Assembly: GCA_030523765.1 (NCBI GenBank)
Contig: JAUNHX010000002.1
Span: 41,342 to 105,341, forward strand
From: Bacteroidales bacterium
Lineage (GTDB): Bacteria > Bacteroidota > Bacteroidia > Bacteroidales > P3
Direction: 5' to 3'
DNA length: 64,000 nucleotides
The stretch's first letter is position 1; each line of letters opens with the position of its first letter. The notes beneath the pieces were generated by a model. The model had not been told where the DNA came from. It made no database searches and saw nothing but the letters and a program-made list of their open reading frames with translations. Below are positions 1-64,000 of this stretch, one piece after another. Position numbers and translations under genes: made by a program.

Positions 1-140
1 TCGTTGATTATCTTCTCAGCGTTCTCCACATCAGCGTTTTGTTCCTGCTTCGGCTGTTCCTGATTCATTTCCTCTTGAGGATTGTCGTTTTCGTTCATAT
101 TATGCTGTTTCTTTTTTTTCTTATTATTGAATATTTTCAT
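1..140 (-). CDS. N-terminal fragment, possibly GrpE
   Basis: Only the first 46 codons are present; the gene runs off the left edge. The fragment starts with a Lys/Asn-rich stretch (MKIFNNKKKKKQHN) and continues into an acidic, Gln/Glu-rich segment without hydrophobic residues. This fits the disordered N-terminus that precedes the coiled coil of the nucleotide exchange factor GrpE in Bacteroidales, but the diagnostic part lies outside the window, so GrpE is a guess. A second in-frame ATG is at 98. A purine-rich stretch (AGGAAAGGA) lies about 10 bases before the ATG at 140. It follows the OstA-like gene on the same strand. Confidence 0.4.
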   Translation of the reverse strand, partial: MKIFNNKKKKKQHNMNENDNPQEEMNQEQPKQEQNADVENAEKIIN

Positions 141-243
141 TTTTACGAATCCTTTCCTATCAATATTGTTGCCAACGAGGGACCACTCTGCCACTTTGTC
201 AGTGAACAATCCTACCCTTACCAATTGGCATAGTTAGAAGAAA

Positions 244-1800
244 TTACTTTTTGTTGTTGGCCACCTTACTAGGAGCGACATCATAGAAAAGGTAGTCGCT
301 ACGCTGGGGACGTTCGTTGACCAACAGACGGAACCCTTTCAGCCGATGCTTGTCGGCCGGCAACAGTTCGAAAGGATAGGTCTGCATATCGGGATTGCCC
401 ATCGTAACAACCCTATTAGGTTGTCTGTTTTCGAAATAGATACGCATATCGCTACCCAATCCATAATTAACACCTATCAGGAGTTTGCGATGCTGAGGAC
501 TCTCCTCGGTGATATAGTACAGCATTTCGGCGCTACCCATCACATCGGCATACGTAGGCTCCCCCTTGAGGAAATGAACATCACAATGACGACCCTTCAC
601 CTGATTGAATTTTTGGGGATCGAGCTGTTCGAAAGCGAACGTGTTGTTTCGCAGCTGAGCCAAACGCAAACCACTGCTATCGCGATAGATAAAGACGGTA
701 TCGGCCGAACATTGGAAAGTATCGTACCATACTACCGGATTATGATAGAGCGCCATCATCGAATCGGCTGCTCGATAGAAGAGCGAATCGCAGATAGCTT
801 GCACATCGTTGCGGAACATATGGACAGCACGAAAGGCCATAACCGTTTCCAATTGGCGATCCTCATTGTTGACCACCTGAATGGTATCGGCAATCAAAAA
901 GAGACTATCACCGTGACTATCTACTTGCAACACAAAAGCGCTATCGGTAACAATCGAGAAGTGCTGCTCCTGGTTGCTCTCGCCAAACCCACCCATACAA
1001 GCCACATTGTTGACCGAATCGAAGAGCCACACATGACCATACGCCAATCCATGTTTACTATCGTGATAATAATGGAGTGTGTCGCCCGTAAGCTGATGAT
1101 GATCGTGGGTCCACACATGCGAAGCCTTTGTGGAGAGAGCGTAGTTGGTGGAAGTATTATAGGAACCCTCCTCGCTATACATAGTTGCCGAATCGGAATA
1201 GATATGGGTAGGACTTACAAAATAGGCTGTATGATTGATTGTGTTATACAACAGCGTATCGGTTTCGAGCCTAGCGGAAGTGTCGAACAGAACCACATCA
1301 TTGTAGATATAGAACTCCTTTACGTTGGCATCGTATCGTCCAATACGACTTTCGAGATTGATATCGTTGTTCGACGAATGGCCCCAAGTATCATAGAAAG
1401 CCAGATTAGCATTGCGATCGTACGTCAATTTGTCAGTCATCAAAATCGTAGCACCATCCACCAATATCACCTGCTTACCTCTGATATTAATTATTTTGGT
1501 GTTGCCATTATAAACAAGATGGTCGCCCGTAAGGGTAGTCGTATCGCTTATCTCGATACGGATATTACGGAAGGCCGTAAAATCGTTGCGCTTCATATCG
1601 AGAAGAGCCGAATCAGCGTAGAGGTGCATCCCATCGTGCATAGCGTGAACGCCCTGATAGAGGATCCACACATCGCTATTGTTAGGATCGCGCGACCCCA
1701 TACCCGACTCGTACTGAATGAGTCGTTGGGCCCATAAGCTAGGGGCCACAGCCAGCAGAAGCAGCAGCAATAATATTCTATTACAATATCTTACCATCAT
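244..1800 (-). CDS. OstA-like protein (LPS transport family)
   Basis: Secreted protein of 518 residues with a signal peptide (residues 1-24, ending SLWAQ). The body is a run of short repeated beta segments of the type 'ADSALLD', 'TDTLLYN', 'SDSATMYSEEG', each pairing an Asp-rich turn with a hydrophobic strand. This is the beta-jellyroll repeat of the OstA/LptA/LptD-N family, which in Gram-negatives forms the periplasmic bridge carrying lipopolysaccharide to the outer membrane. There is no C-terminal LptD barrel, so by family knowledge this is the Bacteroidetes stand-alone OstA-like protein. It is the only gene between gldJ, from which a terminator separates it, and the gene at the left edge. 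Confidence 0.85.
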   Translation of the reverse strand: MMVRYCNRILLLLLLLAVAPSLWAQRLIQYESGMGSRDPNNSDVWILYQGVHAMHDGMHLYADSALLDMKRNDFTAFRNIRIEISDTTTLTGDHLVYNGNTKIINIRGKQVILVDGATILMTDKLTYDRNANLAFYDTWGHSSNNDINLESRIGRYDANVKEFYIYNDVVLFDTSARLETDTLLYNTINHTAYFVSPTHIYSDSATMYSEEGSYNTSTNYALSTKASHVWTHDHHQLTGDTLHYYHDSKHGLAYGHVWLFDSVNNVACMGGFGESNQEQHFSIVTDSAFVLQVDSHGDSLFLIADTIQVVNNEDRQLETVMAFRAVHMFRNDVQAICDSLFYRAADSMMALYHNPVVWYDTFQCSADTVFIYRDSSGLRLAQLRNNTFAFEQLDPQKFNQVKGRHCDVHFLKGEPTYADVMGSAEMLYYITEESPQHRKLLIGVNYGLGSDMRIYFENRQPNRVVTMGNPDMQTYPFELLPADKHRLKGFRLLVNERPQRSDYLFYDVAPSKVANNKK

Positions 1801-1822
1801 AATGGCTTATCAAAACGAAATG

Positions 1823-1830
1823 CAAAGATA
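1823..1830 (-). promoter_or_regulatory. Bacteroidetes -7 box for the OstA-like gene
   Basis: Read on the minus strand this is TATCTTTG, an exact TAnnTTTG element, 23 bases before the OstA-like start codon. No good -33 TTTG is visible at the usual distance. Confidence 0.55.
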
Positions 1831-1892
1831 CGAAAAAAAAAGTAATCCTTAATGATAGGAGAAGAAAATGGCCGATTATTGAGAGAGAGAAA

Positions 1893-1922
1893 AAAGGAGG
1901 AGCCGAAAACCGGCTCCCCTTT
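1893..1922 (-). terminator. Rho-independent terminator after gldJ
   Basis: A 7-bp GC-rich stem (GGAGCCG/CGGCTCC) is extended by AAAGG/CCTTT past a one-base bulge, with a 5-base loop. On the minus strand it is followed by a T-rich tract. It lies 50 bases past the gldJ stop and before the OstA-like promoter. Confidence 0.75.
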
Positions 1923-1972
1923 ACTAACATATTAATTTCTGAAAAAAATATTCTAATAAATAGGACGGGTGA

Positions 1973-3529
1973 TTATTTAATCACACGGGGTCCCAGACGA
2001 TCCATAGCACAACGGAAACCAATCCAAGAGGTGCTACGATCCTGATCGTAGAAGCGACGAGTACCCGGTTGCAGATAGTAAGCACGGTCGTTCCAGCTGC
2101 CACCTTTAACCACACGCACCTTGTTGCCAATGAGCGAGGAGACGGGGTCGCTAGAGGTACCACGAGCCACACGACGGTACATCTGGTTGGTAACGGTATC
2201 AGGATTGTTCATGTCGAGACCTTCGTCAGAGTAGGATTCCTCATCCTCATCGCCAATGGCCACCCATTCGGTGATAGCACCTTGAGCCTGATAGTCGTAA
2301 ATATTGCTGCTATAGTCGCCATCCAGGTAGTTGATATTGTCGGCCGTACGGTAGTTGCGACGGTTCATATCATCGTCCACATTCTTGTAGATGATACCAC
2401 CCGTAGTATCGTTGATAGCAATTTCTTCGTCGATATAGGTAGCGGTGCGATAAACGTTACCACGGAAGGGGTTCATATCTTCACCACCCACAGGGTTCAC
2501 ATCCTTACGATACACATCGGCGGTCCACTCCGACACGTTGCCGGCCATATGGTAGAGACCGTAATCGTTGGGGAAGTACCATTTCACAGGAGCGGTGTAA
2601 TCCCAACCGTCGTTCAGATTGCCAGCCACACCCATAGCGTCGCCGCGACTGCGCTTAAAGTTAGCCAAGAACTGACCATAATATTTCTTATTAGCGCTAC
2701 GGAGCGAAGTACCAGCCCAAGGATAAGTCTTGTGCTCGATGATACGCTCATCGTAAGTGTTGCCAATCAGACCCAGAGCTGCATATTCCCATTCAGCCTC
2801 GGTAGGAAGGCGATAGTTGGGCAGGAGGATACCATCTTCGCGACGCACCTGACGGGGTTCACCACCAGCAGCGGGGTCGAGGTTCTCCAGTTCGTTCTTG
2901 CTTTCACCACGATATTGGCCAGCCAGATAGACATCGGTTTGGAAGGCCGTTTCGCCACGAAGCTCGGTTTGATCAAGAACGATGATACCTTTGTCGACCA
3001 AAATCTTTTCATTTACACGGTCGGTACGCCAAACGCAGAACTGGTTGGCCTGCTCCCAGGTAACACCTACCACAGGATAGTCGTCATAGATGGGGCTCTG
3101 GAAATAGAAGTCAACCATCTCTTCGCGCCAAGCCAATTTGTCGCGCCAAGCGTTAGTATCGGGATAGACGGCGCGTACACGCTCGGGATATTCCTCACCG
3201 TAAGCACGCTGCATCCAATAAACAAATTCGCGATAACTGATGTTAGAAACCTCGGTTTCGTCCATATAGAACGACGATACGTTGACCGTATGGGCAACAT
3301 TGTTCCATTCAAAACGAGCATCGTCGCTTACACGACCCATCGTGAAGGAGCCACCCTCGATGAATACGAGGCCAGGACCCGTAAGTTGCTCGTTGTAGGG
3401 CGATTTTTCGAAACCACCCCATTCCGAATCGTTGAGATTCCAACCGGTAACGGCCGATTTCTGCTTGTTGCACGCAGTAAGGAGCAAACAAGTTACGGCA
3501 AAGAGGCAAACGGTTTTAAGCACTTTCAT
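1973..3529 (-). CDS. gldJ: Gliding/T9SS lipoprotein GldJ
   Basis: Outer membrane lipoprotein of the type IX secretion and gliding apparatus. The chosen ATG at 3529 gives a lipoprotein signal peptide with lipobox LLTAC; the open frame extends to 3589 only through a TTG start that would spoil the signal. The rest is a formylglycine-generating-enzyme-like (SUMF1) fold: FIEGGSFTMG near residue 55, YMDETEVSN, PVVGVTWEQANQFCVWR, RLPTEAEWEYAALG and a C-terminal VVKGGSWNDRAYYL with GFRCAM. The 'WRTDRVNE' and 'ATGW' segments match GldJ better than its paralogue GldK/PorK. It lies 80 bases downstream of porP and is probably co-transcribed with it. Confidence 0.85.
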   Translation of the reverse strand: MKVLKTVCLFAVTCLLLTACNKQKSAVTGWNLNDSEWGGFEKSPYNEQLTGPGLVFIEGGSFTMGRVSDDARFEWNNVAHTVNVSSFYMDETEVSNISYREFVYWMQRAYGEEYPERVRAVYPDTNAWRDKLAWREEMVDFYFQSPIYDDYPVVGVTWEQANQFCVWRTDRVNEKILVDKGIIVLDQTELRGETAFQTDVYLAGQYRGESKNELENLDPAAGGEPRQVRREDGILLPNYRLPTEAEWEYAALGLIGNTYDERIIEHKTYPWAGTSLRSANKKYYGQFLANFKRSRGDAMGVAGNLNDGWDYTAPVKWYFPNDYGLYHMAGNVSEWTADVYRKDVNPVGGEDMNPFRGNVYRTATYIDEEIAINDTTGGIIYKNVDDDMNRRNYRTADNINYLDGDYSSNIYDYQAQGAITEWVAIGDEDEESYSDEGLDMNNPDTVTNQMYRRVARGTSSDPVSSLIGNKVRVVKGGSWNDRAYYLQPGTRRFYDQDRSTSWIGFRCAMDRLGPRVIK

Positions 3530-3609
3530 AGTATTGCGATTTTTCTTTTCCTTATTCTTACGTAAAAGTTGAAAAAATGTTTCAGTCAATTGAAATATTT
3601 ATGCCATTA

Positions 3610-4632
3610 TTAGAAGCTCGGGCAGCGGATAGCCTTCACTCTAGCACGTTTTTCGGGGCAAGGCAACATGATACCCACGCTGATTTCGTGAGCACCGCTG
3701 GTGTTGTTGGCCAATCCAGAGATGGTAACATCGTAAGAGTAGCCCACTTTGAAGTGATCCTGTTGAACACCCACCATGAAGATGAAAGCATCAGGATTCC
3801 AAGGCGACTGGCCCTCCACATTGGTAAGACCATTGCGATACCAAACACCCACCAAGAAGGGCATCCAGTCGAGGTACACACCATAATTAAAATAGTGGCA
3901 GCCGGCTTGATATTGATAGATAAGATTGGGCGAGATAACGGGAGTGCCGAGACCGAGCGAGGAGGTACGGCGAGCCTCTTCCGAAAGATTGATCAAACCA
4001 CCCACATTGGCCGTCATTTTGATGGGGAGCTTGGTAACACCATAGAAGCCGTTGCTAGGCTGTGTAAGGTGCTGAGCCGAGAAGCCCACATACCAAGCAG
4101 GACCGTAAACCAAAGCACCAGCAGCGAAATCGAGATACCAGACATTCGTTTTGTCGGGGCGCTGAGCCGAGGTGTTGTTGATGAAACCGTTAATCTTATC
4201 GATCATATCGGGGAAACGGAGGTTATCCCAATCAAGACTAGTATTGACGATGCCTGCCTGAAGAGCAGCGCTAACATATATTTCGCGAGCTGCTTGGAAA
4301 CGGAATGCATACATTACGTCGGTCATCGTGGTAGAGAGAGCACCATGATCACCCTGACGGTCGGCGAAGACCAACGCTCCCACACCACCGTGCAAGCCGT
4401 CGATATACTGATCGTAGGAAGCCGATACCGTAGTGAAAGCGCTGACAAGAGCGGGCCACTGGTTACGGAAATTAAGGCTGATGCGAGGGCATATCTTAGA
4501 ACCAGCAAAAGCGGGGTTGTAATACAGCGGGTTGCTGTAGAATTGAGAGAACGTAACGTCTTGAGCCTTCACACCCTGTCCTGCAAAGAGGAGGATGGCT
4601 ACGAGGGCAAGGATTTTCGTCAATCTTTTCAT
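3610..4632 (-). CDS. porP: Type IX secretion membrane protein, PorP/SprF family
   Basis: Outer membrane beta-barrel of 340 residues with a signal peptide (residues 1-23, ending VKAQ). It has the family's N-terminal signature (DVTFSQFYSNPLYYNPAFAG) and the 'RISLNFRNQWPA' strand that follows, then repeated amphipathic strands. PorP/SprF proteins link cell-surface substrates or adhesins to the T9SS motor and lipoproteins, which fits the gldJ neighbour downstream. It is the first gene of the porP-gldJ unit. Other family members can sit elsewhere in a genome, so the exact PorP orthology is uncertain, but the family call is firm. Confidence 0.88.
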   Translation of the reverse strand: MKRLTKILALVAILLFAGQGVKAQDVTFSQFYSNPLYYNPAFAGSKICPRISLNFRNQWPALVSAFTTVSASYDQYIDGLHGGVGALVFADRQGDHGALSTTMTDVMYAFRFQAAREIYVSAALQAGIVNTSLDWDNLRFPDMIDKINGFINNTSAQRPDKTNVWYLDFAAGALVYGPAWYVGFSAQHLTQPSNGFYGVTKLPIKMTANVGGLINLSEEARRTSSLGLGTPVISPNLIYQYQAGCHYFNYGVYLDWMPFLVGVWYRNGLTNVEGQSPWNPDAFIFMVGVQQDHFKVGYSYDVTISGLANNTSGAHEISVGIMLPCPEKRARVKAIRCPSF

Positions 4633-5129
4633 GTTTCTATTCTATTCAATTTTGTCTATTAGGCCTAAAAAATTAATTGGCAATATTACGATTTTCTTTT
4701 GAATTATAAGTATTTCTTTGAAAATATTTTTTTCTACTATTGAGATACAGCGTATTACGTTTTTGTCTTATCCTTTTCCCGCGACTATTTTTGCCCCATT
4801 TACCAAGAAAAAAAAACTTTTTTGGCTTTTTTTTATCACGATGCGAGCGCTTGGAAAAGGGTTAGTGGACACTTCTCTTCGATCGGTGATGTTAGCTTCG
4901 CAAAAACAGAAGTGCGCCGCGAAAAAGGGGGCGAGTTTACTTACCTCATGGCATCAGCATTTTTTCTACACTACGACCACGAGGGTGTACATTTAGGCAG
5001 ACACTCTGGCGGGCGACGCTATCTAGTTTTGACTGGTTAGACTCCCATAGAGAGTAGTGGGCATAGGAATAGTTTAGCATCAGGATTGTATAGGAGTTAC
5101 CTTTGACTTGCATTCGAAAAGTTCCGCGG
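4633..5129 (-). other. Intergenic region upstream of porP
   Basis: About 500 bases with no gene I can support. It must contain the porP promoter, but I see no clear TAnnTTTG box. Two short plus-strand open frames (4718-4996, 4822-5040) have composition typical of non-coding AT-rich DNA and no recognisable motif. The accessory island begins to the right. Confidence 0.5.
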
Positions 5130-5213
5130 TTGTCAACCTTTTTAGGAACACTGTCAACGATGTTAGGAATTTGTCAACTTGTACAGGAAAACAAGTGACA
5201 ACCAAATCAGGAA
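5130..5213. repeat. Iteron-like direct repeats
   Basis: Three copies of TGTCAAC start at 5131, 5152 and 5172. Each is followed 6 bases later by AGGAA (5144, 5165, 5185), giving a period of 20-21 bases, about two helical turns. A fourth, degenerate copy (TGACAAC at 5196, AGGAA at 5209) continues the series. The spacing resembles protein-binding iterons at replication origins or operator arrays. They sit next to the large palindrome and outside the operon. Confidence 0.6.
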
Positions 5214-5235
5214 AAGACATGTTGTCTAGCGCGAC

Positions 5236-5393
5236 CGTCACAACGTCACAACGTCACAGTTAATATTGGAGCTATCCTAACTCAAAATAATTTCTATATC
5301 TATATATATTTATATATAAATATATATAGATATAGAGTATAACTATACCTATGATAACCAAAATATGGACTGTGACGTTGTGACGCTGTGACG
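5236..5393. repeat. 158-bp symmetric inverted repeat with AT palindrome core
   Basis: The left arm (5236-5259) is three units of CGTCACAR. The right arm (5370-5393) is the inverted version with one unit-end difference. Exactly midway is a perfect 44-bp palindrome made only of A/T except for a few C/G near its ends (5293-5336). The arms and the core share the same centre, between 5314 and 5315, with 33-base spacers on both sides. The right arm recurs, inverted and with no mismatch over 24 bases, at 11369-11392. The design resembles a replication origin with a melting core, or a large operator. Confidence 0.8.
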
Positions 5394-5452
5394 CTTTGGG
5401 TTGTTGCGACATGCTAACAACTTATTATCAGTCTCTTAACACTATGCAGAGG

Positions 5453-6085
5453 TCACTCTTTACCCTTCAATGTCATGTATTTGTCGAGTAGTGGCAGCAC
5501 ATCTTGATAGCCTCCCGACATGCAAGCGTTCCTTGGACGACCCTTGTCGATGTTGGAATAGCCCTCCTTGTCGCCAAAGAAATCGGCGTTCAGCGAAGGC
5601 GTTCCCTTAATGACAAAGAAATACTTTTCGTCTAAGAGGCCGACAATATTCTGCCATACAACCTTCACCCTATTGCCTCGTCCATATTCCAGCAGTCGCC
5701 ACAATTGTTCCGACATCGTAGCCTCTTCCCCCTCGAGCGCAACCTCGCCCAATCCTAGCACCGTTTTCAACATTTCCTTCACATCGTCGGCCGTAATGCC
5801 CTCCCTCCAATCGCCATTCTCGGTCAGATCTAAAAGCTCATTGACGATGCTCTGCCTATGGGGTGACAACGCTCTGCTATTATCCACGCGAGGCAAAGAG
5901 TTCTCGTTTCGAACCTGCTTGTCCGTTGTTTCCTGTTTCCCATTGATAATCTGGATGCCTATGCCGCCATTTTCCACATTACCAATCTCATGCTCCACAT
6001 GCTTCTCCAACACCAAGTCGCCATTGATGTTGATACCTCCTTTGCTCAGTGTTTCGAGCATTTTCTGTATATCTTCTTGATTCAT
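5453..6085 (-). CDS. Unknown protein with shared NGD/KHV/NVExGG motif (island gene C)
   Basis: I do not recognise this 210-residue protein. It has no signal peptide or membrane segment and should be cytoplasmic. Residues 21-44 form a motif (NGDxV, then KHV, then NVExGGxGI) that matches the C-terminus of the neighbouring upstream gene product in 15 of 24 positions. Residues about 75-165 look helical, acidic and Leu-rich; the tail carries 'FFVIKGTP' and a Gly/Asn-rich stretch. It is the last gene of a three-gene minus-strand unit. The short motif resembles the Gly/Asn/Asp adaptor-like tags seen on some bacterial conflict proteins, but that is only a resemblance. Confidence 0.7.
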   Translation of the reverse strand: MNQEDIQKMLETLSKGGININGDLVLEKHVEHEIGNVENGGIGIQIINGKQETTDKQVRNENSLPRVDNSRALSPHRQSIVNELLDLTENGDWREGITADDVKEMLKTVLGLGEVALEGEEATMSEQLWRLLEYGRGNRVKVVWQNIVGLLDEKYFFVIKGTPSLNADFFGDKEGYSNIDKGRPRNACMSGGYQDVLPLLDKYMTLKGKE

Positions 6086-6110
6086 AACGATGTTTTTATT
6101 TTTTCTCTAA

Positions 6111-6299
6111 AGGTAACCTCTAAAAATTGCTTCAATGTGATTTTGGAGAAGATTTATAGCAGATTGCTCCGTTGAACGAAGGAGTATAGCGGGCTATATG
6201 ACTGAGTGAAACTGAGCAAGATGCATAAATCAATCCAAAAGCACTGAAAGTATGGTTATTATTATTCCTTTTCATACGTGGAATTTTTAGAGGTTACCT
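6111..6299. repeat. 189-bp segment bounded by 18-bp perfect inverted repeats
   Basis: The 18 bases at 6111-6128 (AGGTAACCTCTAAAAATT) are repeated as an exact reverse complement at 6282-6299. They enclose about 150 bases with no gene, between two genes of the same operon. The right repeat supplies the last codons and the stop of the upstream gene. This is the shape of a short non-autonomous element (MITE), with at most a 2-base AA flank duplication; a regulatory stem is the alternative. Confidence 0.55.
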
Positions 6300-7051
6300 A
6301 AGTTGCCTTCAACAATACCTACTCCGCCCGGTTCCACATTTTGAACTTCGTAACCCACATGCTTGTCTTGAACAAAATCGCCGTTCACCGTAACTCCCTG
6401 TTGCTTCTCGCCCATCACCTTGTAAAGGGCCATTAACTCCTTGTCGTAAGCATGATTGTGTTCTAGATTGTAGCGATTCAGGAATAAGATGGTACCTCGA
6501 ATGCCTTCCGGATCGGTTTCCTTGCAATAGGTTATGAGTTCCATAAACAGCGCTCTGATCTCCTCCGAACTGCCCCCTTCGAGTTCAATTTGGTGCATCT
6601 CGTAGTTCAGCAGATCGCTCTTTTTACCCTCCATCCAGCGAGCATCCTCTTTGCGAGCCATCTGTTCGATGAGAGGGAGCAAAAGCTCGTGGTCGTCGAG
6701 ATGTTCGAAGATACGGAAGATAATGGAGTGGAAGTCGATCCCCACCCGCCGTTTGCTCAGCGCCTGCATCTGAGCGGCTGCCAGCGTCAGAATCAGCATC
6801 GCATCGTTCGGACCTTCGGCCTCCTCTTCCAAATCCTCCATCTCATCGTCCAACCCTTCGAGGGCATCGGGCAACTGTAGGAGGGTGTTGCAGAAATGAC
6901 GAGCCGAGAGAAACAGCTCGACAGGGGTGAGCGAGGTATGTCCTTGCTGTTGCATCTTCTTCAACGATTCGTGACTGATGATATAAACCACATCGCCCAG
7001 CAGCTCCCTTCGGGCCGAACGCTGCTGCTCTTTATCCATTCGTACGATCAT
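6287..7051 (-). CDS. Unknown acidic protein, C-terminal NGD/KHV/NVExGG motif (island gene B)
   Basis: I do not recognise this 254-residue protein. It is predicted soluble, mostly helical and strongly acidic (for example DDEMEDLEEEAEG near residue 70). The C-terminal residues 223-246 carry the same motif that gene C carries at its N-terminus. The start overlaps the stop of the upstream gene by 4 bases (ATGA at 7048-7051), so translation is probably coupled; a second in-frame ATG four codons later is possible. The final codons lie inside an 18-bp inverted repeat, so the natural C-terminus may have been changed by an insertion. Confidence 0.7.
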   Translation of the reverse strand: MIVRMDKEQQRSARRELLGDVVYIISHESLKKMQQQGHTSLTPVELFLSARHFCNTLLQLPDALEGLDDEMEDLEEEAEGPNDAMLILTLAAAQMQALSKRRVGIDFHSIIFRIFEHLDDHELLLPLIEQMARKEDARWMEGKKSDLLNYEMHQIELEGGSSEEIRALFMELITYCKETDPEGIRGTILFLNRYNLEHNHAYDKELMALYKVMGEKQQGVTVNGDFVQDKHVGYEVQNVEPGGVGIVEGNLGNL

Positions 7052-8037
7052 GCTACCTGTTCCTCCTCTTTGGTTACCACTTCATGTTTCATGCTGTTCA
7101 TCAGTGCTACCACCTCCTCTTCGGCCTTCAGTCGATCTTCGGGTTCCATTTGGCTCCCATCCTTCTTCACCCTTGCAAAGAGGGTTTCGAGATAGCGGTC
7201 GTTAAACTCATGACTCACAATCTTGTCGGACACATCCTCCTCGTTTTCGATAAAACAACGAAACACCCCGCCGTCGGACGTTACCAGTTCTACTGGTTGG
7301 TCGGTGGCTTGGGCATAGGTAAGCATATTACGCATAAAGACAGATTTCTTATCAATATAGAGCGCCGACTTCCTATCCTCGGGCATCACGGTATACACAC
7401 CCTTGTATTTGGCCTGCTTTTGAGCGTAGATAACATCTAGGAGCGATGATAAAATAGAATCGTCAAGATAATCGCTATCCTTCATCATCAACCGATCCAC
7501 TCTTTGCATGATTTCCTCCTTTTCCATTACTGGCACAGCAAAGCGCAGCGACTGGGTCTTGGCCTGTTTCCTTTCCCATACGGTAAAGAGGTCGGTAGGA
7601 TAATAGTCGGGCAGTATTTCGAAGCCGTAGCAGTGCTGATTGAACAGTTGTTGATCGATCACCGTAGAGAGGATTTGGGCCACTTGACGGGTGTTGCTGA
7701 AGGCCTTTCTACGTTTTTGGATAGCCACCGTACGCAGGTTAGCACGGTTGTCGATAATCACGAAACAGGAAGGTTCGTCCTTCGCTTTGGCCGGCTCGAA
7801 GTCGCGCTCTATGTCGATGTCGATATCGTTGGCGAATCGCATCACGGTGATATTGGGTGCAATGCTAAGGTTATACACTCGGTGTTTGTATATCTTCTTT
7901 TCCTCATCGTTGCCGAGCGAAAACACGAGGTTGCTGTTTGGTTTGAAAAAAGCTCCTAGGTGCTGCTGTCTGTCTTCCCAATCGTAACACCCGGGCTGTT
8001 GTTTGTACTTGATGTAATACTGAGCAAATCTTGACAT
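7048..8037 (-). CDS. Unknown protein (island gene A)
   Basis: I do not recognise this protein of 329 residues. The ATG at 8037 (MSRFAQYYIKYK) follows an A-rich leader; the frame runs to 8073 only through a TTG. There is no signal peptide or membrane segment. Features include a Trp/Tyr-rich N-terminus (QQPGCYDWEDRQQHLGAFF), 'KHRVYNLSIAPNITVMRFAND', an alternating charged stretch 'FVIIDNRANLRTVAIQKRRKAF', and an acidic C-terminal tail. Strands and helices alternate as in a compact alpha/beta protein. It is the first gene of the three-gene unit, preceded by a good -7 box, and diverges from the primase gene. Confidence 0.75.
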   Translation of the reverse strand: MSRFAQYYIKYKQQPGCYDWEDRQQHLGAFFKPNSNLVFSLGNDEEKKIYKHRVYNLSIAPNITVMRFANDIDIDIERDFEPAKAKDEPSCFVIIDNRANLRTVAIQKRRKAFSNTRQVAQILSTVIDQQLFNQHCYGFEILPDYYPTDLFTVWERKQAKTQSLRFAVPVMEKEEIMQRVDRLMMKDSDYLDDSILSSLLDVIYAQKQAKYKGVYTVMPEDRKSALYIDKKSVFMRNMLTYAQATDQPVELVTSDGGVFRCFIENEEDVSDKIVSHEFNDRYLETLFARVKKDGSQMEPEDRLKAEEEVVALMNSMKHEVVTKEEEQVA

Positions 8038-8205
8038 GTTTGTTTTTTTAATATGTGGGTTAGTTGAAAACAATCTTTGGTTTCTCTAAAAACACTTGTT
8101 GCAGTAGAGGGCGAACCATCATGGGGGATCTTTTTTGACGGATTGCAAAACGCAACGCATTGAAAATGCTTGTCTATCGATCGAGACGTTCGGTCTAAGC
8201 AATTG

Positions 8206-8213
8206 CAAAGTTA
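8206..8213 (-). promoter_or_regulatory. -7 box for the three-gene island operon
   Basis: On the minus strand this reads TAACTTTG, an exact TAnnTTTG element about 170 bases before the ATG of gene A. A TTG lies 16 bases further upstream. Confidence 0.5.
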
Positions 8214-8557
8214 CACAATTTTTTTTTAGCAATAAAGAATTTTACAACATTCGCGCAGTAACGACTGTTCCTACAATGTCCAACCGAAGGACTATCAGTT
8301 GTTAAGGCTGTTGAAAAAAAAGTTGACGTAGGAAATCATCGTAGCTTCGACAACCCAACGCCGATACTCCGATCTCCAAATATTTCTTATGCAAAAAAGT
8401 TTGGCGCAAATAAGCGGGAGTAATCCGAGTGAGATTTTTGGTGTACAATTCAAAAGAAACGATGTTTTTTTTGATTTCTGTTTTATTTGAAAAACAGCAT
8501 ATTAACAGTCAATTGTGAACAAAATCTGAGATTATCTACCCCGCATTCCAGCTTACC

Positions 8558-8565
8558 TATCTTTG
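8558..8565 (+). promoter_or_regulatory. -7 box for the primase unit
   Basis: TATCTTTG followed by CA, an exact TAnnTTTG element, 82 bases before the small leader frame and about 210 before the primase ATG. No TTTG is visible at the usual -33 distance. Confidence 0.5.
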
Positions 8566-8646
8566 CAAATGCAATCGCGAGAAAAAGCGCTTGCCAATCA
8601 AAGGAAAGTCCTTTGAGGGTTTATAAAAATTAAAACAATTAAAATA

Positions 8647-8799
8647 ATGTTTAAAATTTTTCCATTTAATGCCCAAGCACTTCGGTCGACGGGCAATCAA
8701 GCCCAAAGCGAGAACGGCCTGTTGGCTATCGCTCAGAAAAACAACCCATTTATTAACAACAAAAAGGAGGTAAGAAATGATACACCTTGTTTATTTTGA
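8647..8799 (+). CDS. Possible 50-residue leader ORF overlapping the primase start
   Basis: A small open frame starts at an ATG after an A-rich leader (MFKIFPFNAQALRSTG) and ends 23 bases inside the primase gene, in another frame. Its 3' part runs through the primase Shine-Dalgarno sequence. Ribosomes on this frame would therefore cover or expose that site, as in translational coupling or leader-peptide control. The product matches no family I know, and codon-level evidence is too short to prove that it is translated. Confidence 0.35.
   Translation: MFKIFPFNAQALRSTGNQAQSENGLLAIAQKNNPFINNKKEVRNDTPCLF
8765..8771 (+). promoter_or_regulatory. Strong Shine-Dalgarno of the primase gene
   Basis: AGGAGGT lies 5 bases before the ATG at 8777, a near-perfect match to the anti-Shine-Dalgarno. 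Bacteroidota genes generally lack this element and nearly all other genes in this window have A-rich leaders. It fixes the start at 8777 rather than the in-frame ATG at 8813. Confidence 0.75.
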
Positions 8800-11146
8800 G
8801 AATCGTAGAAAGATGGCTCGCCCCATTCAAAGCCGCGTAGAACTCATGCTATTGCGCGATGCACCCGAACGATTATCCAATCTGACGAAAGCCCGACAAG
8901 GCGATAGCAAAGCCAAAGGTCGCCTGCTTCAATTGGCCTACAACATAGGCTACGCCAACGGTCCGCTGGCTGGCTGCAAGAGTATAGGCAGTCAGTTCTT
9001 CCTCGATGTGGATTGCTATGATGTAGAACGGTCGGAAGCCATCAAAAAACAAATCATGGAGCAAAAAGAGGCCATCGGATTATTGATGCTCGAACGCTCG
9101 GTGAATGGCGGATGGCACCTTATTTGTCGCCGTCAGCAAGGCACCACGATCCTTGAGAACCAGGTGCGTGTGGCTTCGATGCTGCATCTAGAAATGGATA
9201 CCAATACCAAAGACCTTCAGCGTGTGGCTTATGCCACTAGCGCCAGCAAAGAGGATCTGGTTTATCTCGACGATGCGATCTTCACCGAACCGATGACGCC
9301 CGAGGAATGCGAACGTGAATACACATATCTGTTAGAACGGCAGCGTAATGGCGAAGAGCAAGTTCCGAAAAGTGCAAAGAAAGCGAACAAACATTATCTA
9401 AACGATGATAATAACGGAGCTTCGCACCCCAAGAAAACCATCACTGCAACCAACGGCGATGACGACAAGAAGGAGCAATCCGTTTCCGATTCGACCGTAA
9501 AGGAAAAGGGGAACGAGAAAAAGCAATTCCCTACCGAATATAAGGGGATTCCCTATACGGAGATTATAAACAAATATTGGGAGTTGAACAACGACGGCAA
9601 AGAACCCATGAAGGGCGACCGCGATACGCTGACTTATCAGCTGGCTTACGACTTGAGACATATCTGCGGACGCGATGCCGATTGGTTAGATCAGGTGATT
9701 CCTTGTTATGATGGTTTTTCGCCCGAAGAGAAACGCAAAAAGATTGATAGTGCTATGAACGCCAAGATGGAATCAATGCCCTACCGCCTTCGTATTGTGT
9801 TGCAAGCGCTGAAGGCAACAAAGAGTATGACTGCCTGTGGAGGAACCACAACCACTCCTCCCCCACTACCCCAGAAGCTGCCGCCCCTGATAGAACATCT
9901 TACCAAGAATGTGCCCGATATCTATAAGCCTGCCGTAGCTAGCGCCGTATTTCCCTCATTGGGAGCCCATATGCATGGGGTGAAGTTCCGCTATTGGGAC
10001 AATGTGGAACACGAACCTACGATTATGAATGTGCTTATCGGACGGCAGAGTATCGGTAAGGGCTGTATCAAGAAACCCATCGAATATATTATGGATGACA
10101 TCCGTCAGCGCGATATCCCCAACCGGCTGCGCGAGGCGGAATGGAAACAGAAAAATCCTGGAGCCAAGCAGAAGAAAGATCCTCGACCCAACGATATCTG
10201 TATCCAGATACTGATCGACAACATGACCGACGCGGTGTTCAACCAACGTATCGTCGATGCCCACAACAACGGACAGCGGTTCGTTTACAGTATCGTCGAT
10301 GAGATCGATGCCTTGAAGAAAGTTACTTCGCGTGGTACAGCCGACGAGGTGGGTCTGCTTATCCGTAAGGCCTACGACAACTCGATGGGAGGTCAAGATC
10401 GTGTAGGATCCGATTCGGTGACCGGTATTGCTCCAATACGATGGAACTTCAACGCTTCGACTACTCCTCCCAATGCCCGTCGTTTTTTCAACAAGATGTT
10501 GAACGATGGAACAGTGAGTCGACTCGATATCTCGACCATCATCATCAACGAAGGCAACGAGGACAATGCTCCCATCATGGGTATCTACGATCAACAATAT
10601 GCCACCGATTTGAAACCCTATATTGATCGTTTGGAAGCTGCCTACGGCGAGATTGAGTGTCCTGAAGCCAAGGATCTGGCCTTGCAGATGCGACAAGATA
10701 ACAACGATGCTGCACGACTCTACGATTCGGAGGCTTACCGTATCTTTTCCTATCGTGCTAACGTCATTGCTTGGCTCAAAGGAATGGTACTCTATGTGGC
10801 GCACGGATATAAATGGGATGATACGATAGCTGAGTTTGTCCGCTGGAGTCAACAGTACAATCTGTGGTGCAAGATGCTCTATTTCGGTCAGCAGATGGAG
10901 CAAGAGTTGAACGAAGAACTGCAGATTCAACGCCAGTCGGGTCCTCAAAACCTTCTAAGCCTCCTCCCCGATGTGTTTAACCGTGAGCAATACTCACTGA
11001 TGCGACAACAACAGGGTCGCAGCAACGACGGCGGATCTGCCCTCAGAAACTGGATTAATCGTGGATATGTGACTCGCGACGAGAAAACGAACCAATACAT
11101 TAAAACGGAAGAGTATAGGAAAAGAGTTTTAAGTTATGGGTTGTAG
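8777..11146 (+). CDS. Primase/helicase-like protein: VirE_N (BT4734-like) and DUF3987
   Basis: A 789-residue replication-type protein. The N-terminal ~180 residues resemble the BT4734-like/VirE_N domain with archaeo-eukaryotic primase features: an acidic pair D77xD79 (FFLDVDCYD), a histidine motif NGGWH114, and 'TKDLQRVAYATS'. A charged Asn/Asp/Lys linker (about 195-240) leads to a helical PriCT-like segment (about 250-330). Residues ~365-789 match DUF3987, a helicase-like module with GRQSIGKGC (422-430) as a P-loop-like turn and 'YSIVDEIDALKK' as a Walker B-like strand. Such proteins occur on mobile elements and islands in Bacteroidales. No integrase or relaxase is beside it. Its start has an unusually strong Shine-Dalgarno sequence. 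Confidence 0.8.
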   Translation: MIHLVYFENRRKMARPIQSRVELMLLRDAPERLSNLTKARQGDSKAKGRLLQLAYNIGYANGPLAGCKSIGSQFFLDVDCYDVERSEAIKKQIMEQKEAIGLLMLERSVNGGWHLICRRQQGTTILENQVRVASMLHLEMDTNTKDLQRVAYATSASKEDLVYLDDAIFTEPMTPEECEREYTYLLERQRNGEEQVPKSAKKANKHYLNDDNNGASHPKKTITATNGDDDKKEQSVSDSTVKEKGNEKKQFPTEYKGIPYTEIINKYWELNNDGKEPMKGDRDTLTYQLAYDLRHICGRDADWLDQVIPCYDGFSPEEKRKKIDSAMNAKMESMPYRLRIVLQALKATKSMTACGGTTTTPPPLPQKLPPLIEHLTKNVPDIYKPAVASAVFPSLGAHMHGVKFRYWDNVEHEPTIMNVLIGRQSIGKGCIKKPIEYIMDDIRQRDIPNRLREAEWKQKNPGAKQKKDPRPNDICIQILIDNMTDAVFNQRIVDAHNNGQRFVYSIVDEIDALKKVTSRGTADEVGLLIRKAYDNSMGGQDRVGSDSVTGIAPIRWNFNASTTPPNARRFFNKMLNDGTVSRLDISTIIINEGNEDNAPIMGIYDQQYATDLKPYIDRLEAAYGEIECPEAKDLALQMRQDNNDAARLYDSEAYRIFSYRANVIAWLKGMVLYVAHGYKWDDTIAEFVRWSQQYNLWCKMLYFGQQMEQELNEELQIQRQSGPQNLLSLLPDVFNREQYSLMRQQQGRSNDGGSALRNWINRGYVTRDEKTNQYIKTEEYRKRVLSYGL

Positions 11147-11153
11147 GTTAGGG

Positions 11154-11182
11154 GTTATCGGTTCGGAGTTATCGGTTCGGAG
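11154..11182. repeat. 14-bp tandem duplication
   Basis: GTTATCGGTTCGGA occurs twice head to tail (11154-11167 and 11168-11181), beginning 8 bases after the primase stop codon. Confidence 0.8.
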
Positions 11183-11266
11183 TGATATTTTATAGGTCAG
11201 TTTAATTATGCATCCATATTATATTGTTAAAACATTAATAATAATGCTGTTGAACTACTGAGGCTT

Positions 11267-11300
11267 CCTGAGGGGATCTCATCAATAAGGTCCCCTTAGG
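11267..11300 (+). terminator. Stem-loop downstream of the primase gene
   Basis: CCTGAGGGGA pairs with TCCCCTTAGG across a 14-base loop with one mismatch. A weak T-containing tract (TTCTT) follows, so it may be a terminator or only a structured element. Confidence 0.45.
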
Positions 11301-11368
11301 TTCTTCGAGTAAAGCTCTGTTGGGATCTTCGTCGAGATAATCCATAATTTGGAGAGCGATATAGAAAG

Positions 11369-11392
11369 CGTCACAGCGTCACAACGTCACAG
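11369..11392. repeat. Distal copy of the CGTCACAR triple repeat
   Basis: Three 8-bp units, CGTCACAG, CGTCACAA and CGTCACAG. It is the exact reverse complement of 5370-5393 over all 24 bases and differs from 5236-5259 at one base. Together with the palindrome it brackets the whole island. Confidence 0.85.
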
Positions 11393-11549
11393 TTCTTTTT
11401 AAGCGATACCCCATTTGAAGTGATACCTTTTTCAGGCGATAGTGATAGCAAATGGTTACGCTGATGGTGTAGAGCTATATACAAAGCATCCTACACAATA
11501 AAAAAGGAATAATTGAGTTATTTACGTGTTATTTTTGATATCGAATACT

Positions 11550-14500
11550 ATGTATATACGCCACTATATCCTCCTTATTGCCCTCCTAGCATCGTCGTGC
11601 GCCTTGCGAGCTCAAGGCTTTGGCGAGCATTCGGTATTGCAGCAGGGAACCTGGTACAAACTAAGCATTGCTGAAACAGGTATCTACCGACTGACGACGA
11701 CCGACTTGGCTTGGCTGAAAGGGAAGTCGACCAACCAATTGGCCCTCTATGGTGGTACGGGCGCTGTGATGAGTGCTGAGAATAGCATTGCCCGTCCCAA
11801 AGATCTGACCCCTTGTGCTATCGAAGTGGTGGACCGCAACGGCAACGGATCTTTCGATGACGATGATTATATTTTATTCTATGCCGAAGGACCCGATACG
11901 TGGCAATACAACAGTGCCACAAAGCGTTACCAACATCAGCGACATCCTTACGACAACTATAATTACATGTTCCTCACCCTTTCTGACAACGGCGCCAAAC
12001 GTATTGCTACCGCCGAAAAGGTGACGAGCAACCGTACTGTTGATAGTTATACTGCTCGTTCTTTTTACGAGAAAGATCTGATTAACACCCACAATACGGG
12101 CCAGGTATGGGTAGGTGAAGGCTTCTCTAATGCCAGTCAGCAACGTTCGTTCACCCTTACCTTGCCTCACATCAAAGCCAACAGCCCAGTGAGTTGCCGC
12201 ATAGCTCTGGCCAGTATTGCCAACGGCAACAGCCAGTTTTCGGTATCGCTCAACGGCTCTACTCAAAACAATGAGTTTACTCCCGCTGCCTATTATAACA
12301 TTATGAGTGCCAACTATACAAGCAGCAATGCCGCACTCACCTTTTCTATCAACTACTCCTCCCCTATCAGTTCGGCGATAGGCTATCTCGATTTTATCGA
12401 GGTCAACGCCGAAGCGCCTCTCCGTTTTGTAGGGAGTCAGCTACCTTTCCGCAATCATTTATACACCGACAGTCTTGCGGTTCAGTATGTGATGAGTGGA
12501 GCTAGCAGTCAGGTTACCATATGGGATGTAACCGATATCAACAACATTGAACGCCCCGCGCTCACGCTTTCGGGCAACACCCTTACTTTTGGTGCCACCA
12601 CCGAACAAGTACATGAATTTGTAGCCTTCGATGGCAGCAGTTTTCTTTCGCCAGCCATCATTAGTAGCCTGTCCAATCAAGACATTCGAGGTCAAGGCAA
12701 TCCCGATATGATCATCGTGACCAACTCTCAATTTATGACTCAAGCAGAGCAATTGGCCACACTCCATACCCTTTTCGACAATATGGAGGTTCAGGTGTGG
12801 AGCCAAGAAGAGGTATTCAACGAGTTTTCTGAAGGCAAGAAAGACCCGATGGCTATCCGCGAGATGTTCCGAATGTTTAACAAGAGAGCTGAGACCGATC
12901 CCTCGATACGGCGTCCTACCCATCTGCTTATGTTTGGCAAAGGGACATACGATAACCGCGATTTGCTCAACAATCAGATACCTACGGTGGTAACCTACCA
13001 GTCGCCCACCTCGTTTACCACCGATGGTGCTTTTTCGGCGAGCGACGATATGTTGGGCTATTTGGGCGACAGCGAAGCGGGCCGTACCTATGAGAGTCTC
13101 GATCTCGCCATAGGTCGCCTTCCTGCCCGCAGTACGGCCGAAGCCAATCTGCTGGTTGATAAGATAGAACGTTATTTAATGAAAAACGATCTTGGATTGA
13201 GCGATGTTCGTGGCGATTGGCGCAACTACGTTACCCTCCTTGCCGACGATGCCGATCCTAGCTGCGCGAGCGATGTAGATTTTGCCCTTTCTAGCGAAAA
13301 CATTTCCTCACTGATAGAGGAACGCTACCCTTGGATTAACCTAGAGAAGATCTACGCCGATGCCTACCAACAACAAAGTGGCGCTATCGGTTCCTATTAT
13401 CCCGATGCCACGAATGCGTTGAAACAGCGTATGAACTACGGATGCCTCCTGCTCAACTACATAGGTCACGGATCGGACCAATATATTGGTACTGAACGAT
13501 ACATGCAGGAAACAGATATGGCCAACTATACGAATACCAACCAGTTGGCATTCTTTGTAACCAGCACTTGCAGCTTTGGTAAATACGACCGGCTGGACGG
13601 CAATTGCGGTGCGGAGATGTTTATGCTTTCGCAAGGTGCGGGTGTGGGAGCAGTAGCTGCGGCTCGTCCTATTTCACATATCCGATCCTTCAACACAGCG
13701 TTGGTGATGAACACCCTAGACAACAATAATAGCGTAGGAGAAGCCTTACGCATTACCAAAAACAGCTATCCCTTATCGCAAAACAAAGCTATCACGCTGT
13801 TGGGCGACCCAGCACTTCACCTTTCGGTGCCTGAGCTGAACATTCGGGTAACGGCCATTAACGGTCGTATGGTAGATACCGCTGTGGCTGATAGCTGCTT
13901 GGTGCTCTCGGAAGTGACTGTGGAGGGGGTGATTGAAGACGACAACGGAGCGCTTCAAAGCAATTTCGACGGATTGATCTACCCTATCGTTTTTGATCGT
14001 CCTACCCAATGTCGCACGCTAGCCAACGACAATGAAGGCACGGAGGTCGATTTCACCCAACAAAAGAATATATTATATAAAGGTGTCGACTCGGTTGTGA
14101 ATGGTCGCTTCAGCTACTCATTCATTGTTCCGCGCGATGTATCCTACCAATTTGGACAAGGGAAGTTAAGCCATTACGCCAAATCGGCCTCTACCGATGC
14201 TAGCGGCTCGTATCAGAACATTCTGTTTGGTGGGTTCAACGATTCGGTCGACCTATCGGAAACGCGTCCTGAGATACGTCTCTTTATGAACGACAGCAAT
14301 TTTGTAAGCGGCGGACTCACCAATGAGGACCCTTCGCTTTATGCTATCCTTTGGGACGAGGTGGGCATCAACGCTGTGGGTAGCGGTATGGGACACGATA
14401 TTACAGCCATTCTTGACGACAATCCCAACGATCTAATTATTCTCAACGATTTTTATCAAACCGATATTGCCGATGGACATCGAGGATATATCCGCTACGA

Positions 14501-14915
14501 TTTCTCGACGCTCGCTCCTGGACGTCACACGCTGACGCTAAAAGCGTGGAATATTTACAATTATTCAAACCAAGCTAGCATCGAGTTTGTGGTTCAGTCG
14601 GCCGATACTGCCTCCATAGGTCGTTTCTTTGCCTACCCCAACCCGGCCACCGAACAGACGGTGATACACCTTGAGCACAACTGTCCACAGGGTATCAACA
14701 GCGCGGTGGTGACCATCTTCGATATGCGAGGGCAGCAGGTACGACAGTTCTCTCCCTCCATCAACAACGATTCGTTTGTGGTTGATCCCATCCATTGGGA
14801 TTTCTGTACCGAAGGAGGGGCTGCATTGCAGAGAGGCATTTATCTAGTTAGAGGAATCCTTACTACCACCGATGGAGAAACGCTTGTGGCAGCCACCCGT
14901 TTGGTGAAGCTCTAA
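11550..14915 (+). CDS. porU: Type IX secretion system sortase PorU
   Basis: A 1121-residue surface C25 (gingipain-type) cysteine peptidase. In the T9SS it cleaves C-terminal signal domains from exported proteins and attaches them to anionic LPS. The ATG at 11550 (MYIRHYILLIALLASS) gives a signal peptide; the frame opens with a GTG at 11526. An N-terminal beta-rich region of about 380 residues precedes the C25 domain, which begins 'PDMIIVTNSQF' and contains 'HLLMFGKGTYDNR'. The catalytic pair is visible as His640 in NYIGHG and Cys674 in TSTCSFGKYD. The C-terminus has a 'FAYPNPATE' type IX-like domain. porV follows, the conserved order. Confidence 0.92.
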   Translation: MYIRHYILLIALLASSCALRAQGFGEHSVLQQGTWYKLSIAETGIYRLTTTDLAWLKGKSTNQLALYGGTGAVMSAENSIARPKDLTPCAIEVVDRNGNGSFDDDDYILFYAEGPDTWQYNSATKRYQHQRHPYDNYNYMFLTLSDNGAKRIATAEKVTSNRTVDSYTARSFYEKDLINTHNTGQVWVGEGFSNASQQRSFTLTLPHIKANSPVSCRIALASIANGNSQFSVSLNGSTQNNEFTPAAYYNIMSANYTSSNAALTFSINYSSPISSAIGYLDFIEVNAEAPLRFVGSQLPFRNHLYTDSLAVQYVMSGASSQVTIWDVTDINNIERPALTLSGNTLTFGATTEQVHEFVAFDGSSFLSPAIISSLSNQDIRGQGNPDMIIVTNSQFMTQAEQLATLHTLFDNMEVQVWSQEEVFNEFSEGKKDPMAIREMFRMFNKRAETDPSIRRPTHLLMFGKGTYDNRDLLNNQIPTVVTYQSPTSFTTDGAFSASDDMLGYLGDSEAGRTYESLDLAIGRLPARSTAEANLLVDKIERYLMKNDLGLSDVRGDWRNYVTLLADDADPSCASDVDFALSSENISSLIEERYPWINLEKIYADAYQQQSGAIGSYYPDATNALKQRMNYGCLLLNYIGHGSDQYIGTERYMQETDMANYTNTNQLAFFVTSTCSFGKYDRLDGNCGAEMFMLSQGAGVGAVAAARPISHIRSFNTALVMNTLDNNNSVGEALRITKNSYPLSQNKAITLLGDPALHLSVPELNIRVTAINGRMVDTAVADSCLVLSEVTVEGVIEDDNGALQSNFDGLIYPIVFDRPTQCRTLANDNEGTEVDFTQQKNILYKGVDSVVNGRFSYSFIVPRDVSYQFGQGKLSHYAKSASTDASGSYQNILFGGFNDSVDLSETRPEIRLFMNDSNFVSGGLTNEDPSLYAILWDEVGINAVGSGMGHDITAILDDNPNDLIILNDFYQTDIADGHRGYIRYDFSTLAPGRHTLTLKAWNIYNYSNQASIEFVVQSADTASIGRFFAYPNPATEQTVIHLEHNCPQGINSAVVTIFDMRGQQVRQFSPSINNDSFVVDPIHWDFCTEGGAALQRGIYLVRGILTTTDGETLVAATRLVKL

Positions 14916-15057
14916 TTGACTGGCAATGCATCAAAAAAAATAACAACCACCCAAACAATAAAAACAATATATTGTCGTTTACCCTATCACATCACCTCTT
15001 TTTTTTACAATCATTGAAGAGTTGATTTCATTAATAAAACTAAGTAGAGAATAGAAA

Positions 15058-16239
15058 ATGAGAAATTTTGCCAAATTTTTCCTCTTGACCGCTGGATTGC
15101 TTCTTGCTTCCAGTTCATTGATGGCACAAACCAACTACTCGGGTCAGCAAGGTAATTACATCCTTACGGGTCTTCCCATCTTGCTTACTGCTCCCGATGC
15201 TATTTCGAGCGGTATGGGTGACGTGGGTGCCGCTACCACTCCCGACATTTATTCAGCCCACTGGAACAACGCCAAATTTGCCTTTGCCGACGAAAAATTC
15301 AGCATCGGTACCACCTATACCCCTTGGATGCGCAAATTGAACGTAAGCGATATGAACTTCCTTTATTTGGGAGGATTCTACCGTTTGAGTAACCGCAACG
15401 CTGTAGCTGCATCGTTGACCTATTTCACCACTGGCGAGATTGATCATACCGATGAATTGGGGACCGTTTTAGGACAGTTTACTCCCTACGAGATTTCGTT
15501 CGATGTTACCTATTCCATGAAACTGACCGACAATCTGGCATTGGGTGCTACAGGTCGCTTTATGAGCAGCAACCTGACCAACAACCTAGATGTGCAGGGT
15601 ATGTCGACCAAAGCTGCCAACGCTGCTGCAGCCGATGTAGGACTTTACTATGAGAACGATATCGACCAGAGTCAAACGGTAGCTGCGGGTCTCTTTATCA
15701 GTAACCTCGGTTCTAAACTACGTTATTCTGACAACAACACCGAAGCCGATTTCTTGCCTGCCAACCTCCGTATTGGTGGTCGCTATACATATAATATTGA
15801 TCAATACAACCGCGTGAACCTGATGGCTGACGTGAATAAGCTCCTAGTGGCTACGCCTCCTATTGTTGACGAAAATACTGGCGAGGTTTACGGTCGCGAT
15901 GCCTCCTATTCTGAATATCAGACCCTCAGTTCTATGCAGAGCGCTCTCTACTCCTTTAGCGATGCTCCTGGCGGATTCAAAGAGGAGATGCGCGAGCTGC
16001 AGCTGAGTGTGGGTGGTGAATATTGGTACAGCAACACCTTTGTGGCCCGTGCTGGTTATTTCTACGAACACGAAACCAAAGGTGGACGTCAGTACCTCAC
16101 CCTCGGTGCAGGTCTGCGCTACAACACCTTCGATTTTAGTCTTTCCTACCTCATTCCTACCACCAAACTCGACAACAATCCTCTATCCAATACTGTCCGC
16201 ATTTCGCTGACGTGGAATATGAAGAAGAAAAACGCTTAA
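15058..16239 (+). CDS. porV: Type IX secretion outer membrane channel component PorV
   Basis: A 393-residue outer membrane beta-barrel of the FadL-like PorV/LptO family, with a signal peptide (residues 1-24, ending SLMAQ). The diagnostic N-terminal block 'LTAPDAISSGMGDVGAATTPD' followed by 'SAHWNNAKFAF' is present. The C-terminus ends in a typical barrel strand. In the T9SS, PorV carries substrates from the SprA translocon to the PorU sortase, which is encoded just upstream. It is spaced 142 bases from porU and overlaps the open frame, but not the true start, of ispF. Confidence 0.92.
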   Translation: MRNFAKFFLLTAGLLLASSSLMAQTNYSGQQGNYILTGLPILLTAPDAISSGMGDVGAATTPDIYSAHWNNAKFAFADEKFSIGTTYTPWMRKLNVSDMNFLYLGGFYRLSNRNAVAASLTYFTTGEIDHTDELGTVLGQFTPYEISFDVTYSMKLTDNLALGATGRFMSSNLTNNLDVQGMSTKAANAAAADVGLYYENDIDQSQTVAAGLFISNLGSKLRYSDNNTEADFLPANLRIGGRYTYNIDQYNRVNLMADVNKLLVATPPIVDENTGEVYGRDASYSEYQTLSSMQSALYSFSDAPGGFKEEMRELQLSVGGEYWYSNTFVARAGYFYEHETKGGRQYLTLGAGLRYNTFDFSLSYLIPTTKLDNNPLSNTVRISLTWNMKKKNA

Positions 16240-16277
16240 AAACTCTTCATCAACAAAACTATAAACAAGAAGGAATC

Positions 16278-16760
16278 ATGAAATTTCGCACTGGTATAGG
16301 ATTTGACGTCCATCAGCTGAGAGAGGGAATTCCCCTTTGGCTAGGAGGTATCCGCATTGAGCACACCCACGGGTTGTTGGGTCATAGCGATGCCGATGTG
16401 CTTATTCATGCTATTTGCGACGCCTTACTGGGTGCTGCCGCTCTCGGTGATATAGGCCAGCATTTCCCCGATACCGACCCCGCTTACAAAGGCATCGATA
16501 GCAAGAAACTGCTTAGTAATGTGTGCCTTCTTCTTCGTCAAAAAGGATATAGCATTGGGAATGTGGACGCCATCATCTGCGCCCAAAAGCCTAAACTGAT
16601 GCCCCATATACCCGCTATGCGACAGGTTTTATCGGAAGTGATGGATATCGATATTGACGACCTCTCTATCAAGGCGACCACCACCGAGCATTTGGGATTC
16701 GAAGGGCGCGGTGAAGGTATCTCCTCTTATGCCTCTGTACTGATTTACAAAAACCAATAG
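16278..16760 (+). CDS. ispF: 2-C-methyl-D-erythritol 2,4-cyclodiphosphate synthase
   Basis: IspF catalyses the cyclisation step of the MEP isoprenoid pathway in the cytoplasm, forming a trimer with a zinc site. The metal-binding DVH (Asp10, His12 in GIGFDVHQL) is present, as are the family signatures 'GHSDADVLIHAICDALLGA', 'ALGDIGQHFPDTDP' and 'KATTTEHLGFEGRGEGI'. The length (160 residues) is normal. The ATG at 16278 fits all homologues and is preceded by AAGGA; the frame extends upstream through GTG at 16212 into porV. clpS begins three bases after the stop, so the two are probably co-transcribed. Confidence 0.95.
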   Translation: MKFRTGIGFDVHQLREGIPLWLGGIRIEHTHGLLGHSDADVLIHAICDALLGAAALGDIGQHFPDTDPAYKGIDSKKLLSNVCLLLRQKGYSIGNVDAIICAQKPKLMPHIPAMRQVLSEVMDIDIDDLSIKATTTEHLGFEGRGEGISSYASVLIYKNQ

Positions 16761-16762
16761 CT

Positions 16763-17044
16763 ATGGAAAAGCAGCAAGAGCAACATCAATTTGAAGAAGA
16801 TCTCGATGTGTTGGAAGACGACGGCTGTGTACTGGTGCTATACAACGATGACTACCACACCTTCGATTACGTTATCAAAGCCCTTGTCGACATTTGTCGC
16901 CACACCTATGAACAAGCTGAACAATGCTCTATTATTGTCCATACTCGCGGTAAATGCTCCATCAAACACGGTAGCTATGAGGAATTGCTTCCAATGCATA
17001 CCGCACTGTTGGACAAGCAACTTACGACAGAAATAATTAAATAA
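16763..17044 (+). CDS. clpS: ATP-dependent Clp protease adaptor ClpS
   Basis: A 93-residue adaptor that delivers N-degron substrates to ClpA/ClpC-ClpP. The core motif LYNDDYHTFDYVI supplies the Asn-Asp-Asp residues that hold the substrate N-terminus, followed by the helical 'ALVDICRHTYEQAEQ' and 'HTRGKCSIKHGSYEEL', where family members carry 'V..G.A.V..G..E.A'. An acidic, Gln-rich N-terminal tail of about 20 residues is typical. It lies between ispF (3 bases away) and the nfeD-like gene (10 bases away), in a tight plus-strand run. Confidence 0.9.
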   Translation: MEKQQEQHQFEEDLDVLEDDGCVLVLYNDDYHTFDYVIKALVDICRHTYEQAEQCSIIVHTRGKCSIKHGSYEELLPMHTALLDKQLTTEIIK

Positions 17045-17054
17045 ATACATTCCT

Positions 17055-17543
17055 ATGTCCTGGCCTATTATCATCATCGTCCTTATTATCGGACTTGTAC
17101 TTGTGGCACTCGAGATTATCGCCATTCCAGGCGGCATAGCAGGTGCTATTGGCGGACTCTTAGCCATTTTGGCCGTATGGCAAACCTATGCTTCTCACGG
17201 ACATGTGGCAGGCAACATTATGCTGCTTAGTTCGATCGCCGTTCTTATCATACTCATTGTAGTCCTTATGAAATCAAAAACATGGAACCGTGTGAGTTTG
17301 CATGAAGCGGTAGACAGCAAGGTAAACACTGTTGATGCGAACGAAATCAAGGTGGGTTCGAAAGGAGTGACCATTACCCGTTTGGCTCCTTCTGGCAACG
17401 CTATGATACAAGACCAAGTGGTAGAGGTGCATACGGTAAGCGAGTTTGTTGATCCCGACCAACCTATCGAGGTAATAGAGATTGAAGGCTACCGTATCAT
17501 GGTGCGTTCTCTCAACGACCAAGAACAGAATGTATCCCAATAA
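17055..17543 (+). CDS. NfeD-like membrane protein
   Basis: A 162-residue inner membrane protein. Residues 1-75 hold about three transmembrane segments (IIIIVLIIGLVLVALEI, then a Gly/Ala-rich 'GGIAGAIGGLLAILA', then 'IMLLSSIAVLIILIVVLM'). The C-terminal ~85 residues form the small OB-fold domain of the NfeD family ('VGSKGVTITRLAPSGNAMI', 'IEVIEIEGYRIMVR'). NfeD proteins work with flotillins in membrane organisation, and the next gene is indeed floA. This is the short NfeD type without the N-terminal ClpP-like protease. Expression is probably shared with clpS and floA. Confidence 0.88.
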   Translation: MSWPIIIIVLIIGLVLVALEIIAIPGGIAGAIGGLLAILAVWQTYASHGHVAGNIMLLSSIAVLIILIVVLMKSKTWNRVSLHEAVDSKVNTVDANEIKVGSKGVTITRLAPSGNAMIQDQVVEVHTVSEFVDPDQPIEVIEIEGYRIMVRSLNDQEQNVSQ

Positions 17544-17595
17544 CCCAATATGTAATTCAATTCATTCATTCATTAATCAATAAATACAACAACCT

Positions 17596-18567
17596 ATGGA
17601 CATGAGTATTCTCTTAATCGTAGTAGCATGTATCGTTTTACTGATACTGTTCCTCTGGCTTGTTCCTATTGGAATATGGTTCCAAGCACTTATTTCGGGT
17701 GTCCACACCTCGCTAATTCAGTTGATCTTTATGCGTTTCCGTAAGGTACCACCTAACGTGATTGTCACCAATATGATCGCTGCATCAAAAGCCGGTTTGA
17801 CTCTAAAACAGAATGATCTTGAGGCTCACTATCTTGCTGGAGGCCGCGTGAACAGTGTGGTAAACGCACTGATTAGCGCTGATAAAGCCAATATGAACCT
17901 CGATTTCAAAACCTGTACAGCTATCGACTTGGCTGGTCGCGATGTGCTGAAAGCTGTTCAGACATCGGTGAATCCCAAAGTGATCGACACCCCTCCCGTG
18001 GCCGCTGTTGCCAAAGATGGTATCCAGCTGATTGCCAAAGCGCGTGTTACGGTACGTACCAACATCAAGCAACTGGTGGGTGGTGCTGGCGAAGAGACGA
18101 TCTTGGCCCGCGTAGGCGAAGGTATCGTTACCTCTATCGGTAGCGCCTCGAGCCACAAGCAGGTGCTTGAAAATCCCGATTCTATCTCCAAACTGGTGCT
18201 TACCAAGGGTCTTGATAGCGGTACCGCTTTCGAAATTCTTTCAATTGATATTGCTGATATTGATGTGGGTAAAAACATCGGTGCCCAGCTGCAGATGGAT
18301 CAGGCCAATGCCGACAAGAATATTGCTCAGGCTAAGGCTGAGGAACGTCGCGCTATGGCTGTAGCCAGCGAGCAGGAGATGAAGGCTAAAGCACAAGAGG
18401 CTCGCGCCAAAGTGATTGAGGCTGAAGCCGAAGTGCCTTTGGCTATGGCTGAAGCTTTCCGCAACGGCAATCTCGGTATTATGGACTACTACCGCATGAA
18501 GAATATCCAAGCCGATACCGACATGCGTGAAAGTATCTCCAAACCTGCAGCACCTAAGAAAGACTAA
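17596..18567 (+). CDS. floA: Flotillin-like protein FloA
   Basis: A 323-residue membrane scaffold protein of the FloA/UPF0365 family, which organises functional membrane microdomains. An N-terminal hydrophobic hairpin (residues ~5-45) is followed by '[11 protein letters not shown]' and the SPFH-like domain ('[39 protein letters not shown]'). A long Ala/Glu-rich coiled coil follows (residues ~230-290, '[19 protein letters not shown]'). Length and order of motifs are normal. The second ATG two codons in is also possible. It pairs with the nfeD-like gene 53 bases upstream and is closed by a terminator. Confidence 0.93.
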
Positions 18568-18591
18568 TACGATATTTTTTCGTATAACTCT

Positions 18592-18667
18592 GGGGAATAG
18601 CGATTGGGGTTAACTTATCAAGGCATTGATCGTTAACAAGATACCCCCTATCACTATTCCCCTTTTT
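18592..18667 (+). terminator. Long stem-loop terminator after floA
   Basis: GGGGAATAG (18592-18600) pairs with CTATTCCCC (18654-18662), with a further GAT/ATC and GGGG/CCCC extension. An internal GTTAAC/GTTAAC pair sits in the large loop. Five T residues follow directly. Confidence 0.8.
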
Positions 18668-18761
18668 GTTCTTTTAAAACCCTACGTATACTATCAAGAA
18701 AAATCAATAGTATCTAAATCAGTGGGGTATCACAGAATACGATTATAACGATTATAGGAAT

Positions 18762-19994
18762 ATGGCTACGGTTGATAAACAGTACAGGCTGCCTTTTGTG
18801 CTAGTTACCTCACTCTTCTTACTGTGGGGTTTGGCTAATAATATGACCGACACCCTTCTGGCAGCATTCAAACGCATCATGTCGATGAGTGATACCCAAA
18901 CTTCACTCATCCAGTTTGCTTTCTACGGGGCCTATTTCTGTTTCGCTCTGCCTGCGGCTCTCTATATCAAACGCTATAGTTATAAATCGGGTATCATTTT
19001 AGGATTGTGTCTATATGCTGGAGGTGCTATGCTCTTTTGGCCAGCAGCACAAGCAGCCTCGTATGCCTTCTATTTGATAGCTATCTATATTATGGCAGGT
19101 GGTTGCTCAGTATTAGAAACAACAGCCAATCCCTATATTTTCTCAATGGGAAGTCCAGAAACGGCCACTCGTCGTCTCAATATTGCCCAAGCGTTTAACC
19201 CTATTGGCAGCATTGTAGGTATCCTGATGAGCAAATTCTTTATCCTCGACAACATTTCGCTCCAATCGGTCAGTGGCACCTATGCTGTGCTAGGCCTCAT
19301 CTTATTGGCCATCATGATCGTTATGATATGCATAAAGATGCCTCTCGGTCGCGATACCTCCAACAGTCCTTCCCTACGAAGTAGCCTTCAGCGACTTGTA
19401 CGTAATCGGCGTTATCGAGGTGGCGTGATTGCCCAGTTTTTCTATGTTGGGGCCCAGATATGTGTATGGTCTTTCACCATCCGCATCGTAATGCAGGAAC
19501 TCAATGTAACCGAACCAGTAGCAGCCAATATCTATCTACTATCCATAGTAGGATTCTGCCTTAGTCGTTTTATCTATACTTGGCTAATGAAATACATTGC
19601 ACCCGAACGACTCCTACTTATAGGTTCTGTTCTCTCTATTATAAGTACGGCCCTTGTTATCATTACTAGCGGAAGGACTCTCACCATAGCTTTGATACTC
19701 ATCAGTATCTTCATGTCGCTTATGTTCCCCACCATTTATGGCATTGCCCTCGAGGGGGTTGAGAATCCCGCCTATGGAGGACAACACGGAGATGCCAAAC
19801 TTGGTGCTAGTGGTCTCATTATGGCTATTCTTGGCGGAGCCATACTCACACCCTTGATGGGATTCCTTTCGGACAATACCAGCATCAACTTCGCCTATAT
19901 CGTTCCTCTAATCTGCTTCATCATCGTAATGATATATGCAGCAATAGAATCTCACAGAAAACAAACCCTTCAACCAACAGCACTACAATCATGA
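18762..19994 (+). CDS. fucP: Sugar:H+ symporter, FucP family (MFS)
   Basis: A 410-residue major facilitator with 12 predicted transmembrane segments. It resembles the fucose/glucose/galactose:H+ symporter family: 'FLLWGLANNMTDTLLAAFKRIMSM', 'QFAFYGAYFCFALPAA', 'GGCSVLETTANPYIFSMG' and 'RRLNIAQAFNPIGSIVG' are the family's signature helices. It would import L-fucose or a related hexose. Its stop overlaps the next start (ATGA), and the next two genes are a nucleotidylyltransferase-kinase fusion and a mutarotase, so deoxy-sugar uptake is the likely role. Substrate choice cannot be read from sequence alone. Confidence 0.85.
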   Translation: MATVDKQYRLPFVLVTSLFLLWGLANNMTDTLLAAFKRIMSMSDTQTSLIQFAFYGAYFCFALPAALYIKRYSYKSGIILGLCLYAGGAMLFWPAAQAASYAFYLIAIYIMAGGCSVLETTANPYIFSMGSPETATRRLNIAQAFNPIGSIVGILMSKFFILDNISLQSVSGTYAVLGLILLAIMIVMICIKMPLGRDTSNSPSLRSSLQRLVRNRRYRGGVIAQFFYVGAQICVWSFTIRIVMQELNVTEPVAANIYLLSIVGFCLSRFIYTWLMKYIAPERLLLIGSVLSIISTALVIITSGRTLTIALILISIFMSLMFPTIYGIALEGVENPAYGGQHGDAKLGASGLIMAILGGAILTPLMGFLSDNTSINFAYIVPLICFIIVMIYAAIESHRKQTLQPTALQS

Positions 19995-21169
19995 ACAAGA
20001 AAGTCTTCGTTTCGGGCTGTTATGATCTGCTTCACAGCGGCCATGTAGAATTCTTCAAACAAGCCGCTTCCTACGGCGACCTCTATGTAGGTATAGGGAG
20101 CGATGCTACTATCCTCGATTATAAACATCACAAAACGGTCTATTCCGAACAGGAACGACTCTTTATGGTTAAAAGCATACGTTATGTAAAAGATGCCTAC
20201 ATCAATGCTGGTCATGGAGTGATGGACTTTATTCCTACTTTGGATATTGTTCATCCCGATATCCTTGTGGTCAACGCCGATGGAAGCAATGAAGAAAAAC
20301 GGATGCTCTGCCAAGAGCGAGGAATAGAATACATTGTTTTAGATCGTATACCCCACGATGGACTTACTGCCAGATCGTCGACCGAATTGAAAAAAGTTGA
20401 AAGTCAACTACCCACCCGTCTCGATTTGGCAGGCACTTGGATCGACCAACCCTATGTGTCGTGCTATGCACCTGGATGGGCTATTACCATCTCGCTTGAA
20501 CCCACCTTTGAAATACGCGAACGTTGTGGTCTCTCCACTTCTACCCGCAATGTCATCAAAAAGATATGGCCCTATCAACTACCCGTCAATATGGACCCCG
20601 AGATGTTGGCCCGAATGGTATTCTGTGTTGAGAATCATCCTGAAAAAGAAGATGGTATCATCAGTGGCGCACAAGATGCTATAGGCATATGTGTTCCTGG
20701 TCTTTGTCGCCACTATTACGATAGTCATTTTTGGCCTTCCGCTATCGAAACCTGCCAGGATGAACAAATCCTGCTTTGGCTTGAGCAGCATCTTGTTATG
20801 ATACCTATGGATCCCCGTCCACAAGGATGCAATGTCCTTACGGGAAAAGATATTACCCGCACAAAAGTGCAGAACCTCGCAGCAGCTGCCGACCGATGCT
20901 GGACTGCCATCAAATCGCGCAACCTTCTTGCTTTCGCTCAAGCCTACCGCGATAGTTTCGAAGCTCAAACGGCTATGTTCCCCGCTATGATACAAGGTAA
21001 TGTAGAGTCCTTTATTGAGCACTTCAGCTCCGACCCATTAGTGATGGCTTGGAAGATGCCTGGAGCAGGTGGCGGAGGCTATCTAGCACTCGTAGTCTCC
21101 GATACTGATACCTTCTTGCAGTCTCATCCTGAAGCTATACAACTCACCATACGGAGAGCTGGAATGTAG
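19991..21169 (+). CDS. Cytidylyltransferase-like/GHMP kinase-like fusion protein
   Basis: A 392-residue two-domain protein. Residues 1-135 form a nucleotidyltransferase of the glycerol-3-phosphate cytidylyltransferase type: SGCYDLLHSGHVEF contains the HxGH nucleotide-binding site, and 'ARSSTELKK' replaces the usual RST(T/S) motif. From residue ~143 the GHMP kinase start motif appears (RLDLAGTWIDQPYVS), and near residue 358 the third GHMP motif (PGAGGGGYLA). The central GHMP ATP-binding motif is not obvious. It overlaps fucP by 4 bases, so a role in activating or salvaging a fucose- or rhamnose-like sugar is likely. It is much shorter than the Bacteroides Fkp enzyme. Confidence 0.75.
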   Translation: MNKKVFVSGCYDLLHSGHVEFFKQAASYGDLYVGIGSDATILDYKHHKTVYSEQERLFMVKSIRYVKDAYINAGHGVMDFIPTLDIVHPDILVVNADGSNEEKRMLCQERGIEYIVLDRIPHDGLTARSSTELKKVESQLPTRLDLAGTWIDQPYVSCYAPGWAITISLEPTFEIRERCGLSTSTRNVIKKIWPYQLPVNMDPEMLARMVFCVENHPEKEDGIISGAQDAIGICVPGLCRHYYDSHFWPSAIETCQDEQILLWLEQHLVMIPMDPRPQGCNVLTGKDITRTKVQNLAAAADRCWTAIKSRNLLAFAQAYRDSFEAQTAMFPAMIQGNVESFIEHFSSDPLVMAWKMPGAGGGGYLALVVSDTDTFLQSHPEAIQLTIRRAGM

Positions 21170-21219
21170 TATTTCCCTATACGCTAATCCTCTATCTAAA
21201 CAAAGAAAATACCCATTCA

Positions 21220-21558
21220 ATGAAACGCTATTGCCAAACGCTACAACTTGTAGACAACCCCAAATTGATTGAGCAATACCTCGAGGCACATCGACATGTA
21301 TGGCCCGAAGTTATCGAAGGATAACACCAAGTAGGTATTATCCAAATGCAAATATACTGTCTTGGACGCCAACTCTTCATGATCTGCGATACTATCGACA
21401 CCTTTGATTGGCAACGCGATATGGCTCGATTGGCTACCCTACCCCGACAAGCAGAATGGGAAGCCTATGTGGCTCAATTCCAAGGATGCGATGCCAACCT
21501 ACCCTCTAATCAAAAATGGCAACTCATGGAGCAAATATTTGATTCCGAGAAGAATTAA
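21220..21558 (+). pseudogene. L-rhamnose mutarotase family gene with in-frame stop
   Basis: The reading frame begins MKRYCQTLQLVDNP and continues to 'RHVWPEVIEG', then meets TAA at 21322-21324 (codon 35), and continues in the same frame for 77 codons with 'QVGIIQMQIYCLGRQLFM' and 'KWQLMEQIF'. Both halves match the RhaM/COG3254 mutarotase family end to end, with the stop replacing a single residue. The intact enzyme would interconvert anomers of L-rhamnose or L-fucose, fitting fucP and the kinase fusion upstream. A one-base change (for example from CAA, AAA or TTA) explains it. It is either a recent pseudogene or a sequence error. Confidence 0.8.
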
Positions 21559-21612
21559 ACCTTCTCTATAGCATCGCAAACAGTCTCTATATTGCCAACA
21601 ATATAAATAAAA

Positions 21613-21640
21613 CGGCTACTGATTATTTAAACAGCAGCCG
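21613..21640. terminator. Bidirectional terminator between the sugar operon and proS
   Basis: CGGCTACTG pairs with CAGCAGCCG (one mismatch) across a 10-base AT loop. A T tract lies on the plus side (TTTCTTT) and an A tract upstream serves the minus strand. The flanking genes converge here. Confidence 0.7.
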
Positions 21641-21688
21641 TTTCTTTATGGTCAGACAGATTAATCCAACCTTTATTATTTCAGCACA

Positions 21689-23161
21689 TTAATAAGCACG
21701 AGCAAAGATTACGCGACGATGTGAGGGCTTACCACTATAGATGCATGTACCCTCTTCGTCTGGAGCATCGTTAGGAATACAGCGAATAGTAGCTTTCGTT
21801 TCCTCTTTGATGCGCTCTTCGGTCTCGGTAGTACCATCCCAATGACACAACAAGAATCCACCCTTCTCGATCTCTGTCTTGAAGTCTTCCCAAGTATCCA
21901 CCTTGCGGGTATTCTCCTCACGGAATTTGAGAGCACGCTGGAAGAGATTGTTTTGAATATCCTCTAGCAGTTGCTCTATATGTTCAACTATACCCACCAA
22001 AGGCATCGTTACTTTCTCGAGCGTATCACGGCGGCAAACTTCACAAGTACCTTGCTCCAAATCGCGAGGGCCGATAGCCAAACGTACAGGATAACCCTTG
22101 AACTCGTATTCATTGAACTTCCAACCTGGCTTGTATTCAGTACGATCATCATACTTAACTGTAATGCCCTTAGCCTTCAGTCCTTCGAGGATAGGTTGTA
22201 TATGCTCACTGATAGCGGGAAGTTGAGCAGCATCTTTATAGATAGGGATGATAGCCACTTGGGTAGGAGCTAGCTTAGGAGGAAGTACCAATCCGTTATC
22301 GTCACTGTGGGTCATAATCAAAGCACCCATCAAACGAGTAGAAACGCCCCAAGAGGTAGCCCATACTGACTCTAGTTTATTCTCCTTGTTAAGGAAAGTA
22401 ACATCGAATGCTTTAGCGAAGTTCTGTCCTAAGAAGTGTGATGTTCCTGCTTGCAAAGCTTTACCATCCTGCATCATAGCCTCGATGCTATAAGTATCAA
22501 GAGCTCCAGCAAAACGTTCGTTGGGCGACTTGAGACCGCGCACCACAGGCACTGCCATCCACTTTTCAGCAAAATCGGCATATACGCCTTGCATTCGCTT
22601 GGCTTCTTCCTCAGCCTCTTCACGGGTAGCATGTGCAGTATGGCCTTCTTGCCAAAGGAATTCGGCTGTACGAAGGAACATGCGGGTACGCATTTCCCAG
22701 CGCACCACATTAGCCCATTGGTTGCAAAGAATAGGAAGATCACGATACGACTTGATCCAATTCTTATAGGTACTCCAAATAATGGTCTCGCTAGTAGGAC
22801 GAACAATCAATTCCTCTTCCAAACGAGCATCAGGATCAACCACCACACCCGTTCCTTCTTCGTTGGTTTTTAGACGATAGTGTGTTACCACTGCACATTC
22901 CTTAGCGAAGCCCTTTACGTGGTCGGCCTCACGGCTAAGGAACGATTTAGGAATAAACAAAGGGAAATAAGCATTGACGTGGCCCGTATCCTTAAACATC
23001 TTATCCAAAGCATCGTGCATCTTTTCCCAAATAGCGTAGCCATAAGGCTTGATAACCATACAACCACGGACAGCGCTATTCTCGGCCAAATCGGCTCTTA
23101 CAACGAGTTCGTTGTACCATTCGGAGTAGTTTTCTGAACGTTTTACAAAATCTTTTGCCAT
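21689..23161 (-). CDS. proS: Prolyl-tRNA synthetase
   Basis: A 490-residue class II aminoacyl-tRNA synthetase charging tRNA-Pro. It is the short, eukaryote/archaeon-like ProS type without an editing insert. Visible class II features are '[14 protein letters not shown]' (motif 1 region), '[18 protein letters not shown]' and '[23 protein letters not shown]' (motif 2), and '[26 protein letters not shown]' (motif 3). The C-terminal domain holds Cys residues (GTCEVCRR) and ends in Tyr, as in its subfamily. It is transcribed alone on the minus strand, divergent from the next gene. Confidence 0.95.
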
Positions 23162-23212
23162 GATGTTAATATCTTTTTTGAATTAATTATCGAACAATTA
23201 GAGAAAAATTAC

Positions 23213-23220
23213 TATCTTTG
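23213..23220 (+). promoter_or_regulatory. -7 box for the Tyr/Trp-rich protein gene
   Basis: TATCTTTG followed by CATCG, an exact TAnnTTTG element 83 bases before the ATG at 23303. No clear -33 element is visible. Confidence 0.55.
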
Positions 23221-23302
23221 CATCGTGATTTTTCGAGCGGCAAAATTACTACTTTTTTGCCAAAGAGCAATAAAATGAATAGAATAGAAAGGAAATAAAA
23301 AC

Positions 23303-24649
23303 ATGAAAAGATTTAGAATCAGTTTTATAGTTGCTGTAATTTTTGTTCTTTGGGGAACAGAAAACAGCATTGCACAACCTGCCAATGGGGGTGCAAATTA
23401 CTATTCTAACCCTCGTGTAGGTGTTAAAGCTAAAGCTCCAAATGCCTATCAAGACAGCAACGTTGTGGCTAAAAGCGAAAACCTCACTATCGACCTGGTA
23501 GGTGAACAAGGAGTTGCTGATGTCAATCCCGACTCTATACAAGGCACCTTTGATTCCTCCTATTACGATTACGAATACACGGCCCGCATCAACCGTTTCC
23601 ATCGCCAAATGGGATGGAACTATTTCGACCCCTACTATACCGACCTTTACTGGTATACTGGTAATCCCTACTATTGGGGCACCTCCATCTACTGGAGCTG
23701 GGGTTCTCCTTGGGGCTGGTACTATACTCCCTATAGCTATTACTATCGCAGTGCCTACTGGGCCTATGGTGCTTGGAATCCCTATTGGGGCTATTCCTAC
23801 TATCCTTGGGGTTGGGATCCTTATTACGATTTCTATTGGGGACCATACTACGGTAGTTACTACAGTTACTATGGCTATGGTTGGGGCTGGGCACCCGGCT
23901 ACTATGGCTACGATAACTACGGCTATCAAGGACGTACCCGTGATCCCCTCTTAGGTCACGGAGCCCTTCCTGGCAATGGTCATGGAGCGTTAACCAGTCG
24001 TGGCAGCCAAACATCTGCACCCGCCACCACCCGTCGCGGAGGTGTTGACATCAACAACAATCGAGGTGTAGGCTCGCGAACTTCTGCTACCCGTAGCGCT
24101 ACTTCCCGTCCTACAAACAGTAGTCGTACTGTTAGTGGATCTCGATATAGCAAACCCACCGAACTAGCCAACGCCCGTAACACCCAAACCTCGCAACGCA
24201 CCACCAACGGACGCAGCAACTACGGACGTACCGCTACCAGCCGTACCTCAACCGCATCTACCCCTACTACGAACGGCAGTTACCGCAATGGTTCCACCCC
24301 TCGCAGCAGCTATAATACTAGCGCTACTACCCGTAGTAGTTACAACAGCTCTGCTCCCTCACGCAGCAACTACAACACCAGTACCTCTAGCCGTACTGTA
24401 TCTCCCAGTAGTTCCATGAGAAATACAAGCACTAGCAGTTCCTACCGCAGTAGCTCATCATCGACTAGTCGTAGCAGCAGTTCCTTCAGTAACAGTTCCT
24501 CATCCTCTAGTCGCAGTAGTAGTTCCTTTGGTAGCAGTTCGTCATCATCGCGCAGTAGCAGTTCCTTTGGCGGAGGAAGTCACAGCAGTGGTGGAAGTCA
24601 CAGCGGCGGTGGTCACATTAGTAGTGGCGGCTCCCACTCTAGAAGATAA
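23303..24649 (+). CDS. Secreted low-complexity protein (Tyr/Trp/Gly-rich, then Ser/Arg-rich)
   Basis: I know no function for this 448-residue protein. A signal peptide (residues 1-25, ending SIAQ) sends it out of the cytoplasm. Residues ~85-215 are extremely rich in Tyr, Trp, Gly and Pro, with repeated YYW/YYG and WGW motifs. Residues ~230-400 are Ser/Thr/Arg/Asn-rich ('SRTSTAST', 'TTRSSYN'), and the last ~70 residues consist of Ser runs, then Gly/His/Ser. This composition suggests a cell-surface or matrix protein rather than an enzyme. It is followed 71 bases later by the alkaline phosphatase gene. Confidence 0.75.
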   Translation: MKRFRISFIVAVIFVLWGTENSIAQPANGGANYYSNPRVGVKAKAPNAYQDSNVVAKSENLTIDLVGEQGVADVNPDSIQGTFDSSYYDYEYTARINRFHRQMGWNYFDPYYTDLYWYTGNPYYWGTSIYWSWGSPWGWYYTPYSYYYRSAYWAYGAWNPYWGYSYYPWGWDPYYDFYWGPYYGSYYSYYGYGWGWAPGYYGYDNYGYQGRTRDPLLGHGALPGNGHGALTSRGSQTSAPATTRRGGVDINNNRGVGSRTSATRSATSRPTNSSRTVSGSRYSKPTELANARNTQTSQRTTNGRSNYGRTATSRTSTASTPTTNGSYRNGSTPRSSYNTSATTRSSYNSSAPSRSNYNTSTSSRTVSPSSSMRNTSTSSSYRSSSSSTSRSSSSFSNSSSSSSRSSSSFGSSSSSSRSSSSFGGGSHSSGGSHSGGGHISSGGSHSRR

Positions 24650-24720
24650 TCTCTCTACTCCTACATCGTTCGCATCAATAAAATAGTCAATTCAAACTAG
24701 ATTATTATTCAACTTAACCG

Positions 24721-25869
24721 ATGAAAAAAACAACGTTCTTTGTTGCTATAGCTATTACTTTTACCGCAACTCTTTCCAGTTGTAAATCCACACGTTTAGC
24801 CTCCAATGATTATGATGTTGAGGTGGTAGAGGTGGTAGAAGAGCCCGTCCGCAGCGTTAAAAATATTATTCTTGTCATAGGTGACGGCATGGGTCCCGCC
24901 CAAGTAACGGCCTCTATAGTACAGGCACAAGGCGATAACTCTCAGTTCCTCCGCTTTCCTTATTCTGGCTTTAGCAGAACTCATTCCTACGATAAATACA
25001 CTACCGATTCGGGAGCTGGTGGCACTGCTATCGTTACTGGACACAAAGTTCAGAACGGACATATTGCCCTTTCACCCAACAACCGTCCTTGGCCCTCTCT
25101 TTTTTACACTCTAAACAAAGAGCAAGGTTTATCTACAGGTTTTGTTGTTACTAGCAGTGTGCTTGATGCCACACCCGCTAGCACCTACGCCCATGTACCC
25201 GATCGCCATATGTGGGACCGCATCAGTCTTCAGATGTCTCAATGCCCCCATACTGTTATGATGGGTGGCGACAAAGAGCACTTCTTGCCTGCCAACAGAA
25301 AAGATGATCTTTCTCCTCTCGACACACTGCGCCTACGAGGCTACGAATTAGTATATAATATTGACAGCATGGTTAATAGCACTAGCACCAAACTAGTAGC
25401 ACTTCCCTTCATGGGGAATCCACCCAGCGCTGCAACCCGCAACGATTTTCTTCCCAAAGGTGTTGAGAAAGCCATCTCCATCCTCAACCAAGATCCTGAT
25501 GGTTTTGCCCTACTCGTAGAGGGCTCGCAGATTGACTGGGCAGGTCACAATAACGACTCTGAATTTCTGAAAGAAGAACTTTCCGATTTCGAGAAAACGC
25601 TAAAGATCATCCTTGACTTTGCTGAGCAGGATGGCAATACCCTAGTCGTAGTGACAGCCGATCATGAGACTGGAGGACTTGCATTAGTAAATGGCAATAT
25701 TGAGAATGGAACCAACGATACCCGCTGGATTCACGGAAGCCATACTGCCGTTATGGTACCCATCTTCTCCTATGGTCCTGGCTCCAATTATTTCTCTGGT
25801 ATCAAACAGAATACCGACATCTACCATATCATCATGAACCTTTTCGGTCAAACCATTCTTGAAAAATAG
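24721..25869 (+). CDS. Alkaline phosphatase (PhoA family) lipoprotein
   Basis: A 382-residue phosphomonoesterase, exported as a lipoprotein (lipobox LSSC, Cys21). The PhoA-type metal and catalytic motifs are clear: IGDGMG with Asp55, TTDSGAGGTA with the nucleophile Ser97 (or Thr95), 'LLVEGSQIDWAGHNND' with metal ligands, 'VVTADHETGGL', and the final metal His in 'WIHGSHTAVMVPIFSYGPG'. It would release phosphate from organic esters at the cell envelope. Length is normal for the compact bacterial type. It is co-directional with the following outer membrane protein gene, 27 bases away. Confidence 0.92.
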   Translation: MKKTTFFVAIAITFTATLSSCKSTRLASNDYDVEVVEVVEEPVRSVKNIILVIGDGMGPAQVTASIVQAQGDNSQFLRFPYSGFSRTHSYDKYTTDSGAGGTAIVTGHKVQNGHIALSPNNRPWPSLFYTLNKEQGLSTGFVVTSSVLDATPASTYAHVPDRHMWDRISLQMSQCPHTVMMGGDKEHFLPANRKDDLSPLDTLRLRGYELVYNIDSMVNSTSTKLVALPFMGNPPSAATRNDFLPKGVEKAISILNQDPDGFALLVEGSQIDWAGHNNDSEFLKEELSDFEKTLKIILDFAEQDGNTLVVVTADHETGGLALVNGNIENGTNDTRWIHGSHTAVMVPIFSYGPGSNYFSGIKQNTDIYHIIMNLFGQTILEK

Positions 25870-25896
25870 AGCAAACAACTAAGATAAAGACCTTCT

Positions 25897-26724
25897 ATGA
25901 AAAAGATTCTCATATCGTTGCTACTAGGGCTTGTATCGATAGGAGTAGAGGCACAAGTAATCACACATGTAGACACCATCGAATGCTCTATTATTGGATT
26001 CCGTGTTGGTGCCGTAGCCCCTTCTAGTGCCTTCTCGTATTGCAAAACGCCTTCTGGTGACAAAGACACCATAGGCACTATGGCTGATCTATACAAAGCC
26101 CCCTATATCAATTTTGGTGTAGACTATAAATACAAATTTCTCTCCAACTGGCTGATCTATGCTACGGGCGACTTTTACTTTGGCAACGATAACCTTACCC
26201 AACAGCAAGATCGCATGGGCATTTGGAGTAGCGACCCCACCCCTATCATCATCGGTACCAACGGCACCGATGCCAACATTACCTGTTACAATCGTGGTAT
26301 AGCGCTCCAAATTGGAGTAGGCAAGATTTTCGCTTTTAGCGATAAGAATCCAAACTCTGGTTTAATAGCCCGCATGGGAGGTGGATGGCAGCAGAACCAC
26401 ACTGTTTTCACCCTCCACGATGTACACGCTCCCCAAATTGAAGGAGACTATGCCCGTCTTTACGATCATCAACGAAGAGGGGCTATCCTCACCGAGAGCA
26501 TAGGCTACATCTTTATGAGTAACCACCGTAATCTAATGAATGCCTCCATCGAGTTCGAGATAAGTCAATTTTGGAGCCATTCCACTCGCGATTATATGAT
26601 AGATCATGTTATGGGACTTCAGGGTCCCGATAACAACCGCTATTTCGACCTCCTATATAGCATCAAACTCACTTGGATGTTCCCCCTTACAGGTCGTCCG
26701 ACCTACGACTATTTCTACTATTAA
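25897..26724 (+). CDS. Putative outer membrane beta-barrel protein
   Basis: I do not recognise a specific family. The 275-residue product has a signal peptide (residues 1-19, ending VEAQ) and alternating amphipathic strands with many aromatic residues ('YINFGVDYKYKFLSNWLIYATGDFYFG', 'GIALQIGVGKIFAF'), ending in 'YDYFYY', typical of an eight- to twelve-stranded outer membrane barrel. It lies 18 bases before the Kdo transferase fusion gene and probably shares its transcript, so an envelope role is plausible. Confidence 0.7.
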   Translation: MKKILISLLLGLVSIGVEAQVITHVDTIECSIIGFRVGAVAPSSAFSYCKTPSGDKDTIGTMADLYKAPYINFGVDYKYKFLSNWLIYATGDFYFGNDNLTQQQDRMGIWSSDPTPIIIGTNGTDANITCYNRGIALQIGVGKIFAFSDKNPNSGLIARMGGGWQQNHTVFTLHDVHAPQIEGDYARLYDHQRRGAILTESIGYIFMSNHRNLMNASIEFEISQFWSHSTRDYMIDHVMGLQGPDNNRYFDLLYSIKLTWMFPLTGRPTYDYFYY

Positions 26725-26742
26725 TGATCAAAGTTTCACCCT

Positions 26743-29700
26743 ATGCGTCTACTCTACTCTCTTGCCATTGCAATCTATACCTTTGCCATACGGCTAGCCA
26801 GTATCTGGAACGAGAAAGCTCGCCTAATGGTTGATGGGTGGAGAAGAACGCAACAAGCATTGAAGCAGTGGCCCTCTCACGATACTACAGTGTGGTTTCA
26901 CGCCTCATCGATGGGCGAGTTTGAACAAGCACGACCAGTATTGGAGCAATACAAAGAACAACATCCAAACCACACCATCGTTGTTACATTTTTCTCCCCT
27001 TCAGGCTACGAAGTACGGAAAAACTATCCACATGCCGACCATATCTTTTACCTACCTATGGACAGTCGGCGTAACGCTCGCCGATGGGTAGAAACCGTAC
27101 ATCCTCAAATCACGTTCTTTGTCAAATATGACTTCTGGTTCAACTACATGCACCAGTTGAAACGTCATCAATGCCATACGTATCTCTTTAGTGCCATCTT
27201 CCGTCCCCAGCAGTATTTTTTCCAATGGTATGGAGGTTGGTTTTGCCATCAACTCAATTGTTTTGATCAACTCTTTGTACAAAATCAAGAATCGCTCAAT
27301 CTCCTACAAGAACACGGTATTCCTCATTGTTCCAAAGCTGGCGACACCCGTTTTGATCAAGTAAATCGTATCGCTCAGAACACAAAAAGTTTTCCTGAGA
27401 TAGAGCAATTCATCAACGATCGCCCCGTGTTAATGGCTGGAAGTAGCTGGGAGCCAGACGAGCAACATATAAAGTATTTTATAGATCATTATCCTAACGA
27501 TCTGTGTGTCATCCTTGCTCCTCATGTCATCAGCGAAAGTCATTTACAATTTATTGAACAACTGTATGGCAACAATCATTGTCTCCGCTACTCGCAGATT
27601 AAACAACAGATAACAAAATTCCGAAAAAAAGGGGTCATCCTTATCATTGATAATATCGGCATGCTCTCTTCCCTTTATCGTTATGCTCACGTAGCTTATA
27701 TTGGCGGTGGGTTTGGCAAAGGGATTCACAACACACTCGAAGCCCTTACTTTTGGCAAACCAGTATGCTTTGGGCCCAATTATCATAAATTCCAAGAGGC
27801 CCGCGATATCATCCAACGAGGTGGTGGATTTACCTACCAACAATCTGAAGCGCTCAGCGCACAACTAACCCAATGGTTCGATGATCCTATCTCCTACAAC
27901 AATGCCTCCACTCAAAGTCGCCAATATGTTGAGGAAAATCTTGGAGCCTCAAAGCAGATCCTTGATTTGGTTGAGCAGCAGACATCTGCAATCCCGCCTA
28001 CCAAAACCTCTCAACCCACTCATCGTCCATTGCTACTCTTTGCCACATTGCTTTTGATAGCTAGTCTTTTCTCCTCCTGCTCTATTCAAAAATACATGGG
28101 GCCAGACGACTACCTACTCACCCATAATAAATATAAAGTCATTACCGATGATGGCGGGGCTCCTGACGCTGGCATTCAAGAGGCCTTAAAAAACGTTAAA
28201 GATTATACAGTTCAAAACCCCAACAGTAGTATCCTCGGCCTCTACCGCCATAAGATGCATGTATACTGCCTATCCCGTCCCAGCGACAGCAGTTGGGTAC
28301 ACCGCTATCTGCGCAAGCACGGACAACCTCCCGTTATTTACGATGAAAACGCTGCCCTCAATACCACCCGTAAAATAGAGGGACTTCTTCAGTCGAAAGG
28401 TTGTTTTGAAAGCGAAGTACGCTATGACACTGTGCTTTATGGCAACCGCCGTGTAAAAGTCTGCTACACAATCCTCCCCTCCCAACGCTATACCATCAAC
28501 GAGATCACCTACAAAGCCCAATCGGAGAGCGCCAATCAATTCCTCCAACGATGGAGTGAACGCTCGCTACTCCATACAGGCGACTACTACGATCAGCAAA
28601 TCCTTTCGGACGAACGCAGCGCCATAGCCGAACAAATGCATCGCGAAGGTTTTTATTACGCTAGCAAAGACCTAGTAACCTACAAGATAGATACCAACCT
28701 AGCTTCAGGCCAACTCAATATTGAACTCAACTTAGGCAATCCTATCATATTCAACAGTAATAATCAGGCCCAAACCATCCCCCTCAGACCCTACCTCATT
28801 GACCGTATCTTCGTCTATCCGAACAGTACAGCTGCCTCCAGTATTGGTTTGGCCGATTATGACACCTTAAACCTCGATATTTCCACCCGTTTGGGACGCT
28901 CTAAATACTTCTTTGTATACAACCAACCCATGACACTCAAGCCTACTACCATAGCCCGTTCTATGACCCTCTACAGCGATCGTATGTACAGCAGTATTGC
29001 CACTCAACGTTCCTATAATGCACTACAGAACCTGCGTAATTTCAAATATATAAACTTCGATTTCATTGAATCACCCAATAGCAGCAGTCATCCCGACAGC
29101 ATTGGACGACTCGATGCGCGTGTGAGATTGATGAATAGTACTAAGCAGAAACTCTCTCTCTCGCTAGAGGTCAACAACTCATCGCCCAATTGGATCAGTT
29201 CAGAGGGTAACACCTCTGGTAGCAGCGGTAACTTCGGTGTTGAGACCATTCTTTCTTATCAAAACAAGAATATTTTTGGTGGGGCCGAACTACTGAAAGT
29301 AGAGGGATCGTTTCTGATCGAGTTACCCGATCTCTTCAAGCCTTCGTCTGAACTAACCCACTGGTCTACTTTTGAAACCGGTATCGATGCGAGTCTCGAT
29401 ATTCCTCGTCTACTTCTTCCCTCTGCATTTCGACTAGGACAGCGTACAAAACCCCATACCGTGCTTGGCTTAGGTGCCTACTATCAAGACCGCTATTATT
29501 TCGAACGATTGCTTATCAATACCTCCTTCGGTTACAATTGGAGTAGTAACCGCCGTCATCAACACCAATTCCTCCCTATCGAACTTACCTTTGCCCGCTT
29601 TTTCGATATCGATCCCTCCTTTTGGGCCCGTATCGAGCAGTCCTCTAGCAGTAGCCGACTCAAATATCAGTATAGTAGCCACTTCATCATGGATGCCCGC

Positions 29701-30462
29701 TACGACTATGTATATAGCAACCAATCTTACATCTCGCGACGCGACTTCACCTATCTCCATTTCTCGTTCGAATCGGCAGGCAATCTTCTCTATGGTTTGG
29801 CGCATACTTTCCAGACAGCGGCAGACTCTACAGGTATTTACCAAGTATACGGAGTACCCTTCTCGCAATATGTACGCCTCAATAGCGAAATTAAACATTA
29901 CTTTTATATAGGAAATAAAAGTTCTTTCGTTACTCGCTTATTGCTTGGTATAGGTCTTCCCTATGGCAACTCAGACAACCTACAGATGCCCTACGAGAAA
30001 AGTTTCTTTGGCGGAGGTCCACTCACCATGCGCGCTTGGCACCTAAGACGTTTAGGTCCTGGATTCTATTCTCCTTCCAACAACCAATTGCTTGAACGCA
30101 CTGGCGATATGACGATGGTGTTCAACCTTGAAGGACGTTTCCCTATCTTTTCCCGTCTTGAAGGAGCACTCTTTGCCGATATCGGTAACGTATGGCTTAT
30201 CTACGAAAACGAAAGTATGCCCGGAGGTGAGTTTCACATTAATACCTTCATCCCTAGCTTGGCCGTAGGTACTGGTTTAGGCCTACGTCTCAATGTCTCC
30301 ATCCTCACTGTACGTCTCGATATAGGGCTCCCGCTCTATGATCCAGCCTATGCCGAAAACGAGCGGTGGCGTTACCAGCACTGGGACGAATACCCGCTAA
30401 GCATTCGGGATGGATACTTCGGCCCACTCACGTTTAATTTTGGAATCGACTACCCCTTCTAA
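26743..30462 (+). CDS. Kdo transferase (WaaA) fused to BamA/TamA-like outer membrane lipoprotein
   Basis: One uninterrupted frame of 1239 residues. Residues 1-~420 are a complete 3-deoxy-D-manno-octulosonic acid transferase: N-terminal membrane anchor, SSMGEFEQARPVLEQY, 'VVTFFSPSGYEV', 'GDTRFDQV', 'AGSSWEPDE', and 'YIGGGFGKGIHNTLEA'. It would add Kdo to lipid A precursor on the cytoplasmic face. Then an internal signal-peptide-like segment with lipobox LFSSC (Cys446) begins a ~790-residue BamA/TamA-like protein with POTRA-like repeats and a barrel containing 'SFFGGGPLTMRAW', ending in Phe. Normally these are separate adjacent genes. Either the polypeptide is cleaved at Cys446 or an internal start (a TTG lies near codon 431) is used. 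Confidence 0.85.
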   Translation: MRLLYSLAIAIYTFAIRLASIWNEKARLMVDGWRRTQQALKQWPSHDTTVWFHASSMGEFEQARPVLEQYKEQHPNHTIVVTFFSPSGYEVRKNYPHADHIFYLPMDSRRNARRWVETVHPQITFFVKYDFWFNYMHQLKRHQCHTYLFSAIFRPQQYFFQWYGGWFCHQLNCFDQLFVQNQESLNLLQEHGIPHCSKAGDTRFDQVNRIAQNTKSFPEIEQFINDRPVLMAGSSWEPDEQHIKYFIDHYPNDLCVILAPHVISESHLQFIEQLYGNNHCLRYSQIKQQITKFRKKGVILIIDNIGMLSSLYRYAHVAYIGGGFGKGIHNTLEALTFGKPVCFGPNYHKFQEARDIIQRGGGFTYQQSEALSAQLTQWFDDPISYNNASTQSRQYVEENLGASKQILDLVEQQTSAIPPTKTSQPTHRPLLLFATLLLIASLFSSCSIQKYMGPDDYLLTHNKYKVITDDGGAPDAGIQEALKNVKDYTVQNPNSSILGLYRHKMHVYCLSRPSDSSWVHRYLRKHGQPPVIYDENAALNTTRKIEGLLQSKGCFESEVRYDTVLYGNRRVKVCYTILPSQRYTINEITYKAQSESANQFLQRWSERSLLHTGDYYDQQILSDERSAIAEQMHREGFYYASKDLVTYKIDTNLASGQLNIELNLGNPIIFNSNNQAQTIPLRPYLIDRIFVYPNSTAASSIGLADYDTLNLDISTRLGRSKYFFVYNQPMTLKPTTIARSMTLYSDRMYSSIATQRSYNALQNLRNFKYINFDFIESPNSSSHPDSIGRLDARVRLMNSTKQKLSLSLEVNNSSPNWISSEGNTSGSSGNFGVETILSYQNKNIFGGAELLKVEGSFLIELPDLFKPSSELTHWSTFETGIDASLDIPRLLLPSAFRLGQRTKPHTVLGLGAYYQDRYYFERLLINTSFGYNWSSNRRHQHQFLPIELTFARFFDIDPSFWARIEQSSSSSRLKYQYSSHFIMDARYDYVYSNQSYISRRDFTYLHFSFESAGNLLYGLAHTFQTAADSTGIYQVYGVPFSQYVRLNSEIKHYFYIGNKSSFVTRLLLGIGLPYGNSDNLQMPYEKSFFGGGPLTMRAWHLRRLGPGFYSPSNNQLLERTGDMTMVFNLEGRFPIFSRLEGALFADIGNVWLIYENESMPGGEFHINTFIPSLAVGTGLGLRLNVSILTVRLDIGLPLYDPAYAENERWRYQHWDEYPLSIRDGYFGPLTFNFGIDYPF

Positions 30463-30482
30463 CCCCTTATAATATAAATAAT

Positions 30483-31457
30483 ATGTATTCATTAAAAGAA
30501 TTACAACAACGCATTAGCGATATTTTTCAGCAAGAAAAGTTCCTTGCTACTCCGACATCGCTATATGAACCCATTGACTATACCCTCTCGTTAGGGGGAA
30601 AAAGAATACGCCCTTTGCTGCTTCTAGCCTCGTGCCAACTATTTGGTGGAGATATAGAACAAGCTAAAGATGCCGCCCTCGGTATCGAAACCTATCATAA
30701 CTTCACACTCTTACACGACGACCTGATGGATCAATCCCCTATCCGGCGTGGTCAACCTACCGTTTATCGCAAATGGAGTCCTAACACCGCTATCCTATCT
30801 GGCGATGCAATGATATCGTTAGCTTGGCGCTATTTCCTCCGTCAACCCCACCCACAACTACAATCCATACTCAACCTCTTCAATGAAACATGCATTCAAA
30901 TCACCGAAGGACAGCAATACGATATGGACTTTGAGCAACGACAGGATGTTACCACAGCCGAGTATCTCGACATGATCCGTCTTAAAACAGCCGTTCTTCT
31001 AGCCGGTGCCCTCAAAATTGGAGCCCTCTACGCTAACGCATCCCCTACCAACCAAGAGTATATCTACCAATACGGAATCCATCTAGGCTTAGCCTTCCAA
31101 TTGCAAGACGACCTCCTCGATGCCTATGGCGATGTTTCTATATTGGGAAAACAAACAGGTACCGATATCTGCGACAATAAGAAAACATACCTCTACCTTC
31201 AAGCGCTTGCCGCTGCCAACCCCGAACAACACAATCTCCTCACCCAACTTTACAGTACCAAACCCACCGACAATAGCGCCAAGATCTCCCAAATCCTTGA
31301 TCTCTATCAACAGTTAGGTATAAAACAATCTACCGAACAAGTTATAGAACAAGAGTTTAACCAAGCCCTACACTATCTACAGCTAATCGATACCCCCGAT
31401 CAGAATAAGGAGCCTCTATTGAATTTGGGACAAAAACTACTCCATCGCGATAGTTAA
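30483..31457 (+). CDS. Polyprenyl diphosphate synthase family protein
   Basis: A 324-residue, all-helical prenyltransferase that condenses isopentenyl diphosphate with allylic diphosphates. The first Asp-rich motif is HDDLMDQSPIRRGQPTVYR (Asp79, Asp80, Asp83) and the second is FQLQDDLLDAYGD. 'GGKRIRPLLLLASC' gives the substrate-binding GGKRIRP. Chain length (farnesyl, geranylgeranyl or longer) cannot be told reliably; homologues in Bacteroidetes near envelope genes are often farnesyl/geranylgeranyl types. It starts 20 bases after the Kdo transferase fusion and is likely in the same transcript. Confidence 0.92.
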   Translation: MYSLKELQQRISDIFQQEKFLATPTSLYEPIDYTLSLGGKRIRPLLLLASCQLFGGDIEQAKDAALGIETYHNFTLLHDDLMDQSPIRRGQPTVYRKWSPNTAILSGDAMISLAWRYFLRQPHPQLQSILNLFNETCIQITEGQQYDMDFEQRQDVTTAEYLDMIRLKTAVLLAGALKIGALYANASPTNQEYIYQYGIHLGLAFQLQDDLLDAYGDVSILGKQTGTDICDNKKTYLYLQALAAANPEQHNLLTQLYSTKPTDNSAKISQILDLYQQLGIKQSTEQVIEQEFNQALHYLQLIDTPDQNKEPLLNLGQKLLHRDS

Positions 31458-31590
31458 GACTATCGGAAGGAACTTTTTTTATATCATATATAACATTTAC
31501 AATCAGTAAAATACAGATATTTTAGCCTATTTTTTTGTTCTTTTTACAAAAAAAAACAGCAAAAAACGCCTGTCGTTTGAAATATATTCC

Positions 31591-31598
31591 TAACTTTG
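31591..31598 (+). promoter_or_regulatory. -7 box for the exbB operon
   Basis: TAACTTTG followed by CA, an exact TAnnTTTG element 64 bases before the exbB ATG. Confidence 0.55.
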
Positions 31599-31661
31599 CA
31601 AAGATATTGTTGAATGTTGTTTTTGAATAACTAATTAATAATTAATACAGTAAACACCATC

Positions 31662-32504
31662 ATGAAAAAAGCATTTGCATTGATGTCAATATTCGGTTTA
31701 TTGGCATTCACGAACCTTAATGGTCTCAAGGCTCAGGACGCTCCCGCTCCTGCTGAAGCCGCTCCCGCAACAGAACAGGTCGACGAACAGACCGCTGATA
31801 GCGCAGCTCCTGCTGAAGCAATTAACGCAGAAGAAGCAGAGGTTGAAACCGTTGCTGCTGCTCCCGCAAAGAAAGACACCTTCCACCAAGTTCTGAAAAA
31901 GAAATTCATTGAAGGTGGTGCAGGCTGGATGACCCCCGTGCTCCTCTGCCTCATCCTCGGTCTTGCCCTCGTTATCGAGCGCATCCTTTACCTGAACATG
32001 TCCTCTACCAATGTCACCAAACTGCTCAACGGCATTGAAGACAACGTAAAGAACGGCAACTACGAAGGTGCCAAAGAGCTTTGCCGCAACACCCGCGGTC
32101 CTGTAGCTAGCATCTTCTATCAGGGTCTCGATCGTATTGACACTGGTCTTGAAAATGTTGAAAAATCCATCACCTCCTACGGTGGCGTACAGATGGCTCG
32201 TTTGGAAGCTAACATGACTTGGATTGCCATGTTCATCGCACTGGCTCCCTCCTTCGGATTCCTCGGTACCACTGTCGGTATGGTTGGCGCATTCGATGCT
32301 ATCGAAGCAGCTGGCGATATCAGCCCCACTGTTGTTGCTGGTGGTATGAAAGTGGCTCTGTTGACCACTATCTTCGGTCTTATCGTTGCTATCATCCTTC
32401 AGATTTTCTACAACTATCTGCTCACCAAAATCGAATCTCTGGTATCCGATATGGAAGAAGGTTCTATCTCCTTCATGGATATCCTCGTAAAATACCACAA
32501 ATAA
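31662..32504 (+). CDS. exbB: ExbB/TolQ-type proton channel protein
   Basis: A 280-residue inner membrane subunit of the Ton-type motor that uses proton motive force to energise outer membrane receptors. It begins with a cleavable-looking signal (ending LKAQ) and an Ala/Pro/Glu-rich linker of about 45 residues, a layout common in Bacteroidetes ExbB. Three transmembrane segments follow: 'MTPVLLCLILGLALVIERILYL', 'MFIALAPSFGFLGTTVGMVGAF' with the conserved Gly/Thr ring, and 'LTTIFGLIVAIILQIFYNYL'. It heads an operon with a small membrane protein and two exbD genes. Confidence 0.93.
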   Translation: MKKAFALMSIFGLLAFTNLNGLKAQDAPAPAEAAPATEQVDEQTADSAAPAEAINAEEAEVETVAAAPAKKDTFHQVLKKKFIEGGAGWMTPVLLCLILGLALVIERILYLNMSSTNVTKLLNGIEDNVKNGNYEGAKELCRNTRGPVASIFYQGLDRIDTGLENVEKSITSYGGVQMARLEANMTWIAMFIALAPSFGFLGTTVGMVGAFDAIEAAGDISPTVVAGGMKVALLTTIFGLIVAIILQIFYNYLLTKIESLVSDMEEGSISFMDILVKYHK

Positions 32505-32603
32505 TAGCTTCAAGGAAGACAACGTTCCCCATTGCTACTACGCAATATGAACGTCTGTTTCAATGAAACCACTAATTGTATAACATTAAATTCCTTGAGT
32601 ATT

Positions 32604-33050
32604 ATGAAAGAAAGTCTAAGAAAAATCATCTTGTGGGCGGCCCTTGCAGTAGCCATTATCGGATCTATCTGCTGCATCCTGTTCGCAATGAAATACGACA
32701 AGAACAACCCCGATAGCTTCGCAGGACTTTACAACCTTGCATATGGCATTGTATTAGTCCTCATTGCCCTCTGCATTATTGGTATGCTCTACTTCGTTAT
32801 CCTCCGTATCGTAAAGGGTAATGGAAAAGGACTGCTTATCGGTATTGGTTTGTTGGCCATCGTTTGCGTGGTCAGTTACCTACTCTCTTCGAGCACCGAC
32901 CTTAGCCAGACCTTCCTTGATAAGTATGCAGCCACCGAAAGTACCTCCAAATTAGTAGGTGCTGGTGTTTATGCCACTTATGCTTTGGTCATTGTCTCCG
33001 TACTCGCCATCGTGTACGTAGAATTAGCACAAATCTTTAAAAAGAAGTAA
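32604..33050 (+). CDS. Small four-helix membrane protein of the exbB-exbD operon
   Basis: A 148-residue integral membrane protein with four predicted transmembrane segments ('IILWAALAVAIIGSICCILFA', 'LAYGIVLVLIALCIIGMLYFVIL', 'LLIGIGLLAIVCVVSYLL', 'VGAGVYATYALVIVSVLAIVYVELAQIF'). I know no biochemical function; Bacteroidetes often carry such a gene between exbB and exbD. The ATG at 32604 (MKESLRKII) is chosen because the frame extends upstream only through TTG and lacks a sensible N-terminus there. It ends six bases before the first exbD gene, so it is co-expressed. Confidence 0.75.
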   Translation: MKESLRKIILWAALAVAIIGSICCILFAMKYDKNNPDSFAGLYNLAYGIVLVLIALCIIGMLYFVILRIVKGNGKGLLIGIGLLAIVCVVSYLLSSSTDLSQTFLDKYAATESTSKLVGAGVYATYALVIVSVLAIVYVELAQIFKKK

Positions 33051-33056
33051 CCTATT

Positions 33057-33632
33057 ATGAGTAAAAGAAAAACTCCAGGCCTGAATACGAGCTCAATGTC
33101 CGATATCTCGTTCCTGCTGTTGGCGTTCTTCCTTATGGTGTCCAGCATCAACTCTGATATGGGTCTTGCGCGTCGTCTTCCGCCGCCACTACCTCCCAAT
33201 CAGACACCGCCCGATGTCAAGGAGCGTAACATCTTCGTTGTGAAGATCAACAGCAAGGACCGTGTTCTCTTTAATGGAGAAATTGGCGATGTCTCGATGT
33301 TGAAAGATCGTGCCAAGGAGTTCCTCGGTAATCCCAACAACGATCCCAACCTTCCCGAAAAACAGGATGTATTTATTGCCGGTTTTGGTGGCACATACCC
33401 TGTATCGAGAGGTGTGATCTCGCTGCAGAACGACCGTGGTACCTCTTACGACATGTACTTCCGCGTAAACAACGAGTTGGCAGCAGCCATCAACGAAATG
33501 CGCGATGAGCTTTCCAACGAGAAGTTCCAAAAAGGCTATGCTGATATTACAGAAGACCAACGTAAAGCCATCGACCAAGCAATCCCCATTGCCATCTCGG
33601 AGGCCGAACCCGCAAAGATAGGAGAACAATAA
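33057..33632 (+). CDS. exbD: ExbD/TolR-type biopolymer transport protein (first copy)
   Basis: A 191-residue ExbD protein with one N-terminal transmembrane helix. 'LNTSSMSDISFLLLAFFLMVSS' contains the conserved Asp of the proton path (in SMSDI), and a Pro-rich segment (LPPPLPPNQTPP) and a periplasmic domain follow. It works with ExbB and TonB in energising outer membrane transport. The C-terminus is longer than in the second copy, and it carries an insert around 'GNPNNDPNLPEKQD'. It is followed four bases later by the second exbD gene. Confidence 0.93.
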   Translation: MSKRKTPGLNTSSMSDISFLLLAFFLMVSSINSDMGLARRLPPPLPPNQTPPDVKERNIFVVKINSKDRVLFNGEIGDVSMLKDRAKEFLGNPNNDPNLPEKQDVFIAGFGGTYPVSRGVISLQNDRGTSYDMYFRVNNELAAAINEMRDELSNEKFQKGYADITEDQRKAIDQAIPIAISEAEPAKIGEQ

Positions 33633-33635
33633 TAT

Positions 33636-34106
33636 ATGGCACGATTTACAGGAAATAAAGCAAAAGAGACGCCCGCACTTAATATGGGCTCCATGTCGGA
33701 TATTATCTTCATGCTCCTCTTCTTCTTTATGGTCATCACCACTATGCGCGAAAGCTCGCTCTTCGTCCAGATTAAAGTGCCTCAAGGCACTGAAGTTAGC
33801 AAACTCGAAAAGAAGAGTCTCGTTAGCTATATCAACATTGGTGTTCCCCAAAAACAATACCAAGCTAAATATGGTACTGAGCCTCGCATCCAGCTCAACG
33901 ATCAGATAAGCGATGTTACCGCAATCGCAACCTTCGTTGAACTTGAGAAAATGCAACGTGACGAAAGTGAACGAAACCTCCTTACTATGGCCATCAAATC
34001 AGACCAACAAGTAAGAATGGGTATTGTTAGCGACATCAAGCAGGAACTGCGTAACGCAGGTGCCTATCGTGTCTTCTACAACGCATCGAAGAGTGGTAAG
34101 AAGTAA
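33636..34106 (+). CDS. exbD: ExbD/TolR-type biopolymer transport protein (second copy)
   Basis: A 156-residue ExbD paralogue. 'LNMGSMSDIIFMLLFFFMVITTMR' again gives the single transmembrane helix with its conserved Asp, and the periplasmic part ends 'GAYRVFYNAS'. Paired exbD genes are common in Bacteroidetes and probably form a heteromeric stator. It is the last gene of the operon, with a strong terminator 24 bases after the stop. Confidence 0.93.
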   Translation: MARFTGNKAKETPALNMGSMSDIIFMLLFFFMVITTMRESSLFVQIKVPQGTEVSKLEKKSLVSYINIGVPQKQYQAKYGTEPRIQLNDQISDVTAIATFVELEKMQRDESERNLLTMAIKSDQQVRMGIVSDIKQELRNAGAYRVFYNASKSGKK

Positions 34107-34129
34107 TCTCCCCATCGCATGAACCATTC

Positions 34130-34160
34130 AAGGCTGCCCTAATCAAGGCAGCCTTTTCTT
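34130..34160 (+). terminator. Rho-independent terminator of the exbB-exbD operon
   Basis: AAGGCTGCC pairs perfectly with GGCAGCCTT across an 8-base loop, and TTCTTTTT follows. Confidence 0.9.
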
Positions 34161-34435
34161 TTTGGTCCATAACCCATATAATAAAGAGCAACACAGTCCT
34201 ATTAAGGTATGTTTCTCTTTTCGTTATGTGAAACCACATTACCCACGATTATTAATTATTTCTTACCAGATTACCACAAACACTCTACTATCCCTTATAT
34301 TCTTAATAAACTTAATTGGATTCTTGTAATACTCTCGTTCATAAAGCACTTTCCCATTGCGCATCATACTGCATAGTGTTCCTCTTTCAGAGATCTATAT
34401 TCCCTCTCAGCAGGGAGGTACATTTCCTAATCCTA

Positions 34436-34471
34436 GAGAGTAATATCTCCTCATTGCGGAGAGTAATATCT
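34436..34471. repeat. 13-bp direct repeat pair
   Basis: GAGAGTAATATCT occurs at 34436-34448 and again at 34459-34471, with a 23-base period, about two helical turns, roughly 220 bases before the GH97 promoter. Confidence 0.7.
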
Positions 34472-34670
34472 TATCAATTGTAATTAATCACCACTTTAGT
34501 GAAGGAACGATAAGAGCGTTTCAGCAGTTACAAAACCTTAACTATACTGATAGTTGAAGAGGCTATTAATCAAGTACAAGACCTAAGAAAAAAGATAAAA
34601 CGGTTGCCTTTCAATCTAGATTTCAACATGCCCTAAGAACCTTTCTACATTCAATACCGAATAATTGTTT

Positions 34671-34700
34671 TTTGCATATAAACCATTTTTACTATCTTTG
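34671..34700 (+). promoter_or_regulatory. Promoter of the GH97 gene
   Basis: TTTG (34671-34674), an 18-base spacer, then TATCTTTG (34693-34700): a full Bacteroidetes-type promoter. The ATG follows 165 bases downstream, leaving a long untranslated leader. Confidence 0.75.
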
Positions 34701-34864
34701 CAGTATCTATCTTATAGTTGATTATTATCTAGATCGCTGATATTACGCAGTTTGCAATCTAAACAAGAAACTATAGGTAGAATAAGAACCACTAACCACC
34801 CACAACACAACCTTCTCTACTGAGGAGAATCTTTAAATGAATCATAAAACCGAAAAAATAGACT

Positions 34865-36823
34865 ATGAAGAATTGTAAACAATACGGTATTTTTATTATT
34901 GTATGTATGATGGGGGTGCACACTGTAGCTCAACCTCGCAATTACACCCTCGCATCACCCAACGGCAAAATTGTTAGCCATATCGTGGCCGATAAGGGCA
35001 AGTTGACATACGATCTAAATGTAGATGGTAACACAATCCTCTTGGAATCGCCCATTGCTTTAGACCGTACCTGCGGTACTACACACTATCGTAAGATGGA
35101 AGTGATAGCATCTCCTGAACGTGGTTCATTTAATAAGCACCTAGAGTCCAATAGCTACACAATGAACAAGTTAACTCTATCGTTGGAAGGTGGCCTTAAA
35201 ATAGATTTCCAAGTCTGCAACGAGGGACTTGCCTATCGTTTCCGCACCGAACAGGCTTGCATTGTCAACAAGGAGGTGGTGGTCTACAATTTTGCCCACA
35301 ACTACCGTGCTACAGTGCCCTATGTACGCTGGTCTAAGAATCAATTTATGTCTTCATTTGAAAACACATATACCACTGCAACACTATCGGAACTCGACAA
35401 GCGCCGACTTGCCTTCCTCCCCCTACTAGTCTATGCCGACCAAGGAACACGTATTGCTATTTCGGAATGCTACCAGCAGCATTATCCTGGCCTTTATCTG
35501 AAAGGTACTGGTAAAGCAGGACAACTAAGAGGTGCACATGCCCCCTACCCCGACCAGATTATTCAAGGAGGACACAATAACCTTCAAGGCATTGTTAAAA
35601 GCAGTCACCCATGGATTGCACAACTACAAGCCTTCGATACAATGCCCTGGCGTATGATGATGGTGGCCCAAAGTGATGCCGAATTGGCTGGCAACAACCT
35701 AACATCCTTGCTAGCTCCTCCCTGTCGACTAAGTGATACCGATTGGATCAAACCTGGCAAGGTAGCATGGGACTGGTGGAATTGTTGGAACATCAATGGG
35801 GTTGACTTCAAATCTGGCGTCAACAACGATACTTATAAATATTACATCGATTTTGCTTCACAATATGGTATTGAATATGTGATACTCGATGAGGGATGGG
35901 CCGTAAACCTGAAGGCCGACCTCTTCCAAGTAGTACCTGAGATAGATTTGCCTATGCTAGTGGAATATGCTAACCAACGTGGCGTAGGACTCATTCTATG
36001 GGCTGGTTACTACGCTTTTGCCCGCGATATGGAGCAAGTATGTAAACACTACAGTGCCATGGGCATTAAAGGATTCAAAGTCGATTTTATGGATCGTGAT
36101 GACCAAATAATTAATGAGTTCTATTATCACACCGCAGCTATATGCGCACAATACCATCTGTTGGTTGATTTTCATGGCGCACATATCCCAGCTGGTATCG
36201 ACAAGGTATATCCCAATGTGATTAATTTTGAGGGTGTTTATGGATTGGAAAATATGAAATGGGCTCCTGCTGAAGTAGATCAGATGGAGTACGATGTTCT
36301 CATCCCCTTTATACGACAACTGGGAGGACCTATGGACTATACACCTGGAGCCATGCGCAACGCTGCTAAACACTGCTACTACCCCTGTTGGAGTGAACCT
36401 ATGAGTCAAGGTACCCGCTGTCACCAGTTGGCCTTATACCTTGTGTTGGATCAACCTTTGGCTATGCTCTGCGACTCTCCTACTGAATATATGCTTGACC
36501 CAGAATATACCTCTTTCCTCACTGCCATTCCTACCACATGGGACGAGACCCGCGTGTTGCAAGGTGAAATAGGCCAGTATATTGTTACTGCAAGACGCAA
36601 AGGAACCACATGGTATATCGGTGGCATCACCAACTGGACAGAACGCGACATAGAGATAGACCTTTCAAAATTCGCCAGTAGCAAAAACATAGTATTATAC
36701 AAAGACGGCATTAATGCTCACCGCAAAGGCAATGACTACAAGGTAGAACAACCTCAATTCTCCAATACCCTCTCAATACATATGGCCCCTGGAGGTGGTT
36801 TTGCAATGAAAATAGAACCATAG
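34865..36823 (+). CDS. Glycoside hydrolase family 97 (alpha-glycosidase)
   Basis: A 652-residue exported enzyme (signal peptide ending TVAQ). It has the GH97 layout: N-terminal beta-sandwich (~25-290), a TIM barrel (~300-560) and a C-terminal beta domain. Barrel motifs include 'KVAWDWWNCWNINGVDF', 'YGIEYVILDEGWA' and 'GIKGFKVDFMDRDDQ'. Asp407 in KVDFMD sits where retaining GH97 alpha-galactosidases keep their nucleophile, whereas the SusB-type inverting enzymes use a downstream Glu pair; this suggests an alpha-galactosidase-like, retaining enzyme. It has its own promoter, with no Sus transporter genes beside it in this window. Confidence 0.9.
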   Translation: MKNCKQYGIFIIVCMMGVHTVAQPRNYTLASPNGKIVSHIVADKGKLTYDLNVDGNTILLESPIALDRTCGTTHYRKMEVIASPERGSFNKHLESNSYTMNKLTLSLEGGLKIDFQVCNEGLAYRFRTEQACIVNKEVVVYNFAHNYRATVPYVRWSKNQFMSSFENTYTTATLSELDKRRLAFLPLLVYADQGTRIAISECYQQHYPGLYLKGTGKAGQLRGAHAPYPDQIIQGGHNNLQGIVKSSHPWIAQLQAFDTMPWRMMMVAQSDAELAGNNLTSLLAPPCRLSDTDWIKPGKVAWDWWNCWNINGVDFKSGVNNDTYKYYIDFASQYGIEYVILDEGWAVNLKADLFQVVPEIDLPMLVEYANQRGVGLILWAGYYAFARDMEQVCKHYSAMGIKGFKVDFMDRDDQIINEFYYHTAAICAQYHLLVDFHGAHIPAGIDKVYPNVINFEGVYGLENMKWAPAEVDQMEYDVLIPFIRQLGGPMDYTPGAMRNAAKHCYYPCWSEPMSQGTRCHQLALYLVLDQPLAMLCDSPTEYMLDPEYTSFLTAIPTTWDETRVLQGEIGQYIVTARRKGTTWYIGGITNWTERDIEIDLSKFASSKNIVLYKDGINAHRKGNDYKVEQPQFSNTLSIHMAPGGGFAMKIEP

Positions 36824-37178
36824 ATATCTTTCATGTGCCCTACATTACCTTTATCATTTCTACTTCTGATTTTATGTCTAAAAATAACAATTTCCCTATA
36901 TTTTATATAGATGATTATTGTTGTTAATATTAACGTAAAATTTAAGTAAAAAACAGTTAAATATTTATGAGTTTTTAAGTAAAAATCATCTAAATAACAT
37001 ACTCTAGGCAAGCTCTAAACAAGGACTAAGCAAGGTGTAAGCAAGCACTTAGCACTCATAATCAGCAAATTACCACTTGCCTACTATTTGATAAGTCTAT
37101 AATTAATACTTGACTAGAAAATGATAAAAGTACACTAGAATCATAGTAATATTGTTTGATGATATGAGTAAAACGAAA
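36824..37178. other. Intergenic region between GH97 and cinA
   Basis: About 350 AT-rich bases without a gene. The notable content is a short array of 11-bp degenerate tandem repeats at 37002-37056. Confidence 0.6.
37002..37056. repeat. Five degenerate 11-bp tandem repeats
   Basis: Successive 11-base units read CTCTAGGCAAG, CTCTAAACAAG, GACTAAGCAAG, GTGTAAGCAAG and CACTTAGCACT, with a shared core of CTAAGCAAG. Confidence 0.7.
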
Positions 37179-37205
37179 AAGCCGCTGTTCAATGAACAAC
37201 GGCTT
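37179..37205 (-). terminator. Rho-independent terminator after cinA
   Basis: AAGCCGCTGTTC pairs with GAACAACGGCTT around a 3-base loop with one mismatch. On the minus strand it is followed by TTTTTCGTTTT. The cinA stop lies 65 bases upstream on that strand. Confidence 0.85.
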
Positions 37206-37269
37206 CATAGTTTATCCTATATAGGTTTATCTAGCATAACCTACTTTTAAAAGGAGCATCTTACACAGT

Positions 37270-38553
37270 TTACGAAGGAAGCAACATAACCTCCTTTACC
37301 AGTAAACTAAGCACAGAATTGGTAGCACGCTCAATAGTGCGCTGTCTATCATCACCCAGTTGTAAGAGTTGGGCAGTAGTTCCCTGGGGTCCCGCAACGG
37401 CAATCCAAACCGTACCTACAGGTTTATTGGGTGTTCCCCCATTAGGACCAGCGATTCCAGTAGTGGCAGTACCAAAATGAGTGTGAAGACGAGTGCGAAC
37501 CCCCTCTGCCATCTGACGTGCTGTTGCCTCACTTACAGCACCGTAAGCAGTGAGCGTTTGATGATCAACACCCAATAATGACTCCTTGACATCATTGCTA
37601 TAAGAGACTACACCTCCCTGATAGTATTCACTACATCCAGCCATAGCAGTGAGCCTAGAGGCCAAATAGCCTCCTGTACAGCTCTCAGCAGTGGCCAACG
37701 TAAGGTGGCGATGCCTGAAGAGTGAGGCCACGACTTCGGGAACCGACTCACAATCCTCACCTACAATATACTGGCCTGCTAAAGGATAGAGCGTATCTAC
37801 AGCATACTGAATAGAGGACTGCAACAAGGATAAATCTTCGCCACGAGCAGTGAGGCGTAACTTAACCATACCTGCTTGAGGTAGATATGCTAAACGGAGA
37901 TAAGAGGGCAAGGACAATTCCCAAGGTTCGATGAGATCGCTAAGGAATGATTCCCCAATGCCCTGCACTATAATGTTTTTACTGATAATATGTGACGTAT
38001 GGAAGTAGTGCTGCAGCCGAGTAACCACCTCGTGATCCATAAGCCACTCCATTTCGTGAGGTACACCAGGCATAGATACCAGTACTTTACGGGTATCGGA
38101 GGGCAAATGGAGTGCCTGTGCTATCGTTTCCCCCTCGAACCACATGCAAGGAGCTGTGCCCACCTTGTTGTTGACAACAGTACAACACTGAGGCACCCAA
38201 GCCTGCTGACGATTGATAGGAGTAAGTTCGTAGTGACGACGCTCAAAAATATCTTTCACTGTAGCCAAAGCCTCTGGATTCTCAACTAGCGGAGAATTAA
38301 AGATGCTGGCAATAGTATGTTTGGTGATATCATCTTTGGTAGGGCCGAGACCTCCCGTAACCAAGACTGCATCGTAGGCCTTTAATTCTTCAATTAGGGT
38401 ACAACGGATAGCATCAGCATCATCGGCTATGGTAACAACATGACGCACATCCATGCCAGCTGCTATAAGACGTCTAGACATAGAGGAGGCATTCGTATTG
38501 ACCACCTGCCCTATTAGTAGTTCGTCACCTATATTAACAAGAGATACATTCAT
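37270..38553 (-). CDS. cinA: CinA family protein (NMN amidohydrolase/competence-damage protein)
   Basis: A 427-residue, two-domain cytoplasmic protein. Residues 1-~170 are the MoCF-biosynthesis-like domain (INIGDELLIGQ type start, 'VTGGLGPTKDDITK', 'MPGVPHEM'). Residues ~265-427 are the CinA C-terminal domain with 'TAESCTGGYLASRLT', 'SYSNDVKESLLGV', 'GIAGPNGGTPNKPVGTVWIAV', the nicotinamide mononucleotide deamidase module of pyridine nucleotide recycling. Length is normal. It is a single gene with its own terminator, following the outer membrane protein gene on the same strand. Confidence 0.93.
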   Translation of the reverse strand: MNVSLVNIGDELLIGQVVNTNASSMSRRLIAAGMDVRHVVTIADDADAIRCTLIEELKAYDAVLVTGGLGPTKDDITKHTIASIFNSPLVENPEALATVKDIFERRHYELTPINRQQAWVPQCCTVVNNKVGTAPCMWFEGETIAQALHLPSDTRKVLVSMPGVPHEMEWLMDHEVVTRLQHYFHTSHIISKNIIVQGIGESFLSDLIEPWELSLPSYLRLAYLPQAGMVKLRLTARGEDLSLLQSSIQYAVDTLYPLAGQYIVGEDCESVPEVVASLFRHRHLTLATAESCTGGYLASRLTAMAGCSEYYQGGVVSYSNDVKESLLGVDHQTLTAYGAVSEATARQMAEGVRTRLHTHFGTATTGIAGPNGGTPNKPVGTVWIAVAGPQGTTAQLLQLGDDRQRTIERATNSVLSLLVKEVMLLPS

Positions 38554-38630
38554 AAGATAGTTTTTTATAACAAGTATTAAAGACGTAGTTCAATGACTAA
38601 ATAACCAAAATGGAGATAACAGCTATCTTT

Positions 38631-39803
38631 CTACCAACCAATAGTCCCCTGAGTATTGCGGCAACTGCTCTTACCTAAATTGAAAACATAACCAGCCGTG
38701 AGCGTAAGGATACCTACAGTGTAGGCACTCTGATTATATGATACGTGAGCAAAGCGCGGAGGAGTAAGAGAATACTTTATATCAACGAAGATATCGCTAT
38801 GATAGCCAACAATAAGGCGATTGTAAAAGCCCCCCACCAGAGCAAACTGGAAACTGTTTTCGGTATCGAATCGCATCATTGAACCAGCTCCACCATAACC
38901 ATATATTGAGAAACGAGGAGCACGATGGGACTGAACAATAAGATTGCTAAGGTTTAACATTAAATCTGCATGAAGATTAAAGAACGCACTGGCATTATAG
39001 TCACTTCGTATTTGGAGTCCCGACCATTGAAAGCGTCCACTCCAATAACTGGAAAAATTTTTGCCAATAGATAGTTCAACAGCAGGTGTACTAAGCCCCA
39101 TACGACTTTGAAAATCGCCTATACCACGGTATTGCAATGAATTAAGGCCTGCAGAAATAGCGAAGAACCAGTCGTAGGAGGGATGCTGCGAGTCGCCACG
39201 ATAGAAACGATAAGGGTTATCGATAAAGCGATATGAAAGACCTATACTGAGGGCTGGTAGAAGAGATAGCCGAACATGTTCGTCAAAATCGGGAGGAAGC
39301 AGTAGCGCCTGGCCATCCGCGAAAGCATAAAAGCCATGATTGAACTGGCACTCATAGCGGAGACCGACAATTAATGAAAAATCGTTATCACTACCACGAT
39401 GACTATCCGTTCTCCGCACAACCGCCATGCCATAGATACCATACAAGTTATGGATACGATTAGGAGTTGGACCCAGCAATGTGTTGGTAATATTCCATAG
39501 AAAATCAAAATGGGCTAGATGAAGCCTACAGTCAACACTATCAGTAAGGGAAGTATAATTACGCAGATATTGAACACGCATACCCCAACTATGTTGCATC
39601 ATCTTACTTAAAGAAATCTGATAGTTGTTGACACGATGACGTTCGCCTTGATCTTCGCTACTGCCAGAAGGAATATAGCTATAAAACGAGTAACCCATGC
39701 CAGCTGAGATCGCCAAATTGTCGAGCAACGGTCGATCTTGAGCCCACACCTGAAAGGATAAAAACAGGCAGAAAAAAAGAATTATGGGTTTACGCAATAG
39801 CAT
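38631..39803 (-). CDS. Putative outer membrane beta-barrel protein
   Basis: Family not recognised. The ATG at 39803 (MLLRKPIILFFCLFLSF) gives a signal peptide ending VWAQ; the frame runs further only through a TTG that overlaps the upstream gene's terminator. The remaining 368 residues alternate hydrophobic and polar residues as in a barrel ('LAISAGMGYSFYSY', 'FALVGGFYNRLIVGYHSDIFVDIKYSL', 'YTVGILTLTAGYVFNLG'). The very C-terminal 'KSSCRNTQGTIGW' is an extra tail after the last strand. It lies between tig and cinA, and nothing else hints at function. Confidence 0.7.
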   Translation of the reverse strand: MLLRKPIILFFCLFLSFQVWAQDRPLLDNLAISAGMGYSFYSYIPSGSSEDQGERHRVNNYQISLSKMMQHSWGMRVQYLRNYTSLTDSVDCRLHLAHFDFLWNITNTLLGPTPNRIHNLYGIYGMAVVRRTDSHRGSDNDFSLIVGLRYECQFNHGFYAFADGQALLLPPDFDEHVRLSLLPALSIGLSYRFIDNPYRFYRGDSQHPSYDWFFAISAGLNSLQYRGIGDFQSRMGLSTPAVELSIGKNFSSYWSGRFQWSGLQIRSDYNASAFFNLHADLMLNLSNLIVQSHRAPRFSIYGYGGAGSMMRFDTENSFQFALVGGFYNRLIVGYHSDIFVDIKYSLTPPRFAHVSYNQSAYTVGILTLTAGYVFNLGKSSCRNTQGTIGW

Positions 39804-39825
39804 TATAATTATCTGTATAAAAAAA

Positions 39826-39866
39826 GACATCTGCCGCTCCAAAACGGGAGCAATTGGGCAGATGTC
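39826..39866 (-). terminator. Rho-independent terminator after tig
   Basis: GACATCTGCC (39826-39835) pairs with GGCAGATGTC (39857-39866), and an inner GCTCC/GGGAGC pair extends the stem. On the minus strand a run of T residues follows. It separates tig from the next gene on that strand. Confidence 0.88.
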
Positions 39867-39885
39867 CTTATATGAAAAGAGATTA

Positions 39886-41226
39886 TTATTTCATCTTCTC
39901 ACCAAACTCCTTAACAGTCAACTTCTCAACTTCAGGCTTAAGCTGTTCGTTAAAGAGATTGAAGATATTCTTAGAATAGAGTCGATCGGTGAGTTGACTG
40001 ATGTTCTGGCGATCTTGAGCAATAGCACGAGCCGATTTGTCAAGGGTCTCTTCATCGTCAGGTTGACCGTTGTTGTTGCGGCGAAGAATATCTTTCACCT
40101 CGTTAATAATCTCATCCTGAGTAGGTTCGAGCTTTTTAATCTTCTCCAGTTCCGATTCGAGGAGTTCCCACTTAATCGAGGGCAGATACTTCTCGTTCCA
40201 ATCAGCTTCGAGTTTCTCAGCGGTAAGATCTTTATCATTTCCTGAACGAAGGAACCAACGTTTCAAGAAAGCCTCAGGGATAGGAGCATCGAATGCAGCA
40301 ATAAGTTGCTCACGTACATCGGCAACATATTTCCATTCACCTTGCTCATTGTAGCTCTCTTCCATCTGTTTGCTTACAGCTTTCTTAAAAGCAGCAGCAT
40401 CCTTGATTTCCTTACCAGGGAAGGCTAGATTGAAGAGATCCTCGTTCAGATCGTGGGGGGTGATATGAGAGCAACCACTGATAGTGAATTCAACAGCAGC
40501 TTTGAACTTCTTAGCGGCAGCAGGTTCGAGACGGAAATGTTTCTCGATATCAGCAGCGGTGAAGGCTTTAGCGGGGGTAAATACCACTTTATCCTCAGCT
40601 TTCTTGCCTACAAAGAGATTGCGGTTTTCATCGTCTTTCACATCTTTGAGATCGAAGCTAACGAAAGTGCTTACGCCACCTTCAGCCTCTTTGCCCTCTT
40701 TGTCAAGTTCTACAGCTTTACCGTAAACCATATCGTCAGCGGAGATAACTTCAGGGGTTTCGAATTTACCATAGCGCTCGGCCATATTCTTAACCTGTTT
40801 CTCAGCTTCCTTGGGGGTAATTTTTACCTGATAGAGGGGGGCACTTACCTTCTCCCAATTAATTTTAACATCGGGGCGGAGAGCCACATTGAAGAAGAAG
40901 GTAAACTCCTTCTGAGAGGCGAAATCAACGGTACCCGTCTTCTCATCATCAGCGAGAGGCGTACCAATGGTGTTGAGTTTTTCGTCATCGAGGTATTTAA
41001 AGAGAGAATCGCTCATGATGGCCTGAACCTCATCGGCTTTAACTGAAGGCTCATACATTCGTTTGATGAGGCCTAGCGGAGCCATGCCTTTGCGGAAACC
41101 GGGGACAGCAGCTTGTTTCTGATATTTTTTTAACTGCTTAGTAACACGTTCTGCATAGTCGTTTTCGTCCAGTTCAATCTTAATCTGGAGGTCCAAATCG
41201 CCTAAATTTTCTCTTGTGATATTCAT
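39886..41226 (-). CDS. tig: Trigger factor
   Basis: A 446-residue ribosome-bound chaperone. The N-terminal ribosome-binding domain shows 'VTKQLKKYQKQAAVPGFRKGMAPLGLIKRMYE' (GFRxGxxP signature, residues ~43-50). A central region (~150-240) occupies the peptidyl-prolyl isomerase position but is divergent, as in other Bacteroidetes. A long helical C-terminal arm follows. The protein shields nascent chains at the ribosome exit. It has its own promoter (41280-41308) and terminator, so it is a single-gene unit. Confidence 0.93.
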   Translation of the reverse strand: MNITRENLGDLDLQIKIELDENDYAERVTKQLKKYQKQAAVPGFRKGMAPLGLIKRMYEPSVKADEVQAIMSDSLFKYLDDEKLNTIGTPLADDEKTGTVDFASQKEFTFFFNVALRPDVKINWEKVSAPLYQVKITPKEAEKQVKNMAERYGKFETPEVISADDMVYGKAVELDKEGKEAEGGVSTFVSFDLKDVKDDENRNLFVGKKAEDKVVFTPAKAFTAADIEKHFRLEPAAAKKFKAAVEFTISGCSHITPHDLNEDLFNLAFPGKEIKDAAAFKKAVSKQMEESYNEQGEWKYVADVREQLIAAFDAPIPEAFLKRWFLRSGNDKDLTAEKLEADWNEKYLPSIKWELLESELEKIKKLEPTQDEIINEVKDILRRNNNGQPDDEETLDKSARAIAQDRQNISQLTDRLYSKNIFNLFNEQLKPEVEKLTVKEFGEKMK

Positions 41227-41279
41227 CTTTTGAACTTATTTTATTGATATTTAATATTATCTAATTATAAAAGGAAATG

Positions 41280-41308
41280 CAAAGATACTAAAAAAAACGT
41301 AATGCAAA
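41280..41308 (-). promoter_or_regulatory. Promoter of tig
   Basis: On the minus strand TTTG (41305-41308), a 17-base spacer and TATCTTTG (41280-41287) lie about 55 bases before the tig ATG. Confidence 0.75.
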
Positions 41309-41365
41309 GAAAAAGCAACGCATTTTTTTGAAATAAGGGATTTTACCACTTTATCAATGCAAATA

Positions 41366-42448
41366 CTATTCATCATCGCTATTGAGATAAAAACCTACTC
41401 CAAGTGCTTTCAGATTCTTCACATAGGCTGTTGTGGGAGCCGCAGGGGTCTTGAAGCGAGAGTAAAAATGAGTGCTACGAGCTGCGAAGACCCCAAGACC
41501 GCCCTCAATATTGGTATAGGTTAGACGATCTTGATTGATCGAGCCATTGTCTTGATGGGAATAGAGATAAGCAGCTAAATCCTCTGTGCATACTCGAATA
41601 AAGATATCGACAGTATCGATAGGTATCTTGTTAACGTTATAATTGCTTACTGGGATAGAGTCACGTATGGTAGCGAGGAAGATACTCTCAGGGAAATTAC
41701 GGCTAGCGACAGCGTCTGTAAGATTCTTCTTAATAACATAACCATCGATATCGATAGAATGGGGAGTAATAAGCGTATCGAGGTAGGTACCATGATCGGT
41801 AACCACAAATTCATTGTAGTAGAAACGGACACGTGGTTGATATTGACGACCTCGAGTAGCAGTATGCCACTCCATATAACATTTGCGGGCTCCCGTTCCA
41901 GTAAAGTTGAATCCGAGAGTGCTGGGTTGGATAATTTTAAGTCCGTAGCCGATGAGGTAGGTTTGAGCACGTGCTATGGTATCACCACTATCGGTTTTGA
42001 TAATAAGCAACTGGTAGATATACTTGGGATCGAGCTGACCTGCAGTACGACAAACATAGACAGGCTGTTCGGGAGCATAGAAATCACCTTCAGGTTTGTT
42101 TCCCAACAGGTGGTAATCGAAAAGGAATTCCTTGTTGGGGGCAGTAGCAGCTGGGTCAATCGCCAAGAGACTGTCACGAGTAACAACGGCAGGCCATTCA
42201 AGCATTTTGACCTCAATACTACCTTCAGGATAGTTGATAGAATCAAAAATCTGCGCAAAATCATAGTTGTTACCCTCTCCCAGAAAACATTTTTGGACAC
42301 GGATATAGGTGGTATCATCACCTTGATCAAGGACACCATATACCACAGGGATTTCCTTCCATTCTGCATTAGGAGAGAATTCCACCTGGCAAGCTCCGAA
42401 GAGGAGGACCAGAAACGATATAAGAAGCAATCCACAAGTACGATTCAT
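41366..42448 (-). CDS. DUF4249-like lipoprotein
   Basis: A 360-residue exported lipoprotein (lipobox LFGAC, Cys20). 'EIPVVYGVLDQGDDTTYIRVQKCFLG' near the N-terminus resembles the conserved start of the Bacteroidetes DUF4249 family, and the rest is predicted beta-rich with many Tyr and Asp residues. No enzymatic motif is visible. It follows the GH2-family gene on the same strand after 49 bases. The DUF assignment is tentative. Confidence 0.65.
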   Translation of the reverse strand: MNRTCGLLLISFLVLLFGACQVEFSPNAEWKEIPVVYGVLDQGDDTTYIRVQKCFLGEGNNYDFAQIFDSINYPEGSIEVKMLEWPAVVTRDSLLAIDPAATAPNKEFLFDYHLLGNKPEGDFYAPEQPVYVCRTAGQLDPKYIYQLLIIKTDSGDTIARAQTYLIGYGLKIIQPSTLGFNFTGTGARKCYMEWHTATRGRQYQPRVRFYYNEFVVTDHGTYLDTLITPHSIDIDGYVIKKNLTDAVASRNFPESIFLATIRDSIPVSNYNVNKIPIDTVDIFIRVCTEDLAAYLYSHQDNGSINQDRLTYTNIEGGLGVFAARSTHFYSRFKTPAAPTTAYVKNLKALGVGFYLNSDDE

Positions 42449-42497
42449 ATATAACTGCTTATTGAAAATGGATTATTATTTGTTAGTTTGTTTATTC

Positions 42498-45400
42498 TTA
42501 TTTGATAACCTCATTCAGTTGTATCTCATCAACCATGATCCAAGGACGCAGCCCCTTGTATTTGTGCCATACAGGAATCTTACCCATATTCTTGGCCACA
42601 ATCTTGACATAACGCACATTCTGCCGTTCTATATTGATACGGATAGGGATGAGTTGCGGATTCTTCATTTCAATAGCAGTAGCATCATATTTAATCTTTG
42701 CATAGATAGGACTGCTGAAATTCTCACCATCTTCACTGACGTAGACTGCTACCGAGATGGGAGCAAAAGCCCAAGCGTCAGGAACATGAGCAAAATGCAT
42801 CACCACATCCTGAAGATCAATACTCTTGCCAAGGGTGAAGACGGCATTGAAATCGGTGCCGCTAAATCCGAGCCATCCCGTTTGTAGATCGGTGATATCA
42901 GCTGTCTCTCCATCAAAGAGTATACTCTCTGCATGGTAGTTATATGGAGTATTGGGGGCTTTATCGTATGTCACATTAGTGATATAATCGAAATTGAAAC
43001 GACTGGTAGCGGTAAAACTGGGAGTATTGTTTTTCTTAAAGGATTTAGCCTGTACCACCGTAGAGGTATTGATAGTGAAGGGACGCTTGTAAAGGGGAGA
43101 TTGTTCATCAGGGGTAGAGCCATCGGTAGTGTAACGCATCTCAACTCCAGGAACAGCGCTTTGCAGCGTGATGGTCATAGGACGATCAAAACGTTCGGCA
43201 CTCTTGGTGATGATAGGCATGGGGAGTACTGACGATTGAATGGTGGGATATTCGACACGACGAAAATCTTCTGGCTCATTGTTGTCAAAACTATATGCGT
43301 GAATATGTATGGGGAAAGAAAATTCACAGTTGGGGAGTGTGCTGTTATCGCTCATATCAATACCAGCCAAAGAAGAGCCGATACCCGCCTGACGATAGTC
43401 AATATTGAGGGTATAGTAGTTCTGCTCTTTGATATTGCTGTAATCAAGGGATTGTGACAACTGGTTATCATCATAAGGATATACGCTGAAATTGAATAGC
43501 GTGTCGAGCATATCAATAAAGAGACCATAATTACCACGATTAACCGAAAGCCAATGTACTCCAGCACGGTTGCCTGCAGCCTGGGGTATATCATAGTGGA
43601 AGAAGAGATTGTTGATAGGTGCAGTATAGGCACCAGTGACACCAGCGCTCTTACGATCGCAGTAAGTCTCTTTGTCGAGGCCCATCCATCGGATGCTATC
43701 AAAATCGCGGGTAAGACGCATTTGGAATCCCACCTTAGGAACTAGACGTACATGCTCTGTAACAAGCACCTGGTTATCAATAAGGATATCGCCCGTATAA
43801 AGCACCACGTAGGTCTGCTTAACATCGAAAAGAATATTGCCATTAAGATCGGTGTAGCGGATCATAGCATCAATACCCACCTTGTATTTATCAATTTGAC
43901 GATAGTTACAAGCCATAATGGTGCGATTCATCTTGTCGGGACTGAGGTGAGACCACAACTTGCTACCATTGAGATCTTGACGATCATTGGGGGTAGGAGC
44001 TCGATAGAAACTCATGGTAGGACTGCCTGCGATCATCTCTTTGTCATCGATACTATAAGAAACGATATCAGCATCGGTAAGATCGAACCATAGGTCGATA
44101 TTGTTATTATAAATATGTATACGGTTCTCACCCCTATCATCGTTTACAACAAAAAGTTCCTCTTTATCGAAATTCTCGAGAGGCGCTTTCTTTACAGCCT
44201 GCATAGGAATGGGGAATTCGGTTGTTGCCAACTCGATTGACCGAGGTACAACATCAGTGGCTATCCGTTGACGAACAGTGAAACGGATAAACAGTTCTTC
44301 ACCAGCATAAAGGGTCAGCTTGGGAATTTTGAGTTTAAAATTCTTAGATTCGCCTGGTTTAAGATCCACATTCACTTCACCTTCAATAATGCGCGGCTTG
44401 AGATTGGAGAAGATATTATATTCGAGAATATAATCGTTAAGAGAGAGATAATCGAGATAGTTTGATATCGTGAACTCGCCATGATCAGCAGTCAATGCAA
44501 CAAGTGCAATATCAAAAGGACGGTAAAGATTGCGTATCTCGTCTAGATAAGGCACTGGTTGGTTGGATGTGGTAAAGAGACCCGATGTAACAACACTGCT
44601 ATTGGCAGCCATATTGTTACGGCGACTTGCATTCCAGTTGGTAATAAAACCACCTTGAAGGCTACTGCGTGTGCGTATCATCTTCCACATAGACTCGAGT
44701 CCTCCAAAATTATTGCCCTCTGTAGACCCGTAGTTAATCAAGATGAGGGGACGGGTCTGACTCTTAGCAGAGAAGACCTTCAGATCGTCTACATCGAGAT
44801 ACGAGGAGGCAATAAGATCAGTATTTTCCGAGTAATCGGCTCCTGGATAAACTACAGGACGCGATTTATCTTTCTGTTTCAATGTGCGATAGGCATTTTC
44901 CATACCAATACCGTTATCGATGCCGTTGCCTAGACCCCACACGATAATAGAGGGGTGATTCTTCAACGTTTCGTACATATTTTGCACACGGACAATAAAA
45001 TTGTCAACAAACTCTTTGTCGGTCGATATCGCTTTCGATTTGGTAGAGAACGGTGCAATATTAGCATCGCAGATAACATAGAACCCATACTCATCGCATA
45101 GATCATAGAATCGAGAATCGAGAGGACTGTATACAGTGGTGTGTATAGCATTGATATTGTGGCGTTTCATCTCTTGTAAATCGGAACGCATCTGGTCGAG
45201 AGAGGCGAGGCTATTGGTAGAGAGATGATAGCCAGTATAATTGGCACCCCGAAGGGTGATGGCTTTCTGATTAACGAGAAGTTGCCCATTCTTTACTTCA
45301 ACAGTACGGAAGCCAAAACGATGGGCCGTAGTTTCAATTAGCTGCATCTTTTCATCACGCAAACGGACTACAGCGGTGTAGATACTAGGAGTTTCGGCAG

Positions 45401-46349
45401 TCCAGGGCTTGACTCCTCCTAGTTCAATATTGATGGTGGTAGAGAGTTCGCTCTTCTTGTCAAAGACTACCCATTTACCTGTTTTTTCGACCTCTTTGTT
45501 GCGTGAATCCCAAATAGAGGTCTCAACATAAACATGGCCTACTTTACGTAAGTTCTCAATATTGAGATTAAGTTGTAAATTACCAAAGCGCGACTGAGAG
45601 TTGTAGGTGGCCGCGATAGCAATATCCTGAAGATTAACATTGGGTTTAAGGAGGATGGACACATCACCAGTAATACCTATCATTTCTCGATCTTGCTCCA
45701 TCTCGAGGAGAGTACCATCAGAGGCAGCAACCACTTGTACCACTAGGGTGTTAGGTTTGCCATATTTCAGATACTTACTGATATTGAACTCGCTAAGTGT
45801 ACGCGAATCCTCACTATAGCCCACATAAGTTTGGTTAATCCAAACATAATAAGCCGATCTGGCTTGGAGACGAAGGAATGCATTATAATCCTTCCACGTC
45901 TTGGGGGCATCGAACTTACGATAGTAGGTAGCAACAGGATTATCGGCCAAGGGAAGACTGTTGGGATTCTTTATTGCAGGAGTCTTATAATTCTTGCCAC
46001 CCACCTCGAGGATATAAGAGGGCACCTTGGTAGTAGACCATTCGGCAGCACTAAAATCTTTGGCCTCTGGATCGGGACGGCTATCCATCGAGTTTTTCAC
46101 CACACACTGCCACTCACCGTTAAGACTTACATAATAAGGCGACTGGGTATAAGCCTGTTTCTCAAAACCCCTCTCGCTGGCATAAGGCACCACATTGACA
46201 CGAGGATAGAGCTTATGCTGTTCGAAAACCTCCTTGTCGTTCCATTCATCAGGGATCGGTGTCACATTGCTCTTCTGTTTTTTGTTCTGCGCCTCAACTG
46301 CAGATACACACATCAAGGCCAACGCGATAATGAGAATCTTTTTGTACAT
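42498..46349 (-). CDS. GH2 beta-galactosidase homologue lacking catalytic glutamates
   Basis: A 1283-residue exported protein (signal peptide ending VEAQ) with LacZ architecture: sugar-binding sandwich (~70-240), immunoglobulin-like domain (~250-340), TIM barrel (~350-640) and the large C-terminal beta-galactosidase domain (~770-1040). A CHB/fn3-like segment ('MRYTTDGSTPDEQSPLYKRP') and a C-terminal discoidin-like domain (~1160-1283) follow. Where LacZ has the acid/base in GNE, this protein has GNG (Gly476); where the nucleophile lies in CEY, it has INY (Asn539). The SHYPN and DEANIETHG motifs are also altered. It is probably a binding protein or pseudoenzyme. Confidence 0.85.
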   Translation of the reverse strand: MYKKILIIALALMCVSAVEAQNKKQKSNVTPIPDEWNDKEVFEQHKLYPRVNVVPYASERGFEKQAYTQSPYYVSLNGEWQCVVKNSMDSRPDPEAKDFSAAEWSTTKVPSYILEVGGKNYKTPAIKNPNSLPLADNPVATYYRKFDAPKTWKDYNAFLRLQARSAYYVWINQTYVGYSEDSRTLSEFNISKYLKYGKPNTLVVQVVAASDGTLLEMEQDREMIGITGDVSILLKPNVNLQDIAIAATYNSQSRFGNLQLNLNIENLRKVGHVYVETSIWDSRNKEVEKTGKWVVFDKKSELSTTINIELGGVKPWTAETPSIYTAVVRLRDEKMQLIETTAHRFGFRTVEVKNGQLLVNQKAITLRGANYTGYHLSTNSLASLDQMRSDLQEMKRHNINAIHTTVYSPLDSRFYDLCDEYGFYVICDANIAPFSTKSKAISTDKEFVDNFIVRVQNMYETLKNHPSIIVWGLGNGIDNGIGMENAYRTLKQKDKSRPVVYPGADYSENTDLIASSYLDVDDLKVFSAKSQTRPLILINYGSTEGNNFGGLESMWKMIRTRSSLQGGFITNWNASRRNNMAANSSVVTSGLFTTSNQPVPYLDEIRNLYRPFDIALVALTADHGEFTISNYLDYLSLNDYILEYNIFSNLKPRIIEGEVNVDLKPGESKNFKLKIPKLTLYAGEELFIRFTVRQRIATDVVPRSIELATTEFPIPMQAVKKAPLENFDKEELFVVNDDRGENRIHIYNNNIDLWFDLTDADIVSYSIDDKEMIAGSPTMSFYRAPTPNDRQDLNGSKLWSHLSPDKMNRTIMACNYRQIDKYKVGIDAMIRYTDLNGNILFDVKQTYVVLYTGDILIDNQVLVTEHVRLVPKVGFQMRLTRDFDSIRWMGLDKETYCDRKSAGVTGAYTAPINNLFFHYDIPQAAGNRAGVHWLSVNRGNYGLFIDMLDTLFNFSVYPYDDNQLSQSLDYSNIKEQNYYTLNIDYRQAGIGSSLAGIDMSDNSTLPNCEFSFPIHIHAYSFDNNEPEDFRRVEYPTIQSSVLPMPIITKSAERFDRPMTITLQSAVPGVEMRYTTDGSTPDEQSPLYKRPFTINTSTVVQAKSFKKNNTPSFTATSRFNFDYITNVTYDKAPNTPYNYHAESILFDGETADITDLQTGWLGFSGTDFNAVFTLGKSIDLQDVVMHFAHVPDAWAFAPISVAVYVSEDGENFSSPIYAKIKYDATAIEMKNPQLIPIRINIERQNVRYVKIVAKNMGKIPVWHKYKGLRPWIMVDEIQLNEVIK

Positions 46350-46445
46350 AGCGGTTCAGTGGTTACTATTATATTATTATCGATAGGACAATCGAGTTAT
46401 GGTTTATTCTATTTCAAAGACTGCTGCTATACCTTAAATTATACA

Positions 46446-47105
46446 TTAGAAGCAGAAGCCTACAAAGGCGGAGAAATGATGATAGTGTTCAGGCAGACGA
46501 GTAATGGCACCCGAAGCATCGCCACGCTCAACCGAATTGGACATAATGAACTGATAGCCTACACCAAAATTGATACCGAAATGGCGACTGAAAGCGTAGC
46601 GACCACCTACTTCAGCACCCAAAGTGATACCACCTTCATTGAGTTTGGTATATTCTACCCCACCGTTGGTGGTTCCCAAAGGGATGCTGTATCCCATTTG
46701 AATGGCGCTGTAAGGGGCAAGACGACTGCGGGTATAGTAACTACGCAGTTCAACAAATACGGGAATCTGTGAGAACGAGCCAGAAGGATCGCTCAGATAG
46801 GAGACACCCAAACCAACAGACGACTCTTTGCGCCATTGAAAACCGGCCACTGCCTTTACTCCCGCCAAGGTATATTTATCGGTGTAAAGATCGTGAGTGG
46901 TGTTCAGATTAGTCATATAGGTAAAGTTGACCACACCATAGAATCCGTAGTAGCGGAATTCCAGATGACTAGGCTGAGGGTTGCGGGTAGGAGACTGAAG
47001 GCCCGTCGATGCTGGCTGTATACTAGTCAGTCCGTCGTTGATGTTGTTTGCCAACAAACTGCCGCCCATCAGAACAAGGGCTACTAAAAGGAACATTTTC
47101 TTCAT
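46446..47105 (-). CDS. Putative outer membrane beta-barrel protein
   Basis: A 219-residue protein with a signal peptide (residues 1-19, ending LLAN). The body is made of amphipathic strands ('LEFRYYGFYGVVNFTYMTNL', 'VGLGVSYLSD', 'FGINFGVGYQFIMS') and ends in 'FSAFVGFCF', a typical C-terminal barrel strand with terminal Phe. It resembles small opacity-type barrels, but I recognise no specific family. It is co-directional with the GH2-like gene, 96 bases away. Confidence 0.7.
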   Translation of the reverse strand: MKKMFLLVALVLMGGSLLANNINDGLTSIQPASTGLQSPTRNPQPSHLEFRYYGFYGVVNFTYMTNLNTTHDLYTDKYTLAGVKAVAGFQWRKESSVGLGVSYLSDPSGSFSQIPVFVELRSYYTRSRLAPYSAIQMGYSIPLGTTNGGVEYTKLNEGGITLGAEVGGRYAFSRHFGINFGVGYQFIMSNSVERGDASGAITRLPEHYHHFSAFVGFCF

Positions 47106-47267
47106 TGGAAGGAAAGATTATCTGTTGATTTCTATCTTTTATTTTTTTATAGTTTTTCCTTGTAAGCTTTTCGAGAGAAAGGAGAGTGGATTTAATTCAC
47201 TGATGAGTATATGTCTCCCACCCTCTTCTTCACATCGTTGCTTTCATTCGGATAGAATAAAGTAAAC

Positions 47268-47297
47268 AAAGGGGCTCCGCCACAGCGGATACCCCTT
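47268..47297 (-). terminator. Terminator of the lysine fermentation operon
   Basis: AAGGGG pairs with CCCCTT and TCCGC with GCGGA around a short loop. On the minus strand TTTGTTTACTTT follows. It lies 15 bases past the CoA transferase stop. Confidence 0.8.
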
Positions 47298-47311
47298 CGT
47301 TATTTAGGAAA

Positions 47312-47968
47312 TTATTCCATCTTCTTCAGGTCGGGGGAGATGATCAGGGTTGCTTCAGTAGCAGCCTGCACCTGCTCGACAGTGAACAAAGGATTGATCT
47401 CGGTAAGCACAATACCCTTAGGAGTGATTTCCATTACACCCATCTCGGTGATAATGAGGTTCACCTGACCCTTAGCAGTAAGGGGAAGGGTACATTTTTT
47501 GAGGATCTTGGGGTTACCTTTAGCAGTGTGTTCCATCGTGAGGATAACACGTTTAGCACCTACGAGAAGGTCCATAGCACCACCCATACCAGGGGTTTTC
47601 TTGCCAGGAATCATCCAGTTAGCGAGGTCGCCTTCTTCGTCGACCTGCATAGCGCCAAGGATACTAACATCGACATGACCACCGCGGATGATACCGAAAC
47701 TGGTAGCACTATCGAAAGTACTAGCACCAGCCACATGAGTGATATGGCCACCACCAGCGTTGATAAACCAAGGGTCTTCCTTTCCCTCTTCGGGAGTGGG
47801 GCCCATACCAATCATACCATTCTCACTTTGGAGGATGACGTTCACACCTTCGGGCAGATAGTTAGGAATCTCGGTGGGGAGCCCGATACCCAAGTTGACT
47901 ACATCGCCATCATGCAGCTCTTTAGCAGCACGGCGTGCGATAAAGGTTCTGATTTCGTTTTTATCCAT
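47312..47968 (-). CDS. 3-oxoacid CoA-transferase, beta subunit
   Basis: A 218-residue class I CoA transferase B subunit (AtoA/CtfB/ScoB type). 'VNLGIGLPTEIPNYLP' and 'LQSENGMIGMGP' are diagnostic, the latter containing the catalytic Glu that forms the enzyme-CoA thioester. The C-terminal 'LTEINPLFTVEQVQAATEATLIIS' is also typical. In lysine fermentation such an enzyme moves CoA between butyryl-CoA or acetyl-CoA and acetoacetate. It directly follows kamE on the same strand. The alpha subunit that it needs is not in this window. Confidence 0.9.
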   Translation of the reverse strand: MDKNEIRTFIARRAAKELHDGDVVNLGIGLPTEIPNYLPEGVNVILQSENGMIGMGPTPEEGKEDPWFINAGGGHITHVAGASTFDSATSFGIIRGGHVDVSILGAMQVDEEGDLANWMIPGKKTPGMGGAMDLLVGAKRVILTMEHTAKGNPKILKKCTLPLTAKGQVNLIITEMGVMEITPKGIVLTEINPLFTVEQVQAATEATLIISPDLKKME

Positions 47969-48023
47969 GATTTAGAATATTTAATTAGTTTATTGTATCT
48001 GTTTTTCGTGATGAGGAAATATG

Positions 48024-48812
48024 TTATTTCACACCTCTTTTTACCATTTCTTGAGCCACATAGGAGGCCACATCATCAGCATAGGTATTGGTACCAAAGC
48101 CTGCATCGTAGCCTAATTCCTTAGCCAACTCATGACTGATACGAGGACCTCCAGCTACAAGGATAATCTTATCGCGGAGTCCCTCAGCCTCAAGCATTTC
48201 TACCAGTTCGGTCATATTGATGATATGAACATCCTTTTGCGTTACCGTCTGACTAACAAGCAGGGCATCAGCATGAAGTTCCACAGCTTTTGCTATAAAC
48301 TCCTCGTTAGGCACTTGGCTACCCAAGTTGTAAGCCTCGATCATATCATAGCGTTCAAGACCATAGTGGCCTGCATATCCTTTCATGTTCATAATGGCAT
48401 CGATACCTACGGTATGGGCATCGGTTCCGGTGCTTGCACCCACGCAGATAATCTTACGTCCAATATGCTCGCGGATATACTCATCGCATTCGTGCATATC
48501 CATCGTGGTTGATTCCACCTTAGGAACATGGATGCTAGTATAGTCGACTGTATGGGTAAGACTACCATAGCAGTTGAAGAAGGTGAACCCTTCAGTCAAC
48601 TCCTTGGAGTAAACTACCAAGGGGTTCTCCATACCCATCTTCTTGATAAGCTGCTTAGCAGCCTCGATGGCTTCGTCGCCAGCGGGAACGGGGAGGGTGA
48701 AACTCAGTTGCACCTTACCGTCGTTCATTGTATCACCGTAAGGTTTTATTTTTTTCAGGTCTAAGGTTTTGTCGAAATCCTTAGCTTCCATTGAATACAA
48801 TCCTTCGCTCAT
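48024..48812 (-). CDS. kamE: Lysine 5,6-aminomutase beta subunit
   Basis: A 262-residue cobalamin-binding subunit. 'GASTGTDAHTVGIDAIMN' contains the DxHxxG base-off B12-binding motif (DAHTVG), followed by the Rossmann-type 'DALLVSQTVTQKDVHIINMTELVEML' and 'ILVAGGPRISHELAKELGYDAGFG'. The N-terminal dimerisation segment has 'LDLKKIKPYGDTMNDGKVQLSFTLPV', which matches KamE. With KamD it moves an amino group in beta-lysine or lysine, using adenosylcobalamin and pyridoxal phosphate. It lies 53 bases after kamD. Confidence 0.95.
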   Translation of the reverse strand: MSEGLYSMEAKDFDKTLDLKKIKPYGDTMNDGKVQLSFTLPVPAGDEAIEAAKQLIKKMGMENPLVVYSKELTEGFTFFNCYGSLTHTVDYTSIHVPKVESTTMDMHECDEYIREHIGRKIICVGASTGTDAHTVGIDAIMNMKGYAGHYGLERYDMIEAYNLGSQVPNEEFIAKAVELHADALLVSQTVTQKDVHIINMTELVEMLEAEGLRDKIILVAGGPRISHELAKELGYDAGFGTNTYADDVASYVAQEMVKRGVK

Positions 48813-48865
48813 ATAGCTATCTTTCCTTTCATTTAATCGTTACTACATTGGTTGATTACCAAAAC

Positions 48866-50422
48866 TTATTTTTTGCCTTTCATCAAGTCAACGAATGGGT
48901 TGAAGTAATTATCGGCTTTCAGAGTGACGCCGTCAAGACCCTTACCGCCATTCTTAGGACGTTTCACATCGGCAAAGATACCCTTCTCCAAAGCGGTGAA
49001 GAGACCCTCTTTCTCCATGTTCTCCAGCAAAGCAGTTGCTTTGTCGAGTACCTCCTTAGCGCGATTCTTGATGATACCATTATCCTTAAATTCAACCTCT
49101 TCTCCAATGTCGCGCATATTGTTGAAGATATACTTAGCATTTTCGATCGAGAGGTAGCGGTCGCTCATGAAGGGAGTATGGATAGCCTCGGTGGGCATAC
49201 CTAACAACTGAAGTCCCTGATGAGTCCACTGACCAATTACGTTGAAGAGGGCATCCTGGATATGACCACGGAAGATGTTACCTGTCATGAACTTGGTAGG
49301 AGGCATATATTTCAGTGGAGCTTTGGGGAAGATTTCACGAATCATCTGAGCTTGGGCCAACTCATAGAGGAAACCATTGGTAAGCATGGGATCCATCTCG
49401 AAAGCATGACCCAGACCTTGTTGCTCTTCGGGAAGTCCAGCAGCCAAAGCCATCTGTTCGTTAATAAAGTCGCTAGCCAACACCGTATGGGCTTCTTCGT
49501 AAGCATCAGCGGTAGTCAGATAGTTATCTTCACCAGTATTGATGATAACGCCAGCAAAGCCGTTGATGATACGGCTGAAATATTGATCGATCAGCGTACG
49601 CTGCATATTGATATCGCGGAAAAGGATGCCATAAAGAGCATCGTTAAGCATCACATCAAGGCCTTCAAGGGCACCCATTGCTGCAATCTCAGGCATACAG
49701 AGACCCGAGCAATAATTGCAGAGACGGATGTAGCGTCCAACCTCTTCACCTACCTCATCGAGTGCCTTACGCATGATACGAAAGTTCTCCTGAGTAGCGA
49801 ACGTACCTCCGAAGCCTTCGGTGGTAGCGCCATAAGGAACATAGTCGAGGAGGCTCTGGCCAGTAGTACGAATAACGGCGATGATGTCGGCACCTTGACG
49901 GGCACCAGCCTGGGCTTGTACTACGTCTTCATAGATGTTACCAGTAGCAACAATGATGTAGAGGTAGGGTTTGGAACCCTCACCAATCGTTTCGATATAA
50001 TGCTCGCGGCGCAGACGATTGCTACGGATGCGATCGATAGCGGCATTCACATAAGGTTGCAGCGCCTTATCCAGTTCTGCCTGCGGATGGGTAGGAAGCT
50101 GAGTAAGGTCAAGTTTCCCATTCATTACATCTTCAGCAATCTGTTGAGGTGTTTTGCCCGTTTCACAAATAGCGTTGCCTATAAAGAACATAGCACCCTG
50201 ACCCAAAACGCCCTTCGATTTGAGTTCCTCAACCACCACATTGGGTAGGGGAACCTCATTAGCATCGACATCGTCTATACCCAAGAGACGGCAAATGGTA
50301 CGTTCCACAGCCACCGTGGTGTATTGATTTACGAAGTCCTGAACTTGGTCAGCGATGTTGTGTGCCACACTACGTGCATGCTCTACTTTCTCAAAATCGA
50401 GTCCAACTTTACTTTTTTGCAT
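48866..50422 (-). CDS. kamD: Lysine 5,6-aminomutase alpha subunit
   Basis: The 518-residue PLP-binding catalytic subunit of lysine 5,6-aminomutase. Family blocks visible are 'ATGNIYEDVVQAQAGARQGADIIAVIRTTGQSLLDYVPYGATTEGFGGT', 'YCSGLCMPEIAAMGALEGLDVMLNDALYGILFRDINMQRT' and 'MPPTKFMTGNIFRGHIQDALFN'. It is the first gene of the kamD-kamE-CoA transferase unit and is preceded by a clear promoter and a structured leader. The set points to amino-acid fermentation to acetate and butyrate. Confidence 0.95.
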   Translation of the reverse strand: MQKSKVGLDFEKVEHARSVAHNIADQVQDFVNQYTTVAVERTICRLLGIDDVDANEVPLPNVVVEELKSKGVLGQGAMFFIGNAICETGKTPQQIAEDVMNGKLDLTQLPTHPQAELDKALQPYVNAAIDRIRSNRLRREHYIETIGEGSKPYLYIIVATGNIYEDVVQAQAGARQGADIIAVIRTTGQSLLDYVPYGATTEGFGGTFATQENFRIMRKALDEVGEEVGRYIRLCNYCSGLCMPEIAAMGALEGLDVMLNDALYGILFRDINMQRTLIDQYFSRIINGFAGVIINTGEDNYLTTADAYEEAHTVLASDFINEQMALAAGLPEEQQGLGHAFEMDPMLTNGFLYELAQAQMIREIFPKAPLKYMPPTKFMTGNIFRGHIQDALFNVIGQWTHQGLQLLGMPTEAIHTPFMSDRYLSIENAKYIFNNMRDIGEEVEFKDNGIIKNRAKEVLDKATALLENMEKEGLFTALEKGIFADVKRPKNGGKGLDGVTLKADNYFNPFVDLMKGKK

Positions 50423-50518
50423 AAGTTCTATATATTATTACAATTTGTTTATTATCAACTACTAATTATGCATTAGTCCCCACCCAAAGGGGGTTAGTGC
50501 TCGCTATTATCGAACATG

Positions 50519-50547
50519 CAAAGTTAGTATTTTTTTCTGAATTGCAA
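50519..50547 (-). promoter_or_regulatory. Promoter of the kam operon
   Basis: On the minus strand TTG (50545-50547), an 18-base spacer and TAACTTTG (50519-50526). The roughly 90-base leader contains a stem-loop with a CCCC/GGGG core (50470-50500). I found no recognisable cobalamin riboswitch in it. Confidence 0.7.
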
Positions 50548-50677
50548 CCTTTTTTTCAAAAAAAGTGTACACTTTCCTAGATTGCTAAGAAGAAAGCGAT
50601 AGGATAGCGAGACCAATACCACGATAGATACCCAAGCCACAAGGGCATTGCCTATCATGTATCTTCGGGCCGAACTG

Positions 50678-52228
50678 CTATAGTTCAATCTCGTCACCCA
50701 TAGCATTGAAGAATTTGTATTCTAGTAAGTTATAACTCTCCTGAGGAATTACCTTGATAGAGGTACGATATTTTCGCATCCACTGAAAACGGCGCGAAAA
50801 AATACCCTTAGTAAGATAAGCTTGGATATAGGGATGAGTCATCAGTGTAATCCGTTTCTCACCTTGAGCCGTCATCAAATACTTCAAGTTACTCTCAATC
50901 TCATCGACCACTACCATACTCTGCTTGATGGTGCCAGTACCATTACAGAAGGGACATTTCTCTTGCACATCAACCTCTGTACTCGGACGAACACGTTGGC
51001 GCGTAATCTGCATCAAACCGAACTTGCTCAAAGGAAGGATCGTATGACGAGCTTTATCACGCTTCATCTCTTCGGTCATCACATCAAACAGTTTTTTGCG
51101 ATTCTCGGCCTTCTCCATATCAACAAAGTCGATAATGATGATACCGCCCATATCGCGCAAACGCAACTGGCGTGCAATCTCTTTAGCCGATTCGATATTG
51201 ACAGCCAGTGTAGTATCTTCCTGACCCGAACCTGCCTTAATATGATTGCCACTATTCACATCAATCACATGCATAGCCTCCGTATGCTCAATATAGAGGT
51301 AAACACCCGAGCGTATCGTAACGATTTTGCCGAAAGCACGACGAATATCGCGTTGCACACCGAACTGTTCGAAGATAGGTGTCTCCATCTTATAATGATG
51401 CACGATGTCATCCTTTTCGGGAGCCACGCTATGAATATAATTCTTTACATCATTGTATATACCCTCGTTGTTGACAAAGATAGCATTAAAATCGTCCGAG
51501 AGGACATCACGAAGCAAAGCCGAAGCAGTATCGGGCTCAGAGTGGACCTTTGTTGGAGTTTTGATCGTTTTGAGCCGTTTCGTCATTTCAGCCCATTCGT
51601 CCAACAACCTATGCAAGTCGGCATCAAGATCGGACACCGATTTACCCTCAGCGTTGGTACGAACAATGATACCAAAATTTTGAGGACGAATACTTTGAAT
51701 CAGTTTGCGAAGGCGATTACGCTCTTCACCACTTTTAATTTTTTGAGAAACAGAAACCTTATTGCTAAAAGGTTCCAGCACAAGATAGTGACCAGCCAAA
51801 GAGATATCACACGAAAGTTTAGGACCCTTCGTTGAAATAGGTTCTTTGGTAATCTGTGTAAGGATATACTGACCCACTTTAAGGGTAGAGGTAACATTAC
51901 CTGTTTTAGGAACTGGAGGTTCAATTTTGAAATCTTGTAGCGTCTGCATCTTAGCATCGCCATTCATAGCTTGTCGCAGATACTTATCGACCGAAGCGAA
52001 CTGAGGACCTAGATCCAAATAGTGCATGAATCCATTCTTCTTATCAGCCACATCAACAAAGGTAGCGTTGAGGCCATTCATGTTCTTCTTCACCTGCCCC
52101 ACAACGATATCGCCTACAGCATAGTGGCTATTGTTCTTTTCGGTATGAAGTTCAACCAACTGCTTATCTTCCAGCAGTGCTATGCGAGTTTCCGATTCCG
52201 AGTATGAAATGATAAGTTCTTTATCCAT
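50678..52228 (-). CDS. rng: Ribonuclease E/G family protein (RNase G)
   Basis: A 516-residue endoribonuclease for rRNA maturation and mRNA decay. The N-terminus has the interrupted S1 domain ('VGDIVVGQVKKNMNGLNATFVDVADKKNGFMHYLDL'). The catalytic core has 'GVYLYIEHTEAMHVIDVNSG' and 'GGIIIIDFVDM', supplying the magnesium-binding Asp residues. The Zn-link CPFCNGTG follows near residue 425. The length matches the short RNase G type, without the RNase E scaffold. It stands alone on the minus strand, between the HU unit and the kam operon. Confidence 0.93.
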   Translation of the reverse strand: MDKELIISYSESETRIALLEDKQLVELHTEKNNSHYAVGDIVVGQVKKNMNGLNATFVDVADKKNGFMHYLDLGPQFASVDKYLRQAMNGDAKMQTLQDFKIEPPVPKTGNVTSTLKVGQYILTQITKEPISTKGPKLSCDISLAGHYLVLEPFSNKVSVSQKIKSGEERNRLRKLIQSIRPQNFGIIVRTNAEGKSVSDLDADLHRLLDEWAEMTKRLKTIKTPTKVHSEPDTASALLRDVLSDDFNAIFVNNEGIYNDVKNYIHSVAPEKDDIVHHYKMETPIFEQFGVQRDIRRAFGKIVTIRSGVYLYIEHTEAMHVIDVNSGNHIKAGSGQEDTTLAVNIESAKEIARQLRLRDMGGIIIIDFVDMEKAENRKKLFDVMTEEMKRDKARHTILPLSKFGLMQITRQRVRPSTEVDVQEKCPFCNGTGTIKQSMVVVDEIESNLKYLMTAQGEKRITLMTHPYIQAYLTKGIFSRRFQWMRKYRTSIKVIPQESYNLLEYKFFNAMGDEIEL

Positions 52229-52307
52229 AGAAGTACTTTAGAGGTGCTTCAAGTAAAATCCATTAGTTATAAAAACCAGCAGTCCCTACTTTTCGAACAA
52301 ATAAAAA

Positions 52308-52350
52308 ACAAATCACACAAGTCGGCAACGAGTGCCGTTGTGCAATTTGT
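52308..52350 (-). terminator. Terminator after the HU unit
   Basis: An imperfect long stem (CAAAT..., inner CGGCA/TGCCG pair) is followed on the minus strand by TTTTTTATTTG. It lies 84 bases past the small basic gene. Confidence 0.7.
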
Positions 52351-52433
52351 TTTAGTTTGTTAGATTTCTCTAGAAACGCAGACAGAGGTGCGAATCCGAG
52401 ATGCCAGAGAGAGCGACACCCTGAGGGTATCAA

Positions 52434-52524
52434 CTATCTCTTCTTATGTCTATTCTTGCGCAGGCGTTTTTTACGCTTGTGCGTAGACATCTTGTGACGT
52501 TTGTGTTTTTTACCGTTGGGCATA
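52434..52524 (-). pseudogene. Tiny basic protein (AURKAIP1/COX24, mS38-like), frameshifted
   Basis: From the ATG at 52524 the frame encodes MPNGKKHK, then runs out of register. In the +1 frame the family sequence resumes (RHKMSTHKRKKRLRKNRHKKR) to a TAG at 52434-52436. Bacteroidetes homologues of about 29 residues read as one frame, so an extra base in the AAAA run (T run at 52500-52503) breaks the gene. The family is related to the mitochondrial small-subunit protein mS38 and is presumably ribosomal. It begins 18 bases after HU. It may be a real mutation, a sequencing indel, or a frameshift-decoded gene; an 18-residue product from an internal ATG is also possible. Confidence 0.6.
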
Positions 52525-52542
52525 ACTTGATTGATTAATTAT

Positions 52543-52827
52543 TTATTTTACATTATTTTTTACTTCTTCCATGAAGGTCTTAGCGGGCTTGAAAGCCGGG
52601 ATATTGTGTGCGGGGATGATGATAGTAGTTTTCTTCGAGATGTTACGTCCCGTTTTCTCAGCACGCTTGCGGATAATGAAACTACCAAAACCACGCAGAT
52701 AAACGTTTTCGCCTTTAGCAAGGGATTCCTTGATAACGACCATCATTTCTTCGATAGTAGCCAGAACGGCAGCTTTCTCAATGCCAGTATTGTGGCTCAC
52801 TTCTGTAACTATTTCAGCCTTCGTCAT
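52543..52827 (-). CDS. HU family DNA-binding protein
   Basis: A 94-residue histone-like protein of the bacterial nucleoid. It starts MTKAEIVTEVSHNTGIEKAA, has 'ENVYLRGFGSFIIRKRAEKTGRN' (the GFGSF core and the DNA-binding arm), and ends 'PAFKPAKTFMEEVKNNV' as HU/IHF proteins do. The arm carries 'IPAHNIPAFKP', the usual Pro-containing tip region. It binds and bends DNA with little sequence preference. It is followed closely by the tiny basic gene, suggesting co-expression, and has its own promoter. Confidence 0.95.
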   Translation of the reverse strand: MTKAEIVTEVSHNTGIEKAAVLATIEEMMVVIKESLAKGENVYLRGFGSFIIRKRAEKTGRNISKKTTIIIPAHNIPAFKPAKTFMEEVKNNVK

Positions 52828-52891
52828 AATAATGATTCTATTAATTGTTTATCAATATCTTTTTTACTTACAAATAGCAAAAATCGATTTG

Positions 52892-52921
52892 CAAAAGTAG
52901 AAAAAAATTTCCGTTACGCAA
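52892..52921 (-). promoter_or_regulatory. Promoter of the HU gene
   Basis: On the minus strand TTG (52919-52921), a 19-base spacer and TACTTTTG (52892-52899), about 65 bases before the HU ATG. Confidence 0.6.
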
Positions 52922-53116
52922 TATTTTTTTTATCTTTTCTTTGTTAAAACGGATTTACATTCAACACAACAACCTAATATATAATCTATTATAACAAATA
53001 ATCAAACAGCATTATTATCTTGCTTCTTGATACAATAAAGGTAAAAAACTATTCATTTAACTATCGAAATAATAAAAATCGAATCGATAGCAAAGTCACC
53101 ATTATCAATCCTTTCG

Positions 53117-55300
53117 TTATTCTCCTCTGGCAGAAGGGAGAGCATCTTGCATAGCCTTTATCTCATCTCGATACTTAGCTGCCTGAAGAAAATTCATCTC
53201 TTTGGCCGCCTGTTGCATCTTACGCTGCGTTTCGCGAATAGCCTTTCGCAATTCCGCTTTGCTTCGCGACTCAATAACCACTGGGGGTTCCTCTTCGAAC
53301 TCCTCGCCAGCAGCATGAGGAGAAGCTATCGCTTCATAATCCCTAACCATCTGTTTTCGATCGGCATCTCCTCTATAGCCTCCCTTTTTGCCCCCATAAC
53401 TTGGGGTATTGAGAGCATAAGGCGAAGCCGCAATATTCTGACCATTGATATCGCGAGACGATTCATGATAGTCTTCCCGCTGTTCGGCAGCCAGTTCGAT
53501 AACGGAAGTCTGACCGAGAATAGCCTCCGTACTCTTCTTGATAGGACGCGGAACTATATGATGTTCCACATTGTAGCGAATCTGTTTCTCCCTATGACGG
53601 TTTGTTTCATCGATAGCGCGCTGCATCGAACCCGTAATCGTATCGCCATACAAGATAGCCTTACTATGCACATTACGAGCCGCACGACCAATCGTTTGAA
53701 TCATAGCCCTATCGCTACGCAGGAAACCCTCCTTATCGGCATCGAGGATAGCCACAAGACTAACCTCAGGCAGATCGAGTCCCTCGCGCAGAAGGTTCAC
53801 ACCCACCAACACATCGTATACCCCCATACGGAGATCGCGAATAATCTCAACACGCTCCATCGTTTCAATATCGCTATGAATATAGGCAGTCTTGATACCC
53901 AGATTGATAAGGTACGAACTCAGTTGTTCAGCCATTCGCTTCGTGAGAGTTGTTACCAACGCCCTCTCCCCTTTATCGACTGTATTTTCAATCTCGTTAA
54001 GCAAATCGTCAACCTGACCGATCGCAGGACGCACCTCAACCACAGGATCAAGCAATCCCGTAGGGCGGATAACCTGTTCTACAACCACACCCTCGCTCTC
54101 CTGCAACTCGTAATCGGCAGGCGTAGCACTGATATAGATTGTCTGTCCGCAAAGATCATAAAACTCATCGTAGGTAAGCGGACGGTTATCGAGAGCCGAA
54201 GGCAATCGGAAACCGTATTGCACCAAAGAGGTCTTACGACTCCTATCGCCCCCATACATTGCTCTTATCTGCGGAATTGTTACGTGACTCTCATCAACCA
54301 CCAACAAGAAATCGTCAGGAAAATAATCAATCAAACAGAAAGGACGTGAGCCCTCCTTTCGGCCATCGAAATAGCGAGAATAGTTCTCTATACCACTACA
54401 ATAGCCCAATTCCTGAATCATCTCCACATCATAGTTTACCCTTTCCTCAAGGCGCTTAGCCTCTAATGGACGATCGGTTTCGTAGAAATAATCACGTTGC
54501 TGATACATATCTCGCTGAATCTGCAGCAAAGCATCGGCCATACTCTCCTTATTGGTCAAGAAGTTCGAAGCAGGATAGATAGTGATATTCTCACAATGCT
54601 CCAGCGTAGTGCCAGCAATAGGATCGAAAGTTTCGATGCTTTCAATCTCATCATCCCAAAAACCGATCCGATAACAGAAATCAGCAAAGGAGGGATAAAC
54701 ATCAACCGTATCGCCCTTTACACGAAAACGGCCGTTCACAAATTCAATCTCATTGCGTGAATACTGACCGTCCAACAAGCGGAGTAATAGTTGGTCGCGA
54801 TTAATCTTATCGCCCACCTTTAGGTGGATCGTACCCCGTTTGAACTCTTCAGGATTGCCGATACCATAGATACAGGAAACAGAACATACCACAATCACGT
54901 CTCTTCGCCCCGAGAGCAGCGCCGATGAGGCCCGCAAACGGAGTTTATCGAGTTCGTCGTTGATAGCCAGATCCTTTTCAATATAAGTATTCGTAGAGGC
55001 TATATAAGCCTCAGGTTGATAGTAATCGTAATAAGAAACAAAATATTCTACAGCATTGTTTGGGAAAAACTGTTTGAACTCACCGTAAAGCTGAGCCGCC
55101 AACGTCTTATTGTGACTCATTACCAGCGTAGGACGATTCAGTTGAGCAATCACATTAGCCACAGTGAATGTTTTTCCCGAACCGGTTACACCGAGCAGCA
55201 CCTGAGCCCGTTGGTCGTTCTTGATGCCATCAACCAACTGGCGTATAGCTTCGGGCTGATCGCCCATAGGCTTAAAATCGGATACCAATTCGAAATTCAT
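53117..55300 (-). CDS. uvrB: Excinuclease ABC subunit B
   Basis: A 727-residue nucleotide excision repair helicase-like subunit. The Walker A motif is LLGVTGSGKTFTVAN near residue 40. The damage-binding beta-hairpin region reads 'YFVSYYDYYQPEAYIASTNTYIEKD', followed by 'LLVVDESHVTIPQIRAMYGGDRSRK' (Walker B) and 'GVNLLREGLDLPEVSLVAILDADKEGFLRS' (motifs V-VI). The C-terminal UVR domain is present ('LRKAIRETQRKMQQAAKEMNFLQAAKYRDEI'). A ~60-residue Gly/Tyr-rich insert precedes it. With UvrA and UvrC it excises bulky lesions. Confidence 0.97.
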   Translation of the reverse strand: MNFELVSDFKPMGDQPEAIRQLVDGIKNDQRAQVLLGVTGSGKTFTVANVIAQLNRPTLVMSHNKTLAAQLYGEFKQFFPNNAVEYFVSYYDYYQPEAYIASTNTYIEKDLAINDELDKLRLRASSALLSGRRDVIVVCSVSCIYGIGNPEEFKRGTIHLKVGDKINRDQLLLRLLDGQYSRNEIEFVNGRFRVKGDTVDVYPSFADFCYRIGFWDDEIESIETFDPIAGTTLEHCENITIYPASNFLTNKESMADALLQIQRDMYQQRDYFYETDRPLEAKRLEERVNYDVEMIQELGYCSGIENYSRYFDGRKEGSRPFCLIDYFPDDFLLVVDESHVTIPQIRAMYGGDRSRKTSLVQYGFRLPSALDNRPLTYDEFYDLCGQTIYISATPADYELQESEGVVVEQVIRPTGLLDPVVEVRPAIGQVDDLLNEIENTVDKGERALVTTLTKRMAEQLSSYLINLGIKTAYIHSDIETMERVEIIRDLRMGVYDVLVGVNLLREGLDLPEVSLVAILDADKEGFLRSDRAMIQTIGRAARNVHSKAILYGDTITGSMQRAIDETNRHREKQIRYNVEHHIVPRPIKKSTEAILGQTSVIELAAEQREDYHESSRDINGQNIAASPYALNTPSYGGKKGGYRGDADRKQMVRDYEAIASPHAAGEEFEEEPPVVIESRSKAELRKAIRETQRKMQQAAKEMNFLQAAKYRDEIKAMQDALPSARGE

Positions 55301-55327
55301 GTGAATAGATTGTTATATTATATCTTA

Positions 55328-56890
55328 TTATATTGTTTCTAAATGATTGTTTCTACACAAAGCATCAACACAGTTTACACCATCGATAGCACTCGAAACG
55401 ATTCCTCCAGCATAACCAGCCCCCTCTCCGCAAGGATAGAGGTTGCTTAACTGTAAATGCTGATAATCATCTCCCCTAGGAATCCGAACGGGAGAAGAGG
55501 TGCGACTCTCAACAGCTAGCAGCGAAGCCTGCTCGGTATAAAAACCCCTCATCTTCTGATCGAAAGCACGGAAGCCTTTTTGAAGACAACCAACAATGAA
55601 AGGAGGCAACAACTCGTGGAGAGGACTATTTACAGTAGGACCCAGATAGTTGGTCTTGTTCAACGAAACAGATCCTTTGCTTTCGCAAAAATCAGTTAAC
55701 CGCTGCGTAGGAGCACTGATGGTATTGCCAGCCGCTTGGAACACACGCTGCTCTACCTCTTGTTGGAAACGCAACAAAGCCAAAGGACCGTGCTGAGCCA
55801 TTTGAGGGACATCCTCCAATCCTACCGTTACAGCGATACCACTATTAGCGTAAGGAGAACTGCGATGAGCATTACTCATTCCGTTCACCACCTGCTCTCC
55901 TTCGGCTGTAGCTGCCGGAACGATAACCCCTCCAGGACACATACAGAAAGAGAAGACCCCGTGACCCTCCACCTGCGTAGTAAGACTATAGGCAGCTGGC
56001 GGCAAATAGGCGGAAGGCTTAGCGCTATGATACTGAATGCTATTAATAAGCATCTGCGGATGTTCAACCCTCACTCCCATAGCAAAAGGTTTAGCTTGCA
56101 GCAACCATCCGCGCCGAGCAAAAAGTTCGTAGATATCGCGTGCCGAATGACCCGTAGCCAAAATCACACCCGTTCCCTCTATCGTCTCACCTCCAAGCGT
56201 ACGAACCCCTTTCACCTTATTGTCTTGAACCACAAAATCAACCACGCGAGTATCGAAATGATACTTGCCACCATACTCCTCAATCGTATGGCGTATATTG
56301 GCGATGATACCACTCAGACGATCAGTACCGATATGCGCATGAGCATCGATCATAATATCGGGCTCGGCCCCATGTTCAACAAACTTCTTCAAGATGTCGC
56401 CCACATTACCCCTTTTCGTACTGCGAGTATAAAGTTTTCCATCACTATAAGTTCCAGCACCGCCCTCGCCAAAACACCAGTTGCTATTAGGATCCACACT
56501 CCTACTGCGACCCAGTAGCGCTATATCCTGTTTCCGCTGATCGACCGGCTTGCCGCGATCAACGATGATAGGACGCATACCCACTTCAAGACAGCGAAGG
56601 GCAGCAAAAAGTCCCGCAGGACCCGCCCCAACAACAACTACGGGAGGAGCCTGACGACAATCGCGATAAGGCGAAGAGAAATCGGCAGGAACATACGGGT
56701 CACCCTCCTTATAAACCTCCAACAAACAACGATAACGCACCTGTTTTCGTCGAGCATCAAGGCTACGCTTAACCACCACGATATGAGCGATATCGTCCAC
56801 CCTGCAACCCAACTGACGGGCTACAACTTGTTGCCTTAATTCGGGCAAAGCATATTGTTCGGGCGACAATTCTATATCGATGGTTTTCAT
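55328..56890 (-). CDS. FAD-dependent dehydrogenase (COG2509 family)
   Basis: A 520-residue flavoprotein. An N-terminal ~75-residue domain precedes the FAD-binding Rossmann motif VVVVGAGPAGLFAALRCLE (near residue 85). 'NWCFGEGGAGTYSDGKLYTRS' and 'GVILATGHSARDIYELF' are the family signatures, and the end has 'NLYPCGEGAGYAGGIVSSAIDG'. The substrate is unknown; the family is annotated as uncharacterised FAD-dependent dehydrogenases. It lies 16 bases after porT and 27 before uvrB, in a minus-strand run. Confidence 0.88.
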   Translation of the reverse strand: MKTIDIELSPEQYALPELRQQVVARQLGCRVDDIAHIVVVKRSLDARRKQVRYRCLLEVYKEGDPYVPADFSSPYRDCRQAPPVVVVGAGPAGLFAALRCLEVGMRPIIVDRGKPVDQRKQDIALLGRSRSVDPNSNWCFGEGGAGTYSDGKLYTRSTKRGNVGDILKKFVEHGAEPDIMIDAHAHIGTDRLSGIIANIRHTIEEYGGKYHFDTRVVDFVVQDNKVKGVRTLGGETIEGTGVILATGHSARDIYELFARRGWLLQAKPFAMGVRVEHPQMLINSIQYHSAKPSAYLPPAAYSLTTQVEGHGVFSFCMCPGGVIVPAATAEGEQVVNGMSNAHRSSPYANSGIAVTVGLEDVPQMAQHGPLALLRFQQEVEQRVFQAAGNTISAPTQRLTDFCESKGSVSLNKTNYLGPTVNSPLHELLPPFIVGCLQKGFRAFDQKMRGFYTEQASLLAVESRTSSPVRIPRGDDYQHLQLSNLYPCGEGAGYAGGIVSSAIDGVNCVDALCRNNHLETI

Positions 56891-56906
56891 ATCAAGTAGA
56901 GTATAC

Positions 56907-57647
56907 TTATCCTTCGAAGGTAAAACCTAGCATGAAGGTACGTGTATTCAATCCGTCGATCGACTGATTATAATAGGTATCATTATCGATCTTCAAGTCG
57001 ATCATACCGAATGTCATTTTCAGTTCAATAGCAAATTTTACGTAACGCAGATAAAAGTCGAACCCCAAGCCTGCAGTGTAACGCAGATCACTCGTATTGA
57101 GACGGATAATCGACTGATTCTGACTATTACGATTGTTGCGAAGCGAAGCAAAGTCGAACCCATAACTAGCACCCACCGTAAGATAGGGACGGAAATTCCT
57201 ATAACGCATCGACCGAAACTTCAAGTCGAACGGCAATTCGCCGTATACCGATTCCACATTGCGATAAGCATCCATGCTTGGATGAGAGGCCAAATATTCG
57301 TCCGACCAACTATAGCGCAACGTGCGGTTGATAAGGGTAAGTCCTGGTAAAAAGCGGAGATTCATGAAACGGGTAAGCTTCATATCGCCAATAACGGCGA
57401 TGTGGAATCCTGGCGTATAGTAAGAGCGAGTACCTTGCTCGTAGGGGGTCATTGATTCATCGTAGGTATAATGGAAATCGAATTTCGATTGGGTATAGCC
57501 TATTTGGATGCCATAATGTAGCAAATCCTCATCGAAAGCCGCCAGGTAATTAACCTGTGCCTTAACTCCGATACTCCCCATCAACAAGAGGAAGAAAAAA
57601 GCTATATGTATGATTCTCTTTACCAAAAGATGCTTTGTTTTATACAA
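56907..57647 (-). CDS. porT: PorT family type IX secretion protein
   Basis: A 246-residue outer membrane barrel related to PorT/SprT, a protein required for type IX secretion. Matching blocks are 'LHYGIQIGYTQSKFDF', 'PGFHIAVIGDMKLTRFMNLRFLPGLTLINRTL', 'VESVYGELPFDLKFRSMRYRNFRPYLTVGASYGFDFAS' and 'YTAGLGFDFYLRYVKFAIELKMTFGM'. The signal peptide ends VKAQ. No ATG lies before the hydrophobic core, so a TTG (57647 or 57626) must be the start. It supports a working T9SS together with gldJ, porP, porU and porV in this window. Confidence 0.85.
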   Translation of the reverse strand: MYKTKHLLVKRIIHIAFFFLLLMGSIGVKAQVNYLAAFDEDLLHYGIQIGYTQSKFDFHYTYDESMTPYEQGTRSYYTPGFHIAVIGDMKLTRFMNLRFLPGLTLINRTLRYSWSDEYLASHPSMDAYRNVESVYGELPFDLKFRSMRYRNFRPYLTVGASYGFDFASLRNNRNSQNQSIIRLNTSDLRYTAGLGFDFYLRYVKFAIELKMTFGMIDLKIDNDTYYNQSIDGLNTRTFMLGFTFEG

Positions 57648-57764
57648 TTTAGATTATGATAACGCCTTTTTTGTATTTTTAGTACTACTAATGCTATTTT
57701 TTTATCGAACCTACGGAACACTTGTGCCCCTCGCCCACAACGTCAAGTTTCTCGTCTCAAAGGG

Positions 57765-59936
57765 CTATTCTAACGACGGGACCTCTACTCCCTCGTTAGC
57801 CTTCTCGGTCAAAGCAGTACGACCCATACGCCAAGTAATTCCCAAAACGATATTGCGCGAATTGAACACCATATCGAACGAAGATCGGTTGTAGGGATTG
57901 AGCGAAGAGCCGCTATCGCCATCATAGAGAAGAAGGTCGGTAATCTCCACACTTAACGAGAGACGATCGTCCAACAAATCGGTGCTTACCCCCAAATCGA
58001 CCATAAAATCATCGTCAACCCCCGTCAGGAGCAACAATCCAGGAGTAGCATAATAGATATTGGTATATACTTGCAGTACGTCCCACAGTTTAACCCATAG
58101 GTTGAGCCGTGCATCAAAACTTGTCATATGACGTTCATCCCAAATGCCCGTACGGTATTCGGCACGATAGTAATAATCCCATACACCAGCGTAAAGACTG
58201 ATATTGAGGTTCGAAGAGGGGGCAAAGGTGACATTCATCTCTCCTCCCATTTTTCGAGAAGCGTTGATATTACAATAGCGCTCCACATCGACCACTTTGC
58301 CGAAATAGGGATAGAAGGCCGCATCAGCAAAGGAGGCTATCTCGCCCGAATGGACTTTCAGGTAGCCCTGCAAACCTATGTTGCCCCACTCTTGATTCAT
58401 GTTCCATCCACCCTGAAAGTGATGAGTATAACCCAGTTGCAGATTGGGATTGCCCATCGAGTAGTTCTCCTCATTCACTATTGCATAGCCACCTAGCATC
58501 TCTGCCTCGGGGGCAAGGGTATGGAGGGTATAACCGATATAAATAGTATTATTATCTTTAATATTATAAGCAGCATAAACCGAAGGGGAAAATTTCCAGA
58601 ACAACCTATCCACATCATAGTTGATAGAAGAGGCGGGAAGATTATAGTAATTCAATCTGATTCGCTGACGATCAGTACGAAGTCCCCCCTTTAAGGTGAA
58701 ACGACCCCACTGCTGTTGAAGGGAGAAATAGCCTCCCATCGATACATCGCTGATATCATTACTAAAGGAACGAGCAGCATCGGGCAGCAACACGTTCGAG
58801 GAATAGTTGAGGGTATCCCATTTGCGATGACAACTCCCATCGTTCCACGCTAGTATTACCCCCAGTTCCAGTTTGCCCTTCTCGCTCCAAGGTTTAGTAT
58901 ACTCAACTCCTATGTCGGACTTTAGTGCTTTAAGATCCTGACGCTCACGATTATATTGATTCATCACAGGGAAATCGGCATAGTAACGCTGTCTTTCGTC
59001 CAACAGTTTGGAATGAGCGTAACTGCTGTTGAAACTGATGCGCAATCGTTGTCCGAGGGTATCGAAATCGTGCTGAAGCCACAATCCCCCAACCCCTTCT
59101 GCTTGGCGAAGCAAATTATCTACCTCAAGCCTATAATTGTGTTGGAAAGGATGGTTAATATATTCATTACGAACCACTTCTCCACCACCCGTTTGCGCAT
59201 TCCTCTGAGGACTGATACCCAGCTCGAAACCTGCCGAAGTGGAGGAATCAATCATCCAGTCGATACTGAACCCGATATTGGCACTCTTGAGGGTGTGCTC
59301 TATTTCGTTCTCTGAACCTTGAGTAGAAGATAGATCACCGTTGATGGCCAACAAACTCATAGTATCAACTCTTTGCGAAACATATCGGCCATAAGAAGCA
59401 TTGGCCCTTGCACTGATATTTACCTTCTCATCGCTCCGCACGTAACTTACCCAAGGAGCCACCCAAGGACTCGTAGAGCTTGAAAGACCTACGCTAAGCA
59501 TTTCGTTGGTCTCCCCTTCCGAACGGGTAACAAGATTGATAATCTGTCCCGAAACGCGATAACGATCGGAAGGGTTGTTGAGTACCTCGATACTTTCCAA
59601 CCTACTGGCGGGCATCGTCTTAACATATTGTCTCAACGCTTCGCCCTCCATATGAGAGGGCCTATTATTGATCCACAAAACCACATCGCGACGACCGTAA
59701 TAGCTGATGTTACCCTCCATATCAATCTCAATGCCAGGCACCTGACGTAGAACTTCAGCGAGAGTGCGATATGTCATTCTTTCATCGTTAGCCACAAAGT
59801 ACATCACCTTTTCGCCATCGGTGGAATGGATTTGAGTATGTCCTTGATTGTTACTGCCAATAGTATGCTGAGCCTCAGCCGAGAGGGAGAGCGCCAACAT
59901 CATGGCAATCAATCCTATTTTTATTCTTTCAATCAT
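57765..59936 (-). CDS. TonB-dependent receptor-like outer membrane protein
   Basis: A 723-residue outer membrane protein with a signal peptide ending AEAQ. Residues ~30-140 form a plug domain ('TLAEVLRQVPGIEIDMEGNISYYGRRDVVLWINNRPSHM', 'LESIEVLNNPSDRYRVSGQIINLVT'). The remaining ~580 residues are a 22-stranded-type barrel resembling the outer membrane beta-barrel family 3 (OMP_b-brl_3). There is no N-terminal carboxypeptidase-like domain of SusC type and no SusD neighbour, so nutrient import is not assured. It stands just upstream of porT on the same strand. Confidence 0.85.
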   Translation of the reverse strand: MIERIKIGLIAMMLALSLSAEAQHTIGSNNQGHTQIHSTDGEKVMYFVANDERMTYRTLAEVLRQVPGIEIDMEGNISYYGRRDVVLWINNRPSHMEGEALRQYVKTMPASRLESIEVLNNPSDRYRVSGQIINLVTRSEGETNEMLSVGLSSSTSPWVAPWVSYVRSDEKVNISARANASYGRYVSQRVDTMSLLAINGDLSSTQGSENEIEHTLKSANIGFSIDWMIDSSTSAGFELGISPQRNAQTGGGEVVRNEYINHPFQHNYRLEVDNLLRQAEGVGGLWLQHDFDTLGQRLRISFNSSYAHSKLLDERQRYYADFPVMNQYNRERQDLKALKSDIGVEYTKPWSEKGKLELGVILAWNDGSCHRKWDTLNYSSNVLLPDAARSFSNDISDVSMGGYFSLQQQWGRFTLKGGLRTDRQRIRLNYYNLPASSINYDVDRLFWKFSPSVYAAYNIKDNNTIYIGYTLHTLAPEAEMLGGYAIVNEENYSMGNPNLQLGYTHHFQGGWNMNQEWGNIGLQGYLKVHSGEIASFADAAFYPYFGKVVDVERYCNINASRKMGGEMNVTFAPSSNLNISLYAGVWDYYYRAEYRTGIWDERHMTSFDARLNLWVKLWDVLQVYTNIYYATPGLLLLTGVDDDFMVDLGVSTDLLDDRLSLSVEITDLLLYDGDSGSSLNPYNRSSFDMVFNSRNIVLGITWRMGRTALTEKANEGVEVPSLE

Positions 59937-60469
59937 CGTATTTCATATCTCACGAAGAAAACGCTATTGGTTTCGACCTATTTGCTCAATACAGAGTATT
60001 TTCCTATCGAGCAAAAGTCGATATGTATGAATTTAATTTCCTCAGCGATATAGCAGAATTGTGGTTTTATCTTCAAAAACAGGTCTCTTCGTATTTTATG
60101 GTTGGTTAATAATTTTTGCAAATATAAGAAATTTCTACAATATAGAGCCAACAAACTGCAAAATACGATAACATTTTATCTTCTCTCACTTTTCGAGTTA
60201 AAAGTATCTATTCTTCTACCTCCAAAATAGACTTAAGAGTCGTCACCCCTTGGGCACTGGGTAAGCATTCGGTATAAAGGTGGGAAAATAAGGATAAAAA
60301 TAATGTTAGTCTTAAGTTAGAGTTAGGTTAGCGTTACATCGAACCTGTTTCCCCTTTCTCCCCTACTGTTCTTTTTTCTGAGGAAAAGACTTACTTTTGC
60401 CGCAAAAAGTGTGTTAACATATACTTTTCTATCCAAAAGTATGAAAAACAATCTTCATTGATAGGTACA
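59937..60469. other. Intergenic region upstream of the TonB-dependent receptor
   Basis: About 530 AT-rich bases without a supported gene. It contains the -7 box for the receptor (60119-60126), a plus-strand TACTTTTG box at 60392-60399 with no plus-strand gene behind it, and one copy of a 12-bp inverted repeat around GTTAAC (60410-60421; partner at 60849-60860). Confidence 0.55.
60119..60126 (-). promoter_or_regulatory. -7 box for the TonB-dependent receptor gene
   Basis: On the minus strand this reads TATATTTG (TAnnTTTG), about 180 bases before the receptor ATG. Confidence 0.4.
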
Positions 60470-60490
60470 AAAAAAAGGTCTGTCGACCTT
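60470..60490 (-). terminator. Terminator after the TonB C-terminal-domain gene
   Basis: AAGGTC and GACCTT form a 6-bp stem with a 4-base loop. On the minus strand a run of T residues follows. A second perfect stem (TCCTCGC/GCGAGGA, 60515-60530) lies between it and the stop codon. Confidence 0.8.
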
Positions 60491-60535
60491 CCTTATAAAA
60501 AGTAATAACCATCATCCTCGCTTGCGAGGAGAGAG

Positions 60536-60982
60536 TTATAATCGGAAAGTAACAGGGATGCGGACTTCGTAACGAACGGGTATTCGATCTTTTGTAGCAC
60601 AATGCCAACGCTGCATTCGTTTTACCGCTCTCAACACCGACTCACCGCAGCCGTCACCAATATCTTGAATAATCTTCACGTTTGATAAGGAGCCATCTTT
60701 TTCGACTATCGCAGTTACAACCACCTTTCCCATCGTGTGATTCCTCACTGCCTTGCGAGGATAACGCACACTCTGAGCAAGATAGCCATACATAGCTCGT
60801 TCACCGCCTGGATAAGAGGCTGCTTACACTTCACTATTCGTACTGCTGTATGTTAACACATATGGATTAAAGACAGAATCGGCATGAACTGGAACCGACT
60901 GAGCCTGAACATACGAAACAAGTATTATCAGCACGGGCAAAATGAACTGAGCTTTCGATGCAATAGTAGTATTCCTTACCAT
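60536..60982 (-). pseudogene. TonB C-terminal-domain protein with in-frame stop
   Basis: Reading from the ATG at 60982 gives a signal-anchor-like start (MVRNTTIASKAQFILPVLII, then VSYVQAQ) and about 25 more residues to TAA at 60824-60826 (codon 53). The same frame then continues 'AASYPGGERAMYGYLAQSVRYP', the canonical entry of the TonB C-terminal domain, through 'GKVVVTAIVEKDGSLSNVKI' to the stop at 60536. The full product would be 148 residues. Downstream of the stop, an ATG at 60793 could start an 85-residue stub that lacks the PGGE entry. The gene looks decayed by one nonsense mutation, or the sequence has an error. Confidence 0.75.
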
Positions 60983-61842
60983 GTTCCTATGGACAATTTA
61001 GTATGATGAGTTTTACCAGTTTCTCTATTACCTTAAATATGTTTTTGTCTCATTGTTCTAATTTGGCTTTTCCCCCAATCATCCGAATCTACTGATTTCA
61101 GGGATAAAACCACTTCTTTGCTTTATCAAATTTGTTTCTTTTTTACAATCCTCACTATTTTTTTATCCTAACAATCTTCTGCCATTCGCTCTAATATGTT
61201 ATAATATATGCTTAAAAAAGTGGAACTCTCCATTAACACCTTATTCTCAATGAGTAGGATCTGGACTTCCTGTGAAATAAAATAAAGGTCAACAAATTGC
61301 CCCACAGGTTTTCAAACCATATGGAGACTGTCGAGCATTTATTCCTTATTTCACATTCAGCGAATTGTCCAGATTCACTCATTCAAGGAATAAAGCGGTA
61401 TGCGCTTTTCCACAATTCTTTTCTCGCGAATTGCGAGTGCAAAATTACATATTTTTTTGTTATCCCTAGTTTTTTTTTGCAAATAATCTTCTTTCGCTCT
61501 CACCACCAATATCTTGAATTGCCTATAATAAAAGGATTCTATGCAAATAGAGAGAAAAAAAACAATAGCCGTTTGTCTAAGAATTATTAACAATTCAATT
61601 GTCTATTTTTCACGTCAAACTGATAAAAATAACCACCCCTTTGATTAGAAAATAACGATAAGAGAAATATTTTACTGAATATCACCCTATTGGGTAAAAA
61701 AATTTATCCTATCGAATAATATATATATTTTTTTTCGTATCTTTGAAATTTGTTTAATGTTGTAGTATTGCACCTTATCGTATTGCTATACAACGACATT
61801 GCTATAAGTATTAATGAATCATTCAAATAAAAAACTAAAGTT
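60983..61842. other. Long AT-rich intergenic region before the ROK kinase gene
   Basis: About 860 bases. Two overlapping opposite-strand open frames (61297-61590 plus; 61375-61593 minus) show no recognisable motif and are probably chance. A minus-strand TAATTTTG-type box occurs near 61438, and the ROK gene promoter box is at 61738-61745. I see nothing else that I can support. Confidence 0.5.
61738..61745 (+). promoter_or_regulatory. -7 box for the ROK kinase gene
   Basis: TATCTTTG, an exact TAnnTTTG element, 98 bases before the ATG; the leader contains no obvious gene. Confidence 0.55.
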
Positions 61843-62799
61843 ATGACCAATACTTACGCTATAGGTATCGACATTGGAGGCACCAACACCGATATGGGCC
61901 TTGTTCGCAACGATGGTAAAATTATTGCCCACAAAAACATCCCCACCAACCAATATACCCTTCTCGAGCCCTACATCCACGATATGATGGAGTGTATTAC
62001 CGCTATAATGAAAGAAAATCAGGTAGAGGCTATCGAAGGTATCGGCATCGGTGCTCCCAACGGCAACTACTATACTGGTTGTGTTGACAATGCACCCAAC
62101 CTTACCATCAAAGGAGTGCTCAACTTCGAAGAGGAGATCCACAAATATATGCAAGTTCCTGTGGTGCTGAGCAATGATGCCAACGCTGCCGCCTATGGCG
62201 AATTGGTTTACGGTGGAGCCAAAGGAATGAAACATTTCATTATGTTTACCCTCGGTACAGGTGTGGGTAGCGGCATTGTGGTGGATGGCAAACTGGTACA
62301 CGGATCAACGGGTGCTGCTGGCGAATTGGGTCACAACATCCTTATCCCCGATGGCCGTCAGTGCTCTTGTGGCCGCAAAGGATGTCTCGAAACCTATACC
62401 TCAGCACGTGGTATTGTACAGACTTTCTGCGAACTACGTAAGGCCACTCCCAACTATAATGGCGAACTGAAAGCGGTGGCCGATGCCGATATTACTAGCA
62501 AAATGATTGGCGATGCCGCCAATGCTGGCGACCCCATCGCACTGAAAACCTACGAGCAGACGGCCCATTGGCTAGGATTGGCTATGGCCAACTCGGTTAC
62601 CTTCTCTGCCCCCGAAGCCATCTTCCTGATGGGTGGCCCTACTAAGGTAGGCGAACCTTTGCTGCGTCCTCTACGTGCCTCCTTCAAAGAGCATCTGCTC
62701 AATATCTACGAAGGCAGTTGCGACATTCATGTGTCGAGCCTCAAAGCCAACGAGGTAGCCATTCTTGGCGCTGCCGCATTGCTGAAAATGAAAGAATAA
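61843..62799 (+). CDS. ROK family sugar kinase (glucokinase-like)
   Basis: A 318-residue cytoplasmic kinase. It has the N-terminal phosphate motif IGIDIGGTNTDMG, 'VPVVLSNDANAAAYGELVYGGA' with the catalytic Asp, 'TLGTGVGSGIVVDG', the zinc-binding 'GHNILIPDGRQCSCGRKGCLETY' (His plus three Cys), and a C-terminal 'FLMGGPTKVGEPLL'. These mark a ROK protein that phosphorylates glucose or a related hexose such as N-acetylglucosamine or mannose. The next gene, a GH92 alpha-mannosidase, suggests that it may act on sugars released from glycans, but the substrate is inferred. Confidence 0.9.
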   Translation: MTNTYAIGIDIGGTNTDMGLVRNDGKIIAHKNIPTNQYTLLEPYIHDMMECITAIMKENQVEAIEGIGIGAPNGNYYTGCVDNAPNLTIKGVLNFEEEIHKYMQVPVVLSNDANAAAYGELVYGGAKGMKHFIMFTLGTGVGSGIVVDGKLVHGSTGAAGELGHNILIPDGRQCSCGRKGCLETYTSARGIVQTFCELRKATPNYNGELKAVADADITSKMIGDAANAGDPIALKTYEQTAHWLGLAMANSVTFSAPEAIFLMGGPTKVGEPLLRPLRASFKEHLLNIYEGSCDIHVSSLKANEVAILGAAALLKMKE

Positions 62800-62839
62800 G
62801 AAATCAATTATTATACCTTTTAAAACCTAGTTCCTTTTA

Positions 62840-64000
62840 ATGAAACGTACGTTTTTGCCCCTTGTGGCACTGATAGTTTTCGCTTTATCGGGCTGCAACC
62901 ACAGTATCACCTCCTACGTCAATCCTATGGTAGGCACAGGCGGTCACGGTCACACCTATCCTGGCGCCATCGTCCCCTTTGGTATGATACAACCGAGTCC
63001 TGACACCCGTCTCAACGGATGGGACGGTTGTAGTGGCTATCACTATAGCGACGATACCCTTTACGGCTTTAGCCACACCCACCTCAGCGGCACTGGCTGC
63101 GAGGATTATGGCGATGTGTTACTTATGCCTTTCAGCGATTCGGTTAGCATTGACCGCAATCAGTACCGCAGCTCCTTCTCGCACCGCCGCGAACAAGCCA
63201 AAGCGGGATACTATAGCGTAATCCTCGACAATAGTCGTGTGCTGGTGGAACTGACGGCAACCGAACGCACTGCCCTCCACCGTTACACCTATCCTTATAG
63301 TGGCACCAAAGGGTTTTTGATCGATCTTACTCATCGCGACAAAACCCTCTCCTCGGGCATCCGCCTCCACGAAGATGGCACCCTTACCGGATGGCGCTTC
63401 TCTTCGGCTTGGAATCCGGAACAAAAACTTTTCTTCGCCATCAATCCTAGTGCTGAGGTGGATCATGTGGTCTTCTATAAGGACGACCAGCCAGTCGAGG
63501 CTACCGCTATCGATGGTGAGAACTGCAAAGCGGTGGTTTATCTGAAGGAAGGCTGTAAAGAGGCCGAACTGCAAGTGGCCATCAGTGCTGTCGATGAACA
63601 GGGAGCGCTGCTGAATCTGGCCACCAGCAAGGATCTCTCCTTCGAAGAGGCCCACAAACAAGCCAACGCTATGTGGGAATCGGAACTGGGAAAAATCGTT
63701 GTAAAGGGCAAAGATCGTAAAGCCAAGAAGAATTTCTATACTGCTCTTTATCACTGCATGACATCACCTTATCTGTATAGCGATGTGGATGGTCGCTATC
63801 GCGCTATGAACGATAGCATCCTCACCACCGATGGCAAACACAACATCTATACTGTCTTCTCGTTGTGGGACACCTATCGCACACTCCATCCGCTGCTTAC
63901 CTTGATAGATCGTAAACGTACCGAAGACTTCATCTACACCTTTGCGCAGCAATATGCTACAGGAGGTGAACTCACCATGTGGGAACTGGCATCGCACGAA
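62840..64000 (+). CDS. GH92 family alpha-mannosidase, partial
   Basis: The first 387 codons of a gene that runs off the right edge. A lipoprotein signal is present (lipobox ALSGC). The conserved GH92 start follows: 'YVNPMVGTGGHGHTYPGAIVPFGMIQPSPDTR', then 'GYHYSDDTLYGFSHTHLSGTGC' and 'YGDVLLMP'. Later 'FYTALYHCMTSPYLYSDVDGRY', 'FSLWDTYRTLHPLLTL' and 'GGELTMWELASHE' match the catalytic barrel entry. GH92 enzymes are calcium-dependent exo-alpha-mannosidases that trim host or yeast mannans and N-glycans. It begins 40 bases after the ROK kinase gene, likely in one operon. Confidence 0.92.
   Translation, partial: MKRTFLPLVALIVFALSGCNHSITSYVNPMVGTGGHGHTYPGAIVPFGMIQPSPDTRLNGWDGCSGYHYSDDTLYGFSHTHLSGTGCEDYGDVLLMPFSDSVSIDRNQYRSSFSHRREQAKAGYYSVILDNSRVLVELTATERTALHRYTYPYSGTKGFLIDLTHRDKTLSSGIRLHEDGTLTGWRFSSAWNPEQKLFFAINPSAEVDHVVFYKDDQPVEATAIDGENCKAVVYLKEGCKEAELQVAISAVDEQGALLNLATSKDLSFEEAHKQANAMWESELGKIVVKGKDRKAKKNFYTALYHCMTSPYLYSDVDGRYRAMNDSILTTDGKHNIYTVFSLWDTYRTLHPLLTLIDRKRTEDFIYTFAQQYATGGELTMWELASHE

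Follow-up and report, generated by a model that had tools for sequence, protein, structure and literature searches.

A dispersed family of palindromic repeats with terminal octamer arrays in Bacteroidales gut bacteria, probably of REP/MITE type

Architecture and surroundings of the 158-bp element

The window, by which we mean the whole 64-kb stretch of Bacteroidales DNA that was analyzed, contains a 158-bp palindromic element that lies beside the remnant of an insertion sequence and near a block of uncharacterized genes. Palindrome and hairpin-arm scans delimited its AT-rich core, and a further array without a palindrome was identified elsewhere in the window. The features are as follows:

5131..5219, + strand: right end of an IS3-family insertion sequence, with GTCAACNNNNTNAGGAA-type direct repeats and the terminus ..CAGGAAAAGACA
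5236..5393, no strand: whole palindromic repeat element, 158 bp, with a paralogue at contig 44:39373-39530
5236..5259, + strand: left array of three CGTCACAR octamers (units CGTCACAA CGTCACAA CGTCACAG)
5260..5292, no strand: left spacer, 33 bases, of which the initial ~18 resemble other arms (TTNATATT..GNTATCC type)
5293..5336, no strand: AT-rich core, a perfect 44-bp palindrome
5337..5369, no strand: right spacer, 33 bases
5370..5393, - strand: right array of three inverted CGTCACAR octamers (reverse complement CGTCACAG CGTCACAA CGTCACAG)
11369..11392, + strand: lone three-unit array upstream of porU that has a partial spacer motif but lacks a palindrome

The initial annotation had described inward-facing arrays of three units each (5236-5259 and 5370-5393), equal 33-base spacers (5260-5292 and 5337-5369), and a perfect AT palindrome sharing the center of the arrays (5293-5336), and each of these is present, with 5314.5 as the common center of the core and both arrays; the two arrays are complementary at 23 of 24 bases. 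Its view that a chance origin is unlikely also holds, as shuffles yielded nothing comparable in the array, hairpin, and folding controls. A palindrome search of the entire window found none of at least 18 bp other than the core. The longest hairpin arm of the core is 22 compared with 12 or less in 100 dinucleotide-shuffled inserts, and the folding z-score of the element is -12.7 as DNA and -13.6 as RNA. Two-unit array matches number six in the window, compared with an average of 0.08 and at most 1 in shuffled sequence. The array at 11369-11392 and the direct repeats at 5131-5219 had both been absent from the earlier description.

A gene encoding a 789-aa protein (8777-11146) lies 3.4 kb from the palindrome. 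This protein had been labeled VirE_N/DUF3987, which we could not confirm given that it has no significant match in Pfam, NCBIfam, or PDB; searches of viral contigs found no relatives, and four neighboring genes matched nothing convincing in Pfam, NCBIfam, or PHROGs. Among the fetched array loci, a homolog is encoded in only one other genome (G027, 71% identical), where it has no adjoining palindrome but carries an in-frame three-unit CGTTACAR array within a variable linker of its coding sequence. The 210-aa (5453-6085) and 254-aa (6287-7051) proteins share a short motif of the approximate form NGDxVxxKHVxxExxNVExGGxGI, and neither could be matched to a known family; the palindrome on contig 44 is adjoined by a piece of the 210-aa gene. 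Type IX secretion genes, encoding an FGE-sulfatase-domain protein (GldK type), PorP/SprF, a PorU-like peptidase C25, and PorV, flank this uncharacterized block in the region 1973-16239.

Distribution and covariation of the repeat

A search of the source genome with the two-unit array gave 22 matches compared with none for the reversed control. Apart from the second complete copy on contig 44, three diverged copies were found: one of 166 bp with CATTACAR arrays on contig 6, one of 290 bp with CGTTACAR arrays and a degenerate right arm on contig 32, and one with CATTACAR arrays on contig 27, which is 401 bp long because a 189-bp inverted-repeat element sits inside it. At least five half copies have arrays located 57-115 bp from contig ends, most of them leading into AT-rich palindromic sequence, so that the contigs break there, inside the AT core. 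Single arrays are present not only at 11369-11392 of the window but also at contig 51:948 and, three times and in inverted orientation, on contig 36. The element copies of this genome occupy mutually unrelated gene contexts.

We collected 32 paired elements from the source genome, its congeners, and other Bacteroidales MAGs, accepting partner arms by a degenerate pattern in which variable positions were left free. The pairs have a median length of 163 bp (mostly 151-179 bp), conservation drops immediately beyond the arrays, and, based on approximate gene calls, the elements nearly always lie between genes, the orientation of which follows no consistent pattern. Three-unit CRTYACAR arrays are encoded in nine of the 119 genomes of the genus, the source genome counted, and the exact paired CGTTACAG pattern is found in none of 393 genomes across the order, revealing that the family is patchy. 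Copy number is low, with one to eight exact array matches per genome in 18 genomes. Among the matches listed in a scan of public genome_contigs, paired arrays come from MAGs labeled Prevotella, Prevotellaceae, Bacteroidaceae (including Candidatus Minthosoma), Paludibacteraceae, and Bacteroidales; the listed matches outside Bacteroidota, nearly all of them unpaired, probably reflect chance or simple repeats. Similar elements of two Bacteroidaceae MAGs contain 3/3 and 5/4 array units. A search of the accessible literature for the letters of the array octamer retrieved no matching paper. These sequences constitute a family of ~160-base hairpin-forming intergenic repeats of Bacteroidales gut bacteria without an earlier name.

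Subfamilies differ in their octamer (CGTCACAR, CGTTACAR, or CATTACAR), and within each element the octamer type is the same on both arms. Comparison of ten distinct arm pairs, each of 48 bases, showed that 96.3% of cells are paired and that seven pairs have two-sided changes. Cells with a double change number 18 compared with 5.7 in shuffles (0 of 500 reach this value), a control that is weakened by sequence relatedness although slid versions nonetheless score far lower. The core hairpin exceeds shuffles in 20 of the 32 pairs and is not clearly stronger than shuffles in the other 12. At four orthologous loci (G023, G133, G008, and SRR873607_bin.10) the arrays and spacers are nearly identical and most differences fall within the core; core lengths of 50, 44, 42, and 41 nt were found, and the core is palindromic in every case, with the qualification that all compared genomes are MAGs or drafts so that part of the core variation may be an assembly effect. 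The G008 element has a change within both arms. Template switching at hairpins is able to produce symmetric changes of arms and core (PMC8794818), with selection as the alternative. The proposal that this is a hairpin or cruciform-forming site is the one suggested function that remains plausible, as it suits both the symmetric build of the element and a core that has evolved symmetrically.

Association with an IS3-family element

The insertion sequence end at 5131-5219 is 16 bp from the left array, and the body and left end of the element are missing at this locus. A fuller copy on contig 44 (L023 ~7890-9367) matches HTH_Tnp_1/HTH_28, rve, and rve_3, has a frameshifted OrfB, gives a partial match to NF033516 that is below the cut-off of that model, and has the ends TGTCTTATACTG.. 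and ..CAGGAAAAGACA. The left neighbor of the palindrome therefore belongs to the IS3 family, as it has an HTH OrfA, an OrfB with an rve domain, and terminal inverted repeats.

Right ends of this insertion sequence were searched for independently of the presence of arrays. Of the 11 identified in the source genome, seven are near an array, at distances of 6, 6, 6, 6, 16, 17, and 17 bp (the 6-bp gap at contig 51:948 was read directly off the sequence); the remaining four comprise one at 83 bp, another at 159 bp, and two on contig 36 for which the only facing array is inverted. G035 and G133 likewise have a gap of 6 bp; in G008 it is 15 bp. The hexamers separating the insertion sequence from the array vary by locus (CGCGAC, GCAAAG, ACAAAC, AAAAAA, ACCTAC, and TTGAGG), which favors independent insertion events at a constant spacing. 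Elsewhere, two closely related copies have no adjoining array, demonstrating that the preference for arrays is not absolute. IS3-family elements are known to target REP palindromes (PMC1525189); here the association of the insertion sequence with the palindromes is demonstrated, and it suggests targeting.

The same tight spacing, which recurs in several species, could also mean that the IS3 element carries the palindrome along as an extension of its right end and does not target it. We consider this very improbable given that the six intervening bases vary by locus, that many palindromes have no recognizable insertion sequence end, and that some copies of the insertion sequence have no palindrome.

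Relationship to known repeats and alternative interpretations

Several known repeat systems resemble the present family. MITE-like palindromes of bacteria, such as ERIC, Correia/CREE, and the Rickettsia palindromic elements, are likewise short, noncoding, mostly intergenic, and hairpin-forming, with inverted ends and several copies per genome (PMC10969869). In contrast to these, the elements described here have tandem octamer arrays with subfamily-specific sequence as termini, a hypervariable palindromic AT core, and low copy number, and no target duplication was found. They share with MITEs a short, noncoding structure with terminal inverted repeats (inverted arrays, median 163 bp) and multiple dispersed copies that are mainly intergenic by approximate gene calls; however, a comparison of flanks for target-site duplications was no better than shuffled pairings, of which 124 of 500 reached the observed mean. 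REP/BIME sequences, together with the insertion sequences that target them (IS1397, ISKpn1, and ISPsy8), are similarly interspersed palindromes in which the position of an inserted IS3-family element is fixed (PMC1525189). Unlike the 20-40 bp REP/BIME units, the present elements are ~160 bp, no RAYT gene was found, and the insertion sequence is located not in the palindrome but beyond the array, at a distance of 6 or 16-17 bp. Assignment to the REP/RAYT class, which is defined by a GTAG- or CGTC-tagged palindrome of 20-40 bp, is not supported: the tag of that class is unpaired (PMC3733652), whereas the CGTC letters here belong to paired array units, and the source genome, a MAG that is 95.8% complete, has no match to the Y1/RAYT transposase (Y1_Tnp, PF01797). 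BrickBuilt, a MITE of Porphyromonas gingivalis, is also an intergenic Bacteroidales element with tandem short repeats in an inverted-repeat structure (PMC4596501), but its 23-nt minisatellite lies between a leader and a tail, whereas the 8-nt arrays form the ends of the palindrome here. The most suitable name is that of a palindromic interspersed repeat behaving like REP/MITE repeats, and we do not file it as a MITE.

On balance, we favor, with some reservation, the interpretation that the 158-bp structure belongs to a dispersed family of ~160-bp noncoding palindromic repeats that is probably mobile in the manner of REP/MITE elements, serves as a landing site for an IS3-family element, and keeps its symmetry through hairpin formation. 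Such a repeat has an AT-rich palindromic core, a spacer on each arm, and inverted arrays of at least three octamers as its termini, and it would probably be nonautonomous. The arrays would be putative terminal binding sites for a trans-acting factor, and the IS3-family element would insert repeatedly alongside, its right end facing the array at 6 or ~16 bp. Extrusion of a hairpin or cruciform at replication, followed by template switching between arms, could then change arms and core jointly. No transposase between facing arrays was found among the fetched loci. Searches of the genus for an empty site with joined flanks returned only other repeats and leader sequences and no orthologous sites, and a comparison of porU synteny revealed no empty island, as the congeners are too diverged (31-44% identity) and include no close relative. 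As neither a target duplication, an empty site, an autonomous element, nor a trans factor was found, we infer, rather than observe, the palindrome's own mobility and any enzyme for it. It is conceivable, although we doubt it, that the arrays are co-evolving sites of a putative undescribed protein acting in trans, be it a recombinase, a transposase, or a nucleoid protein, and that this protein recognizes the octamer tandems of both arms of the extruded hairpin, in which case the repeats would form a distinct class of bacterial palindromic element with its own enzyme.

A site retained by selection for the benefit of the host, such as a transcript 3' hairpin, an mRNA-stability element, or a site for a nucleoid or regulatory protein, would account for the compensatory changes in the arrays as well as for the symmetric core and strong RNA fold. 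Some elements or arrays begin 3-14 bp from the 3' end of a gene (by approximate gene calls), and some single arrays are upstream of promoter-like sequences. However, only a minority of congeners carry arrays, their gene context and orientation are inconsistent, and there is no bacterial match in Rfam, where hits to the element were all below the gathering score and mostly to eukaryotic miRNA hairpins, making this interpretation unlikely; because the two strands are nearly equivalent, RNA and DNA roles are indistinguishable. A scan for sigma-70 promoters and terminators gave nothing. Inverted arms of ~24 bp separated by ~110 bp are also reminiscent of invertible segments, and the gene block of the window is bounded by outward-facing arrays at 5370 and 11369, as might be expected of an attachment or inversion site at which an integrase or invertase uses the arrays as crossover arms. 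Such a role is improbable given that the orientation of the insert relative to its flanks is constant at the four orthologous loci and that no recombinase was recognized beside the elements in a non-systematic look.

The suggestion that the structure is a replication origin or a large operator serving the 789-aa protein is largely refuted and hardly credible. Although an AT-rich core between iteron-like arrays, the proximity of the 789-aa gene, and the array inside the coding sequence of its G027 homolog are in its favor, no primase domain is recognized in the protein, and an iteron origin would be expected once, in association with the gene of an initiator, whereas this architecture recurs in many copies per chromosome with unrelated neighbors and no linked gene. 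An operator for the island proteins is similarly unsupported, because the G027 homolog has no adjoining palindrome and the other fetched array loci have no 789-aa gene. The same array thus occurs unlinked to these genes, an outcome that the initial annotation had itself named as grounds for refutation. The element is not a functional part of the genes that adjoin it.

If the favored interpretation of a dispersed palindromic repeat is right, gut Bacteroidales gain a hairpin-repeat family of unusual build, combining octamer arrays with a core that remains palindromic through re-editing, and thereby a natural case of symmetric palindrome editing on a short evolutionary timescale. It would also provide an IS3 element with a fixed-distance target that is open to testing, and palindromic repeats would account for assembly stops in this genome.

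Two other recurrent sequences were observed. A leader-like sequence of the form GTTTCCGAACCGCCGAAGCCCCTCTCGAGAGC.. (L141 4094-4240, L225, and L227) recurs in many congeners and has no Rfam match at gathering score. The 189-bp inverted-repeat element, which has AGGTAACCTCTAAAAATT ends, is located at 6111-6299 of the window and has copies on contigs 27, 36, 39, and 51 that are mostly flanked by TTA..TAA; one copy interrupts an IS3 right end on contig 51, and one the palindromic element on contig 27.
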